Assembly (NCBI RefSeq): GCF_020085105.1
Contig: NC_058061.1
Span: 2,888,284-2,952,283, forward strand
Reading direction: 5' to 3'
Source of the DNA: Siniperca chuatsi
Lineage: Eukaryota; Chordata; Actinopteri; Centrarchiformes; Sinipercidae
DNA: 64,000 nucleotides
Under the pieces are notes generated by a model. It saw only the letters and a program-made list of their open reading frames with translations, had not been told where the DNA came from and made no database searches. The position numbers and the translations under genes were made by a program. Below, in pieces: positions 1 to 64,000 of the stretch; position 1 is the stretch's first letter; each line of letters opens with the position of its first letter.

Positions 1-120
1 GCCATTAAATATGCCATTAGGCCACCGATTCATAGTTAAACAGAACCAATTAACATTAAAGCTGCATTAATCAATTTTTGATTAAACGGTCAGACAGTCA
101 GATATTTCAGATGTACTATT

Positions 121-365
121 TACACAACCAACCTTTTAGCTCTGGTTTGGTCTCCACCAACTCTTGAGAAAAATATCTGGCTCTTTAGCTGCTAGATGTT
201 CCACTTTCTTCACCAGCTAGTTGCTAACTTTGTCTGTTAGGTTTATCAGAGCTTGTTTGATGAAACACTTGTTTGATGTTTGCTGCTTGATGAGAGCTGG
301 ACCAAATCTGCAATAAAAACAAAACTATGAGCTAAAAGAGTCTAAAAGGCCTCATAGAGCAACAG
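121..365 (-). repeat. Dispersed repeat family A, copy 1
   Basis: The reverse complement of this stretch matches the stretches near 5735-5935 and 7325-7500. Shared blocks include CTAGCTGGTGAA, AGCCAGATATTT, CAGGAGTTGGTGGAGAC (or a close variant) and CAGAGCTAAAA in the same order. Three divergent copies within 7.5 kb point to a non-autonomous mobile element. Its ends and superfamily cannot be fixed by eye. Confidence 0.6.
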
Positions 366-370
366 AGTAG

Positions 371-1611
371 GGTCCTAATTCGCCATGATTTTGGCACAAT
401 GAACAATCCTTTCACATTACAGATTCATTTAATGCAATTTTAATAATACAATAGAGAGTCTACAGCCATGCAGGCAGCTCTGTGAGGCTGTACTTAGCAC
501 ATATTAGCATGCTAATGTCAGCATTAACAAGTTAATGTTTAGCAGATATGTTTATCACTGTCGCCATCATACAATAATAAATACATATGAAACATTCAGA
601 ATGTAGTGCTTATGTGACTTATAAAGTCAAATAACTACAACCTTAATACTAACCCACAATTTCTTTTCCATTTTGCTTTACATGTATCATCATTTTGTCA
701 TATTTGTCACCATACACTGGCTACACACATGACTGCTTTAGATCTTGAATTCCATTAAATAAATATTCATTGAACAGCCTCAATGAATAGAGTATTTGTC
801 AAGATGTTAACTTGAGAATATTATTCAGTGTGAAATGTAGTGAAAGCCTGGCATTTATCGAGTCCTTGTAGTGGGGAGAACAGTACAGAAGCAGGGGATT
901 ATGGGTCCCAGGAGCATGCAGCTCACGTGTAGCACAGCTTCACCGCGACCAGTGGAGCATGAAAACAAAACAAGCCTTTATGTAGATGTGGAGCCATTGT
1001 GTATGCATGCACAGGTACTGTTAAAGTGAAGAGAAACGTCTGACAAATTGTACAAGGGCACACCGGAAAGTCGGAAACACGCAGGAACATTACATGTTTC
1101 ACCTGAGTGAACCTCGGAGAGCATGAGAGCAGAGCATGAACACATCCTGCTGTTTGTGGTTCTTATCTGGATGAATCATCTCACCCGGGGAGACTCAATG
1201 GAGCAGAGAAAATATACACTATCACACATCACAGACTGTGGAGCATGGTTTCAGTTATTCCTCCATGCTTATTAGTTCCTCCAGTCCTCCATCTATGTCC
1301 TTAATCTCTGACTTCCTTCTTTCTCCCCACTCTTCTCCCCTGGGAGCTGTCTTCCACTTCTCAAAAACTGCCACCTGTTTTCTTTTTCTACACTCACTCA
1401 GTCACAGATTTATTTGTTTTGCTTCTCTCTTTCTTCTGTCATACCTTATCAAACGCAGGAGGTGCATGTGGATGAAACTTCCAGAGACGAAGAGAGAGGC
1501 CTGATGTGACATCACATCACAGATGCCATGCAGGAGCAATTGCACAACACACACATATATACATATTTTATATACACACATACTGTATATATACACACAT
1601 ATTTTATATAC
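371..1611. other. Non-coding, AT-rich stretch
   Basis: No convincing exon was seen. Positions about 490-545 (AGCATGCTAATGTCAGCATTAAC) resemble a repeat found again near 50.3 kb. An 88-codon reading frame at 1238-1504 is rich in Ser and Phe, has no splice context or recognisable motif, and is treated as chance. Confidence 0.5.
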
Positions 1612-3420
1612 ACTGCCTGGATTGATTACAAGAAAGCATATGACTCAAAGCCACACACATGGATCACTGAATGCTTGGAGATGTACAACATCAACAGGAC
1701 GCTAAGAGACTTCATTGCAAACTCGATGAGGCTGTGGAAAACCACCCTTGAGGCCAATGGCAAGCCACTTGCACAAGTATCCATCAAATGTGGCATATAC
1801 CAAGGAGATGCTCTGTCCCCACTGCTGTTCTGCATAGGTCTGAACCCCCTCAGCCAAATAATCAACAAGACAGGCTATGGATACCGACTCAGGAACGGGG
1901 CCACCATCATTCACCTCCTCTACATGGATGACATCAAGCTATATATTAAGAGCGAGCGGGACATCGACTCACTGATCCACACCACCAGGATCTACAGCTC
2001 TGACATTGGGATGTCATTCGGGCTTGAGAAGTGCAGTCGAATGGTGGCAAAGAGAGGGAAAGTAGTCCACACAGAAGGGGTGTCACTCCCAGAAGGAACA
2101 ATAGCAGACATTGAGGATGGGTACAAGTACCTTGGAATACCACAGGCAAATGGCAACCTCAAAGAGGTAACAAGGAAAACAGCAACTGCCAAATACCTTC
2201 AACGAGTAAGGCAAGTCCTAAGAAGTCAGCTCAATGGCAAGAACAAGGCCCAGGCAATAAACAGCTACGCCCTGTCAGTGATCAAATACCCTGCGGGAAT
2301 AATAAGGTGGCCAAAGGAAGAGATACAGACCACAGACATTAAGACACAAAAGCTCCTCACCATGCATGGAGGGTTCCATCCCAAATCCAGCACCCTGAGA
2401 CTGTACGCTAGCCGTAAGGAAGGCGGCCGTGGACTAGTGGGTGTGAGAGCCACTATCCAGGATGAAACATCCACGATCCACAAGTACATCAAAGTTAAGG
2501 CCCCAACAGATGACGTGCTCAGTGAATGTCTCAGACAATGGGGAACAGAGGAAGAGGTGCTGGAGGAGGGACCATCATGGGAGGACACACCCCTACATGG
2601 GATGTACCACCGGAAAATAACTGAAGTGGCTGATATCAAGAAATCCTACCAATGGCTAGAGCGGGCCGGACTGAAGGACAGCACAGAGGCGCTCATCATG
2701 ACTGCACAGGAGCAGGCCCTGAGCACCAGAGCAATAGAGGCCCAGATCTACCACACCAGACAAGACCCAAGGTGTAGGCTGTGCAAAGAGGCCCCTGAGA
2801 CAATCCAGCACATAACTGCAGGGTGTAAGATGCTGGCAGGGAAAGCATGCATGGAGCGCCTTAACCAAGTGGCTGGCATAGTGTACAGGAACATCTGCAC
2901 TGAGTATGGACTGGAAACCCAGAGGTCAAAGTGGGAAACACCTCCAAAGGTGGTAGAGAATGGCCGAGCCAAGATCCTGTGGGACTTCCAGATTCAGACG
3001 GACAGAATGGTAATGGCGAACCAACCAGACATCGTGGTGGTTGACAAACAGCAGAGGAAAGCCGTTGTGGTTGACGTGGCGATACCAAGCGATGGCAACA
3101 TCAGGAAAAAGGAACATGAGAAATTAGAGAAGTACCAAGGGCTCAGAGAAGAGCTGGAGAAGGCCTGGAAGGTGAAGGCAACAGTGGTGCCCGTGGTCAT
3201 CGGAGCACTCGGGGCAGTGACCCCCAAACTGGAGGAGTGGCTACAGCAGATCCCTGGAAGAACACCAGACATCTCGGTCCAGAAGAGTGCAGTACTGGGA
3301 ACAGCAAAGATACTGCGCAGAACCCTCAAGCTCCCGGGCCTCTGGTAGAGGACCCGAGCTCGAAGGATGAGACCACCCACGGGGGGTGAAGGACAAAGTT
3401 TTTATATATATAAATAAATA
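1612..3420 (+). mobile_element. 5'-truncated Rex6/Dong-like (R4-clade) LINE
   Basis: This is a non-LTR retrotransposon copy. Similarity begins abruptly at about 1612, inside a TATACACA-type simple sequence, and runs through the open reading frame to a short 3' UTR that ends in TATATATA/TAAATAAATAAA. The 5' part (N-terminal domain and upstream RT blocks) is missing, the usual result of incomplete target-primed reverse transcription. Dong elements are known to insert in simple repeats, which fits the AT/CA-rich flank. The open, undamaged frame suggests a fairly young insertion. Assignment to Rex6 rests on the C-terminal restriction-like endonuclease and remembered similarity; R4 or Dong labels are equivalent at this resolution. 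Confidence 0.85.
1615..3348 (+). CDS. LINE reverse transcriptase / restriction-like endonuclease, N-terminally truncated
   Basis: The frame is open for about 577 codons from the Trp codon at 1618. The ORF can be read upstream to 1528, but that part is CA/TA simple repeat and not protein. Reverse transcriptase blocks seen in order: motif A (WIDYKKAYDS), motif B (GIYQGDALSPLLF) and motif C (LLYMDD, the catalytic Asp pair). Further on come a CCHC knuckle (CRLC ... HITAGC, near 2775-2830) and a PD-(D/E)XK-type endonuclease core (PDIVVVDKQQRKAVVVDVAIP region, about 3025-3085). This order, RT then CCHC then C-terminal nuclease, defines the early-branching LINE clades R2/R4/Dong/Rex6. It encodes no host function. 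Lacking its 5' part and promoter, this copy is probably immobile. Confidence 0.85.
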   Translation, partial: AWIDYKKAYDSKPHTWITECLEMYNINRTLRDFIANSMRLWKTTLEANGKPLAQVSIKCGIYQGDALSPLLFCIGLNPLSQIINKTGYGYRLRNGATIIHLLYMDDIKLYIKSERDIDSLIHTTRIYSSDIGMSFGLEKCSRMVAKRGKVVHTEGVSLPEGTIADIEDGYKYLGIPQANGNLKEVTRKTATAKYLQRVRQVLRSQLNGKNKAQAINSYALSVIKYPAGIIRWPKEEIQTTDIKTQKLLTMHGGFHPKSSTLRLYASRKEGGRGLVGVRATIQDETSTIHKYIKVKAPTDDVLSECLRQWGTEEEVLEEGPSWEDTPLHGMYHRKITEVADIKKSYQWLERAGLKDSTEALIMTAQEQALSTRAIEAQIYHTRQDPRCRLCKEAPETIQHITAGCKMLAGKACMERLNQVAGIVYRNICTEYGLETQRSKWETPPKVVENGRAKILWDFQIQTDRMVMANQPDIVVVDKQQRKAVVVDVAIPSDGNIRKKEHEKLEKYQGLREELEKAWKVKATVVPVVIGALGAVTPKLEEWLQQIPGRTPDISVQKSAVLGTAKILRRTLKLPGLW

Positions 3421-3459
3421 AATATATTTTTTATTGCACATTTTATATTTATGATTCTT

Positions 3460-3573
3460 GACTTTTGCAGTACTTGCTTTTTAATTTTCTCTTACTATGT
3501 TTATTTGCACCAAAATACCAAGGTAAATTCCGTGTATGTGAAAACCTACTGACAATAAACCTGATTCTGATTC
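3460..3573 (+). repeat. Retroposon 3' tail ending in TTCTGA units
   Basis: The end of this stretch reads ACAATAAACCTGATTCTGATTC, a common 3' terminus of fish non-LTR retroposons whose tails are short tandem units. Similar tails occur near 43046 and 55800. The 5' extent is uncertain, and part may be the downstream end of the Rex6 insertion site. Confidence 0.5.
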
Positions 3574-3639
3574 ACACACCTCACAGGAGCAGCCGAGTGC
3601 AGCTCATTATGACACACACAAGACACAGAGGTAACACAC

Positions 3640-3832
3640 ACACACGTACTTCTATCTTTGTGAGGACCGTCATTGACTTAATGCATTAAGCCCTTTACCC
3701 TAACCTTAACCATGTGGGGACCGGCCAAAATGTCCTCACTTTCCAAAAATGTCCTCACTCTGTAAGAAAAAAAACGTGTTTCAGTCCTCACTATGTAGCA
3801 AGTACAACTACACACACACACACACAAAGTAG
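3640..3832 (+). repeat. Dispersed repeat with TAACCCTAACC-like core and GTGAGGACC/CTCACTATG ends
   Basis: The sequence starts CACGTACTTCTATCTTTGTGAGGACC, contains CCCTAACCTTAACC and ATGTGGGGACC, then a doublet of ATGTCCTCACT, and ends in AAGTAC(AAC)TACACACACA. The outer parts (GTGAGGACC versus TCCTCACTATG) are imperfect inverted repeats. I recognise it as a common fish repeat type, non-coding. Confidence 0.6.
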
Positions 3833-4280
3833 CATTATACAGTATGTTAATGTATTTTGTCGTTGATTTATATTTTATTAATAAACAGCATGTAACGTGG
3901 GTATCTATGCCAGTGTAGCAATCAATATGATAATAATTCTACAAGTAACAGTATCTTATTTGATTTATTCTGTCAAAATACTACATAAACTCTGTCCATA
4001 CAGCCTAGAAGCTGATGTGTCTACTTGTACTGCAAACCTGAAGAAGAAGAGATATAGGCCAATACATTTTTTAACTATGCAAGCAATGTCAGCACACATG
4101 GAGGGCAGGAATAGTTAGTTAAAACCATATTTATATCAGGGTCAATAAAAGGCTTAAAATACACCAGTTTAGCTCTGTGTTCTTCATAGTATAATCAAAG
4201 TGAATTATTAAGTGCTTCATTCAAAAACAAAACAAAGCAAAAAACACACAAATTGACAAACTGATCAAACGATCTGTTTC
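3833..4280. other. Non-coding stretch
   Basis: AT-rich DNA before the polyadenylation signal of the minus-strand gene at 4.3 kb. A 73-codon frame at 3897-4118 shows no domain or splice context. Confidence 0.4.
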
Positions 4281-4282
4281 CC

Positions 4283-4288
4283 TTTATT
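4283..4288 (-). promoter_or_regulatory. Polyadenylation signal AATAAA
   Basis: TTTATT on the plus strand, so AATAAA on the minus strand, about 55 bases past the stop codon at 4342-4344. The spacing suits the 3' end of the gene whose last exon is at 4342-4665. Confidence 0.6.
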
Positions 4289-4341
4289 CAGCAAACACAG
4301 CGTAACACAACAATAGTAATGCGCTACTACTTGTAAAGTCA

Positions 4342-4665
4342 TTAGTTGTTGTCCATTTGGCATTCACGGTACGCCAAATATCCTTGGCTATCTGAAATTT
4401 CTTCACAACACTTCCACACATCTTCAGTGTTGTAAAATGCAAACTTGAATGGCTCCAAGATTAATTCCCTCTCATGTTCGTCCAGGCTCTCGCTTGTTTC
4501 CTCAACCCAAAGCTGTCCATACAGCTGTGCAGCCTCTGCCAGTTCTTCTCCCCCCATCTTCAGTGCATCAGGCAACTCCACTTCGGCTGAAAACACATGC
4601 TGGTTTGCTTTAACCCATTCTGCTGCCTTTTTGCAGTCATTTACAATCCTGGGCTCCACTCTATC
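4342..4665 (-). CDS. Terminal coding exon of an unrecognised gene
   Basis: The exon opens after an excellent acceptor on the minus strand: a long pyrimidine tract (TTTTTTCTTTCCCTCTTTTCC) followed by ATAG at 4666. The frame is open from the first base for 107 codons to a TAA, and AATAAA follows. The acidic product starts DRVEPRIVNDCKKAAEW and ends AYRECQMDNN, with Glu-rich helical stretches and no signal peptide or membrane segment. A GTG at 4659 could be misread as a start; the exon clearly continues upstream. A possible first exon lies at 5375-5390 (ATGCCTTGTGACAACG followed by GTAGGTGAC), but its phase 1 end does not join directly to this phase 0 exon, so at least one exon is missing from the model. 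I do not recognise the family. Confidence 0.6.
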   Translation of the reverse strand, partial: DRVEPRIVNDCKKAAEWVKANQHVFSAEVELPDALKMGGEELAEAAQLYGQLWVEETSESLDEHERELILEPFKFAFYNTEDVWKCCEEISDSQGYLAYRECQMDNN

Positions 4666-5374
4666 CTATGGAAAAGAGGGAAAGAAAAAAGGTTGTCTTC
4701 CTATCGCATAATTGCTGCACCAACAGTATCGTAACCTCTATTCATATAAAATCTAATATTCTGCATTGCTTCTTTTAAGATCTATAGCTACAGTATATAT
4801 CTCGAATGATGCATCTACAAAAGACAGAAAAACTGTTACAAATGTTATGGTCATAGTACATAAACTTCAATTAAAATTAGATTAGTTCATACAGCCAGCA
4901 AAGTCTGTGCACACTGTTTAAGTGTGATAACAGCTTATTTCAGTATACATTTTCATCTACACTGAACGGCCTGAACGATAGAAAACCTTTAATCTTTCTT
5001 TTATCTTCTTTTGGACAACAAATAACCAACCTGAGTGTCATAGTTAACATCTTAAGACAAATGCAGACCTATGCCCGTGCTAAAGTCTTTACAAAAACGT
5101 TTAATAAAGCCAAACACAATTATATATAAACAGTTAGCTTACGTTATCCACAGAAAACTAGCTAGCAAGCTAATCCTACCATAAAATTTCAGGAGGTAAC
5201 GCTAGCCACCGTTGGCGTAACTACCTTTAAAACGACAAATAGCTTACCTACATGTGCAACATTCAGTCATTTACGTGATTTAGATTTACAGATATTGATA
5301 GTGGTAGCTATTTCGAACAAACATATGCAAGACCCATGCATGCAGACTTTTTAGGATGCAAATCAGTCACCTAC

Positions 5375-5510
5375 CGTTGTCACAAGGCATAGTGTAGCAA
5401 AAACAACTGAGAATGCCTTAAGTTACATCCTTTGGGGGACGTTAAAAAAAAAGTCCTGTCCTGACAGTGGAGCTGAGAGCGGAGCCTGCACCGGAAGCGA
5501 CTCCACAGAG
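5375..5510 (-). promoter_or_regulatory. Candidate 5' exon and GC-rich promoter of the 4.3-kb gene
   Basis: Around 5460-5515 the base composition turns GC-rich, and GCACCGGAAGCGACT contains a consensus ETS site (CCGGAAG), typical of TATA-less housekeeping promoters. About 75 bases downstream on the minus strand is ATGCCTTGTGACAACG followed by a good donor (GTAGGTGAC). This would make a short first coding exon. Start site and splice partner are unproven. Confidence 0.4.
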
Positions 5511-5734
5511 GAGCCGTGCAGGCAGACCCCTCTCAGATTCTCTTGCATCAGTTGAGTTAAAACTGCTGTAATCAATATTTTAATATTAACAATAGATTAA
5601 ATGACAACATAATTTGAAAGGTGTCGCTTGTAGTAACAACCCACAGATAATTATCACCCAAATCTGCAGTTCCCCTTGGCGCTCTTATCAACCATGTTTC
5701 CAGTTGCAACAGGCAGCTGTTTTCAGCACAAAAC

Positions 5735-5935
5735 TTCTAAACAAAAACCCACTGTACACTACCTGCCCAGCACCAAACAGCAGACAAAACGTTAGAGACC
5801 AGCTGGTGAACATAGCGCAGCTTTAACCAGATATTTCCCTCAGGAGCTGGTGGAGACGAAAAACAGAGCTAAAAACATTCATCAGGTGGCCAGTAACATG
5901 ACTCCAAATAAATGCTAATATTGCTCCAGTGTATG
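5735..5935 (+). repeat. Dispersed repeat family A, copy 2
   Basis: Contains CAGCTGGTGAACATAG, CCAGATATTTCCCTCAGGAG and GGTGGAGACGAAAAACAGAG, matching copies at 121-365 (inverted) and 7325-7500 (direct). It lacks part of the central block seen at 7325. Confidence 0.6.
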
Positions 5936-7324
5936 CAGGATGTATGAGTAGGCAACTGTACATGTTTGATTTGTTTTAGCACACGTAGAGAAGAGTCATA
6001 AAGTCAGTAAACTGACTCAGTAATGTCAGTGACACAGCAATCTCACATCACATCTTAACTTTACCAACATTAGCTAACATAAGCCATTATAAGCTACTGG
6101 TCATATCAAACCAAGTAAGGCTGTAGTGGCAAATCCCCTGACTGGATTGAATTGAGTAACAATGCATTTGACTATGAATTTAACTTGTCATTTTTACATG
6201 GAAGATTGTGTTTTAAAAAAAGAAAAATCGGATAAATAAAATGAATAATGCAAAGATCTGGGTAAAAATCATATTTTAAAAATACCATCTGCAGCACAAC
6301 AACGTAATTTATTAGTTTCCTGTTTTCTTTTTCTTATTTGGAGCAACACTATCACATCAGGGGATTTGTGTTTTTCTCCTCTCATTCTATTATCGAGCTA
6401 TCCTTACCACAACAGAACCTTGTTTACTGTGATTAGTGTCTTCTTGCAGCAGGAAACTGATCCACTCCATAAAAAAATGAAAACAGTGAACCTCGACTAT
6501 GTAATACTTATGGAATAACATTAACATTGCATGATAACACAATAAGGAAGAAAAAAAATAAAAAGAATAAAACACAACTGGTCTCCAAGTGTTTGAAGAA
6601 GTATACTAATAAAGCTATGTAAAAGGATGTAAAGGAGTACGGTGACATGTGGATTTTAGCAGATTTCAGAGTGTGTTTAATAATAGATAGAATTAATAGA
6701 TTTGACTGCAGTGTTATCACCATTCTAGCAAGAAAGAAAGCGAAGCTCATGAAAGAGAGCTCATGTGACTTTAAGGCCACCAAATGTCACAAACAACTTG
6801 TAGCAAGGCTTTTCCTATCTGGAAAATGACACTTCGAGGAAAGGAAACTGCATTACTGGATAAAATGAGTCATTACTGCAGACAGCAAAAGACAGACTTC
6901 TGCAAATTCAGACCCACCAGAACTGTTCAAATGTGGTGGCATTTTTCTTGTTTTACCCTGGACGTTTGCACAAAAGCAGCTTTTAACTAATCAAGTGTAT
7001 TCACTTATTTTCAAGTATTAATGAGAGATGCTGGCCAGGTTTGTGATATGTGTCCGCCGTGATTATCCATGATCACAGCGAGCGGACCTTCTCCAAAGTG
7101 CCCCCCTGTTGTGCGCCGGTTTCGAAGCATGGTTGCCATGGAGACACTTTTGGTATATCAGGCTGCCTCATTTCAGTGTGTGTCTGCATGTGAAATGGCT
7201 TTATGGCCGGGAACATTATGTATTTGAAATGCTTTTAGCAGGAAATGGCACCCAAATTTAGTACTACCTGTTCAGAGCTGGAATAAGAATTTGCATGGTA
7301 TATCATGAGGCAACACGTGATAAA
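5936..7324. other. Non-coding stretch
   Basis: No gene recognised. Short frames at 6390-6990 on both strands are low-complexity (Phe/Leu runs from poly-T) or overlap each other. Confidence 0.4.
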
Positions 7325-7500
7325 CATGACTAGCTGGTGAACATAGTGGAGCATTTAGCAGCTAAAAAGCCAGATATTTTCCTCAGGAGTTGGTGGAGAC
7401 CAAAAACAGAGCTAAAAGGAGAGGGAATATTGGACTTATATTTGCCGAGTAGCCAAAAGGACGACTCCAAAGAATACCCCCACAAACAAGTCCTTGCCTT
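7325..7500 (+). repeat. Dispersed repeat family A, copy 3
   Basis: Best preserved of the three copies: GACTAGCTGGTGAACATAG, TTTAGCAGCTAAAAAGCCAG and GTTGGTGGAGACCAAAAACAG. Direct relative to 5735-5935, inverted relative to 121-365. Confidence 0.65.
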
Positions 7501-9769
7501 GAGTGGCAATATCTCCCATTGTAATTAGTCTTAATGACATATGAAGTCTTAATGCCAATGAATGACATATTTTTTACTGGTTTTCTTATATTTATATTTA
7601 CTTGTCTTGCCAAAAAAGAAAATTAAAACTATAAATTAAAATTGAGAGTGCACAATTGTGTATCTGGAGGACTGTGGTTTTCCAGCTCCGGCCGTGTGGG
7701 ACTCGACTGGCTGTGATCAGGGAACACTGATCCAGGCCCGGGTGACTGATGTTCTAAATATTGGATGAGCTCATCATGACCGAGAAGAGGCAGGGGATAT
7801 GGCCAAAACTAGAAACTGGAGCAAATGCTGTCACACAATGTGCAAACACTCACACATCCACCCACACACAAACTACACAGATGCTCTCTTTTCTTGCTCT
7901 ATCTGATAACGACATGTACAAATACAGTAGTATACAGCGTATATTACATGTACACACACGTGCAGATTTACACACACTGCCACCAATGAAGGCACATTAT
8001 AAAATATTCAGTGCGAAAGGAAATGACACACACACTCAGAGTTATGATTATCTCGTCATTCCCCATCATAACATGAACAACCAAACTCCTCCAGCTGCTG
8101 CAGCTTCACGTGTGGTGTCTGCCTGCTCACGTGCAAATTTAGATGTAGCCTATTTGAGCGAGAGAGAGAGAGAAGCTTGTTTTATTCACTCGCTCAGACC
8201 TTGATCAGTCAGAGTTCTGAAATTCTGAATTAACCTGTAATGAATGACAACACTGATTTGGTGAGATTCGTTGCCATGGAGACGTCTGAGGGAGTATCTG
8301 CTGTGTTATAGCTACTGACGCATATGGTGGCTTGTCAGCTGTGTGGGTGGTCAGTGGCACTGACCTCTCAGGTCAACCACCATGCAGATCTAACATGTTT
8401 CAAAGTGGATCTCTTCAGGTACAACAAAAGGAGATAAAAGGAGATAAATAAGTACTCCATGTTGCACATCACATGCAGTACTTGTTACACGTGGAGTGAA
8501 AAAGGCTGTCTCGTCTCTCAGCGGTTTAGTCTAATTAGATGTGAAGATGTCGTTACACCACACTTTACCTTACACTTGCACTGTGGTTATAACTTACAAC
8601 TATTTTGGATATTTTTGATATAGCCTATTTGCAATTTTTTGATATACTCAAAACATTTTATGTATCTGTCCTTAAAAAATGTTGGGTATTGATGTAATTG
8701 CGTGCTTACCGGATTGTTCATTGTTTTGAGATTTTTGGGTGTGGTATCCAGTTTTAAACATTTTGTCCAGACAAAGATTCAACTGGGATCGAAATGTTGT
8801 CTACTTAGATAAATAATTTTGTGGTTTGGAATCAGTGTGAAGGCGTTTTCATTGGTAGGTGTGGTTTGACAATAGTTCAGAACAAATTAATGAAGACCAG
8901 ACAGTTTATGCAACTACAGAAAAGCTTTTGAAAATCAGGTTTATATAATTTTGACTGATACTGACTTCTCTGCATCACAAATGGCATCTCATTCTCCAAG
9001 CAGGTTGTTGAATAAAGTATATAAAGTTTATTAATACAACAAATATAGCTGAATTTGATGTCATTGTGGTGCTCAAAACAGCGTTCCCGGCCAATCAGAA
9101 TGCCATCTCATGAGCGACAGGGCAGAAACATACCAGAGTGAGCAGGGGCATAATTTCCACAGGGGATGGGGGGTAAAATCCTACTTTTGTCTCCCTCCAC
9201 TTTTACAAGCCCAATTTAATTTACTCACTAAAACCTCCGCTGACTGTCCAGCAGCCAAAATCAAGATGAAAGAAGCTCTGAGTTAATAAAAATGTTGATA
9301 CACTCATTTGGGTTGCCTTCAATTATTACTGTGCGCTCACAGCATTTAAGTTGAGTGGTGCAGAAAGTGCTTTTCAGACTTTTTTTTTGCTCCTGGTTTT
9401 GTCTCTCAGGTTGCATATAGGTTGCCTTACCTTATTGGTGGAGGTCGCTGGGGCTATATGCAGCCTGAAAGGAGTGCAGACACTACCTAGGGCTCTCTAA
9501 AAAAGCCCAAAAACATTAAAACAATTCTGGAAAATATCTGGAGCTTTCATTTAGTTAACATTCTCCAACAATCAATATTATACCACCATTAATTTGGAAC
9601 ACACAATAACCACTTTCATCATAATTTGTTATTTGTTAAGGTTGATATAAATGTATATACAGTAAATGCAGGAAATAGCATTCACGTTTTTCTTTAGTTG
9701 AAGAACCTTTACTGCCCATACTCCATTTTTTACCGTTTGCTTATCAAGTAGTCTGATGTATGGAACGAG
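7501..9769. other. Non-coding stretch with CA-rich patches
   Basis: CA-rich sequence lies at about 7845-8030 and produces a spurious Thr/His-rich frame (7761-8204). The block at 8758-8845 recurs at 15750-15835. No exon is supported. Confidence 0.4.
8758..8845 (+). repeat. Dispersed repeat family B, copy 1
   Basis: CAACTGGGATCGAAATGTTGTC followed by TTTGTGGTTTGGAATCAG is repeated with small changes at 15785-15835 (TAACTGGGATCCAAATGTTGTC, TTTGTGGTTTGGAGTCAG). Function and superfamily unknown. Confidence 0.55.
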
Positions 9770-9988
9770 ATGAATGGCTGATCTGTGTGGCGATAATGCC
9801 TTCATGTTTTTTCCTGAACTTTCATGAGGAGCTTCAGATCCGGTCTGTAGTCTGCCTGGTTCCCCACACCTCTCTCCCTAGGGTCTAAGGACAGAGGGTG
9901 TTGTATGCTGTACATATTGTTTATGGCCCTTAAGGCAAATTGTGATTTGTGATATTGGGCTATATAAATAAAATTGACTTGACATGAC
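9770..9988 (+). repeat. Retroposon 3' end with TTGAC(A/T)TGAC tail
   Basis: Ends GGGCTATATAAATAAAATTGACTTGACATGAC. The same terminus appears inverted at 27754-27822 (GTCAAGTCAATTTTATTTATACAGCCC). A LINE- or SINE-type fish retroposon tail with a pentamer repeat. The related internal block TCCTGGGAGAGGGATCCCTCC occurs at about 11900. Confidence 0.6.
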
Positions 9989-11879
9989 TGTTATTCCTCC
10001 ACTGACACTCTTCTTCCCTCTTCTTCTTTCCCCTCTCTCTCTCTGCATCAGGATGCACTTGTAGTCTGAGCCAATCACCAGATTTCTCAGCCAGGCAAGC
10101 GTGGCCAGCGATGAATCCCTCTAAATCACAGGCTTAACAGCCTGCTGTGATACTGCGGGGACTGGGAGGGCCTCCATAGCACAGTTCACAGAGAGATGAT
10201 GGAGATGGATAGATATATAGATGGGGATACAGAGAGAGGTTAAGAAGGAGAGGAAGAGGGAATATAAAGAGAGCTACATACAGTAGACTACACAGAGGAG
10301 AAAAAAAGTGATGAGTGAAAGGTTTATGATATCAAAACCCAAAGAGTATGAGAACAGGATCAAAATAAATCAACAACATGATGTATCGATTGAATCTGCA
10401 AATGTTCTGCAGTCAGTCAGCCAGTCAGTGCAGTACTCCACTCATCTATTGACTCGCCTGTCCTCCTGTAGTGATCAGCTTCTCTTGTGCAAACAGACTA
10501 AACAGAGCAAAGATGATAACTGGTTGTCTCTCTAACAGTGTATCGCTCCAGAGCAAATCAATGTGTCATTAATGCTTCAGTTGAGAGGCTAAAAAGGAAC
10601 CAGGAAACGATATTATTCCCTTAGTACACTCATAATTACACAGACAGGCAGAGTAATAAAATAAATAATAGTAGGCATGATTTCATCCGGAGAGAAAATT
10701 GTTTTATTTTGAGGCTTGTTATTTTATCGAATAAAAAGGACATTGGTGTGATGTGTGAGGCGGCCATTATAACTGCAGACGCACTGCTGAGATGGTCGGC
10801 CTGGCAGAGAGTTGGTTTTTTTTTAAGAATATAGGTGGCGGAGGAAAGACAGAAGGACAGATCTGATTAATAAAGAGCTGGGATATGAATTCCTGCTTTC
10901 ATGGTAGGGCGATGATGCAAGAGTATTATAACAACTGTGTAGGGCTGGCAACAGAGTCTTCTATCAATGCATTGTAATTTCACATTTTCCAGAAATTAAT
11001 TTGAGAAACCCCCTAAAAACAAGATGGTTCATTTAAGGGGTTTATCCTTGAGTTTTGAAATAAATGAACCGTTATTAGATTAAATGTCCAGATGGGAATG
11101 TCTGTTTTGGGGTGTTTCATGAATTAAAGGCACACCAAAGTTTTGGTCCACAGGTGGCGCTATGGAGCAATGGATTGATGAGTGGATCCTGTTTTATTTG
11201 TATCTCCACTAGCACATTCATGAGGACACACATACATGCATAAGCATGCAGGTTACGTGATATACATTCCTGCCAACATTTTCACATTTTCACATTATTC
11301 TGCTGATCGACAGTTGGTGGGGTGCCAAGAAATGCAACAATGTGCCAGCAGAAGTCAGGGAAAAAGAAGACTGCAGCTAGCAAACATGGATGTAAACAAA
11401 GTAGGTTGCAAGCAAACACATGGGGTTTGGCCAGAAACACTGTATGTAAACATAACTTTTTGTATACATGGAAACTCCATGAGGTATTTGATACATAAAT
11501 ATGTGAAAAGTCAAGGTTCATCATATTCCAACACTGCCATAAATTAGTCCTGCTCATTGATTTGCAGTATTGTCCACAGTGGCCTACAATACCTTGGTAG
11601 AAACATCAAAGTATGTACAGGTGGGCAAAACTCTATCGTTTAATAGTATATATCATCACATCAGCCAAAAAATTCCTCACAGTATTGGATAATTTAAGAA
11701 AAAAATAAGAATATATAAAAAATGTATAAGATATAGATTATTTTTAACTGTTATTTAGCATCTATCAGCAGTGTATAAACAATGAACACTTATAATATTT
11801 GCAATCCATGTCTATGATATTGTAATCCAGATTTTCCATATTGGAATTTTGCTATTTTGGTCTATTCTGTACAAACAGC
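9989..11879. other. Non-coding stretch
   Basis: No gene supported. Short tetranucleotide-like GATA/GAGA runs occur around 10195-10300. Frames at 10308-10535 and 11236-11557 have no splice context or motif. Confidence 0.4.
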
Positions 11880-11965
11880 ATCTATTGCATGTCTGTCTGT
11901 CCTGGGAGAGGGATCCCTCCTCTGTTGCTCTTCCAGAGGTTTCTCCCATTTTTTAAACTGAGTTT
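11880..11965 (+). repeat. Retroposon fragment (GAGAGGGATCCCTCCTCTG block)
   Basis: CTGTCTGTCCTGGGAGAGGGATCCCTCCTCTG is an internal block of the same fish retroposon type whose 3' end lies at 9770-9988. Here only this part is kept. Confidence 0.45.
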
Positions 11966-12599
11966 CTAAACTGGTGACTGGTGTCACACTCCATCATCCA
12001 TCCCATTAGTCAGGCCTACAACAGGGCAAGATGGAAGTAGCAGGCTAGTAAACCTTGCTTAAGGGCACAACTGCAGAGATCATGCATCAGAAATCAGAGA
12101 AGCAGCGAGCCTGAAACTCTCTGCCTGCATCGGACTATCAATAGAAACAATCAATGGGAGGATAAACTTCAGCAGTCCATCATCATCATCAGGGTTTCAC
12201 ACAGTGGTATATGCAGCGTTTGTCAAAGTAGAAAAGGCAATATAAGCATGAAATATTTGTATTAAACAACAGAAAGAGCTTGAATTTTGAGAAACATTGT
12301 AGAACTTTGTAAAACAAATGCCACATCCACATTTTACAGAGTAAGTACTGTTTTTAAAAGTATTGAGGAGTTAGAAAAACGATTTTATTAGAAGTAAAGA
12401 CTTCATTCCAAAACCTAATTATGAGATGGAACAAGTCTCTCAAAAAGCACGTTTTGGGTGGATCTACAGGACTCAGTGAATCCAAGGGATAACATCACAC
12501 AAGGGATAACATGTTAAAGTGAGAAAACCTATTTCCAACATGCTCCTTAGATGCAGCAAAGTGATGTACAGTAGTACATAGGCAGAGTGTCCTTCAGCA

Positions 12600-12760
12600 A
12601 GAAGCTGAAGTGCTCTTCAGCAAGATACTGAATCCCTACTGCGTCCAGGGCTGATGTGTTATAACTACTCCTGTCCAGCCTGCAGCAGGGAAAACAGAGA
12701 TCCCTCAAGGATCAATGAAGAATTACATTTCATTATTATTTCATCAAGTGTGCCTTTGTA
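12600..12760 (+). repeat. Possible retroposon tail
   Basis: CCTCAAGGATCAATGAAGAATTACATTTC resembles the TTCGGGGATCAATAAAGTATTTCTG terminus seen at 55780-55828. Short and diverged. Confidence 0.3.
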
Positions 12761-12940
12761 TCTCCACATGGATTTAGAGTCATCATGGCTCTGGCTTTAA
12801 GTTTAAACTTGAGGGGAAAAGAAGCTGAAAGTCTGTGATGATCAGGGAGCCTCTATTCTATTCTCGTCTGTTAGGCCAATACACTGCAACAGACGGAAGA
12901 CTAAGCTAAATAATACACTATAGATTTTTTTTAATCTGAT

Positions 12941-13219
12941 TAGTGCTGCAGCAATTAGTTGATTAATGGATTGTTCTTTATTTATTTATAAAGCAAAAAT
13001 GCTACATTGTGAGAAATGTCTGCTTTTCTCTCCGTTTTATCATTGTAAATTGTGATTATCAATCAAAATAAGCAATCTGAAGAAGTCACCTTTGCTTCTG
13101 GGAAATTATGATAAACATTTTTCACTAATTTGAGACATATGGACTCAACAATTATTGGATTAATTGAGAAAGCGATTCCTTATTAAGCGATAATGACAAT
13201 AATTGTTAGTTTCAGGCCT
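12941..13219 (+). repeat. MITE-like element, GGCTGCAACTAA family, copy 1
   Basis: Begins TAGTGCTGCAGCAATTAGTTGATTAATGG and ends TAATTGTTAGTTTCAGGCCTA, imperfect inverted termini rich in ATTAAT and CGATT. Related copies lie near 15026 and 55456. Probably a non-autonomous DNA transposon; superfamily not determined. Confidence 0.5.
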
Positions 13220-14288
13220 ATTTCTGATCTACAGTATATAACAGATGCTGTCTGTCTACATCAAAAAAGAAAAATACTTATAAACTAAGTAACATGAGAA
13301 GTATTGATTCCCGATCAGGTTTAAATGGTGATGTTCAATAAAGCTTAGCAGTTTAGAGACATTGATTGGCAGATGCAAAGTGGTCAGCTGCTCTGTGTAC
13401 AAGCTCGTCAGTTCATTGATAGTGTCTCTGAGCTGCATCAAGTCATTAAAGTATCAAAGTGGGGTGTGTGATTGTGTTTGTGTATCTGATCCTCCACTAT
13501 AATGTTTAGGTCCTTTTTCATTCATCCGAGGTTGACAGGAATTCAACTTAATCACAACAGTTGGAAATAAATAAACAGGAGGTGGAGACGGATGAGTAGG
13601 AGTCTGTTTCCTTCAACAAAAATTGTTTTTATGCAATCAGTGGCTATTATTCTTCAGAATTCTTACAGACAAAACACACACACAAAGAGGCTTTCTCAAA
13701 GTGCAGAAGCTTTTAGCAATCAGAGGCATGTCTGCATCAGCCTAACTCGAGACACTCTGGGCCTTTCGATATGGGGATGATTATGTTCTGAACAAGCTGT
13801 TCTACAGAAACAGAAAACACTGCATACAAAAAACAAATCCTGCTGGCGGATATTCACAACCTAAGACCACCACAGTCCTTTCATCTTTTCAGATCTGTGT
13901 GAGTGTTGGGGAGTTGTTCCTAACAGGAGGTTTTGAGGTGTGATCAGAGGAGAAAGCTTTTAGAGGTTGTTCAATTGCTGTAAATGGCATGAATCCAATT
14001 TATAGCCAGAGCTGTGTGCCTTCCTCTTCTTCAGCTTGCCAACAATACATCATTTATTCTGTGAGCTTCTCTTTCTGTCAAAACCTCACCATCTACTGTA
14101 CATACTTTACAAATGATGCAACTTCTCAAGCTATTTTCTCTCTTCTTCTATTAAATCCCATCTCTGTGCTTTGACTGTAGCCTAGTTTTTTCTCTGTATG
14201 AACAGCGCAGACACCCCACCTCGAGCTATGTATACCTACTCTTGACTTAAGTCCCTCCAAGCCAGCAGCCCCTCTCCCCTGGGTTTAC

Positions 14289-16943
14289 CTGCTCCTCCAG
14301 CTCCTTGCCTGTGTCCACCAGCACCGGGACCTGGTAGTTTAGCGATAGACTGGAGAGAGGGAAGTCCACTGGGCTTTCAAACACACTATGTCCTGCTTCC
14401 TTGTCTGTTTTGTGTCCATATAATTAGATGTGCCTCCGTATGCGCAGCCAGGAGCCCACAGAGAAATGTGAAATGGATAACCTGGGGCTCGGGAAACCAG
14501 CCAGCACTGCCAGTAAAATCACTCCCTCCACCACCACTGATACCAAGCCCTGCCTTTACTGGGCTGTGATGTCATCCCTAAACCCCTGCCCTACACAGCA
14601 GTTATCACGGTTCGGCACGAGAGGAAGATCCAAGTAATAGGACAGGCACCTTCCTTCCCTTCTCTCTCTCACTTTGTCCTTTTAAAATCATTTTTGCTTT
14701 CACATTCCATTTCTCACCTCCATCAGGCGACTTCTCTGTCTCCATCCTTACATTTTGTTTCCCTCACGTCGTCATCCCTTCATTAATATCATCAATAAAC
14801 TGAAAACATATCTGTACAACTGATGCTCCCTCCAACAAACACATTTACAAACAAAATATGGCAAGACATGACCCAGCAGATACAGCTCTGTCTAGCCAAA
14901 ATACTGACGGACTGATAACTACTTTATTTTATATGGGTTTATTTAAAAGGGACAGATAGAATATTCACTCAATGGACTAATACTGCATATCAAGTAGGGC
15001 CTTCATAAATGAATACCTATAATATGTAGGGCTTCAACTAATGATTATTTTCATGATCAAAGTAGTCCGCCAGTTATTTTACCCATTAATTGTTTGGTCT
15101 ATAACCTGGATCAGGAAGAAGGGGAAAATGCTGATATTCAGATATCCAGATAAAATATTCTATTTAATTAAAGACCAAGAAAATCTGTAAAGATTAACAT
15201 TTGAAAACAAATCATTTGTAGCATATTTCCTAAAAAAATGGAAAGCCCAAGGTAAGCCACCTGATCACCCATGACTGCATTCACTCCTTCAAACTGAAAT
15301 CAGAGTCAAGCGTTTGAAATATTTTTTGAAAAATTGCAGTCTAATTGGAAAGCTTTAGGAAGCTCACACTGCTTGCCCCAATTTACTATGTGTGGCCAGA
15401 GTCCACATTTCCTGAATCTCTGCAATGGAGGTGGCAAGTGCAAAGTTAGAATGACCCATAGTCAGAATGGCCACAATTACAAGAGTAGGACTAGGATTAG
15501 AAATACCAGAATTTCCCTTTAAAATGACCCCAGTCATGATTTCAGTATCTTGGTCAAGTCCATGACAATAGCCGACATGTTTTTTTTAGAAAAAGTATGA
15601 ATGTATTTATAAGCATTTATAGGTGCAAGTCTATTGGAACACAAGCACCAAAGACAAAGTAACACCTACGCACTCAGTCCAAAATACAAATTGATTTAAA
15701 AAGACAACATTTTAAATCACAATTGGATCTTTCTCTGTTCAAAAAGAAAAATGGAATGGAGGATTTTGACCTGTCAAAGATCTAACTGGGATCCAAATGT
15801 TGTCCAGTTAAATCAATTTGTGGTTTGGAGTCAGAAAAGACAAACAAACCCTGGTTCCTGCTCTGGAGCTAAAGAGAGACGTAAGAAAGAGTAAAAAGCT
15901 CTCTTTTCCTGTTTCCCATCTGCTGCAGAGACTAAAGCGCTGGAATGGAGGGGTTATATATACAATTCAATTAATGTGTTTTGAAAAGGGCAGGAGGGTA
16001 TTATGAAACCAAGGTAGCCACTGCAAGAAAGGCAGTACAGACCCACTTAAGCGTATTTGGAGGATATCAAGTGGAAGGCAAACCATCATGCACATTAGGC
16101 TTCTGTTTTATGGCACACTGAGCACTGCATGGCGATTTCATAAACAATCCAGAAAAAAAAAAAACATGCCAGTGTCCTCACTTCTTAGGCACTGTAGGAG
16201 TAAATCCATTTTTTATTCACTGTTCGAAACAAGAGATGGGAAAGCCATGGACTGCTGCACCTTTTGGTTGCCATAGAAACCACCTGAATGACATATCAGT
16301 AGCTGCTTATGCTGCATAATAAAAATAGGCATTTGCTTTGCAGTGATTTCTGAGTATTTCACCATGATGTGAGAAACAATGAGGCAATCTGCCTCGTTCA
16401 TCATCTCCCATGATCCTCTTCTTTTCCAGGACTAATTGGATATCACCAGCTACATCCTCCTGCTCCAATTAGAGGACGCCTCTGCACCTACAACTCCTTT
16501 TCACCTTCTGCCTTTCACCTTTATACTCCTCAGCTGACCTGATCCTCTGACCTGAGCAGCTGAGGGAAACAAATGTTAGAGCTGGATATCTACCTTTAAA
16601 AATACACACCTACGCCATGATTTTTCTCTATCTCGCTTTCATCCAAAGTCTCACACTCCAGGACACACGCAACATTGACAATTGCAAATGAGGAAGATTA
16701 CATCATTTCCATATGGTGTAGCCATACTGGTCGTCATATAGAATTAGGTGAACATTGAGATAGGCGTTCATCGGCAACCAGTAGTGTTTAAACGAGTATT
16801 ACCAAATAACAGCACATTAGCAGCATTATTCGGGGATGTTAGCAGCGGAATGTCGGCTCACCTGAGCTGAAATGGGAGCTGAGGGCAAAGCCGGGGCTGA
16901 AAACGACTGAAGACATCGTCACCAGGAGCGCCAACATCTTCAT
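14289..16943 (-). CDS. First two coding exons of an unrecognised secreted or membrane protein
   Basis: Exon 1 (16943 down to 16862) starts ATGAAGATGTTGG and encodes MKMLALLVTMSSVVFSPGFA followed by LSSHFSS. This reads as a signal peptide: a Lys-containing n-region, a hydrophobic core and small residues at the likely cleavage site. It ends in phase 1 at TCAG/GTGAGC. Exon 2 (14392 down to 14289) follows an AAGCAG acceptor, starts in phase 1, so the frames join (Ser-Ser-Gly-His), and encodes HSVFESPVDFPLSS ... PVLVDTGKELEEQ before a GTAAAC donor in phase 0. The 2.5-kb intron contains repeats. No further exon was found below 14289. The product should enter the secretory pathway; the family is not recognised. 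The matching phases and two good donors make a real gene likely, but the exon 2 acceptor is pyrimidine-poor. Confidence 0.5.
15026..15180 (+). repeat. MITE-like element, GGCTGCAACTAA family, copy 2
   Basis: GTAGGGCTTCAACTAATGATTATTTTCATG is a clear terminus of the same family as 12941-13219 and 55456-55955. The right end is unclear. It lies inside the large intron of the signal-peptide gene. Confidence 0.5.
15750..15835 (+). repeat. Dispersed repeat family B, copy 2
   Basis: Direct copy of the block at 8758-8845, within the same large intron. Confidence 0.55.
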
Positions 16944-16949
16944 AACCGG

Positions 16950-17560
16950 CGTTGCAGAACCAAAAGAAAAACTGCAGGGCTTAGAGGGCAACAAACTAAG
17001 CAACACTATTTCTTGAACACAGCTTCATTTCTCCTTCCGAACCGGCCCCTGCTGCTCTCTCAACGCGCCCCTCCATCTCTCCTCGTACCGGTGTGATTAA
17101 GACAGATGCTGACAGAAACGCACTCCTCCTCCGGTCTCAAGTCCCCGCAGGCCGAGGCCGGTTGTTATCTTTTTATTTTCCTCCTGAACTCCTAGATCTA
17201 GACTGTCGCTGCAGAGGAGGAGGAGGAGGAGGAGGAGGAGGAGAGGGCGGCTGAACGACAAAGTCCTGTTTAATAGCAGCCAAGTGGATCCAATTTAATT
17301 TCCCTTGGCTGCAGCGAATAGCGCACAGCTTCACGCGACACCTGGATGCAGTCACATAATCTGAAAGCCCTGGCCGAATGAGATCAGACACGTGACACCT
17401 CTACAAATAAATGAAAACAAATCAAACGTTCAGTTTTGTGTCAGAGCTGCTGGGAGCTGTCCGTGGTGCTGACAGCGCCATCTTGCTCGGCAATGCTCCC
17501 AAATAGAATTTATGGAGCGGTTTTTGCGCTCTGTCTGCAGGGAGGAGGGGGCTGTAAGAG
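16950..17560 (-). promoter_or_regulatory. GC-rich promoter region with AGG trinucleotide run
   Basis: Upstream (on the minus strand) of the signal-peptide exon the sequence becomes CpG-richer than its surroundings. Read on the minus strand, 17450-17485 holds GAGCAAGATGGCGCTGTCAGC, with the AAGATGGC core of a YY1-type initiator. An (AGG)n run sits at 17214-17241. Taken together this is the likely 5' UTR and promoter of the gene at 14289-16943. The ATG inside AAGATGGCGC could also begin a short upstream frame. Confidence 0.4.
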
Positions 17561-17561
17561 G

Positions 17562-19281
17562 CTGTCGATAGGCTACTGTTCGATTTACTGAAATATACAG
17601 TACAGAGGCAGATAGTACTAAAGGATGTGGCGCAAGAATCTATTTTTGCGGTTAAAAAGACAAGTTTACAGCTGAAACTGGCGCATCTTCACCTGCAAAG
17701 CAAACATTTCTGTCCTGACTTTACTGTATGTGTGTTTTGTGCTTCTGGATGGAGAGCCTGCAGCTGTCTCTTCTTCTGCCTCAACTCCCTCAGTTAGATA
17801 AAAAATCTCCCATGAACAGACTGTGATGTAACACCTCCGGGGAAAGGCACTCAGCGGGACTTGGCTCTCTGGACTATCTCCACTCTAATCCTACTGTTCA
17901 TACATGTTGGATGAGGCCCCCTCCCCCACCAGACAACATTCATCCTCTCCCAATCCCCCTCCTTCCCTGCCTCCCTCTCCCTCCTCCCATCAGATTGGAT
18001 TCCTGACAGCAGAGGGAGTCAACTTTTCCTTGTGCATCTTACAAGCTTACTATGATTGTAATTCTTCACCCATGCAGAGCAACAGAAATGTCACAGACTG
18101 AGCGGCCAAAAAGGAGAAAAAGATCTGTCTAAGCACAAATCCAGTCTTTGTCAGATTCTCCATCATTCTTATCGTGCACCCTGCTCTTTGTTGCATGGAT
18201 GAATAGTTATGTAATGTATCATTTATAATTAATAGACATATAGTTTCAAAGATTTTCTATACTCTGTAAACAAGCCATTCTGGCAGCTTCTCTTGAGGTG
18301 CCTGCCAGGATCACATACAGAGTGGTGTACAAATCAAAAAATGGTGATTCAAGTAAGCAATTGTTTTGGCTGACAAATCATGAGAGAAACTAATCTTTGC
18401 GGAAGTTCAATTAAGAATGCTCTCTCCCATTTATGCATTTTCTTCCCTGCTGGTGCATTTTATAACCAATCTGATTACCCCACAACTTTATGTCGTGAGG
18501 GGTCATTTTCATTCAGAAATGGTTTTGAACAGTCATCTAAATTTTGATCCTGTTCTGAACATCCACAGGCATTTAGAAGTGGTCTGAACAACACATCTAA
18601 TCAGACATCTAATAAATAAAAGGTCTCAATACTTCTAAGTAAACACATCAACACCTCGATGTAAAAGTAATCCATAATTTTAAAAAGTCCTACATTCATA
18701 ATTTCACTTAAGTAGAACTAAAAAGTACGCATTTAGCAGGCAAAATGCCCCCGGCAGAGTTAAATTATTGAATTATGCAGCATGTAAGCAGCATTTTACT
18801 GTTGTACTGTAGATGGCTGAGGCAAAGACACTACCTCATATATGGCTGATTGCTTTAATCTCATATTTTAAGATGGTTTGTATGAAAATCTTGATCTTCA
18901 AAGTAACTACAGTCGTCAATGTATGTAGTGGAGTGGAAGTCACATAAAATACAAATGCTCAAGTACCTCTAAATTGTAGTTGTAGAAGTAATTTAGTAAA
19001 TGTACTTAGTTAATTTCTAGCACTGGTCTTGAAAAGACGTCTACATTTTGACGCTGTTTTGAACATCCATAGACGGTCAGACGGTCTTAGCTGGAAGTCC
19101 AGATATTGAACCTGTCTTGGACAAAAGTGGGCCCAGACCAACCAACGTATTCTAAATGTCCATTTGAGTTTTGTTGGGGTGCCATTGTTTTGTTCCTTTT
19201 AAAATTCTGGACTGCTTCCAGCTTTCTGTTTGAGTGATGGCATGACAAAACCTACCTCCATTCCTCCATCTCCAGAGTTCA
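17562..19281. other. Intergenic stretch with a TACTTAAGT-type repeat
   Basis: No exon supported. The stretch at about 18640-19026 (CTCAAGTACCTCTAAATTGTAG ... AATGTACTTAGTTAATTTC ... CACTG) belongs to a dispersed family also seen around 50095-50245 and in part at 27580-27700. It is non-coding and MITE-like. Confidence 0.45.
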
Positions 19282-19402
19282 TCACAGCAGCTGCAGAGTG
19301 TGATCTGGCTTCAAGTCCAGTCCAGTGAGCTCCTCAGGAGTCCTGGTCCAAGTCACATCCATCCAGTTCTTCACCTGAAGGCTCAGCTTTAGGTTAAGGT
19401 CT
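19282..19402 (-). CDS. Terminal coding exon of an unrecognised gene
   Basis: On the minus strand a very strong acceptor (TTTTATCTTTTTATTGTTTTTG, then ATTGCAG) opens an exon that enters in phase 2 and encodes DLNLKLSLQVKNWMDVTW ... LTGLDLKPDHTLQLL, stopping at TGA (19282-19284). The sequence is not low-complexity and has a mixed amphipathic composition. No upstream exon could be placed in the next few kilobases of repeat-rich DNA, and no AATAAA lies close by. The gene would end about 1.8 kb upstream of the promoter of the signal-peptide gene on the same strand. The family is not recognised; a chance frame behind a good acceptor remains possible. Confidence 0.4.
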
Positions 19403-21514
19403 CTGCAATCACAAAAACAATAAAAAGATAAAAGTTTTTCACCGCCATTAGTGCCTAGACTCCATTTGGAGATATTCATATACTGGCTTCCTCATTTATC
19501 ACTAACCAGCGTCTTTGGACTGTGAGGGGGTTTCAGATGGGTTTGCCAACCCATGAAAATAATAATTTCACAGTTGGGTCTCTAATAACCAACAACTCTT
19601 TGTAAGCCTCTTACATTATAATTATTGTTCATTCTACAACAACATACATATATTTCATTAATACAACCCTGTGTTGTTATCAATACATCTATCTGGTATC
19701 TTGTATCTATCGTTATGGTCAATGACGTAGACCAAAGCTAAAACTGAAGGTACACCTGCTGTAGATGAGTGACATCTAGTCATAGTTAAAGACGACATTA
19801 AGTGTCCAATAAGACATTTGATGTTGTCCTCAGAGCAGCTTCAGTGCTCGTTGGCAGAGATTTTCCAAGTCTGTGGAACTCCACTGAATCATTTTAACAA
19901 AAGATGTTCCCTTATTTGGCGTTCTGATGATGGGGGTGGAGAGCGCTGTCTAACATGTCGCTTTAAGTCTCCCATCTGTGTTCAACTGGGTCAAGATCTG
20001 GATAGGAAACCATCTGGATTTGTTGTGTTTCTAGAGCTATGAACTTTTTTTACGAATGAATCTTTGAGTCCACAGGTATTGCCATTTACTAACTGAAAAA
20101 TATATCTGCAGCAGAAAGGGGAAGAGGGACTTTTCTAGCCAGTAGAGACAGAGGACTAAACCATTAGTAACCATGACGTGATTTCTTTTGAAGTCTGTAA
20201 CCTGATCACCCTTTTGTACTTTACTAAATGTGATTTTTCTCTCATCTACATGTAGAGACAGTGAAAGCAGAGGAATGAGAAGAAAGGATGATGCATTGTC
20301 ATCTCTGTCTTTGATTCCATTTCAGACCTATTTACTTTTTAATGGAGTCACAGTTTGATGAATAAGAACTCAGGGAGAAGGACGACGGTGGAAGGACCCA
20401 GTTTATATTTTACATACAAGTTCCTATTTTTGGACATTTGATTTCTCTGACAGGAATGTTCCTCCTAAGTATTTTCACTCTTCCTCCACCTCCTCCTCGT
20501 CGTATTTCACTGTCTCGTCACGTCATATTCTACTCTCTGATACATGATTGCATGTCTGCTGTTTCCCTGGAAACAGAAAGGAGAGGATAAGATGGATTTC
20601 TGGGGTGAAACGCCAGCAGAGGGGATTGTGCTTTCCAGTCACTTCAAATCTTACATCAAATGTGATGAGCATTAGGTTAACTAGAGTATATCACTGTACT
20701 TTCTATCAGCTCATTCAGTTCATGCACAAAGCTAATTATACCTGCTCCCACGCAGAGGAGCATCGTGCAGATTAAATCATGCTGAGCGTTTTCTGTATAT
20801 CAGTCCATTTTGTGTTAATGAAAGCAGAAACGCAATTACACTGGTGGAATTTAAACAGCCGTCCACCCAGACACCCCGTCCATCTCCATCCTCACCCCAC
20901 AATTCAGAGCTGTCCCCAAAGGGAGATTAGGTAGGATAGCAGGGGCCCAGAGCAGGCTTCAGTCCAGCTTTAACAGCTCCCTCCGGTGCCTCGGTCACTC
21001 TGCACCTGGGCAGCTGCACATGCTGAGTTACTCCTCTCTGGTTTCACTGTGGGGCTTGTAAAGAAAGCGCCAGCTTCTGGACTCTGTCTCAGCCAGCAGC
21101 TCAGCCTAGATCCACTCCACCAAGCTTGACTTTAATGTCAGTTTAGAAATTGTTTTTTATTCTGTTGACTGAGAGAATTTTACAATTGCTCGGCTTTGTG
21201 AAACCCTGTCAGAACAGTGTTGGATACATTTAAAATTGCTTTGTGGTCAAACTGAAAACGATGTTGTGTATAATGGTTCCTGAGAAGCTGACATTTGAGA
21301 TACAGTTTCAAAGGCTCTAAAGCCTTTGCTGTTGCCAAAATATATAGAATATATTATTATATTCTGTACATGGAGAGATTGTGTCACTCCATCCATTTAA
21401 AACTGGTCAAAATCACTGTTGAAAACTGCTAAACTTGAATCATTTACATTAATATAGGCTCTCTGTTACAGTACATTATAATGCCATATGGGTCTACACA
21501 TCCATGTTCTATAG
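19403..21514. other. Non-coding or intronic stretch
   Basis: Probably intronic if the exon at 19282-19402 is real. Nothing else recognised. Confidence 0.35.
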
Positions 21515-21790
21515 CAGTGGTTCCCAACTTTACTGACCCCCTTCAAATGAGGCAAGGGTTACTCATGACCCCACATCACGTAGTGTGGACTTGTACAGTT
21601 GTGAGCAGTTTAACCAAAGAGTGATTTGTCTTTTGGGGTATTTGAAGAAGTTTTAGAGGTCTGAAGAGGTGAAAGTAACCAGCCAAGTCAAAGAATTGTC
21701 AGAAAAAATAAACAGAAAATGTTCTTTTTTTTAATTTATCTTGGGGTCTCTTGGATGGAAACCAAAGTCCTGAGATTGGTTGGGACTGTT
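21515..21790 (+). repeat. hAT-like MITE with CAGTGGTTCCCAAC terminus
   Basis: Left end GCAGTGGTTCCCAACTTTACTGACCCC and right end GAGATTGGTTGGGACTGTT form imperfect terminal inverted repeats of the CAGNGGTTCCCAAC type usual for hAT-derived non-autonomous elements. The right terminus is decayed. Confidence 0.6.
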
Positions 21791-23787
21791 CAGTAAAGAA
21801 TCCCCCTCCTGACAGACAGGGAGAGTAATCAGGAAGTCTAAATGTTTGTTTGTGTGTGCGTGTGCATGTGTATGGGTGTTGTTACCTGAAGCTTGCAGGC
21901 AGAAACAATGTCCATGGGGAAAACAAAGTGATTAAGTCACAGAAATACAGTAACAAACAGGAGCTGTGGATTGTACTCCGACTGCAGGGAGACAGATAAC
22001 GTCCCAGTCCTTTAAAATGAGTATGTCACAGTGATACTAACAACAGCCTTGTTATGTTGCTTCTGGAAACAGCAGATTGTTAATTGGTTGAACTACATTT
22101 GAAAAACTAATTTTGCTTGTTTACAAGCTAAGACCCCTGCTGGCTGCCCCACAGTCTGTTTCTCCGTCTAACAAAGGAATTAAACTGTTTTGTCTTCTGA
22201 GTTTCTCTAAAAATTAACCAAAGGAAGGATTATAACCTGTAACTCTGCAAGCAATTACTTACAGTACTAGTGAATTGGCATGTTTTGCCCATTTACTACA
22301 AATCACATATCCTTTAAATTACTGTCAACCATTTTGCAAACCATGCTACAATGTATTGTGTTTGTGATATCTGAATGTATTTTTCCTCACCTTTCGGGCA
22401 ACCACTGGCTTCCATTCATTTCTGTACAGTTTCAAAATCAAACAGCAACGTTTCCTCCTGGAACACTGTCACTTCCTGGAAGTTTCTTTTTTTTTTTTCT
22501 TCTTCTTCTTCTTCTTCTTCTTCTTCTTCTTCTTCTTCCCCCGCTGATGTTTTATGGCAGTTGGCAAACAGCTTTTGGTGCATTACCGCCACCTTCAGAA
22601 ATGGAGTGTAGATCAGAATGGTCTTATGCTGACCCCATATTTTTCTCATCCTGCACTAATTGGTTTGAAATTGGTTCCAGCCATGCTAATAACTTTGGTT
22701 GTTTTTGCCCAGGTTTTGGAGTAGCTGCCTCCACCTTAATACAGTGGAGGTGAATTTGCTGCATTAAGATTTTACAAAAAAAAAAAATCAACAATGAAGA
22801 AACAATGTTCCTGTTACTCTGAATGATTCAACAGAAAACTGTCAACAGTTTTCAAAGGGACTACAGTATCTATTTGGTAGAGAGTGGTAAATATGTTTTT
22901 GGGGGGATAAACTGACCATTCTAAGGAGCTAAACCATGCAAAAACACTGGTACAGTACTGTCCTTTCAGATGACGTATTACTTTTATAATTTACTTTCAT
23001 AACTTTCGAGATGTTATTACAGCTTTTGATGAGACAAAAGTGTACAACCTTTTTTGCATGCCTACACAATTAATTGGAAAAAATGACGGTGAATAGCTAT
23101 TGAAAATACTAAATATAATTAGCAGCAACCCTGATTTTAAGCATTTTTGAGTCAAACAAAACAACTGTTATTTGTTTATCAGGTGGGGAACTCCCAACCT
23201 GGAGACTTGTCGTATTACCCTTACATTAGAGTAGAGGTAACATTACATGCACATCAACATGTAACACGTTTGAAGCCCAGTACTCTCCCTTAGTCATGCT
23301 GTATGCTGTTGTAATCTCTCTGTGTATTTTTGGAGCCATTTTTCCTGAACTGTATCTTGATGGAATAAAAATTTATGCATGATTCAACATATTTTCACAC
23401 ACAGTACAGTGCAGTAGTGTTACACACACTGCGACAGCATACAGCTTTGCGTGTTCACACATCATTAGGAAGTTGTCTGAAAAACTATGGTGTGCTAATC
23501 CACCATGCTAACGTATGTGTTGGAAGAGTCCTTCAACACCCAGTTCAGGGATCTTAATGGGATTAATTACACATTTCTTTGAGCCAAAGATTTTTTTTCA
23601 AAAAGGGCGGTGAGACTGACAGGAATGGAAAGATTTTGGTCTTTAATTCTCTTTCCTCCAGTGAAGAGTAGCAGCCACACTGTGTTATCAGTCAGCACTC
23701 TTAAAAGAGAATACTGAACCTTAAGATCAATGGCATCACAGTCATTATACTTGAAGGTTTATACTTGAATAAAATGTATGCATGTCT
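21791..23787. other. Non-coding stretch
   Basis: No gene. Contains the (TTC)n tract at 22500-22538, which creates Ser- or Glu-rich spurious frames on the two strands. Confidence 0.4.
22488..22538 (+). repeat. (TTC)n microsatellite with T tract
   Basis: A run of T followed by about 13 TTC units. Confidence 0.95.
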
Positions 23788-24230
23788 GTATTCGCACTTC
23801 GGGGCCAAACAAAGCATTTGTGATGTTGGAACCTGGCTGCAGGGATTTCCTTCCATTCAGCAACAAGAGCATCAGTGAGGTCCAACAATGTTGGGTGATC
23901 AGGTCTGGCTCTCAGTCGGTGTTCCAGTTCATTGCAAAGGTGTTGGATGGGGTTCAGGCCATGGCTCTGCAGGCCAGTCACATTCTTCCACACCAAACTG
24001 GGAAAATCATTTCTTTATGGAGCTGGCTTTGTGCACGGGCACATTGTCATGGTGAAACAGGAAAGGGCTAAACACAAACTTACCAAAAAGCTGGAAGCAC
24101 ACTGTTGTCTAAAATGTAACTGTATGCTGTAGTATTCAGATTCCCCTTCATTGGAACAAAGGGGCCCCAAAACTGCCCCAGACTGTACACAAAGATATGT
24201 GTCCACATACTTTTGGCCATGTAGTGTATA
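23785..24230 (-). mobile_element. Tc1-like DNA transposon remnant
   Basis: The right end ATGTGTCCACATACTTTTGGCCATGTAGTGTA is the familiar terminal inverted repeat of a fish Tc1-type element, followed by TA. On the minus strand a decayed transposase C-terminus is readable (LNPIQHLCNELEHRLRARP ... DALVAEWKEIPAARFQ, about 23796-23950), the part holding the third catalytic acidic residue region of the DDE domain. The rest of the transposase and the left terminus are missing, and substitutions break the usual DLNPIEHLWDELERR block. Inactive relic. Confidence 0.8.
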
Positions 24231-25560
24231 TAAAACTAACCTCATATAATACAAGATCAACAAAAATCAACGCCTAAAAACACCCTCTAAGCCTGTGGTT
24301 TTCAAATATCCAGACATCTAAACATAATTTTGTTTGTGTTGTTCAAAGCATCAAAAAGTACAACTGAAAAACTCAAAGAGCAACATCTGTTTCCAGAAAC
24401 ACGATGGCGTCTGTGGATTATCAAGAGCAATGAGAATACAGTTTCTGGAAAGACAAGTTTTTGGAAGATTTTGCCATTTCCATCTGTTCTAGTGCAGAGT
24501 CTTTTCAATATCCAACATTTAAAATATGTTTTAAACTCTACCGCAGCTCTGGATTTAGAGAGTCTCTGACAGAAGTCATGAAGGCAGACTGCAGTGGCCT
24601 GTGGGGCAGACACAGCTGAGATGTGCTCCGGCAGCCTGGCTGGGTAGGAATTCTGATTTCAGATACTCTGGATCAATACACAGCAGGAATCCAACTCAGA
24701 GCATCTGAGGCTTCAGCAGGCATGTAGATGTGTTCTTCTATAAATAATGTCTCCAAGGAACACAGTTGCACACGAAAATTGTAAAAGAAATTCTCACAAA
24801 TATCAAACCCAGCTTCACGGGTTGTGCTGTACTGTAGGTATTGTCTGCTCTGTTGTGATCACTGATCTATACACAATTGCCCAGAAGTGTTTCACTGCTC
24901 ATACGTTATTTAACACAAGTTAGCACACACAACTGAGTTATATAACTGTGTAGCGCAAGACTTTCTCTGCAGAGCCTCATTTCTATCTTCCAGCTGTCTG
25001 CCCTGTAGTACTTGCATGTGAGTGTGGCGAATGGGCAGCAAACCTAATTACCTGCCTGTCGTGATGCTGGCAGGGAGCCGGGCCCATCATACTGAAATAA
25101 TTCATCACTGTGACAGTGATTTCTGATCAAAGTGTTATGCTGTGTGTGGAACAGACTTTGGTTCTCAGCCTCCACTTCCCCGCCTTTGAAGGGTAACTAC
25201 AGATGTTAAGGGTCAGATATAATGATTGTCTCTGACATCAGGCTTTAGGAATAGTCTACTACAAAGTGCTCTGCATCTTGAACATGCACAGTACTACCCA
25301 CATGTCCAAAGATTGCATTTCTGAGTAGCCTAACATGTCCTGAAAGTAACAATATATCTGTGGAGTCCTGATCATAGAAATTAAAAAGAGTGAAAGACAG
25401 CTTCAGGATCAAGGGGTCAACTGGGAGAGAGGAGACCATACAAATAAATAATTCAGTCCTTGTTTTCTTCGTTTTGAAACACTTTAAATAGAGAACAGAA
25501 CAGAATAGAAGTGTCATGGTACCATTCCTGTTTGTCCCCTGTTGGTTCCCCTCCTGTATA
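24231..25560. other. Non-coding stretch
   Basis: No gene supported. A 40-base segment at about 25061-25100, on the minus strand between an ATTTCAG acceptor and a GTAATT donor, could be a tiny exon, but nothing around it supports one. Confidence 0.35.

Positions 25561-25564
<4 letters not shown>

Positions 25565-25598
<34 letters not shown>
25565..25598 (+). repeat. (TG)n microsatellite
   Basis: About 17 TG units. Confidence 0.95.
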
Positions 25599-25599
<1 letters not shown>

Positions 25600-25602
<3 letters not shown>

Positions 25603-26015
25603 CTGTGGGGCGCGGCCTCCGGTGAACTTCCAATCAGAGACTGACGCACCTGCTACCCATCTGCTGCTGCTCACCTGTTCTCCATCCACAATCAACACCT
25701 GGTAGTATATCTAGTCTTCAGTCGTTGCCAGATTGTCTGTTTACCCAAGTGGTTCGTTCCTCTCACCTGCCGCCAAGTACTCACCGGCTTTCCGGGAAGA
25801 CCTCACCTCGGGTCTCCACTGCTCCACCTCAGCCTGATGTCCTTGCTCCGCCTGCCTGCTTTCCCCAGTCTCTTGCCAGCCAGCTGTCTTCACCCAGTCC
25901 ACCGGCTCACAGCGATTGCCTCCACACTCCTGGTTTCTTGTTGTACTTCCTAATAAACTGAGATTAACTACTTCAGCTCCCTCTGTGCTTTTGGGTCCAG
26001 CCACAGTGTACCACA
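25600..26015 (+). mobile_element. Possible solo LTR fragment
   Basis: A C/T-rich non-coding block from about 25600 to 26015. It has a TATA-like GTATATCTAG at about 25705, then GTTGCCAGATTGTCTG, and near the end CCTAATAAACTGAG followed by CTGTGCTTTTGGGTCCAGCCACAG. A TATA-like box, a downstream AATAAA and a terminal TTTTGGGTCC...CCACAG are usual in fish Gypsy-type LTRs. No internal gag-pol sequence adjoins it and target-site duplications were not resolved, so the call is tentative. Confidence 0.4.
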
Positions 26016-26640
26016 ACAAGAACACACTAAAGAGAAGACTTGTGACAAAATGTTTCAGGCTATATAGAGAGATAGATATAGATAGAAATATAAAGTAGAT
26101 GGATGGACATATTTGGTGTCAGTCAAATCTGTCTCTGACATTGTGCCAGACTCAGAGACTGTAAGACCATGGCAGAAGGGATTTTAGTCTCATACACAGC
26201 TTTGAGCCATTTACTTCACAACTAACCTTGAGAGAAGCCAAAGATCCTTCACTGAAGAAATGTGTGGCTAGAAGAAGAACTAAGTGAAAATGCTGGACAT
26301 TGTGTGTCTCCAGCTATTGGTGAAGTGGCTGTTCAGATGTTGCTGTACAATAGCTTCCACCAGTTATTTTTGAAATCGTGAAGGACAAATGCATTCAGGA
26401 ATAACTTGTATAACTTGCACAACAGTTTCCACTGCAGAAATATCACTGATAAACTCTGGATGCACCAAACACTATGAATAATTTTCAAGCGCCGTGCCAA
26501 GGCTGGCCTGCAGTTCAACCCCACCAAAGGGTGGCTGTCCTCCAGTTCAACCCCATCAACAGGCCTAATGTGGGGTCTTGTCTCAGTACATCTGGAGAGA
26601 TGTGTTCTGTCTGCAGCAGCAGGAGCCAAGGCTTTAATGG
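26016..26640. other. Upstream flank of pvalef, non-coding
   Basis: No exon. Overlapping frames on both strands at 26333-26743 mirror one another and have no domain. Confidence 0.4.
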
Positions 26641-26659
26641 AGAAGGGCTCCACCGGGGA

Positions 26660-26748
26660 GAGCAAGACAGGTGCAAGGCCACATCCTTCCCATATATAAG
26701 AGACGGAGAGAGGGGGAGTGTCAGCTGTACCAGGAAACCTTGAATCTG
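26660..26748 (+). promoter_or_regulatory. pvalef: TATA promoter and non-coding exon 1 of pvalef (predicted)
   Basis: TATATAAG at 26693-26700 is a textbook TATA box; transcription would begin near 26725. An E-box (CAGGTG) lies at about 26668. A leader of roughly 25 bases then runs to a strong donor, AATCTG/GTGAGTAGT, at 26748. No ATG opens a long frame in it. Classical parvalbumin genes also carry a TATA box and a non-coding first exon. The next acceptor of matching direction is the pvalef coding exon at 28534, which would make a 1.8-kb first intron. Confidence 0.55.
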
Positions 26749-27579
26749 GTGAGTAGTACTGGACGGGATATGTTGAAAGGAGAAAATGGTAGATGGGATG
26801 GAACTGGTGACTGGTTTGTAACTGGTAATGAGAGAGTTGCTTCAGAGTTGCTTCGCCTGATGTTAGACTAATTTTCTCTTTTGCTGTTTCTCTTTAGAAC
26901 TTGTAGAGTGAGAGCAGAATGGTCTTGTTTGATTTATGGTGTGTCTTTATAACCTCTGGCCAATGTGAAAAAGTGCACATTCATCTTGATAAGAGAGTTC
27001 TTGAAGTGCAATTGATAGTGTGACATCGGGGTGTTAAAAGAAGGAATGATGAAACAACCAGTGGAAACGCAGCAATACTCTGGTTTATGTTGAGTAGCTT
27101 CACTGGCTGTTTTCACCCTCTGCTGCATTCTGCATGCAGTTGACGCAACATGTCAATGCTAACCTACAGTCCCTCAAAATAGTGTCTCTGATACTTAATT
27201 ACTGAAATGACGTGTCCTCCGAGATCAGCGTTGACAGACATTATTAAGATGGGGACCCAAAATATCAGTGACCTACCTGACTGATCACTTAACCAGGTAA
27301 CTGAGGTTGTATTGATTTGGAGTGGGGCAACGTTTGGTGCCAGTGATGATTAACAAGCCTCTGAGTCTGCCAAGAAATTAAAAAAAGAACAGCAAGCACT
27401 TGTTGGAGATTCAGTCAAAATGAAGAGGTAGATATAGTAAATGTCACCAGCACACAACTTCCTGTCAGTCATTGTAGGCTGATCAGCAGGCACTGTGCAT
27501 GTGTCAGACGACTGCATTGAAATGCCAGTTGAGTGCTTTGGACAATGGAGAAGGACTCAGCTCCTTTATTCAAGCCAAA

Positions 27580-27700
27580 GTAGCAAAACTGAAGTGGAAA
27601 AATACATAACATACAAAAAAAAATACTTGCAGTGCAAATATAAGTAAAAATACTTGTATTGAAGAAAGGTAGAGTTTATTTACGACTTGTATCTTGTATC
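27580..27700 (+). repeat. Fragment of TACTTAAGT-type dispersed repeat
   Basis: AAATACTTGCAGTGCAAATATAAGTAAAAATACTTGTATTG resembles blocks at 18640-19026 and 50095-50245. It lies in the first intron of pvalef. Confidence 0.4.
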
Positions 27701-27753
27701 TTCATGATTTAAGATCAGCTGGAAAAGAAAGAAGTAAATAACAAAGGACAAAG

Positions 27754-27836
27754 GAGTCAAGTCAATTTTATTTATACAGCCCAAAATCCCAAATTTGTCT
27801 CAGAGGGCTTTACAGTCTGTAAAAAAAAAAAAAAAA
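27754..27836 (-). repeat. Inverted retroposon 3' tail
   Basis: GTCAAGTCAATTTTATTTATACAGCCC followed by CTCAGAGGGCTTTACAGTCTG is the reverse complement of the terminus at 9900-9988. A poly-A run follows. Confidence 0.55.
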
Positions 27837-28029
27837 ACCCAAACACATATCACAGCCTCTATCCTTTGACTCTCGATTCAGATAAGGAAAAAGGAAGAGA
27901 AATAAAGGATGGAAAGAAAAAGGAACTGATGTAAAGACAGAACAGAAATAAATGAAGGAAACCAGAATGGACATAAGAAATAAAGAAAAGAAGGAAGGAA
28001 GGGAGGAAGTAAAGGAAAGAGGAAAACAA

Positions 28030-28310
28030 AGAAAGATTAAAGGAATAGGCTTATTCACTTTCTAGCGAAGATCAATACCGCTGGAGCCAGGAGCAGTTGC
28101 CAGGAAACCACGGCTCTGATAACCCCTCCATAAAACGCTGAATTGTCATTTACACACTTTTACACTTACACTGTATGCTAAGCTAAGTCACCCAGCTCCT
28201 GGCTGTAGCTTCCTATTTAACGTACAGGCATGAGAGTGGTATCAAGCTACTCATCTAACTCTCTGCTAGAAAATTAATAAGCGTATTTCCCAAAATTTCA
28301 ATAAACCCTA
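28030..28310 (+). repeat. Foldback repeat family C, copy 1
   Basis: Contains GCTAAGCTAAGTCACCCAGCTCCTGGCTGTAGCTTC, GGCATGAGAGTGGTATCAAGC and ATAAGCGTATTTCCCAAAA. The same blocks occur inverted at 54596-54720. Located in the first intron of pvalef. Confidence 0.6.
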
Positions 28311-28554
28311 AAATTTCCTTATGAAAAGCAACCAGTAACTGGCAGCTTGTAGTAAAATCTACAATATTTCCCTCTGAAATTTTGTGCAAGAAAATGTAAA
28401 TAATAAATGTAGAAATCAGTATTAAAAAATGTACTTTGCTACAGAACTTAAGTAAGTGTTTTTTTTTTTCTTTTCACCTCTAGTCTTTGATGTAACTGTT
28501 GAACTGTCTGGTTATTCCTCTTCTCATCTTCAGCTCAGGACACACATGCAGAAC

Positions 28555-30267
<1,713 letters not shown>

Positions 30268-30397
30268 AGGTCACGTGGTGAATCTGTGCTCCAGAGTGTT
30301 ACTACAGAGAGAGTGGGAAAGATAGGAGGAGATCCTCCTCCTGTGGATCAGGAATTGAGGGAGTGTGAGGAGTGTTATTATCAGTTCAGTTTGCTAA

Positions 30398-30403
30398 ATT
30401 AAA
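30398..30403 (+). promoter_or_regulatory. pvalef: Polyadenylation signal ATTAAA of pvalef
   Basis: About 130 bases past the stop codon, in TTGCTAAATTAAAAAAAG. The duplicated copy near 46170 has AATAAA at the homologous place (TTGCTAAATAAAAAAAAG), which supports it as the ancestral signal. Confidence 0.55.
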
Positions 30404-30674
30404 AAAAGAACAAAATATAGGATTTGTGGAAAACTGAAGTCGTTTAAAACATGGTCACTTTATGAGCTGGCCACCCTCTGTCCAAAACTAATAATTAACC
30501 TTGATCTGAGTGTGTTTGTCTGCTAAAATGAGTATTAAAAAGTGCAAGCTCACTGTAAATTGTCACCACGACACCACACTGGTTTAAAACAGAAACACAA
30601 ATAGAAATTCAGAAATACCTGTCTTCACCTTTTGCACGGTGTGCACTCTTGTTTCCTATTGGACATGGTGAAGA

Positions 30675-32638
30675 TTTGGTGACGCTTTATTTCACGAGTC
30701 TATCATTTCCTAATAATTTACTTGCGAGTTAAATTTGCGACTAAAACAAAATTTAAAGTAACCTTAGAAAACAGAAATTGTGACAAAATGTAAAACATTT
30801 GTAGCTTCTCCTCTCTATTAAAACCCAGACGAACCGTATTTTAGTGAACAGGTGAGTGAATGCAGCTTCTGAATGACTTTCTGCTCTGCAGTGGAGACAA
30901 CAGGTGATGCGGTGATGCTGTGGGTGAGAGAGCGGCTCTGTTCAAACAGCCAGAGTTTGGAAATGATAATTGGATTTACTGAGTGAGTCTGTTGTGTTAC
31001 TGTAGAGCAGAGTGACATGGACATGTGTGTGAACAAGAAAACAGTGCCTTTTCCACTAACCTGGCGATAGACGAGATGACACATGTAACCATGGTAACTG
31101 TACACAACAAAGACGGCGACAGCTGTAGCCTCAAAATGTTAAGAAAACAAAAAACTTTGTGTATGACAAAAATGAGACTTAAATCAAAGAAAAAAATCTA
31201 ATGACTAAAATTTGACTAAAACTAATAAACATTTTTGTCAAGACTAAGACTAAAACTAAATCAAAATGCAGTTAAGCCGAATTCTTTGGCTCCTCCTTAA
31301 ATGTGACAAAATAGCTGAGGTATATTTGGTTCTTCAACCCCCAAATGTGCCAGTTACCACGGCAAGTGTAAAAAGCTGTACATTAGCCGACCTGCTCTTT
31401 CCACACAGAATATTATAACAGTTGAAATAAAGTGAATTGAAAATGTTCATGATTGTATATGTTGTCTCAGACTTCATACATTTTATGGACGTTGCTTAAG
31501 GATGAATCCATCAGAAGAAACAGAAACTATCAACACCTAAGCTAAGGAGAACCAGCACCAGATAACGTTAGCTTTGTACAGTGGCCGACTGGCAACTCAA
31601 AGCACCCGGGAATTTGCTGTCAAGTGGCCCAAATTTGATACTCCAAATTCAAACTGACACAACATGTTTGTCGATCAACGAATCACTAATTTAATCTGTT
31701 CATTTGTATTGTTTGTGTTAGGCTAATATGTAAAATGATGAAACTAATTTTCCAAGGTTTTCCTCCCCATGTTTGTGTGTACAGAAAGCAAAAAGTCAAA
31801 TTAATGTAATGATCAGCTGACACCTAATTTGACTTAATAGCCTGTTTTAATTTATCCTAATTATTTTAAATATTGCAAAACAGTCAACAGTACGGTGGTC
31901 CTGGGGGTCAAAACACAACAACATTTCACAAAACACAACATTTCGCAAAACATTTCACAAAACACAACGAGATTTCGAGGGACAACACTTCTTGTTTGCG
32001 ATTGGACAGCACCCAAGTCCCTGGTGACAGTTCAATGTCATTTCCTGTTTGTGTAGCCTAGCCTAGCCTACTACTCTTAGCAGTGTCCTTGCACAAATCT
32101 TAACCTGAGTTTGAAAGTTCACCTGTAGAGTAAGTATTTAACAAATCATTTTTATTGCTGGGCTGGCTATCAGATATTAGGCTATATGCCTTTTAGGCTA
32201 TAATGCGAAAGAGAACTTATGAGCAAATTATCAGATTTACATGTTTGTTTTGCCCATTTACAGTCGAAGTTGATGACCATTTTTTAAACACTTTAGAGAA
32301 ATTTAGTGTAAACTTCTCTAAACGTTTGTGCACTGAGTCTGACTAGTTCAACCTTGGAAATGGCCAGACCTGCAGCGGGACTCCAGCATTAAACCCTGAG
32401 GTTAATAAAACATTTGGTGTGATCGAGATTGTCATATGTCAAACGTTATTGGTCATGTGTTGAACTGTATGCTTGCCTGTAGACAAAAAAAGACTATCTG
32501 GGTTTCATTAGCACCTTCCCTATAATAACCATCATACTACATTTCCAGGAACCTTCCCAGGAGTTTCCAGTTACATATCTGTTAATTTCTAGGAAATTAT
32601 ACAAATTCATGGGACCTGTAAAATAAAGTGTTACCAAA
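30675..32638 (+). mobile_element. DNA transposon-like unit with GGTAACACTTTATTT inverted ends
   Basis: The left end TTTGGTGACGCTTTATTTCACGAG and the right end CTGTAAAATAAAGTGTTACCAAA are inverted versions of one terminus. Between them are 2 kb without transposase coding. The interior includes a direct repeat of AAAACACAACATTTC/CACAAAACACAAC at 31905-31965. It may be one large non-autonomous element, or two related ends with other insertions between. A reduced relative of its right part is seen at 46670-46810. Confidence 0.5.
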
Positions 32639-32639
32639 G

Positions 32640-33890
32640 TTTCAGTAAATGAATCTTTTTATATCGATTTTAAAAAGGTCAAAATCAGAGTCATAAATTG
32701 CTCTATAAAGGTTTCCCCTTCCAACTATTACACTCCGGCATTTTAGATGACTGGATCTCTTAGTTTGAATATGTATTGATTAGACATTACACAAAATGTG
32801 CATTTTAAATGCAGATATATTCCCTGATGTGCAGTGCTTTTGGTTTTCCTTTCTTTTTTTATTTTAAGCCTAATTTTAATTGGAATTTGGAAATTATAAA
32901 ATTTTCTCTTAATTGCATTTACAGCTCTGAGCTTTTTCTTTTAGTGCATTCACCACCATGTTGAAACTCCCTGATGCTGTTATGGTTATACCAAGGTAGG
33001 TATAATTTCCCCTCCTTCTCATTTACAAACATCTTTGATTAAGAGGACATTTGAAAAAACTTTGTTTGAATAACTCAGGCACCTTTTCTACATTATCTTG
33101 AGACAAGGTGAATGTAGGTTGACTTGTGTCTTGTTACTTATGTCTTTTTGATACTTGCTTTGTGTTCAGTAATGTTGTAGAGATTACCTGGTTTTGTTTA
33201 TTTTTATAAACAAAGGTATGGTCCATTAAAAAAACATTTTAAACAGATGTAGAAATATTTTCCACACACATCCAAAAGTTCATGTACTTCTGCACTTGTT
33301 TCTTCAGCAGTTCATTCTCTGCACAGTAGAGAAGTAGTATTATTGCTTCAGCCCATTTGAACACAGTAACATTTATTTTTTTTTGCAGGTATTAAACATG
33401 TCTTAATGTCATTAAATGTCACACTGTGTGTGTCAATATGCCGATGACATCAACCTTTAACTTTATCCGATTAAGGCTACCATTAGTACGCCGGCATGTT
33501 CCGCTTCAGAGCTGCAGGACAAAACTGCTGCAAAGGTTATGTAGAGTCCAGTCTTAAATGGAGTGCAGGTGGCATATGATGCAGCAGGTGTGACGTTGAG
33601 TCCCTGTTGGCTGATCAAACAGCAGGTAGTGGAGCTGCTGAGGTAAACTTTTTCATTTTTGCGGAGTTTAAGTGATGGCAGACAGAGCAGCACCTTTTCC
33701 ATTTGGATTCAGCCACGACAAGCCATGAGAAATGTGTTTATTAGTCTGTATTATTTCCGATGGTGTTGGTACCCGTGATATTTTGTTTACTTGCTGCACA
33801 GAGCTGTTGAGTCACTCTGCATAAGCAGCATAATGTATATGTGTTAAGGATCACACAATGAGGAATGACAATGAAAAAATGCACCCAGTG
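32640..33890. other. Non-coding stretch
   Basis: The first 200 bases continue the segment duplicated at 46870-47060. A GC-richer island at 33460-33720 gives overlapping frames on both strands but no splice context. Confidence 0.35.
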
Positions 33891-33896
33891 AGCAAC

Positions 33897-33902
33897 TTTA
33901 TT
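33897..33902 (-). promoter_or_regulatory. Candidate polyadenylation signal AATAAA of the zinc-finger gene
   Basis: TTTATT on the plus strand, 365 bases past the zinc-finger stop codon on the minus strand. Confidence 0.4.
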
Positions 33903-34266
33903 AATGAATGGCTGCCGACGTGAGTCAGGTAACCAGTTCTCATGCTCCATTTGTGGCTGATTCCTGGGACCTCCCACCAGTCAGGAGAACAGAAGAGGCC
34001 TTTTACATGAGTGGAGAAATGTCTTTAGGAATAAAACAAAGTCCAGCTGCCTTTGACTTAGTCCTTTTAGGAACCCTACAACCTGGATGAGGAAGAACCT
34101 TTATAGACAGAATATATAGATATTTGTGGTAAAGTAAGCAACCAAGGAAGGTTTTTTTAACATATTTTAAAGTAAACACAACAAAAGACAATGAAAACTG
34201 CTGTGGTTCTTACCAACACACTTACGTAATTAATCTTTCACAACAAACCCTGCAACTGAACAGTTT

Positions 34267-35441
34267 CTATCCTGAGTGGACTTTCATGTGTGTCTTCAGA
34301 TGTGGCTGCTGGTTAAATCTTTTACCACAAACATCACAACCAAATGGTTTCTCTCCTGTGTGGACTCTCATGTGTATTTTAAGATGTGTCTGCTGGTTAA
34401 ATCTTTTACCACAAACACCACAGTGAAATGGTTTTTCTCCTGTGTGGACTTGCATGTGTGTCTTCACATTTTTCTTCTGGTTAAATCTTTTACCACAAAC
34501 ATCACAGCCAAATGGTTTTTCTGCTGTGTGGACTCTCATGTGTGTCTTAAGATTTGTGTTCTGGTTAAATCTTTTACCACAAACATCACAGCCAAATGGT
34601 TTCTCTCCTGTGTGGACTCTCATATGTGTCTTCAGCTTTCCCGGTTCTGTAAATCTTTTCCCACAAACACCACAGCGAAATGGTTTCGGTCCTGTGTGGA
34701 CTCTCATCTGTGAATCTACCTTTTGCTTCACTCTAAAACATTTCTTATTAACCAAACGACTGGAGGACCTTTTTCCTAAATGACATATCATGTGTCTCTG
34801 AAGAGACCCCTTGTAATGAAATCCTTTACCACACTTTAAGCAGCTGAAGGATTTTTTTCCAGTATTACATCCCACATCACTTACAGGGGCTTCCTTATAT
34901 TCCAGAGCATTTACACCTGACTCGGGTGCCCTGGTCTCCTTCCAATCATTGTCAATGACTTCCGTTTCAGGTCCAGAATCTGACAAAGGTTCTTGCCAGT
35001 CATCATTACTGACTTCAGTCTCAGAAGAGTCTGAAGCCTTTTCATCAGTATTTGGTTGTAAATTAATATCTGGATCTAGGTTCCTGGCTGCTTTCGATCC
35101 TGCACAATGCTCTCCATCAGTTTCTGTTTTTATTTGCATAGCTGAGCTGCTGGTTGGAGGCTCTGCCTCTCTGTTGTCCTCAGTTTGGCTTCGATGAAGC
35201 TGTGAAGACTGAGGTTTCTCTTCATCATCTTCACTCTTCACAGGAACAGCAGTGAATGGGAACCTGGTGATATCAGCCTCCTCCAGCCCATTAAACTGCT
35301 CTCCCTCTTGACTGGTCCAGAGTTCCTCCTGCTCCTGTTTTATGTGTAGGGGCTCTGAGTCCTCCTGGTCCAGTCTGGGGCTCCATTCAGAGGGAACCTC
35401 TTCTTTAATGACCAACACCTGCTGGACATCTGCAGGGAACA
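34267..35441 (-). CDS. C2H2 zinc-finger protein, main (last) coding exon
   Basis: The exon opens after TTTTCTATTTTCAG at 35442 and enters in phase 1 (xTG TTC CCT), so the true start lies in an upstream exon not identified here; the GTG at its head is not a start. It encodes about 390 residues. The N-terminal half (1-195) is acidic and begins FPADVQQVLVIKEEVP, the signature of a very large teleost zinc-finger family, with two DDW/NDW-containing repeats near 144-172. Then come C2H2 fingers at about 201-221, 257-277, 285-305, 313-333, 341-361 and 369-389. A degenerate one at 235-249 has lost a Cys. The last five share CGKRF and TGEKPF-type linkers and are nearly identical outside the DNA-contact positions. 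It is probably a nuclear DNA-binding regulator; the target is unknown. Confidence 0.82.
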
Positions 35442-37507
35442 CTGAAAATAGAAAATGAATAAGAACTGATCAATAATGTGAAAGATGGAGTTCCCTTAAC
35501 AAATATTATGATACAGGACAAGAACGTGCAACTATAGTGATGGTGCACACCGTCGATGGCAAGTATAGATGTAGTATTTTTACTGCAATTTGCTTCAAAA
35601 TGTGCACCCTTTTCCCAATCAACAAGTCTTCCAAATTAAATTACCAACTGCGTCATTTTTAATGGCCCTCCAGAACTTGGTTAATGTTAGGGGACATTCG
35701 TCATCGTGGTTACCATAGTAACCACTTGGCTAAGGTCAGGGAACGACCGTGGTCATTGTTAAAACAGTGACTGTTGGTAGGAAACAGGAAACAAACACTA
35801 GTTTCCTGTGTCAACGTCCAACGTTTTGTTGACCCATCCAACCACCACCAACCTCCTCCCTCTGTGGACTTTGTGGCTGTATAACAACTTCCCATTATTT
35901 TCTCCTTTGCTCCCAACAGACATGAATCATAATTCCACTAGAGGCCTTTGTCACTGGAACATGTGTCAATTTGGGCATTTGCGGAAACAATTGATGACAG
36001 TCTCCTTCTGTGTGTCATAATCAAAGACATTCATTGTCCCCAGAGGATGATTCCTAATGACTCCAGCAGGGATCCGCACAGACAGATGCCTGCCAGGCAG
36101 CATAGTCATTCTCAGTTTTGGATCGGTGCCACCCGGCTACCTTTGATGGCAACAGCGGCGCAAGCAGATGGTAGCGGCCGGTAGCTCCTTTAAACTTCAC
36201 TAAATTTTTGTTTTAATCTGTTATTTTTTCGGCTTTATTGCTGAAACACGTATTACCTATGACAGAAACACACTCATCAGCATTGGAAAAGGAAGCGCAG
36301 GGTTTGGACTAAGAGACCTTGAGACGAACACTGCCCACAGCACCTTCCGACCACCCAGCCAGACCAGCCAAACCAAGTGCCGCAGCGGGTGGTGCAACTG
36401 CGGACTGATTTCTATGTAAAGGACTGTGAAGGGTGTGACATTTATGCGCACTCCCAAGTGCCTTGCCTCTCTTTAGCTCCCCTTCAGCGCCAATAATAAC
36501 TAACGTTAGCTTAGAAATAGGGTCCACTAATGTAAACAAACGGCTGGCACCCACCCATGACAGCTACAGTAGCTTGGAAAATAGCGATATGGGGCACTGA
36601 ATTTAATGAATTTACTGTTTCAGACCACAAATGACACAAGTATTAGGTTGGAAAAACAATAGATGCTGCTGGAGTGGAGTGTTTCTGAGGACAGGGCCTC
36701 ACTGATCTACTTCGCTGAATGTGGGGAAAAAAGGCCCTTACAGTCAAGATGGATAACAAAAAAATGTAAAGATTTATTCATCTCGCATCGTGCTTAACTT
36801 CAGTGGATCATAACATATCGGGTATGGAATTAATCTGCAGATGCTCCAGTTCAAGATGAGAACAAACTTTTCTGTCAGTTTTTGATCCACGACAAAGGCC
36901 AAAATGTGGCCTGCATGAATCTGGCAAGAAAACACACTGGTTATCTATTATAAATGATAACGCTAAATGATAAATTATACATAAATTATGTGATTCTAAT
37001 AAATGATGAAATATGCATCACATATTATAATATATATCACACAGGAGTCAGCAGTCAATGGCGGTATAAAACAGAGCAGTCAATAAAATAGGTATTTGAA
37101 TACCGCAACCACGAGTGATCCTTGAGCATACGGTCATAAATGTGTACAAAATGACTAGGCTGACGGGTCCAGTAGTATGCGAAATTAGCTGCCGACAGAT
37201 ACACACATGCACACACACGACCAAACGCATGATCCCCACCAGGGTTACGCTTAGCGGAGATAATAAGCTGTCGAAACATTGGTCTGTTTGGACACTAAAA
37301 GTTTAATGGCATGCTCCAGCTCTTTAATTCTATGGTCCCGCCTGAGAAGCACCATGATTCAGCTATTTATTGTTGGAAGAAACATGGTGACAAGATAGTG
37401 CCATTACACATTAAATTAATATACTGTTTTTATACAGTTGAGAAAATAATGCTATTTCACCAAGAGTATGAGTTACAGGGTAAGTTAATATGCTACAATA
37501 AAGGCAA
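35442..37507. other. Non-coding stretch between the zinc-finger and Kolobok-like genes
   Basis: The missing first exon of the zinc-finger gene should lie here or further right, but no frame with the family's usual coiled-coil start was recognised. The block 36060-36560 is GC-richer. No other gene was seen. Confidence 0.35.
37366..37371 (-). promoter_or_regulatory. Candidate polyadenylation signal AATAAA of the Kolobok-like gene
   Basis: TTTATT on the plus strand, about 260 bases beyond the proposed stop codon at 37632-37634. Confidence 0.4.
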
Positions 37508-37668
37508 ACAAGGTCACCCTGGTAGCTCACCTGGTAGAGCGTTTACCATTAAGGCTGTGTCCAACCCGGGGCCCTTTGCTGCATGTCATACCCCTTCTCT
37601 CTCCCACCTTTTCTGTCTCTAGCTACAGCTGTCACTGTAACAGCACTGTTGGAAAAAAAAAGGCAAAG
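37508..37668 (+). mobile_element. tRNA-derived SINE
   Basis: Starts with a tRNA-like A-box (GGTAGCTCACCTGGTAGAGCG). It continues through a degenerate B-box region (CCAACCCGGGGCC), then the common fish SINE body CCCTTTGCTGCATGTCATACCCC, TTCTCTCTCCCACCTTTTCTG and CTACAGCTGTCACTG, and ends in an A-rich tail. AAAGGCAAA occurs on both sides (37499 and 37660 regions) as the likely target-site duplication. Confidence 0.8.
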
Positions 37669-40600
37669 AAATGTGTGTCCCTTACCTAGACCTGGTGCAG
37701 GTATGGAGGGCACCAAACCAAACTCTCTGGGGTCATCTGGTCGAAGGGTCCTCCTTCTAGGCATCCCCACTCCACTTGTGATGCTCCTCTTTACAATCCT
37801 TGCCTGCAACTCAGAGATGTATCCGTAGGTTTTTTCAGATTTCAGGGCGTATACGCTGTATCTTCTGCCGTTTTTCTTGTACAGCCTTCTGAAACTAATT
37901 ACACACATTTCAGCCATTCAGTATCAGTTATTCATTATAACAACTATGACAACCTTGAGTGCACATGTAAATAAATAATCATTTGCAAACAAAACATTGT
38001 AAAGAAAATGTGTGTTCCAGTACTGTAAATGGGAATATTTCAAGTGTAAAATGTACATCTCTTTGCCTTCCGCTGTTTTCATTGTTGGTCGGTTCCGGTG
38101 GAAATTATAGTCCAGAGCAGCAAGCAGAACTCTTGCTTCATAAACTGGGGGACTGAAAGCGTAGCACTTGCTGGCATACATCAGAATATGATTCTGGAAT
38201 ACCTCTAGATCTGCAGTTGATCTGATTGAACAAAAAAAAAATATATATATATATATATATAATTTAAAAAATATGCACAAATAGTCATAATGTACATCTA
38301 TGTGAAACTTTACCTGAAGCGCAGATATTTATGTACATCCTTCAGCCAACGCTTATTGAGAACGATGTCTACTAAAGCTTGGTGGCACTTGGAGTCTCTC
38401 TGGATCCACTCCTTTCCACGTGTCTCTTCCAGGTGCCCATGTTGGCATCTTCCCATAGTCCAGGTGTGAATGTCACAGACATGGTGAAGGATGCCAACCC
38501 ATAGCGCCTGGCAAAAATAAAACAGCACTATAAAAATATCCTTCATATGGAAATTAATGAACTTACTGAGAGAAAAAATATATATAAATTATGTGCTTAC
38601 AAGAAACTGCTCGGATGTGTGAGCTGTCTTACAACACCACCAAAAATGGTTTACGATGTCTTTCAGCCAGATGAGGAGAATGGACTGTCCTCTTATCTTT
38701 GCTGCCTTGAGGACAGAAACAAAGCATAGATAATAATGTAATACATGGGTATTCATATTCCATGGAGGGCTGAGAGTATGCAGATTTTCATCCCAACCAA
38801 AGACTACACCAGATGATTTCACTGATTAACACACCTTCAGCCAGAGGGGAGCTAATCGGTGACATCAACTTTTTGTTGTCTTTGATTGGAATGAAAACAT
38901 ACGTACTCTCGGCCATCAATGGCACATGGTTAAATACCCCTGATGTAAGATACAGTCACTTTATAATAAATACATAGTAAGCAATACCATGAGCCACTTA
39001 TTAAACTTACAGCAGCTATTTTTTTGGCCAGGTTTTTGGCACCATGCCACATGTCCAAACTGTGATGAATTCCAAGGGCCTTGTATCTGCCTTCGTCAGG
39101 GTCTGTGAAGTGGGGAGTCATTTAATATTACTACCATATTTCAATCATCTTTTCAACACACGTATTCATACATTATATCAGATGAGTACTTACTCATAAG
39201 CGCTCCGATCTGGGCATGAGCATCTGTGCAGATCTCCGCTAGCTTGATCTCTGATGTAAGCTTGTCCACAGTCTCGATAAAACCCTCCTTCTCCATGACA
39301 GCAGAGTTCCAGGATGTGTGCCGCTTGTCTATGGTGACAACATGAATTATCTCCTTGGTGTCATTCTCCATGGTGGTGTAGCTGCAGTACTGTGCACAAT
39401 GGCCCGGCGAGTCATTTCTGCCATCCGCTAAAAAAATCCAAAAGTTAGCTGCTTATATGCAATAACACTGCCATTGCCTAATGTCTTCAATACTCAGTAA
39501 TGTTGATAGGTTTTCAATGTAGTGAGTCCCCAGGACCCACAGGTGGTTATCTGAGTGTGTCCCGGATAAAATTGTTGTTGTTTGAAAAAATGTAGTGTTA
39601 AACTCGTGTTTGATGTTATGTGGTTATATTTATGGTTATTAATTTATGTTGAAAATGTATCTGAAAATAACAAACAAATTCAATCCCAAATCTGTAAATA
39701 CACTGCAGACAAACAGCAGCTGACAGAAAGAGGAGGTGATATTATACAGAGAAACATGAACTTTTTCTGGGTGAATAAATGTTAAAAAGGGAAGTTAAAG
39801 GGCAACGAGATTGCTGAGCTTTCAAGCTTTATCAGGAGTCATTACACCATCAAGCATGTTTAATTAGTAAAGTATTTTAAAAAACACACACAAAGGGCAA
39901 CCATTTACTGCATACTGCCTTCAGAGCTGGAGCTGGACGAGTACCTAGCAACATCACTGAAAACTTATATAACATGGTAAGGTTTAAGCTACGCACCTAA
40001 GACCACAACATCTTTCCCTTGAAGGCGACTGAGGGCCTCAGACCTTCTCTCTTCCCAGAAGTCCTTTACTGTGTCAACACAGAAAGTGTCCTGAATGGAG
40101 AAGAAGGTGTTCTTGTTCACCATCCCCATGTTCATAAATTTGAACAAGAGGGCAACCTTTGCATAGTTGCTGCCAGACAACAAAATGTTGGTGGACAAGA
40201 GAAAATCTCCAGCTTGCATCCCAAACTTCATTACAGGCTGGGAATTCCACCTCCACACGCTGTGTCCATTGGGACAGACCTAAAAGTCAAATAAAACTAA
40301 TAATTCCATTTGGCATGTACAACACTGGTTTCAAATTTGGGTTTTTATGTGAATTTACAGTTATTATATGCCGTGACTTACCCATTCGACACTCGTTGCT
40401 GTGCCCTTGGAAGTGATGTTGATCTCAAAGGGGGAGACGCAGTCGCACACTCCACCAGTCTCAATCAAAAGGCCTGTACATTTATTCACAGGCAGGATCA
40501 GAAATGTAGCCAGTTGTCTCAAGCAGTCCTCGTATACTATTGAAGCTCTGGCACCTATGATGTCATCTTCACAAAGGACATGCTGTGGGCCTGGGAAAAC

Positions 40601-42602
40601 AGGGGCCTGATCACAGGGAGAAGGCTCATCGGGAGGGTCTTCGTGTGCAGGCTGGTCATGCACAGTCTCGTCGATTCCAATAACTGGAAGTCGATCAATT
40701 GATGGTGCTGTCTTTAATGCTCCACCCATTCTGTTGTGGCACAACATGAAGGCATATGTGTAAAAAGTTGTAAAAAAACAGACAACACACAGCAATAGCA
40801 GAGTAAAGACTGAGAGATAACGCACCGTATACAAATTGGTGGAAGATACTCTTCATCAGAGCAATCGTCCTTCTCTCCACCATCTTGTTGATGAAAGTAA
40901 GGGGAACCTTCTACCCAATCAATTCTGTAAAGAAGGACATATTCAGACAACAATAACTTCTAAAAAGAGAGAACACTAAATGGTAATAAATGTCATTAGG
41001 AAGTACTACTTACACACTGTTCAAGGGGTCACTGAAAACATTGTCCTCCTCAAACATGCTCAAGCTGTAGAAATAAAAACATTAAAAATATATAATTAAT
41101 ATATACAAACCACGAGACATGCAGTGCAAAGAAGTTACGACAGTTGAACTGTTACCTTTGGTCAAGGCCCTGACTTTCTGTGGCTTCTGCAATGACATTC
41201 AGATGCTTATCTCTGTAAAGAATAACCAGAGCATGTTCTACATCACACATATGGAGATACAACAGTAAACTAAACCCATTAATCAGAAACTTTGGGTTTG
41301 TAATCAAACATATCAGGACAGCACAATTATTTCAATGCAATGACTTGCCTGTCCGTCCCACTCGAAGCACCAACGCTAGCCACTGCTGGAGCTGTGACTC
41401 GAAAAGGTTTTCCCTTCATGGGAGTCGATGTTGCGTGACCTCTCTCATAGCTGGAGAACCAACAGCAACATCAAGAAAATAAGCTACATGGCACAGTCGC
41501 ACACCCCTGTAATACATCCTGTGTCGTCCGAAGGTGCTGGGAGGGTTGTCTGTAACACTGTGAATGTCACTATGTCAGAGTAAATTTAAAAAGTACATTC
41601 GTTTTTACAAAGAAAACGTCAGGAGAGGCCCATGGGTCTGAACACAAAGTACTACTTATAACCATTAATGGAGGCTGTGGGCACACAATGCAACCTTTGG
41701 CAATGGCATTTACCCTGTGCCTCATCAGAGTCCACCTATGTGCAAAAAAAGCAATTAAAAACAACTAATTGCACCGTTTTGTATACAAACAGAGCAAGTA
41801 AACCATATTTGTCACTTCTGATAGGCACTGCACAGGGTTTTGATTTAATAAATAAGCATAAATAAATATTTTACACCAGAGGTGTAAAATGTGAAGTTTG
41901 GTTAGTTGTTGGCTGACATGAGCTCCAAAGCTTTTTGTTTAACACTTTTATTGACATTTATCATTTTCAGCAGCTGTGGGCTGATCTCCGGGTCTTTTGA
42001 GTCCAGATAACAGATAACAAAGATAAATTCTAGTTTGGGCGAATAAGTGTAAAATTACACTTCCAGGTAGCAATTAGATATTTTCAACACTGATACGGGG
42101 GGAAAGGTTACTTGTGTTGGTAACTATGTCAGTGGCCATGTTCTGGCTAAAGCTAACAACAAACTGCATTTAGACTGATAGGCTAAATTACCTGTCCAGC
42201 AGAAAACAGGCAACTTCGGCGTCACTCTGAAAACCTTTGTTCCTCATCAGCGATTTCCATTTGGGAAAGGCCACACCAATGCTTATCCTTGTTTTCTGCC
42301 GTCGTCGATCCCGACTTCGTTTTACTTCTTCACGTTTTCGCTTCTTTGACGGCGAGGGTTCACGCTCCCTCGCCTTTTCTTCTGCTAAATAATAAGTATG
42401 ATCCTGCATTTGTGCAAATGTTGGGTTCTCAAACTTCTCACAACACAAACTGGGTAGCCAGCACCAGCAAACAATTATTCATCTTCTTTCGTATTCTAAT
42501 ATCTATAAACAGACACCTGAAAGCAGAGTCTGTAGGCAAGGGACAGTATTTTGTGTCGGTTCTGGTTTCCGTTTGTAGTCCGAGTAGCTTGCTATTGACC
42601 AT
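37632..42602 (-). CDS. Kolobok-type DDE transposase gene, multi-exon and intact
   Basis: Coding exons on the minus strand: 42192-42449 (internal ATG at 42409), 41349-41450, 41156-41212, 41014-41064, 40826-40924, 40382-40730, 39997-40279, 39194-39427, 39011-39102, 38601-38705, 38314-38507, 38057-38221, 37686-37894, 37632-37645. All phases agree and there is no internal stop. From ATG 42409 the product has 723 residues; an optional first exon at 42517-42602 also joins in phase (765 residues). Intron 2 uses a GC-AG donor (ACAG/GCAAGT). Regions: basic N-terminus; Cys/Trp zinc-binding region CPNGHSVWRWNSQP (about 295); then the Kolobok signature DGRNDSPGH (D388), CTDAH (D455), HSLDMWHGAKN (D481), HFWWCC, LHHVC..H and LEVFQ (E601), the likely DDE triad plus Cys/His insertion. 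No THAP domain is seen. It is either an autonomous transposon or a domesticated gene. Confidence 0.78.
38242..38262 (+). repeat. (TA)n microsatellite beside a splice acceptor
   Basis: ATATATAT run just upstream of the acceptor of the exon at 38057-38221. Confidence 0.8.
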
Positions 42603-42639
42603 TGGTGTGTGAGCAGGCTTTGGTTGCATGCAGGTAAAC

Positions 42640-42900
42640 AGTCCGTGTGGAGAGCAGAAGAGGCGGAACACATTAGCTAAAATGCTATCTCGGAACCCAT
42701 ACTCTATCGTCTGATGACGATTTAGCTTTTCATTTCCTTTTTTAAAAATAAATGTATCTGAACTTATATGCAGATATATGTTTATAGAAATTAACCGAAA
42801 TGTCGTGTGGATGTCGTTTCTAATCGGACTGTATTGGCGCACGGAAGAGGAAGCCTCGGCCCGGATATCCGCTGGCTACACCGGAAGCACCAGAAACTTA
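42640..42900 (-). promoter_or_regulatory. Probable 5' flank of the Kolobok-like gene
   Basis: The 300 bases upstream of the first possible ATG are CpG-richer than the surroundings (GGCGCACGG, CCTCGGCCCGG) and carry ACACCGGAAGC, an ETS-type site, at about 42880. No TATA box is in a sensible place. A transposon terminus (TTAA-flanked inverted repeat) was not recognised here. Confidence 0.3.
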
Positions 42901-42927
42901 TTTTGGTAAACTTTATTAAAGATAATA

Positions 42928-42930
<3 letters not shown>

Positions 42931-43012
<82 letters not shown>
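42931..43012 (+). repeat. (TA)n microsatellite
   Basis: About 40 perfect TA units, followed by two copies of ATATATGCAACATATATG and a TTCTGA-type tail (43046-43062). Confidence 0.97.
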
Positions 43013-43018
<6 letters not shown>

Positions 43019-44493
43019 TGCAACATATATGCAACATATATATATCTGATTCTGATTCTGATATGCTACATATAGGACACACAAGATACAACATCAATAA
43101 CATAAGGCCCAGGGGTACAGGCAAAGAGTAAGTAAGTATAGTTTTATTTATATAGCACTTTTTAAAACACACAGTTACAAATAGGGAGGAAAATATCCAA
43201 CGACAACAAGGCTCTTTATTCAAAGGTCTAAATCATAGCACCAACTTGACAAAGGTAGCGTATAATAGCAGCATCCTCATAGTTCTCTGAATATTTTATT
43301 TTTTATTATACCATTCCAAAGTGGGATTAGGTAAGGAATTGTGACAATGTCTTTTTGGAATAAAGTGTTTATTATTATTCTGAGGCTCTGCTGAAAAGCA
43401 CAAACCACCCACAGCAGTATCAGATAAATTGACAGTGTGAGTAAGCAGCCATGGGAAGTTAAACTCCTCAGCAGCGATATGATCCCAGAAGGATTTCCAT
43501 CGAAAACGACTGCATATTACTTAACTGTTATGGGAATTTGATATGTCCTCAAAAAATCTGCGTAGTTGTACAGCCTACAATTTGAGAGAAATGGTGGACC
43601 AACAAGTAGGATGTTATATTTGAACCAATTTTCAAAAAACAAAGATTTGGTTTTGTAGAGAATGCCCTTATTATTCCAAATGTAATATCTGTGCGGTGAG
43701 AAGTTATGCTTAAACACGAGAGACCAAGCCAAAAGCATCTGCTCATGAAAGTTTGACAATTTGATCGCGATTTTAGTAATATTATAATTGTAAAATAAAA
43801 GAAATTCCAAGCCACCAATTTAGGAAAAAAACCATATAGAACTAATGAATTCCATAAAGAAGATGGGTTATTAATAAATTGTCTGAGCCAATTAATTTTT
43901 ATGTAATGTTTAGAGTTCTGAAGTCCAGAAAATTCACACGCCCACAATGAATTATGTTCATTTTGTTTGACTTTCATTTTTCCACACAAAACATATTGTC
44001 GCTTCTTTTGGATAATACGCTATAAACATCCAGAAACAAAGCCACATAAGAAAGTCTGGATATGCCCTCAGCTTTGGAGAGTAAGATTCTCTTTGTAACC
44101 ATGAATTTAATTTCTTTTGGGATTTTTCAATGCTTGGGTTAAAATTTCTCTCTTCAGCGGCCGCATCTAGTCACTGTTTCACCAAAGCTTAAGCATTAGT
44201 AGTTTCGACATATACACAATGACAGAAGTTTTTTCTCCAAAAGTTTCTCCAAGCAATATTTGCTGCCGTTGCTAGGTCATGATCCTGTCATTACATGTTC
44301 AGTTAGCAAGATAAACTAACTAGCAGACAGTGTGGCATAAGATTATTTAAACAACTTTGAAAAGGAACTCCACACTATTTTTTATGTAGACGTAATCGCA
44401 TTGATTCCTGTTGGCATGTTATGTTAATGCAGGTGATCCATGCTTGCTAAAAGGGGCGATAGTTATGGTCAATGTGTCATTCTGTTATTTGAC
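43013..44493. other. Non-coding stretch
   Basis: AT-rich. GTATAGTTTTATTTATATAGCACTTTTT at 43136 is another retroposon-type terminus. The minus-strand frames at 43517-43989 overlap in two frames; they are Phe/Tyr/Asn-rich with no recognisable RT motif, although the composition resembles decayed LINE coding sequence. Confidence 0.35.
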
Positions 44494-44942
44494 TGGATTA
44501 GGCTGATTATATTCTATATTTTGCTTATTGTCAACAAATCCCACAAAAAGACCCAAACCAACTATAAATATACGAACAAGTATTGTGTGTATCAAAGCCT
44601 GATGGATCTTCTTCCTCCACTGTTGTCCAAAAACTATTAAAAACACATCAGTGAGCCGCACTGTTGCACTGGGTGACATGTTCCTTCATCACCATGAACA
44701 CACACACTATAGTTTATTCTGACACAGAGCAACAAGTAATGAAAATAGTCCTCAACAAATTCCCATGATTTGATTGAAGCATATTCCTACTGATTATTAT
44801 ACTGGTACCTAGTGATTCATTTAAAAATGTCAGTAGGAACCAGCAGGCTGAATGCCACAGACCGGTTAGAGATGGGCTAACTCTTTTTATGAGATTTGTT
44901 GACGTTAAGAAAGATGTAAAATTACACCAGCCCTAGCCTTTA
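44494..44942 (-). mobile_element. Foldback MITE, family D, copy 2
   Basis: Left end GGATTAGGCTGATTATATTC, right end CACCAGCCCTAGCCTTTAA. The central block ACATCAGTGAGCCGCAC ... GGGTGACATGTTCCTTCATC is the reverse complement of 29250-29310. Confidence 0.7.
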
Positions 44943-45104
44943 ATTCTTTGTTTTTGTGTACTTTGTAAATAACTGTGCAATTTTGTTTTTAAAAGTGCGA
45001 TTTGAATGTTATTGCTATTATTAAAAGTCGTCTTGCACTCAAAATCCAAGCAATCCAGTAACTAAATATAACATTCAGGCTGTTCAGAACTTCTTAGTTC
45101 ACAG

Positions 45105-46032
45105 GTGGCTGCCCTCTCTGAGGAGGAGGTGGAGGCCAGAACCAAAGCTTTATGTGCTGATGGAGACGAGGCACCGACTACAGAGGTGAGGGCCTTTTTC
45201 ACATTTTGCCCTCTCTGGTGCACTGACCTGTTATCACCACTAAGGGTCAGCATTTAGTAACTCTTTATGTTACTAACTGCAGCAGGTCGCTGCCCTTAGC
45301 TTTCACAAAGCTGGATCATATATTAACTTTTTGCATCAAGAATAGAGATGCAGACGTGGAAGCTGCTTTCTCTGCTGTGTTTCTTTATGTATACCTTGTT
45401 CAACATTAAAAAAAAGGCTCTGATAAGGATGAGCTCAGCATGATGCAAATGCACTATGATCATAATGCAAACACATGCTGCAGCTGTGTTGTAGCTGTTA
45501 GAAGTAGGAATGAATAAGAGCCCGCAATTATTATCACAGTGACAAGAACCAAAATTAACTTATTTATTTTCCCAAGATTTTACACTACAAATCAATAATT
45601 CAAATGTTTTAATCTCCTCATTGTGGAACAAAAAACATCTTCATTGAGCTCATGAAGAAGTTTAAATAGTATCCACACCTTCAGCATCATCCATTGGTTT
45701 GCTTTGCACCTGCTTTGATGCAAAACATCATGCAAATTGAGAATCTGTCCCCATTCCCACATGCCTCTGTTTATATTCCAGCCTGAAAAGCCTGGTCTTG
45801 CAGGCTGGTGGCTGCACTCTACCAACTGCTCTATGTAATTGCAACGTCCTGCTGCCAGACATTTTGGCAGTGCTGAAAAGCCTGACTCATGGCTTCAGTA
45901 ATTCCCTAATGCTGCCCCCTCCCCGACCATACCACTCAATGCACATCTGGCTCAATGTGTCTCCCTCCCTGCCTCGCAGAGTTCTCAGACATGGGGAAGA
46001 TGGAGAAGAAACCTAAGAGGTCACGTGGTTAA
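45105..46032 (+). pseudogene. pvalef: Decayed duplicate of pvalef exons 3 and 4
   Basis: 45105-45185 matches pvalef exon 3 and its flanks. ACATTCA(A/G)GCTG sits upstream of the acceptor, then CTCTCTGA(T/G)GAGGAGG and GATGGAGACG, and downstream GAGGGCCTTTTTCACATTTTGC. It is 35 bases shorter. A deletion removes the start of the exon and a 1-base loss after GATGGAGAC shifts the frame, destroying the second calcium loop. 45980 onward matches exon 4 (AGTTCTCAGACATGG), where a 6-base loss removes the original stop and the frame runs to a TAA at 46030-46032. No counterpart of exons 1-2 was found. Similarity continues through the 3' flank to about 47060. It cannot make a functional EF-hand protein. 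Confidence 0.85.
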
Positions 46033-47060
46033 GCTGAGCTCCAGTGTTACTACAGAGAGAGTGTGAAAGAAAGGAGGAGCGGAAGACGGAGAGGCCCTGC
46101 ATACCAGATCTACCCTCCCTAAAGAATGCTCTTCCTCCTTTTGAGGACTGTTATCAGAACAGTTTGCTAAATAAAAAAAAGGAACAAAAAAATATGATTC
46201 ATGGAAAACTAAAGTTGTTTAAAACATGGTTACTTCATTGTCTGACCCCCTTGTGTCCAAAACTAATGATTAACTGGTAATCTCAGTGTGTTTGTCTGCT
46301 AAAATTATAGAGGAGATGTTAGCACACAGCTGCCGTCTGAATATACTCTCACTTCCCACTAAGGCAGCACCCTGCTTTAACAGAAACACAAACATAAATT
46401 CAGGAATGACAGTCTGTGTTCCTATTTCCTATTGGACATTTCCTTGCACATTTCCTGGAAAAAATTATGTAATGGCACAAATGACATGAAAATGGATATA
46501 AAGTTTTAAGACAGATATTTGAGTTTGGTTAGTTGTGCTGAGTTTATAAGAGGTTGTTGATCTCTAGAAGAGTTTCCTTAGAAGCATCTGCTCCATTTAA
46601 ACTGAAATCATTTATCATTCATTATTATTTAGTATTGGAAACTTTATTCTCCATACATACTGAATGGTAAATTGCCTGTAGACAAATTTCACATTTTTGC
46701 ATACTGAACTGACTAATTTTGCACAGTGTTTTCCAGGAATCTTCCCAGGAATTCACATTTACATATCAATTACTTTCTGATAAATTATACAAAACTATGG
46801 GACCTATAAGTTTCAGTGACTAATCAAGAAAGAATCACAACACACACATAAAAATCTGTTTCCTTTTATACATTTTATATTTTAAAACGGTCAAAATCAG
46901 AGTCAGAAATTGCACTATAAAAGGTCTCCCCTTCCTCTGTTACACTTTGTAAAAATATGATCCAGTATTTCAGATGACTGGACCACTTTGTTTGAATATG
47001 TATTGATTCGATATTATACAAAAAATAAATTTTAAATACACATATTCCCTGATTTGTCTC
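46033..47060 (+). repeat. Duplicated 3' flank of pvalef
   Basis: Matches 30268-30670 and 32480-32850 in order. Landmarks: GTCACGTGGT, AACTAAT(A/G)ATTAAC, GTGTGTTTGTCTGCTAAAAT, TTCCTATTGGACAT, ATTGCCTGTAGACAAA, GTCAAAATCAGAGTCA and TTTGAATATGTATTGATT. About 1.8 kb of the first copy (inside the inverted-end element) is absent here. Confidence 0.8.
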
Positions 47061-48739
47061 TTTGGTTTCTTTTCTCAGTACAATAAATCTTATTTGTTTA
47101 ATCATGCAGACAATATTATTAGTGTTATTGAGGATGTGATGCCTCAGTCCAGTTTGAGATGATTGGCAACAATAAATCTTAATGAATTTTGATCCTTCAT
47201 TGTCACAGTTCAGAGAGCAGTCCAGGTGTGGCAGCTGAACAAGCAGATTACACAAGACCAGTCCTCGGCAAACATCCCAAAATCCAAACGGGGTGAAAAG
47301 GTCAATGACTTCGTCATTTTTGTTGTGGAAACGTCCTGAATCACCTCAGAAATTTCTACCTCTGTCATAATGCTTCATCCAAACTACTGATTCACATTAA
47401 AAGGCACTGAAAGTCCTTCACACAGTGTCCTTATCATCACAGTGAGGCACCTTGTAAAAGAAAAAGTACACTTGCATGCTTAAAGAATGTAAGATCAAAG
47501 AAAAAATAAGTCACATCCCTTAAACTAAATAATCTTTCAGGTTCAAGTACTTGTACCACTGAGCTTTATATTCACACTCAGTGGGTTCTTTTGTTGGCTT
47601 CCACATTAAAATATACACAGACAGACTCAGAGAGAACCTAATCTGAGTAAATGTCAGAATAGACCTTGGCCACTGCCTGCAGTGCTCTGATTGTCTATTT
47701 AGGGCGGGGAGACGGGATATTTTAAGCAAGTGGCCAACTCAATTGCAGTCTTGTCCCTCAACACACTGTATTACACTAACAAGAAACTCCACGTTAGCAG
47801 CAAGAGACGGATTGTATGATACGCTCTAAAGTCATCCCAGAAAACATGGTTTTAGTGATTTGCAGGTCAAAACAAGTCAACGAGGCTAAATTTGGGTGAA
47901 GGGTAACTCTTGTTTCAACAACACTTCAATCACCATTTCAGTTTGTAGCAGCTTGTGACTACACTTTGAAATGTCGCCCTTTAAATGTTGTTGTATGTGA
48001 CCTTGTCGATGACAGCCACGCTAGCAGCTCTGTGAGGCTTGAATGTGAATTCAAGTTTAAGTTTGTTCTTGATTCTCTGCAGTCATAAAAAATAACCATA
48101 GAAAACTTATAGTGATAATTTTGTGCCCTCATCTTAGACAGTACATCACATTATCTGTTCAAATAAAAACTCTGGGGCAGTAAAATACGACAGAACCATT
48201 TCAAGCCCCCTGACAACGCTTGAGAGCAGGTTGACTCATTTCCCAAAACATGTTCTTTCCTTCAGTCCCTCCTTCTTTGTATCTCTTAATTGCACCCTAA
48301 ATGTGAGGGACTAAGACACAAGTGAGAGAAACGAGAAGACGATTATGGGGACAAGCTCAAACAAACTGACCACGCCCTCCCTCAGCTGTATTAAGGCACT
48401 GCGGTGCTTTTAGCTAATGCTGCATTCACACAATGTCAGCAGAATGGGCACAGCGTTCACACTCGTTACTCTCGAAATATTTCAGTCTGAATCATAGTGA
48501 CCACCGACTGACCAGCATTGACCAAAATCTTTTTAACCAAATTTAGTCTGGTTTTAACCCAGATGTCTGAACCTATTTTGACCCGCAAATCACCAAAAAC
48601 ATGCTTTCAAATACTTTTTTGATAAATAAAATTAAATCATCATCCTGGACAATCACAGCAGCAGTCATTCCATTTTTGAACCCCTCGTTACCATGCTGGT
48701 AACTCGTGTGCAGACAGGATGACGTCATTTCTGGTCTAC
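47061..48739. other. Non-coding stretch downstream of the sialyltransferase
   Basis: Includes the expected 3' UTR of the minus-strand sialyltransferase. No canonical AATAAA was found close to its stop codon. No other gene. Confidence 0.35.
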
Positions 48740-51700
48740 CTAAATTTGTTTGTGCATGTAGAGTTGTATGAGGCCCGCCTGGTGCAGCTGCTGCCACAGA
48801 GTTGTTTCCATCTGCAGGTCGTGGTTGACGTAGAAGCCCACTGGGTGATATTTGCTGTCGTAGTAGTGGTCAGAGTAGTTCTTAAAGTCTGGGGTCATGA
48901 AGCCGTACGCACTCACCTTCATCAACAAAGGAAACACAAAAGCCAGTCAGAGTATGAAACTAATTCTGTCATCTGATTGCCTAAAAATCTAAACAGATTG
49001 CAGCTTTTATGAGCTCTTTTATTTCATGTTTCAACTTGACCCCCTCATTGCTACCACAGACAGGCTGAAAAACAGGTTTTGACAGTGATGACATGCTTTG
49101 GATTTCAGGGGAATCTGTCAGTGATCGGATAAATAAATCATACAGTTGGCACGGCAAAGGACAATTTCATATTCTACAGAACTGTGGTTTGAGTGAGTCA
49201 CTATCAGCACCAAGGCTACACGGTGTCAGACATATGTGCATTTACAAGGCCAGCTGCTCAGAGTCAAAACATTCTCATACTATCAGGCAAGTGCAGCTTT
49301 GTCCCATAATAAATAAACAGCTGACTGACAGGAAAATGCAGTACAGTAATAATAAATACCACCTTGTTGCAGGTGTGCAGAGCAGCCAACAGCATCACAG
49401 CTCCTGTTGACGGACGGTAAATGTCCTTATATCTGGTTTTCAGAATATTAGAACGAAGGAATCTGAAACAACAACAAAAAAAAAAGTATTTTACAACATA
49501 ACATATATAACTCTGTAGTGTCAAGTGGTTTCAGGGACACTGAAGCTTAAATTAGGTAAAAGTGGACATAGAGGATGTGAAAGCTACACACACATAAATA
49601 CCTCTTTTGCCCTGTGTCCCTGTGTGGGAACTTGCCACAGCAGCACGCTCTGGTCCTCTTTTTATCTCATTTCAGCTATTTGAAATGTGAGCCCTGCTTT
49701 CATGCTGTTCACCTGCTCAGCAGATAATTCGCTCACCTGTTTCTAACGTAACGGATGAAATCAGGGTGGTACATCTTCAACTTTTCTGCTGACACGTCCT
49801 CTCCAAAGTACTTGGTTGGACTGTGGAGAAAATATGACATTACTACTCAGAAAATAAAACTGTTGGATAAGAAGTCTTTGCCATGTGCTGTACAATAACA
49901 AATTGAATCTGAATGTAAATATTTACTGTACATGCTAGGGTTAGCATAGTGACTCCTTTCTCTAGATAGCCACATTTCAACACTTGTGTGAATATGGAAG
50001 CGGTAAAGATTAGACAGTGAGTGTGCCACTGTGAGGTTTGAAATGCATAAGCCCATAGAGTGAGAAAAACACCTGTCTCCACTGGCTGTATACATTTCCC
50101 TCTGAAATGTAATGGAGTAAGTATAATATAGCATAACATGGAAATACTCAAGTAGTACAAATATCATAACATTGTAGCTACTTCAGTACTTGGGTAAATG
50201 TGCTTAATTTACTATTTACTGAAGTGTGTTACTTCCTACCACTGCACATTCATACATCTGTTATGAAAAGTGAAAACATCTGAAAAAAGCAGCTATCTTT
50301 GCTTTGAGCTAAATGCTATCTCAGCATGCTAACATGCTCACATAGACAATGAAACATGCAGATGCTGGGAATGTTATTCATTTTGCAGGTATTCAGACAT
50401 AAATCAAAGTATTGGACAGATTAATAATTTGACCTGATAATGGCGCTAATTTCATGACAACCCATCCAGTAGTTGTTGAGAGATTTTACTCTGAACCACA
50501 AATGTCAACCTCATGGTGGCACTAGAGGAAAGGTCTCACCAAAGTCAGTAGGGCTCATCCTCTGGGCACCATGAATAATGATATGATGATAAAAATGAAG
50601 TGCGAGTTGGGAACTGTTTGTATGGAGTTTCTAGCTGAACATATGAAGATGATGTACAGAAGAACAACTAGAGGAATAAAAAAAGTAAGAACATAACAAG
50701 AACAGTATCATGAGTCAATGTGCATCATCATTATGACAGCCTGTAAGTGTTGCTTACTCTTTGCCCCGCTCACGCCCGCTCTCTACTGCAGTGTGTGTCG
50801 CTGCAGCCTTCATCAGCAGGTAATCACGGTCGTGATCTGGCAGAAAAACGTATCGTGTTTCCTGTTGGAGAGCAGCAGAGCGTCACGTGACTCAGATTCT
50901 TTTATGTAACGATTTTAGCATTTTAGGAAAGACTTTTAATTTTTGGCCCTTACCTTTGACAGAGGGGGTCCTCTATACCCAACGCCTGCGTAGCTATTCA
51001 TGGAGTTCATCAGAGTATTGGTGGAGAACGTGTAGTGGGTGGTCCGAGAGCCCACGTCCTGCTCAAAGCCCTTAATGATTACCCCATTGGTCCTGAAGAT
51101 CACAAGCGTCCACAAACAGAAGAAAACACACAAACATAATGACACACCAGCCTGACTGAAGGACCACTTGCTATTGATTTTGCTTTATTGCCAAACTGCC
51201 TTTTGACAAACCCCAGACCAGAGCCAGCCTGAGCAGCTGTTTAGGGCCCCTCAGCCCCAAACCAACTGAAAATGTAAAGTCTGTTCATATTGTACACAGA
51301 ATTTAACTATTTAAAGACTTTAAAGGCTTTTGTGATTTTGGGGTGTTCTAACAAAATCAGTGCCTGTATTTTTAAGTTGTGTTTTTATTTATTTTTTTAC
51401 TTGCACATTCAGATTTTGGAACTCACTTTCAATATTTTGGGATTTAGTGGCTTATAACATAACACATTTTGTGATTCTGAAAATTACAAATTCAGGGGAC
51501 ACAAAAACAAACTTTAGGATGTAGGGGCATTTATAACAAGGGAGTCAGTATCTACCTGAAAACATAGTGATGACTGTCGATCTCTTTCCCTTTCTTTGAA
51601 TCCTTCAGTATCCCACCGTTCCCCACCACGGCACAGCGGATACACTCTGATTTATTGCTGCGATCCTTCCAGTCGTCCAACATTTGCCAGTTAGCAGACG

Positions 51701-52442
51701 AGTTGAGGACAGACAGAGTTTCCACCAGTGCTGTTGACACAGAAAAACAGAATTAATCTGGATGAGATTTATTTAACACAATCTAAAAAACATTTATACA
51801 AAAATCCTTGAATCACGAGAAAAAGATTTAGTTGCTGAACCACTGATTTTTTTTGTGCCCATGTAATTGCATCCGCCCACAGATTCAGTTACTTGTGATT
51901 GGTCTGAAAGAAAGAAACCCCCCCGAGGCTTCATGTGTGGGCACACAGAGAGGAAGCTACCATTATCTCAACACGATAAGCATCTTAACTGTGATGAGGC
52001 CCACATGTCCTCAATCAAATTATCCATACTTTGCATCTTCTGTCTGTATATAGATAACAAATCAAAGAGTACACAGTTTGCCTTCGGTATCTACACAACA
52101 ATTCTAGTGTGAATGTACTTTGAATTATATTTGCTGTAAAAAAACACTTGGTGTGTGAGTTTTTACACAGGGAAACTCCTGTGCTCTGCTAATTGTAGTT
52201 TTCTCTGTGATGTCAATATGAAAATCTGCACTTAATTCAAAAATTGCTTTGATGCAGATCCAGATCTGGATACAATAATTTTCTAACCAATAACAAATTT
52301 AGAGCAAATACACATATTACCAAACTGAATTACCAAATGGGCAAAGTGGGTAACTGCCATGGGGCCCCAGACTCTACGAGGTCCGGGCCCCAGCTGTAGT
52401 TTTTAGCAATTTGATTAACTGCAAATGTGTTGCGCTCAGCAC

Positions 52443-52481
<39 letters not shown>

Positions 52482-55400
52482 TTGTGTAGTGATTAGGCAA
52501 TCAATACAGGTGAAAATGTCATTAAAACAATATACATAAATACCACACTGGAAATTTATTAAAAAAAAAAAAGTATGGGAAAAACAAAAATCTAATAAAA
52601 TGAAAGAAAGAAAAATGAATAAACTAAATACATAATAAATCAAAGAGAAAAATAGAAACATTATAAAATAAATATGGAAACAGGGAAAATAATGAAATAA
52701 ACATATAAAAATACCAAAAAAAAAGAAAAAAATATATAGGAACAAGAAAAACTCACTCTTGAAATCGACCCCCCCCCAGCCATGTGCTCCTGGGTACCGG
52801 CTTAGACGCTGGTGCTGTTCACGAGTGACGTGTTTGGCCCACTGCAGGACTGGAATGTGTTGCAGAAATCGGCCACCAAATTCAGTTTTTGTGACCTGAC
52901 TTCGGATACCGTCTGGGCAGTCCTGAGGGAAGCAGATAACACAACCTTGTTGCACAGCATGCGGGCGGACAGGGAAGCATGGAAAGGTTCCACACATGCA
53001 ATCACGTGAACAGATGGTTGTTAATTGTGTTATCTGCCCCTGGTTCTCTGTGGAATCAATTATTGATTCAATCTGTGTGCAGCTCAAAACCTAAAGTGCA
53101 GCTTAGCTAAGTTGGTAGTCTTTACTTTAAAAGCTGGATCGTACAAAAGTACAGTGTGTGCATGGCAGGAGATTCACATGAAAAAGACAGTGATTCACCA
53201 TATGGATGCATTATTTCATTAAACTCTTCCGAAACCCTGTGATCACTCCCATGAGGCTTTGAGGCAGATCTGAGTAATGATTTCATTTTATGTTGTGTGT
53301 TTTCTCATCTCGTCTCCCTCGGTGGAACATCTGACAACTCAACAAAGTGATTCAGTGCTGATGACACATTCAGGGAATGGGGAGTTGGAGAAACAGAGCC
53401 AGGCTGTAGGAGCCATGACTCTCTGAAACATTTACTGGGAAGACAGACCCACCCAGTACAACTGTGGCAGCCACCCTATGACAGCATCTCCAGCCTGACG
53501 AAAACCAGAAGTGTGTGTTCTGATGCTCCACAGATAAGCTACACCAGATCACATGACACACATCACAAGTATACATGGTACTAATTACAACTTTCACTAC
53601 CTGTTGGTTTGTGTAAACACAGCGTCTTTCCCACCATAATGAATGTTTACTCTTTTCAATTACTCTATTGGTTGTTGCCATTAATTCTATAAAAAGGATA
53701 AGACTGGTGATATTTAATATTTTATTTATGGTCAACAAATCCCATAAAAAAGACCAAAACTAACAATGAATTGATCCGACCAACAATTCAAAGCCTGATG
53801 TATCTTCTTCCTCTGAGCCACAGAGCTCCATTGTCATCCAAAAACTATTAAAAACACATCAGAGCCACATGTTCCTTCATTACCATGCACACAGTCCCCA
53901 CCAAATGCACTATTTCCTCCTGTTTGAGTAATGTTTGCTAAAAACGACAGTGACCAGCTGTTTAAAGAAATCACTGTGCCTTTAAAAAAAATAAATAAAT
54001 AAAAGAAACAATATATTTTTGAGCTAATCTGAAAGATTTCTATCTACAGTAGGAACCAGTGGACTTGGGGCTGAGAGCCACAGACAGGAAGTCAGAAAGT
54101 ATTGAAAAACAGAAACAAAAAATATGACTTTGAAAGGTGCCTTAATCACATAAACATTCTAGCCATTGGGGCTTTCATTTTTAGAGGCCTGCACAGGTAG
54201 AACTCACTGTTTGTGGTGGGATGTCTTCACTCATGTAAGTGTCTCCGATGAAGGGAGGCTCTGTTGGCCTGGCTGCCTGTGTGGGCTGCTGAGGCTTCAG
54301 TGTGGGGCCTTTGGTGCTGGTCCTGGTCTTATCTACGCCATGAGACCTGGAACTGGACTTTATGGTGGCCAGGACAATGTTCTCTGCTGCTGTGGATGTT
54401 TGAGTCTTTATAGTTGGCGTCTGCGTGGCACGTGTGTGTTCATGCAGAATGGTGAGTTCTGGCTGAAAGGTGCAGGCAGGGGGCGGATGGGTGCACGGGG
54501 CACGAGGCTCCTCGGAGTCTCGTGAGCCGCTGTGGAAGACAGAACAAGATTTGGCGGTGAGCCCGGCAAGTCACTGCTGGAAATAAATCCTCTCTCTCTC
54601 TGGAAATATGCTTATTTGCTTTCCTGATGAGGGTTAGATGAGAAGATTGATACTACGCTCATAACTGTCCATTAAATTTGTAGCTGGAGCCAGCAGCCAG
54701 TTAGCTTAGCTTAGCATAAAGACTGAAAATGGGGGAACAGCTAGCCTGGCTCTGTCTGAAGGTATCCGCCTACCAGCACCTCAAAAGCTGAGTAATTAAC
54801 ACGTCATATCTTGTTTGTCTAATCCCCACACAAAGAGATATAACGTGTTAAATTAGTGAGATTTAGAGGTGCTGGTAGGCAGATTATTTTTGGGCAGGTT
54901 AGCCATTTCCAGTCTTTATGCTAAGAGACAGTGTCCCTGTTACTCTGGATAATCCACTGAACACGGTATCATCCGTTTAAGTGCTTTCTAAAAGAAATAC
55001 AGGTTTTGTAGGAACTGTTTTTAAGAAAACTGTTGACAGAATGTGTCTTTGGCTAAAAAAACCACTAGGGGGTAAGTGAGAAAATATGTTTTTTGTAATT
55101 TTGGTGAACCAACCCTTTAATTAAGTTCAACTTTCCACACAATAACACATTCATTATATATGTGAAACTGGGAGGCTCTGAAGTTTATGTAAAAAAAGTT
55201 GATTTATGACAGCACACTACATAACATGGAAAACATATTACAGTCATGACGAACAGGGTGGAGGCTGCATTTTGCCTCAGCTATAAAAGGCTTCAAGGCG
55301 CTCAATATCTCTTCTCTGTTCTATCAGCTTCTTACTCGAAGCGATGGAGTGAATTCTCACTGGTTTTAGGTGCATGGGATCTTGATGGAAAAGGGTGAAG

Positions 55401-58400
55401 TCACTCAAAATCTGAATCTGATGGCAGTTGTGGGGTGTAAAAGTTCATTCTTGACTATGGCTGCGACTACCGATATTTTTTTTTCCATTATCAATAAATC
55501 TGTTCATTGTATTTTACAATTAATCAATTAAAAGATGTCAGAAAACATGTCTCCCCCAGCCCAAGCTGCTGTCTTCAGATTTCATGTTTCGTCCGACCAA
55601 CAGCCTAAAACTCAAAGATATTAAATTCACCATCATATAAAATAGAGAAAATTAATTATACCCACCTGGTACTTAATATAGTTTCTGACCTGTTTTTATA
55701 GTGTTTTATAGTGTATTATATTTTTTGCTAGTACTTTCTCCTGTGTGCACTGACGTAAAGGCGAGCTACTGTAACAAAGAGTTTCCCTTCGGGGATCAAT
55801 AAAGTATTTCTGATTCTGATTCTGAAAAACAGAGAAAAGAGGCAAATCCTCACAATAAATCGCTTACATTATTGTTCAATTATAAAAATTGTTGGCCATT
55901 AATTTTCTGTTGATCGACTAAACGATCAATCGACTAAACGTTTCAGTAGTAGCTTTTTTCCCCAAAGCTTTCAATCGCATCTTTTCCTCAGCAGATGGCA
56001 TAGTCAGTTGCCATGGAGATAGCTTAGTTGTCATCACATGACCTAAGTAAGTACAGAACTTCAATCACGTGACAACAGGTGAGAGATGCAGAGATGCAGC
56101 TGAAAGTTATGGAAAAAGCTAGTAAGTGAACACGTGTGGGGTTGTTAGTTTGCGTTGCTATGTAGGCGTCACTGTCAATACAATCTACTCAAAACACACT
56201 CACACAGTGCAGATAAAGCAGATTTGACTGTTAAGCTCGCTTTACCCTGATTGGCTCTTCATTATCAGCCTGACACACCCGACGCTGATGATGTCAATCT
56301 CAGCAGTAAGTAAACCTCGTAAAGCCCCATAACGAGACACAAGTGTAATAAAGCAGCTGAATTAATGTGTAACTGGACGTTGTTAAATGTTGAACAAAGA
56401 TCAAAGGTTCAACTGCACAAAGCGCATTTTTAACCTTTAAAGAGTTTGTAGAAAGGAAGAGAGAAAGAGGAAATAAATTTAAAATATAACTAAAGCACTA
56501 ACTAACTAAGTCACTAACCATATGCACATGTTGCTCCCCGTCCTATTTTTTTATAAAATAAAGAAGTAAGTATATTTACTTTATGAATAAGGGATTAGAT
56601 GTGTTTTGTTTTGAGGTATGTGGGGTAAAAGAGAAAGATATTATTATCTTTGATTATTTGGGGATGAAAAATGACGATAAATTAAAGAGTATTAAAAACA
56701 ATAATCACATTTGTTATGTTTAATTCCTCCTATTGTTTCCATTTTTGCTAGTATTTTTTCCACAAAAAAAAGTTACATATTACAAGGATTTCACTTTGTT
56801 CTTTTGTTCCTTGACTATTTAATGTATATTTAATACTGACACTTAACAGAGTCCTGAATATACTGTATGTTCATTTCAATATTCACACAGTGCTTTGACA
56901 ATATTGTATCTCAATAGGGTCGCAGCTATTTCATTTTATTTTTTAAATGTAAAAGGCTCCACAGTCCATTAAAAAACATGAGGTTTCCTATATAAAAAGG
57001 AGCTACAGCAGGGAAGTGAAGAGGGCATTCACGTTATTTTTACCCAGCCATTCAGATTAAAGCACAGCTTTTAAAATGAAAGACCTGCGAGCTCCACATG
57101 CCCAAACTTACCATTTAGTGTCTGAAACAGACCTTTGAGAAACAGCCATCTTTTTTCCATTTCTTCCCCCTAAGACTTAATGCATCTTATCTGGACCTGC
57201 TAGCTTTGAAACCTGGAGTGCTGCCCGTTACAACAAAGCTTATGTTTCACATAAGCGTGTAAGAGACCACCTCCAGTGAAATAACTCCGGGGGCTTTTTT
57301 TCATTAGTGCAGCCGGAGCGCTGTGTGGCTCCTTTGTTGAAACCACAATGATACAAATAGAGGGGGAATAAGTGCTGGTTACAAAAAAACCCATGGAACT
57401 TTTCATACCACTCATGTCCTAAGAGTTTAACCCTTCAACCCTGTCCCTTTTTCTGCTGAATCTGACCGCAATTCAGTGCTGGATAAAACTGCATGGTCTC
57501 CTCATCTGTCTGTGAAACAACATGTGGATACTATTCACAGTGCAGTCAAAGTACTATGACACTGAAACATGTTTAGTTGTGTTGACTCTGTGCTGAAGTG
57601 CATTTGATTTTTAAATGAAACAATGACTATAAGACCCGGTACGATGAGTTCAACATGAACAAGTCATTTTCTTCCTATTTGTGTTTTTGTTTGAGCTCTT
57701 CAGCGGTTTTAAGTGGGCGGGGCTCAGTTGGATAAAGGCGATGTCGCATACTTCCCTGCACCAATCAGAATTTAGTAATATTTCAATCAAAAACAGTCAC
57801 ATGATGAAGTGAATGTGGAGTGGCCCTTTAACTCTCACACGACCAACTCTGCAATCCTACAACCTTCTTGAATAGTCTGGTGACGTGAACGCTCACTCTT
57901 TACCATCCATCCCATATGATGTGAATGCGGCATAACGAAAAGATGCCATCAAGTTGCACTATGGGAAGTGTTCTAGGAGCGTGGCTCATACTAGGGACTA
58001 AAAGTCAGGATATTTTGGCCTCTGCTGCATTAATTTTGACTTTTTTTTATCAGTCACTCGCAAGTGCCCAAACTTTATGGAAGTACAATGCTAAATCGCT
58101 GGAGTACGCTTTTAAATAAAGTCGGTATATTTAATATTTGGTGTCAGATCCTTTGCAGTCAGTGCCTTTCTGGAGTCTCAGACATCAGCAGACACTGTAT
58201 CTTCCCTGCTGGTGCTCTCTCAGACCTGTGCTGTTGTTTTTGGTTTTAGTTTGGTCTTCAGCAGGTGAAACACATGATCAGTTTGATTTAGGTCATGTGA
58301 CTAACAACCTCATAGTCATTGTTTCATTTCATATGAAATGTGTCAGAGCTCAGACTTTCCTATTGCCCTGTCTGTAAAAGCAATCCCAAAGTCAGTGCAG

Positions 58401-58562
58401 GTTTTGTCGCTTCACTCACCTGCTCGTTGCCAGTGTGAAGCCAGGTTGTGTGTGTATGTGCCAGTGTTTCAGTAGCTTCTCCAGGTGCCCATACAGGATG
58501 TAGACACACAGCAGGAAGCTGACGGTCAACACGCCAAGCACCGGCCTCCTCAGGAGCCCCAT
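48740..58562 (-). CDS. ST6GALNAC-type alpha-2,6-sialyltransferase (GalNAc family 1/2)
   Basis: Nine coding exons on the minus strand: 58420-58562, 54208-54529, 52757-52922, 51556-51730, 50954-51092, 50758-50861, 49737-49820, 49363-49462, 48740-48916. All borders are GT-AG and all phases match; total 469 residues. Type II Golgi membrane protein: short cytosolic MGLLRRP, membrane anchor about 8-24, then a long Thr/Ser/Pro-rich stem encoded mostly by exon 2 and ending [16 protein letters not shown]. The catalytic part has the L-sialylmotif ([16 protein letters not shown] ... DSHHYVF), the S-sialylmotif ([15 protein letters not shown] ... VSAYGF), motif III HYYD and the VS His in NHDLQMET. It transfers sialic acid from CMP-sialic acid to GalNAc of O-glycans. 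The long stem favours ST6GALNAC1, but paralogues 1 and 2 cannot be told apart by eye. The 5' UTR continues to an acceptor at 58621, so a non-coding exon lies further upstream. Confidence 0.92.
50095..50245 (+). repeat. TACTTAAGT-type dispersed repeat in a sialyltransferase intron
   Basis: AATACTCAAGTAGTAC ... CTTCAGTACTTGGGTAAATGTGC ... TTACTTCCTACCACTGCAC; same family as 18640-19026. Confidence 0.5.
50285..50575 (+). repeat. Dispersed repeat (AGCATGCTAACATGCTCAC ... CATCCTCTGGGCACCATGAAT)
   Basis: A familiar fish intronic repeat; its AGCATGCTAA block recurs near 505. It lies in the intron between sialyltransferase exons 6 and 7. Non-coding. Confidence 0.5.
52446..52478 (+). repeat. (CA)n microsatellite
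   Basis: About 16 CA units in a sialyltransferase intron, followed by A-rich sequence to 52745. Confidence 0.95.
53694..54147 (-). mobile_element. Foldback MITE, family D, copy 3
   Basis: Starts AAAGGATAAGACTGGTGATATT and shares CAACAAATCCCATAAAAAAGACC, CTATTAAAAACACATCAG and ACATGTTCCTTCAT with the other copies. It lies about 60 bases from the sialyltransferase stem exon. The right end is diverged and approximate. Confidence 0.65.
54596..54965 (-). repeat. Foldback repeat family C, copy 2
   Basis: Left half CAGTTAGCTTAGCTTAGCATAAAGACTG and right half CCAGTCTTTATGCTAAGAG are inverted copies. TTTAGAGGTGCTGGTAGGCAGA mirrors GCCTACCAGCACCTC. The flank TTATTTGCTTTCC ... GATGAGAAGATTGATACTACGCTC matches the reverse complement of 28030-28310. 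Confidence 0.7.
55456..55955 (+). mobile_element. MITE-like element (GGCTGCAACTAA family, copy 3) with a nested retroposon
   Basis: Left end CTATGGCTGCGACTACCGATATT, right end ATCGACTAAACGTTTCAGTAGTAGC, imperfect inverted termini. Inside it, about 55680-55828 ends AGTTTCCCTTCGGGGATCAATAAAGTATTTCTGATTCTGATTCTG, a retroposon 3' end, so a retroposon inserted into an older element. Confidence 0.6.
56000..58380. other. Sialyltransferase intron 1, no other gene seen
   Basis: Plain AT-leaning intron sequence. Frames at 57200-57415 and 57925-58377 have no motif. Confidence 0.4.
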
Positions 58563-58621
58563 CCCAGTCAAGGTGTGTGTGACCGGCAGGCTGTGTGTGC
58601 TCGTCCTGGCCTCCGCTCCGC

Positions 58622-61600
58622 CTGAAGGAACATGAGGAGGCAGAGTATGGTGGCTGAGAAGGCAGGCGTAGACAGTTTTCTGTCTTTTTCTGGTCAACCA
58701 GGGGAGGGAAGGCGGGGTGTCAGTGATGGTGGGGCTCCACTCTGCGCTTCTCTCAGCACAACTACAGTGGGAGGGAGATAGAAAGAGAAAGTTGGAAAGA
58801 CGGCAAAGACTCAGGGTTCAGGATGGAAGGGGAACCTTTATCTTTCAGTGTCAACCGAGTCCCAAATAATCCCTTTTTAATGAAACCTTTGCTCATGCCC
58901 CTGAACACAAAGTGCATGTTGACAATCTCATATCCTTTTACTTCCTGCTTTTATAAATCTCTTTTCTGCTCTTCTAGGCAGCTCTTCCCAAGCTGACAGA
59001 AGAAAAAAAAAACTCAAGTCAGCTGCAGCTGATAGGTGACAACATACAGGAAGCCAGAAAAGCTATACCGTTAGTAAACTTCCTCTTATTCACCCCATCC
59101 TGTTGCGGTCAAATGAGCGTTGTGAGTCTCTAGAAGTCTTACCAGAAGTTGAAGACATTAGCATACACACTGAGCACCAGCCCTCTCCACTTCTCACCTC
59201 TTTGTAAGTAGTGTAATAAACACAGCCTGAGGCCAGGCACTGAGATCTGCCCTCTAAACTTCTCTCAAGTCAAGTCTCAAGCTGTTTTCTTAAGTCCCAA
59301 GAAATCCTCAAGAGTGATCACATAATAACTGGGTGAATAAGGTAAATAATAACAGCACTAATGACAATGTGACTGATACAGTTTCCCTGGCTTGTGTGAG
59401 TATGTACTCCTGGCTGAGGCTAAATGGGGAATGGAAAGAATGTGTTGCAGTGTTCCAGTGATAAACTCAGCTCCCATGTCTCCGATAACAGCCATAACAG
59501 AAAAACCCAGCCAAAACAGAAATTTGTATTTTTCCAGACAAAATAGTTTGTAGTTTTAGCAGAGATTTCTACTTTAAATAAATGTCATAAAAGTGATTAA
59601 ATAATCTCCTATGTGGCTGACAAAGAGTCAGAGCAAAATATAAGAGGGAAACTAAACACAAATGCATCAGACTGTGACAACTCATGACTCAGTTGCTCTT
59701 CCTCTTAGAGTCAGAGGACTCTACTTCTATATGTATATGTCTGTTTCCGACTAACGGAAATAAAGCTCTTCAAATCTAACAGAAAAAGATCAAATAAACA
59801 AAAATTAATGTTCTCTCACCAGTAGGAAATCGTCTGTGTTCTGTGGTTTCAGTCTTTCCTTCATGATGGTTATAATGTAGACATATTCCTAGTTCCAACT
59901 TTGGAGCTCTGCTGCTCATCTAGTGTGGAGGGCTGCACTGCCAGCCTCGCACTGTATGGGCGGGACCATTGTGAAATGAGCAACAGCTGCTGGCAATTGG
60001 TCAACCCCCTCAACTCCAGAGCATGCGGGAGGGGAGAGAGAAAGAGAAAAAAGCCCACCCCAGGCTGCAATAAAGTTAGACATGAGCAGGCAGCTCTAAA
60101 GATCTCTGCTATGCTCACAATGTACGGAGACCCTGAATCACAACACACTAACAGGAGACAAGAGAAGAAACACACACACACACACACACACACACGGATG
60201 AATGTATATACACACAGATGCTGTCAGGTGACAAGCAGCAACATACAGCCTGAACATCCGCCACACAGCTGACAGCATTCAAAAATCAAGACAGGAAGAC
60301 GCTTCACTCTCTCCACATCCACAGTCACAAGAGCCATTCACTCCATCCATCCAGCCCTCCAGCAGCCAGTCAGTCAGCTGGGCCCTCCAAGCCAAGTGAG
60401 AGTCAATAGTCGGTGTGCCTCTCCGGGTTCGGTTCCTCTGTGAAAAGAAAGAAAATACCCTGAGAGGGGAGACACATTTCAGTACGCACCACCGGTTGCT
60501 TTGGCAGTCCGGAGGAAGTGAGCTGGCTGGAGGGCGAGGAAGAAAAAAAAAAAAAGGGGAGTGGGTCAGCTCTGGACATTATTCCAGATGTATAGGCTGA
60601 AACATCCCTGAGGTGGTTTTAACTTGTCTCCATAAAGGCAGCTAAGAGGAAGGAAGCAATTAGAGAATTATTGTTGCAAAAATATCAATTTACAAGTAAC
60701 AGTTTAAGAATTGGTTTACAGATATTTCATGAATTAAACTATGCATCTAAACACTTTGGAAATACTGTCAATAAATCATTTCAGCTATTTTGGCTCATAA
60801 TTTGGATTCCAGAGAATTGACTAGATGTGATTGAAGACACTTCGTCTCCAAACCCATGAGTTATGGTCTGACAGAGCGAGGGATGATGGGAGGGCGGGGG
60901 ACAGAAACAAGCAAACAATTGTCTGTTTTCCCACAGTGAACAGAAACGAGAAACAGTGTGTCTTCCAAACAGTCTTTTTATTCTCTTTTTGCTGATAGAT
61001 CAGTAACTATCTTTCTTCACAGTTTTCGAACCATCAGCATGAATAACATTAAAAACTAGACTAAAAGATAAGAAAACAGTGTGTTCAAAAACTACATGTT
61101 CGGGCACAGAGGGTTATACATGGAGAAATGGAAATCAAAACAATAACCGATGACAGCTGGAATGGTTTGTATCCAAAATCACAAGTGGAAAAATAACAAA
61201 ACGAGGGAACCGTATCTGACACCACAAGGGTCATCTCAGGTTAAAATGGGAGGAATGGTGGCACACAAACACACAAAGGCAAGGCTCATTGGTACTTGTA
61301 GGACGGGCATGCGCGAGGAATGCCAACTCACACCGCCACCCTCCCGGGTTCGAGGCCAACAGCCCCGTCTACTGTGCCAACAGCAGCGGAGCAGCGAGAG
61401 GCTGCGAGCAGACTGCGGCGCTTCAAGGCCTTCAGGCCTCCACACCAAAGTCCTCATGACTCAAAGTGAATCTCAGTTAGTGACCGTGAAACCCACAGTG
61501 ACATGTGACACATATCAGCCACTTCTGTCTTAGATAGTCCAATCTAGACTCGATCTTATTTGTGTTATATATTGAGGGTCGGAATTGTTTTCAATATTTG

Positions 61601-63085
61601 GTTTATTGGTTAGCAAGCTGGCTGATGTGACAGTCACTCTGACAAAATGCCTCTGAGGTCAGAAACTGCATTACCCATAAAGCTGCGCTGTTAACCCCTA
61701 CCCTTCCACTACATTACACTTCATATGAACCCTTTACATTGTGGCTCGGACAACTTCCATGTCAGAAAAACCTGACATACTGTATTTAAACCATCTAAAA
61801 ATGGCATAGGTATAACGCTTTACCACGGCAGTTATCAGTTCTGCCAAGTAACTGTTTAGTGTTCTTGCAAGGAATGAAAAACACTTGACTTGTTGACTAG
61901 CTTTGAGAAAAATTACTTCAAATCTTTGACCTTTCTGTGGACCAATAACACTACAAAGGTCGTGTAAGAGTGCTAAATTGGAAAATAAATAAAGAAAAGA
62001 GAAACAGAATAAATATTTTCTGATATGAAGTCTAATTTGGAGGCTGTGGGGCCTTTACAATCACATCAGTGTGGTCTTTCACATCATGTTGCACCTAAAT
62101 AACAGGCTTTACGTCCAGGTTTAGAGTTTCTCTCTGCAGCACAAACTCTTGTTACAGGCCCACACCCCTCACTAACTCATGCTATGTACCGTTCTTACCG
62201 AAATCTTATCCACAAAGACTTTTTGTGTCTGTGAGAGGGGCTTCGAACTATCTTCAATCGTTGAGAAATTAGGAAAGAAGCAGGAACATTTGAGAGAAAA
62301 AAAAAATCAATTGAATACAAATTTGCAAGTGCTGAGAGGTGGTGGCTCCTGAGAGAATTACAAAACAGAGCTGGAGTATCCAAACACAGATAGTTTACAT
62401 ATGTGAGGGACTCCAGGCTCCTATCCCTGTTGCGTTTGATGCGTTTTGTCACAGTGCAGCCTCTGAATCAGGCCGGGCAAAACTATATGGCTTTTAAAAT
62501 AACTCTGGTCACACGCCTCGTGCCCCTTCAAACCCTCCTACCACCCAACTCTGCTTTCCTAATCCTATAAACATTTTCTATGCGCATTCCTTCTTCCCTA
62601 CACCCCCCATCCTCTTCTTTCTTCCTCACATTCAGAAACTTTCAAAGCCACTCTACAATCGGCTGTCTTTTACCTCAAACATATCATCAGACATCCCACT
62701 TTTCTTCACTAAAAGTTGCCTACACATCCTATCGCTCTTTCTTGCAACATTCTACATGCACTCTTCTACTCTTTAGTCTGTAACCAGTGTTAGTACATTA
62801 CTTCTAACTTCTTTGTTAAATCCAAATTTTGGTTTAAGACACACACAAACTGTTCAGAGCTGGATGCAGGGCTGTAGCGAGGGAGCGGTTATAGATCCTG
62901 TAATTAGCACTCCCCTCGAGGGGGCACTGGGACAAAACACATGACTCAACAGATAAAAGGGGGCACCGGGAGCTTGACTTGGTACAGACAGAAGCTCATG
63001 CTGTAGCTCTGATGCTGACCGATGAGTCCTTGGTTGTACGGGGTCCTCCACAAAGAGCAACTCCCCCCACCTTCTCATCTCCCAC
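58622..63085. other. Upstream region of the sialyltransferase, non-coding
   Basis: Should contain the non-coding first exon(s) and promoter of the sialyltransferase, which I could not place. It holds a (CA)n run at 60171-60195. A GC-rich island at 61300-61445 is open in more than one frame on both strands and includes GGGTTCGAGGCC. No gene is supported. Confidence 0.4.
60171..60195 (+). repeat. (CA)n microsatellite
   Basis: About 12 CA units. Confidence 0.9.
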
Positions 63086-63091
63086 TTTATT
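63086..63091 (-). promoter_or_regulatory. cep131: Candidate polyadenylation signal AATAAA of the cep131-like gene
   Basis: TTTATT on the plus strand, about 535 bases beyond the stop codon at 63625-63627. Confidence 0.5.
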
Positions 63092-63624
63092 CGAGCGCAG
63101 GCCTGGCCTGGTTTCAGAAACATCTGGAACTGTTCTGTGGCAGCTCTGTGGGGAACATGGAGGCATTCCTGCTCCCACAGACTGCAGAGGGAGGGAGGAG
63201 GGGGGTACAGTCATAAGAAACGGCAGCAATCCTCCTCTGGAAAGGGAAGAAGAAGAAGAATGGAAAGTCCATCCGTAGTCTTTTCATCTGGTGCCACCTG
63301 GTCTATAGCATGTAAATTAGGGAAGTTCCAACACAACATGCTCCTTCATGCCTGGGGCGGGGGGGCGGGGGGGCTATGGGGCTATAGAGTGAGGCCCAGT
63401 GCATCACCATTTTGTATTTTTCAAATGAGGTAGGACAAGGTTCAGTCACTTGTTCAACCCTCTGAAGTTCCACAGGTTCAGTCTTGCTGGCAGGAACAAC
63501 ATCCAAGGGGGGAAAAATCAGCGCTTGAGCGACACAATGGATAGAGCCCAGAGCAGGAGGAGAGGAGGAAGATGGAGGGCGGAGAGGAGAGGTCCAGACG
63601 GATAAAACCAGACATTCCTGTCAG

Positions 63625-63874
63625 TCACTTCTCCAGCAGCTGCTTCCTCTGCTGTTCCCACAGGGCCTCCAGGTGATCCGCCCTCTTCAGGGCAGCCTAT
63701 CAGAGGAGAGGGCGATATTCATACACGCTGTCAATCATCTCTCCCCAACTGTGTTTTCTTATTAATCACGCTCTGACAGAAAGACGCTACCTGTGCTTCA
63801 TCATGCCTCTCACCTCATGCTGCTTCCGGAGATGATTGACAGTTTCTTCCTTCTTCAAGATGGCCGACTTCACT
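63625..63874 (-). CDS. cep131: Last two coding exons of a Cep131-like protein (partial; gene continues off the right edge)
   Basis: The penultimate exon (63874 down to 63814) follows a GATTTGCCAG acceptor in phase 2 and ends CATGAG/GTGAGA. The last exon (63696 down to 63625) follows TCTGATAG in phase 0 and ends AAG TGA. Joined, they read VKSAILKKEETVNHLRKQHE then AALKRADHLEALWEQQRKQL, a charged coiled-coil tail ending LLEK. KRADHLE(A/E)L is what I remember of the C-terminus of CEP131 (AZI1), a centriolar-satellite and cilium-assembly protein. CEP131 also fits the 17q25-like neighbourhood of pvalef and ST6GALNAC. The rest of the gene is outside the window. Moderately sure of the name, very sure of the exons. 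Confidence 0.68.
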
Positions 63875-64000
63875 CTGGCAAATCACAGAAAACAGGACGT
63901 TAATTATGGCCCACTTCTTCGCTGAAAAAAAAAAGCGAGATTTTGATTTGTTGTTTTCACTACCTATCTGAAAACACCAAGCAGCAATTGAATACTTGCT

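Follow-up and report, generated by a model that had tools for sequence, protein, structure and literature searches.

The 64,000-nucleotide stretch of the Siniperca chuatsi genome analysed here (the window) carries an open transposase gene, which we read as an old, immobilised, intron-rich and THAP-less Kolobok-type copy that would have been retained by the host, its frame kept open by selection for most of that time. We rate this reading at about even odds (probability approx. 0.5). It is favoured by the open frame of 723 residues lacking frameshifts and stops, the catalytic triad and DMWH motif, the missing transposon termini and the diverged repeats at the edges. The pattern in exons 1, 2 and 13, a mixed result for exon 7, the apparent loss of the stop codon and the weak exon 12 donor speak against it.

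The rebuilt gene model runs on the minus strand from 42409 to 37632 and comprises 14 exons, with consistent phases and no internal stop (Table 1). Thirteen are solid coding exons and the fourteenth is doubtful. The chain of 14 exons and 723 residues given in the preliminary description was reproduced, its last exon being in doubt. The optional first exon (up to 42602) falls within a dispersed repeat. Introns are of the GT-AG type with the exception of a GC-AG intron after exon 2, and the exon 12 donor GTACAT sits at the homologous position where the relic copy L017 has GTAAGT. A 21-bp microexon near 41735 was dropped for direct splicing of exon 1 to exon 2, because LLD and SYERG join in phase and the start of exon 2 recurs in relics. 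A start of exon 13 located 6 bp further on (721-residue model) was replaced by the L017-homologous start. Chance is excluded as the source of the exon chain, since third codon positions hold an excess of differences from exon 6 onward against all eight paralogous relic loci tested and the similarity blocks of relic L013 end at the borders of exons 7 to 10 to within approx. 11 bp. Compared with L013, the gene differs at 68 of 297, 44 of 295 and 122 of 294 sites in codon positions 1, 2 and 3, respectively. The C-terminus is uncertain, since exon 14 and its stop overlap the edge of another dispersed repeat and the reading frames of relics L040 and L051 continue to a TGA absent from the window. 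In the alignment, read by eye, the window has GGA at this site after an in-frame 36-bp deletion; the ancestral stop appears to be lost and the C-terminus ragged.

Table 1. Features of the transposase locus and its surroundings (window coordinates)
Feature	Position	Strand	Remarks
C2H2 zinc-finger exon, open	34270..35429	-	phase-1 acceptor
Repeat X	37043..37263		adjoins break on 3' side; at least 38 other scored places
3' untranslated part still common to family copies	37262..37511	-	family similarity stops at 37262
Dispersed repeat inserted in 3' part	37508..37638	+	presumably SINE-like; at least 39 other places (40 of 790 candidates scored)
Exon 14, doubtful, with stop	37632..37645	-	overlaps edge of dispersed repeat
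Exon 13	37686..37894	-	phase-1 donor GTAAGG
Exon 12	38057..38221	-	LEVF, catalytic E601; weak donor
Exon 11	38314..38507	-	HHVCDIH...CQHGH
Exon 10	38601..38705	-	NHFWWCC
Exon 9	39011..39102	-	DMWHGAKN (C/DxxH motif)
Exon 8	39194..39427	-	DGRNDSPG and CTDAH, with the first two catalytic D residues
Exon 7	39997..40279	-	
Exon 6	40382..40730	-	
Exon 5	40826..40924	-	no relative to check borders against
Exon 4	41014..41064	-	no relative to check borders against
Exon 3	41156..41212	-	no relative to check borders against
Exon 2	41349..41450	-	GC donor follows
Exon 1	42192..42409	-	ATG, basic stretch, small N-terminal domain; at least 6 other places, 76-87% DNA identity
Repeat Y	42497..42803		adjoins break on 5' side; at least 34 other scored places
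Probable first exon of zinc-finger gene, broken, with upstream part	44149..44321	-	score reached by 3 of 100 shuffled windows

All Kolobok-type motifs named in the preliminary description were located in the rebuilt product: DGRNDSPG at residue 388, CTDAH at 453, DMWHGAKN at 481, NHFWWCC at 514, HHVCDIH at 538 and LEVF at 600. Assigned by motif and position, the DDE triad consists of D388, D455 and E601, with DMWH (481-484) between the second D and the E. A candidate H2CH zinc finger, HHVCDIH...CQHGH (538-555), was assigned by eye between the C/DxxH motif and the E. The product gave no Pfam match, to THAP or any other domain, at E values up to 1, and a single match in the Protein Data Bank (E 0.88). 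The window contains none of the 100 THAP places listed for the genome, for which 150 of 182 candidates were scored. Kolobok-type transposases 'usually' contain a THAP domain according to the sections of PMC6004289 used here; the main text of PMC9587614 does not name it.

Eleven relic copies occur elsewhere in the 719-Mb genome, one with both ends and four more with one end; all fetched relatives were fragmentary, deleted or frame-broken. The 3071-bp element L040 has TTAA at both ends and AG...CT termini. Among the partial-end copies, TTAA was present at the 5' end of L033 and L035, TCAA in L034 and TGAA at the 3' end of L019. The family terminus reads AGGTCCAGTATGTAA. TTAA target sites and 5'-AG..CT-3' termini represent the Kolobok pattern, which is displayed by the family copies and not by the window copy. 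As 5'-RR and YY-3' termini separate Kolobok from piggyBac (PMC9587614), the latter was ruled out. Target sites and termini of the family, together with the motifs, support the proposed Kolobok-like identity, an assignment made from these features. Both family termini are absent from the 64-kb window with up to four substitutions allowed, and only positions 313-1289 of L040 and a 40-bp inverted piece match it. TTAA is not in excess in the window (410 vs 407 expected), and TA runs were found among the 25 of 184 pairs of inverted repeats around the gene that were considered. The window copy can no longer jump because its mobile DNA ends are gone.

Divergence from the respective families amounts to 17 of 221 sites in one edge repeat and 23 of 216 in the other (8-11%), sites with insufficient copies or without a clear majority being omitted; the ages are possibly inflated by subfamilies and the estimate for repeat Y is based on three copies. 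A tRNA scan of 36000-44500 detected none. The search for near-identical genomic copies suggested in the preliminary description came back empty: in the 67 matches obtained from 62 scored candidates out of 306, protein identity nowhere else exceeded 78%, and no relative was detected in the viral contigs searched. Within copy searches that give lower bounds on copy number, the gene is a single open copy without transposon ends, one of the features by which a domesticated gene is recognised.

Neutral drift would not be expected to leave the frame open. In the relics, 2223 exon bases contain 15 frameshifting indels, which predicts 14.6 in the 2158 exon bases of the gene had it drifted equally; no such indel can be assigned to the window copy. 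This count excludes L040 in exons 1 and 2 and L055 in exon 13, where alignment is poor or partial. At the start of exon 13 the gene and the relic majority differ in length by a single base, the outgroup L017 agreeing with the gene. Moreover, simulated drift produced 2.7-5.8 stops at 3.4-7.7% divergence versus none in the window. Selection on the transposase gene is suggested by these comparisons, and not put more firmly because exons 1, 2 and 13 lack a synonymous bias. Against the relic majority, these exons contain 28 nonsynonymous and 12 synonymous differences, with neither codon-position bias nor exon/intron contrast, in a test made with the earlier 721-residue model and without the repeat at 37500-37680. 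The unpolarised test is weak, since at least 8 of the 17 differences in exon 13 fall on the relic stem. Polarised changes of exon 13 on the window lineage amount to 2, 2 and 2 by codon position (6 of 179 sites in all), and the result for exon 7 varied with the filter. All these codon tests were confined to sites with enough copies and a clear majority.

Recent relaxation or luck constitutes the main rival to host retention. The gene would then belong to a dead immobile transposon copy with no host function, whose frame survived by luck or lost selection only recently. We consider this somewhat less probable than retention but a real possibility, as exons 1, 2 and 13 show no codon-level constraint, the ancestral stop is apparently lost and repeats eroded both ends. 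However, a frame free of both frameshifts and stops would be improbable if the gene is as old as relics and edge repeats suggest, and approx. 2.7 stops would be expected even at the window's own level of polarised exon 13 changes.

The gene had been placed between two conserved host genes; a better reading puts it, probably, within a C2H2 zinc-finger gene, in intron 1, the first exon of that gene being itself probably broken (Table 1). Both genes share the same strand, and the phase-1 donor of exon 13 and the phase-1 zinc-finger acceptor would join into a frame of 1106 residues without a stop. The Kolobok transposase exons might therefore form a new 5' part replacing the dead first exon, giving a transposase/zinc-finger protein with the catalytic triad in place in a fish. 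This phase-compatible fusion is speculative and improbable, since the phases fit by chance in one of three cases, dispersed repeats stand between transposase and zinc-finger exons and the match identifying the first exon is weak. The open frame and the triad would suit a very young autonomous transposon, as initially considered, but this reading has next to no chance given the absence of both family termini from 64 kb, the lack of a near-identical copy among the matches and the diverged repeats at both edges.

Under the favoured reading of host retention, the element probably landed in intron 1 of the zinc-finger gene and would then have lost both ends, where other repeats now adjoin; the order of repeat insertions and deletions is one that we infer. 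Selection, presumably at the host level, would have kept the frame for most of that time. The basic/helical N-terminal part may bind DNA resembling the termini, and the RNase H-like DDE core may have retained catalytic competence. The product could serve the host as a DNA-binding protein or work in trans on deletion derivatives of the family, its own copy being immovable.

The family copies resemble the Kolobok superfamily in target sites and termini, whereas the window gene departs from it in its 14-exon model, its other kind of N-terminal domain and the lack of THAP and of ends. The domesticated XKol transposase genes known from Xenopus likewise have few or no other copies and a proposed host retention in the sections of PMC6004289 used here, in which synteny and dN/dS were tested; unlike the many-exon, THAP-less window gene, they are described there as single long ORFs (longest-ORF search) with THAP usual. 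In SETMAR, CSB-PGBD3 and KRABINER, as covered by the part of PMC12062965 consulted, transposase exons also neighbour an exon encoding part of a host DNA-binding protein and match its phase, but the order in the fish fusion would be transposase first and zinc fingers last. Fish Dada transposons share an intron-rich DDE transposase with a DxxH motif, and were ruled out since the family sits at TTAA, whereas Dada is reported to target small RNA genes and to produce target duplications of 6-7 bp (PMC3706591, in the part consulted).

Open immobile transposase genes with catalytic residues are raw material for domesticated recombinases and transcription factors. As dead relatives, a two-ended family copy and datable edge repeats share one genome, the passage from mobile element to stranded gene can be put in order step by step, and a single transcriptome together with a few related genomes could serve to test retention of the transposase gene.

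The 14-exon chain of the preliminary description and its 723-residue product were reproduced with consistent phases and no stop, and the proposed motif set is present, the DDE-type and signature motifs lying at residues 388, 453, 481, 514, 538 and 600. The intron after exon 2 is GC-AG, all others are GT-AG. Exon 12 has a weak donor (GTACAT), at a place where the related L017 and L014 copies have a GTAAGT donor. Similarity blocks of a third related locus, L013, end no more than about 11 bp from the borders of exons 7–10, and third codon positions hold most of the differences from related loci in 8 of 8 loci (window versus L013 by codon position: 68/297, 44/295 and 122/294). Because of these two observations the exons are, as judged by comparison, real and not threaded noise, exons 3–5 lying outside the related-copy check.

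Relatives were sought in the source genome of the window (719 Mb, 65 contigs), and the searches recovered two groups. Group A, comprising broken copies (relics), is approximately 68–97% identical to the window over coding, intron or untranslated parts. Group B (L013, L014 and L017), more distant and used as outgroup, shares long blocks that are 76–83% alike, introns included, while its protein is about 45–70% identical exon by exon, with many frame changes. Several group A copies are deletion derivatives. The identical junction of coding positions 281 and 1954 in L033, L048 and L051, together with breaks close to it in L040, L053 and L056, indicates that a deletion derivative was itself mobilised. 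A distant relative with 27% identity, L060, carries DGRSNCPGHSEKYTTYSFMDDQTKEI and is another transposase type of the same class in this genome.

Both element ends are preserved in L040, which spans 3071 bp and has inverted ends of 34 bp (82%), TTAA on each side and the termini AGGTCCAGTATGTAA and TTACATACTGCTCCT. Further copies of the 5′ end were seen in L033, L034 (with TCAA) and L035, and one of the 3′ end in L019 (with TGAA). An exact search of the genome gave six hits for the 5′-end 21-mer and none for its reversed control. TTAA with RR..YY termini is stated in a passage of PMC9587614 to mark Kolobok as against piggyBac, which bears out the Kolobok-like assignment. The source on Dada transposons was passages of PMC3706591. 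About 1.8 kb located 3′ of the transposase in group A elements is absent from the window, and a hairpin was noted with this part of L040.

Sequence evidence on retention of the gene by selection is divided. Over 2223 exon bases the relics have 15 indels that shift the frame, although alignment may have created some of those close to the deletion junction; at the same age, 14.6 would be expected in the 2158 bp of the window. None is attributable to the window. A 9-bp insertion in its exon 1 keeps the frame, and where exon 13 begins the window is 1 base off the relic majority; at that point the outgroup L017 is as long as the window. Simulated drift (3000 runs each) gave 2.7 stops at 3.4% divergence and 5.8 at 7.7%, with probabilities of zero stops of 0.07 and 0.002. 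Both results speak against recent relaxation or luck as the explanation of the open frame, an explanation favored by the lack of codon-level constraint. In exons 1, 2 and 13 the window differs from the relic majority by 28 nonsynonymous and 12 synonymous changes, similar to the relics in the same comparison (107, 11 of them involving stops, and 36; p 0.41), and exons do not contrast with introns and UTRs in the window (40/465 versus 66/757). When 17 differences in exon 13 were polarised by group B, six fell on the window lineage, two at each codon position, eight on the relic stem and three on neither. Unique second-position changes, compared with more distant relics, amounted to 1/65 in the window and 39/444 in the relics under one filter; under another the window had not fewer (6/124 and 26/534). 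Since an intact frame stands against a missing codon bias, we assign retention by selection a probability of about 0.5 and hold relaxation or luck at less than even odds. Judged by titles and abstract openings, none of the papers listed from an open-licence library describes a fish that has retained a Kolobok transposase gene, and passages of PMC10027918 do not name Kolobok.

Zinc-finger sequences accompany the gene. An open C2H2 zinc-finger exon follows on the same strand, roughly 2 kb downstream. A first-exon query of this gene type matched a broken piece at ~44.15–44.2 kb, and L062, a canonical first exon with upstream region from the same genome, aligned to 44149–44321 at 64%; 3 of 100 shuffles score as high over the whole window, and the identification leans also on order and strand. 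Because of this piece and the downstream exon on the same strand, the transposase probably sits in intron 1 of the zinc-finger gene. The exon 13 donor and the zinc-finger acceptor, both phase 1, permit an in-frame join of 1106 residues. Host-transposase fusion genes are known (passages of PMC12062965). A transposase/zinc-finger fusion protein here, the boldest reading, would be very improbable. The first-exon query had 106 genome matches, and zinc-finger first exons of this type are clustered.

Several protein ends are conceivable, because exon 14 overlaps the edge of a repeat, which scoring of 40 of 790 candidates placed at 39 further sites, and the ancestral end was removed. Read by eye, the frame continues to a TGA in the relics L040 and L051, while the window has lost this C-terminal end by a 36-bp in-frame deletion and a TGA to GGA change. 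The protein may end by read-through, in the 14-base exon or after splicing elsewhere. The last exon as first proposed fits in phase and lack of stops, but its stop lies at a dispersed-repeat edge; the optional first exon lies inside another dispersed repeat with 34 other scored places.

The very young autonomous element considered earlier was rejected, as no near-identical copy was found among the candidates scored, the termini are lacking and the repeats at both breaks are diverged. Exon 1 has six and exon 13 eight other places, at 76–91% DNA identity, and among at least 67 protein matches (62 of 306 candidates scored) identity is at most 78% at every other place. L040 matches the window only in stretches within its positions 313–1289, plus a 40-bp inverted piece. 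TTAA-flanked terminal inverted repeats, sought around the gene, were not recovered: allowing up to 4 substitutions, the family termini are absent from the whole 64 kb. Both breaks pass directly into dispersed repeats, which differ from their own family majority at 17/221 sites (11 copies) and 23/216 sites (3 copies only). Single group A relics are about 6% from their own majority. Subfamily structure could inflate these figures, and what the repeats date is when they themselves were inserted, which says nothing of when the element ends were lost.

Positions of the gene, its surroundings and related sequences (window coordinates unless a locus or contig is named)
Feature	Position	Strand	Remark
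Exons 1–14	42409-37632	minus	723 residues
Exon 14 with stop	37645-37632	minus	overlaps edge of dispersed repeat
Optional first exon	up to 42602		
Repeat X	37043-37263		3′ break
Repeat Y	42497-42803		5′ break
TA microsatellite	42929-43013		long; just outside repeat Y
L062 alignment	44149-44321		
Long open frame	1510-3345	plus	reverse transcriptase domain of LINE-type element
Group A	L033, L034, L035, L037, L040, L048, L051, L053, L055, L056, L019		11 loci; plus short piece L049
Part absent from window	L040 ~1290-3071		
Hairpin	L040 near 1228-1385		
L060 (G000 C11:25114000-25117000)	1293-1712	minus	
Zinc-finger first-exon clusters	C17:0.3-1.85 Mb, C24:0.64-1.2 Mb, C5:26.4-26.6 Mb, C9:2.92-2.96 Mb		
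N-terminal domain	residues ~10-78		
Its other places	C2, C3, C13, C24, C5, C11, C18, C1, C15, C19, C10, C16, C20, C4		contigs
N-terminal domain on C1	C1:18297311-18297457	plus	
THAP on C1	C1:18302788-18303063	plus	strong

A Pfam search of the protein gave no match at E up to 1. XKol transposases usually carry a THAP domain too, according to a passage of PMC6004289, whereas none was found in the window gene; none of 100 THAP places listed genome-wide lies in the window. The usual THAP position is taken by a small N-terminal domain. Outside group A, 20 further places with this domain were listed; their copies are 33–56% identical, some in open frames. On contig C1 one copy lies about 5 kb before a THAP, and the pair is possibly a THAP-bearing relative. 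The N-terminal domain resembles a DNA-binding module shared among transposons, one that has no name in Pfam.
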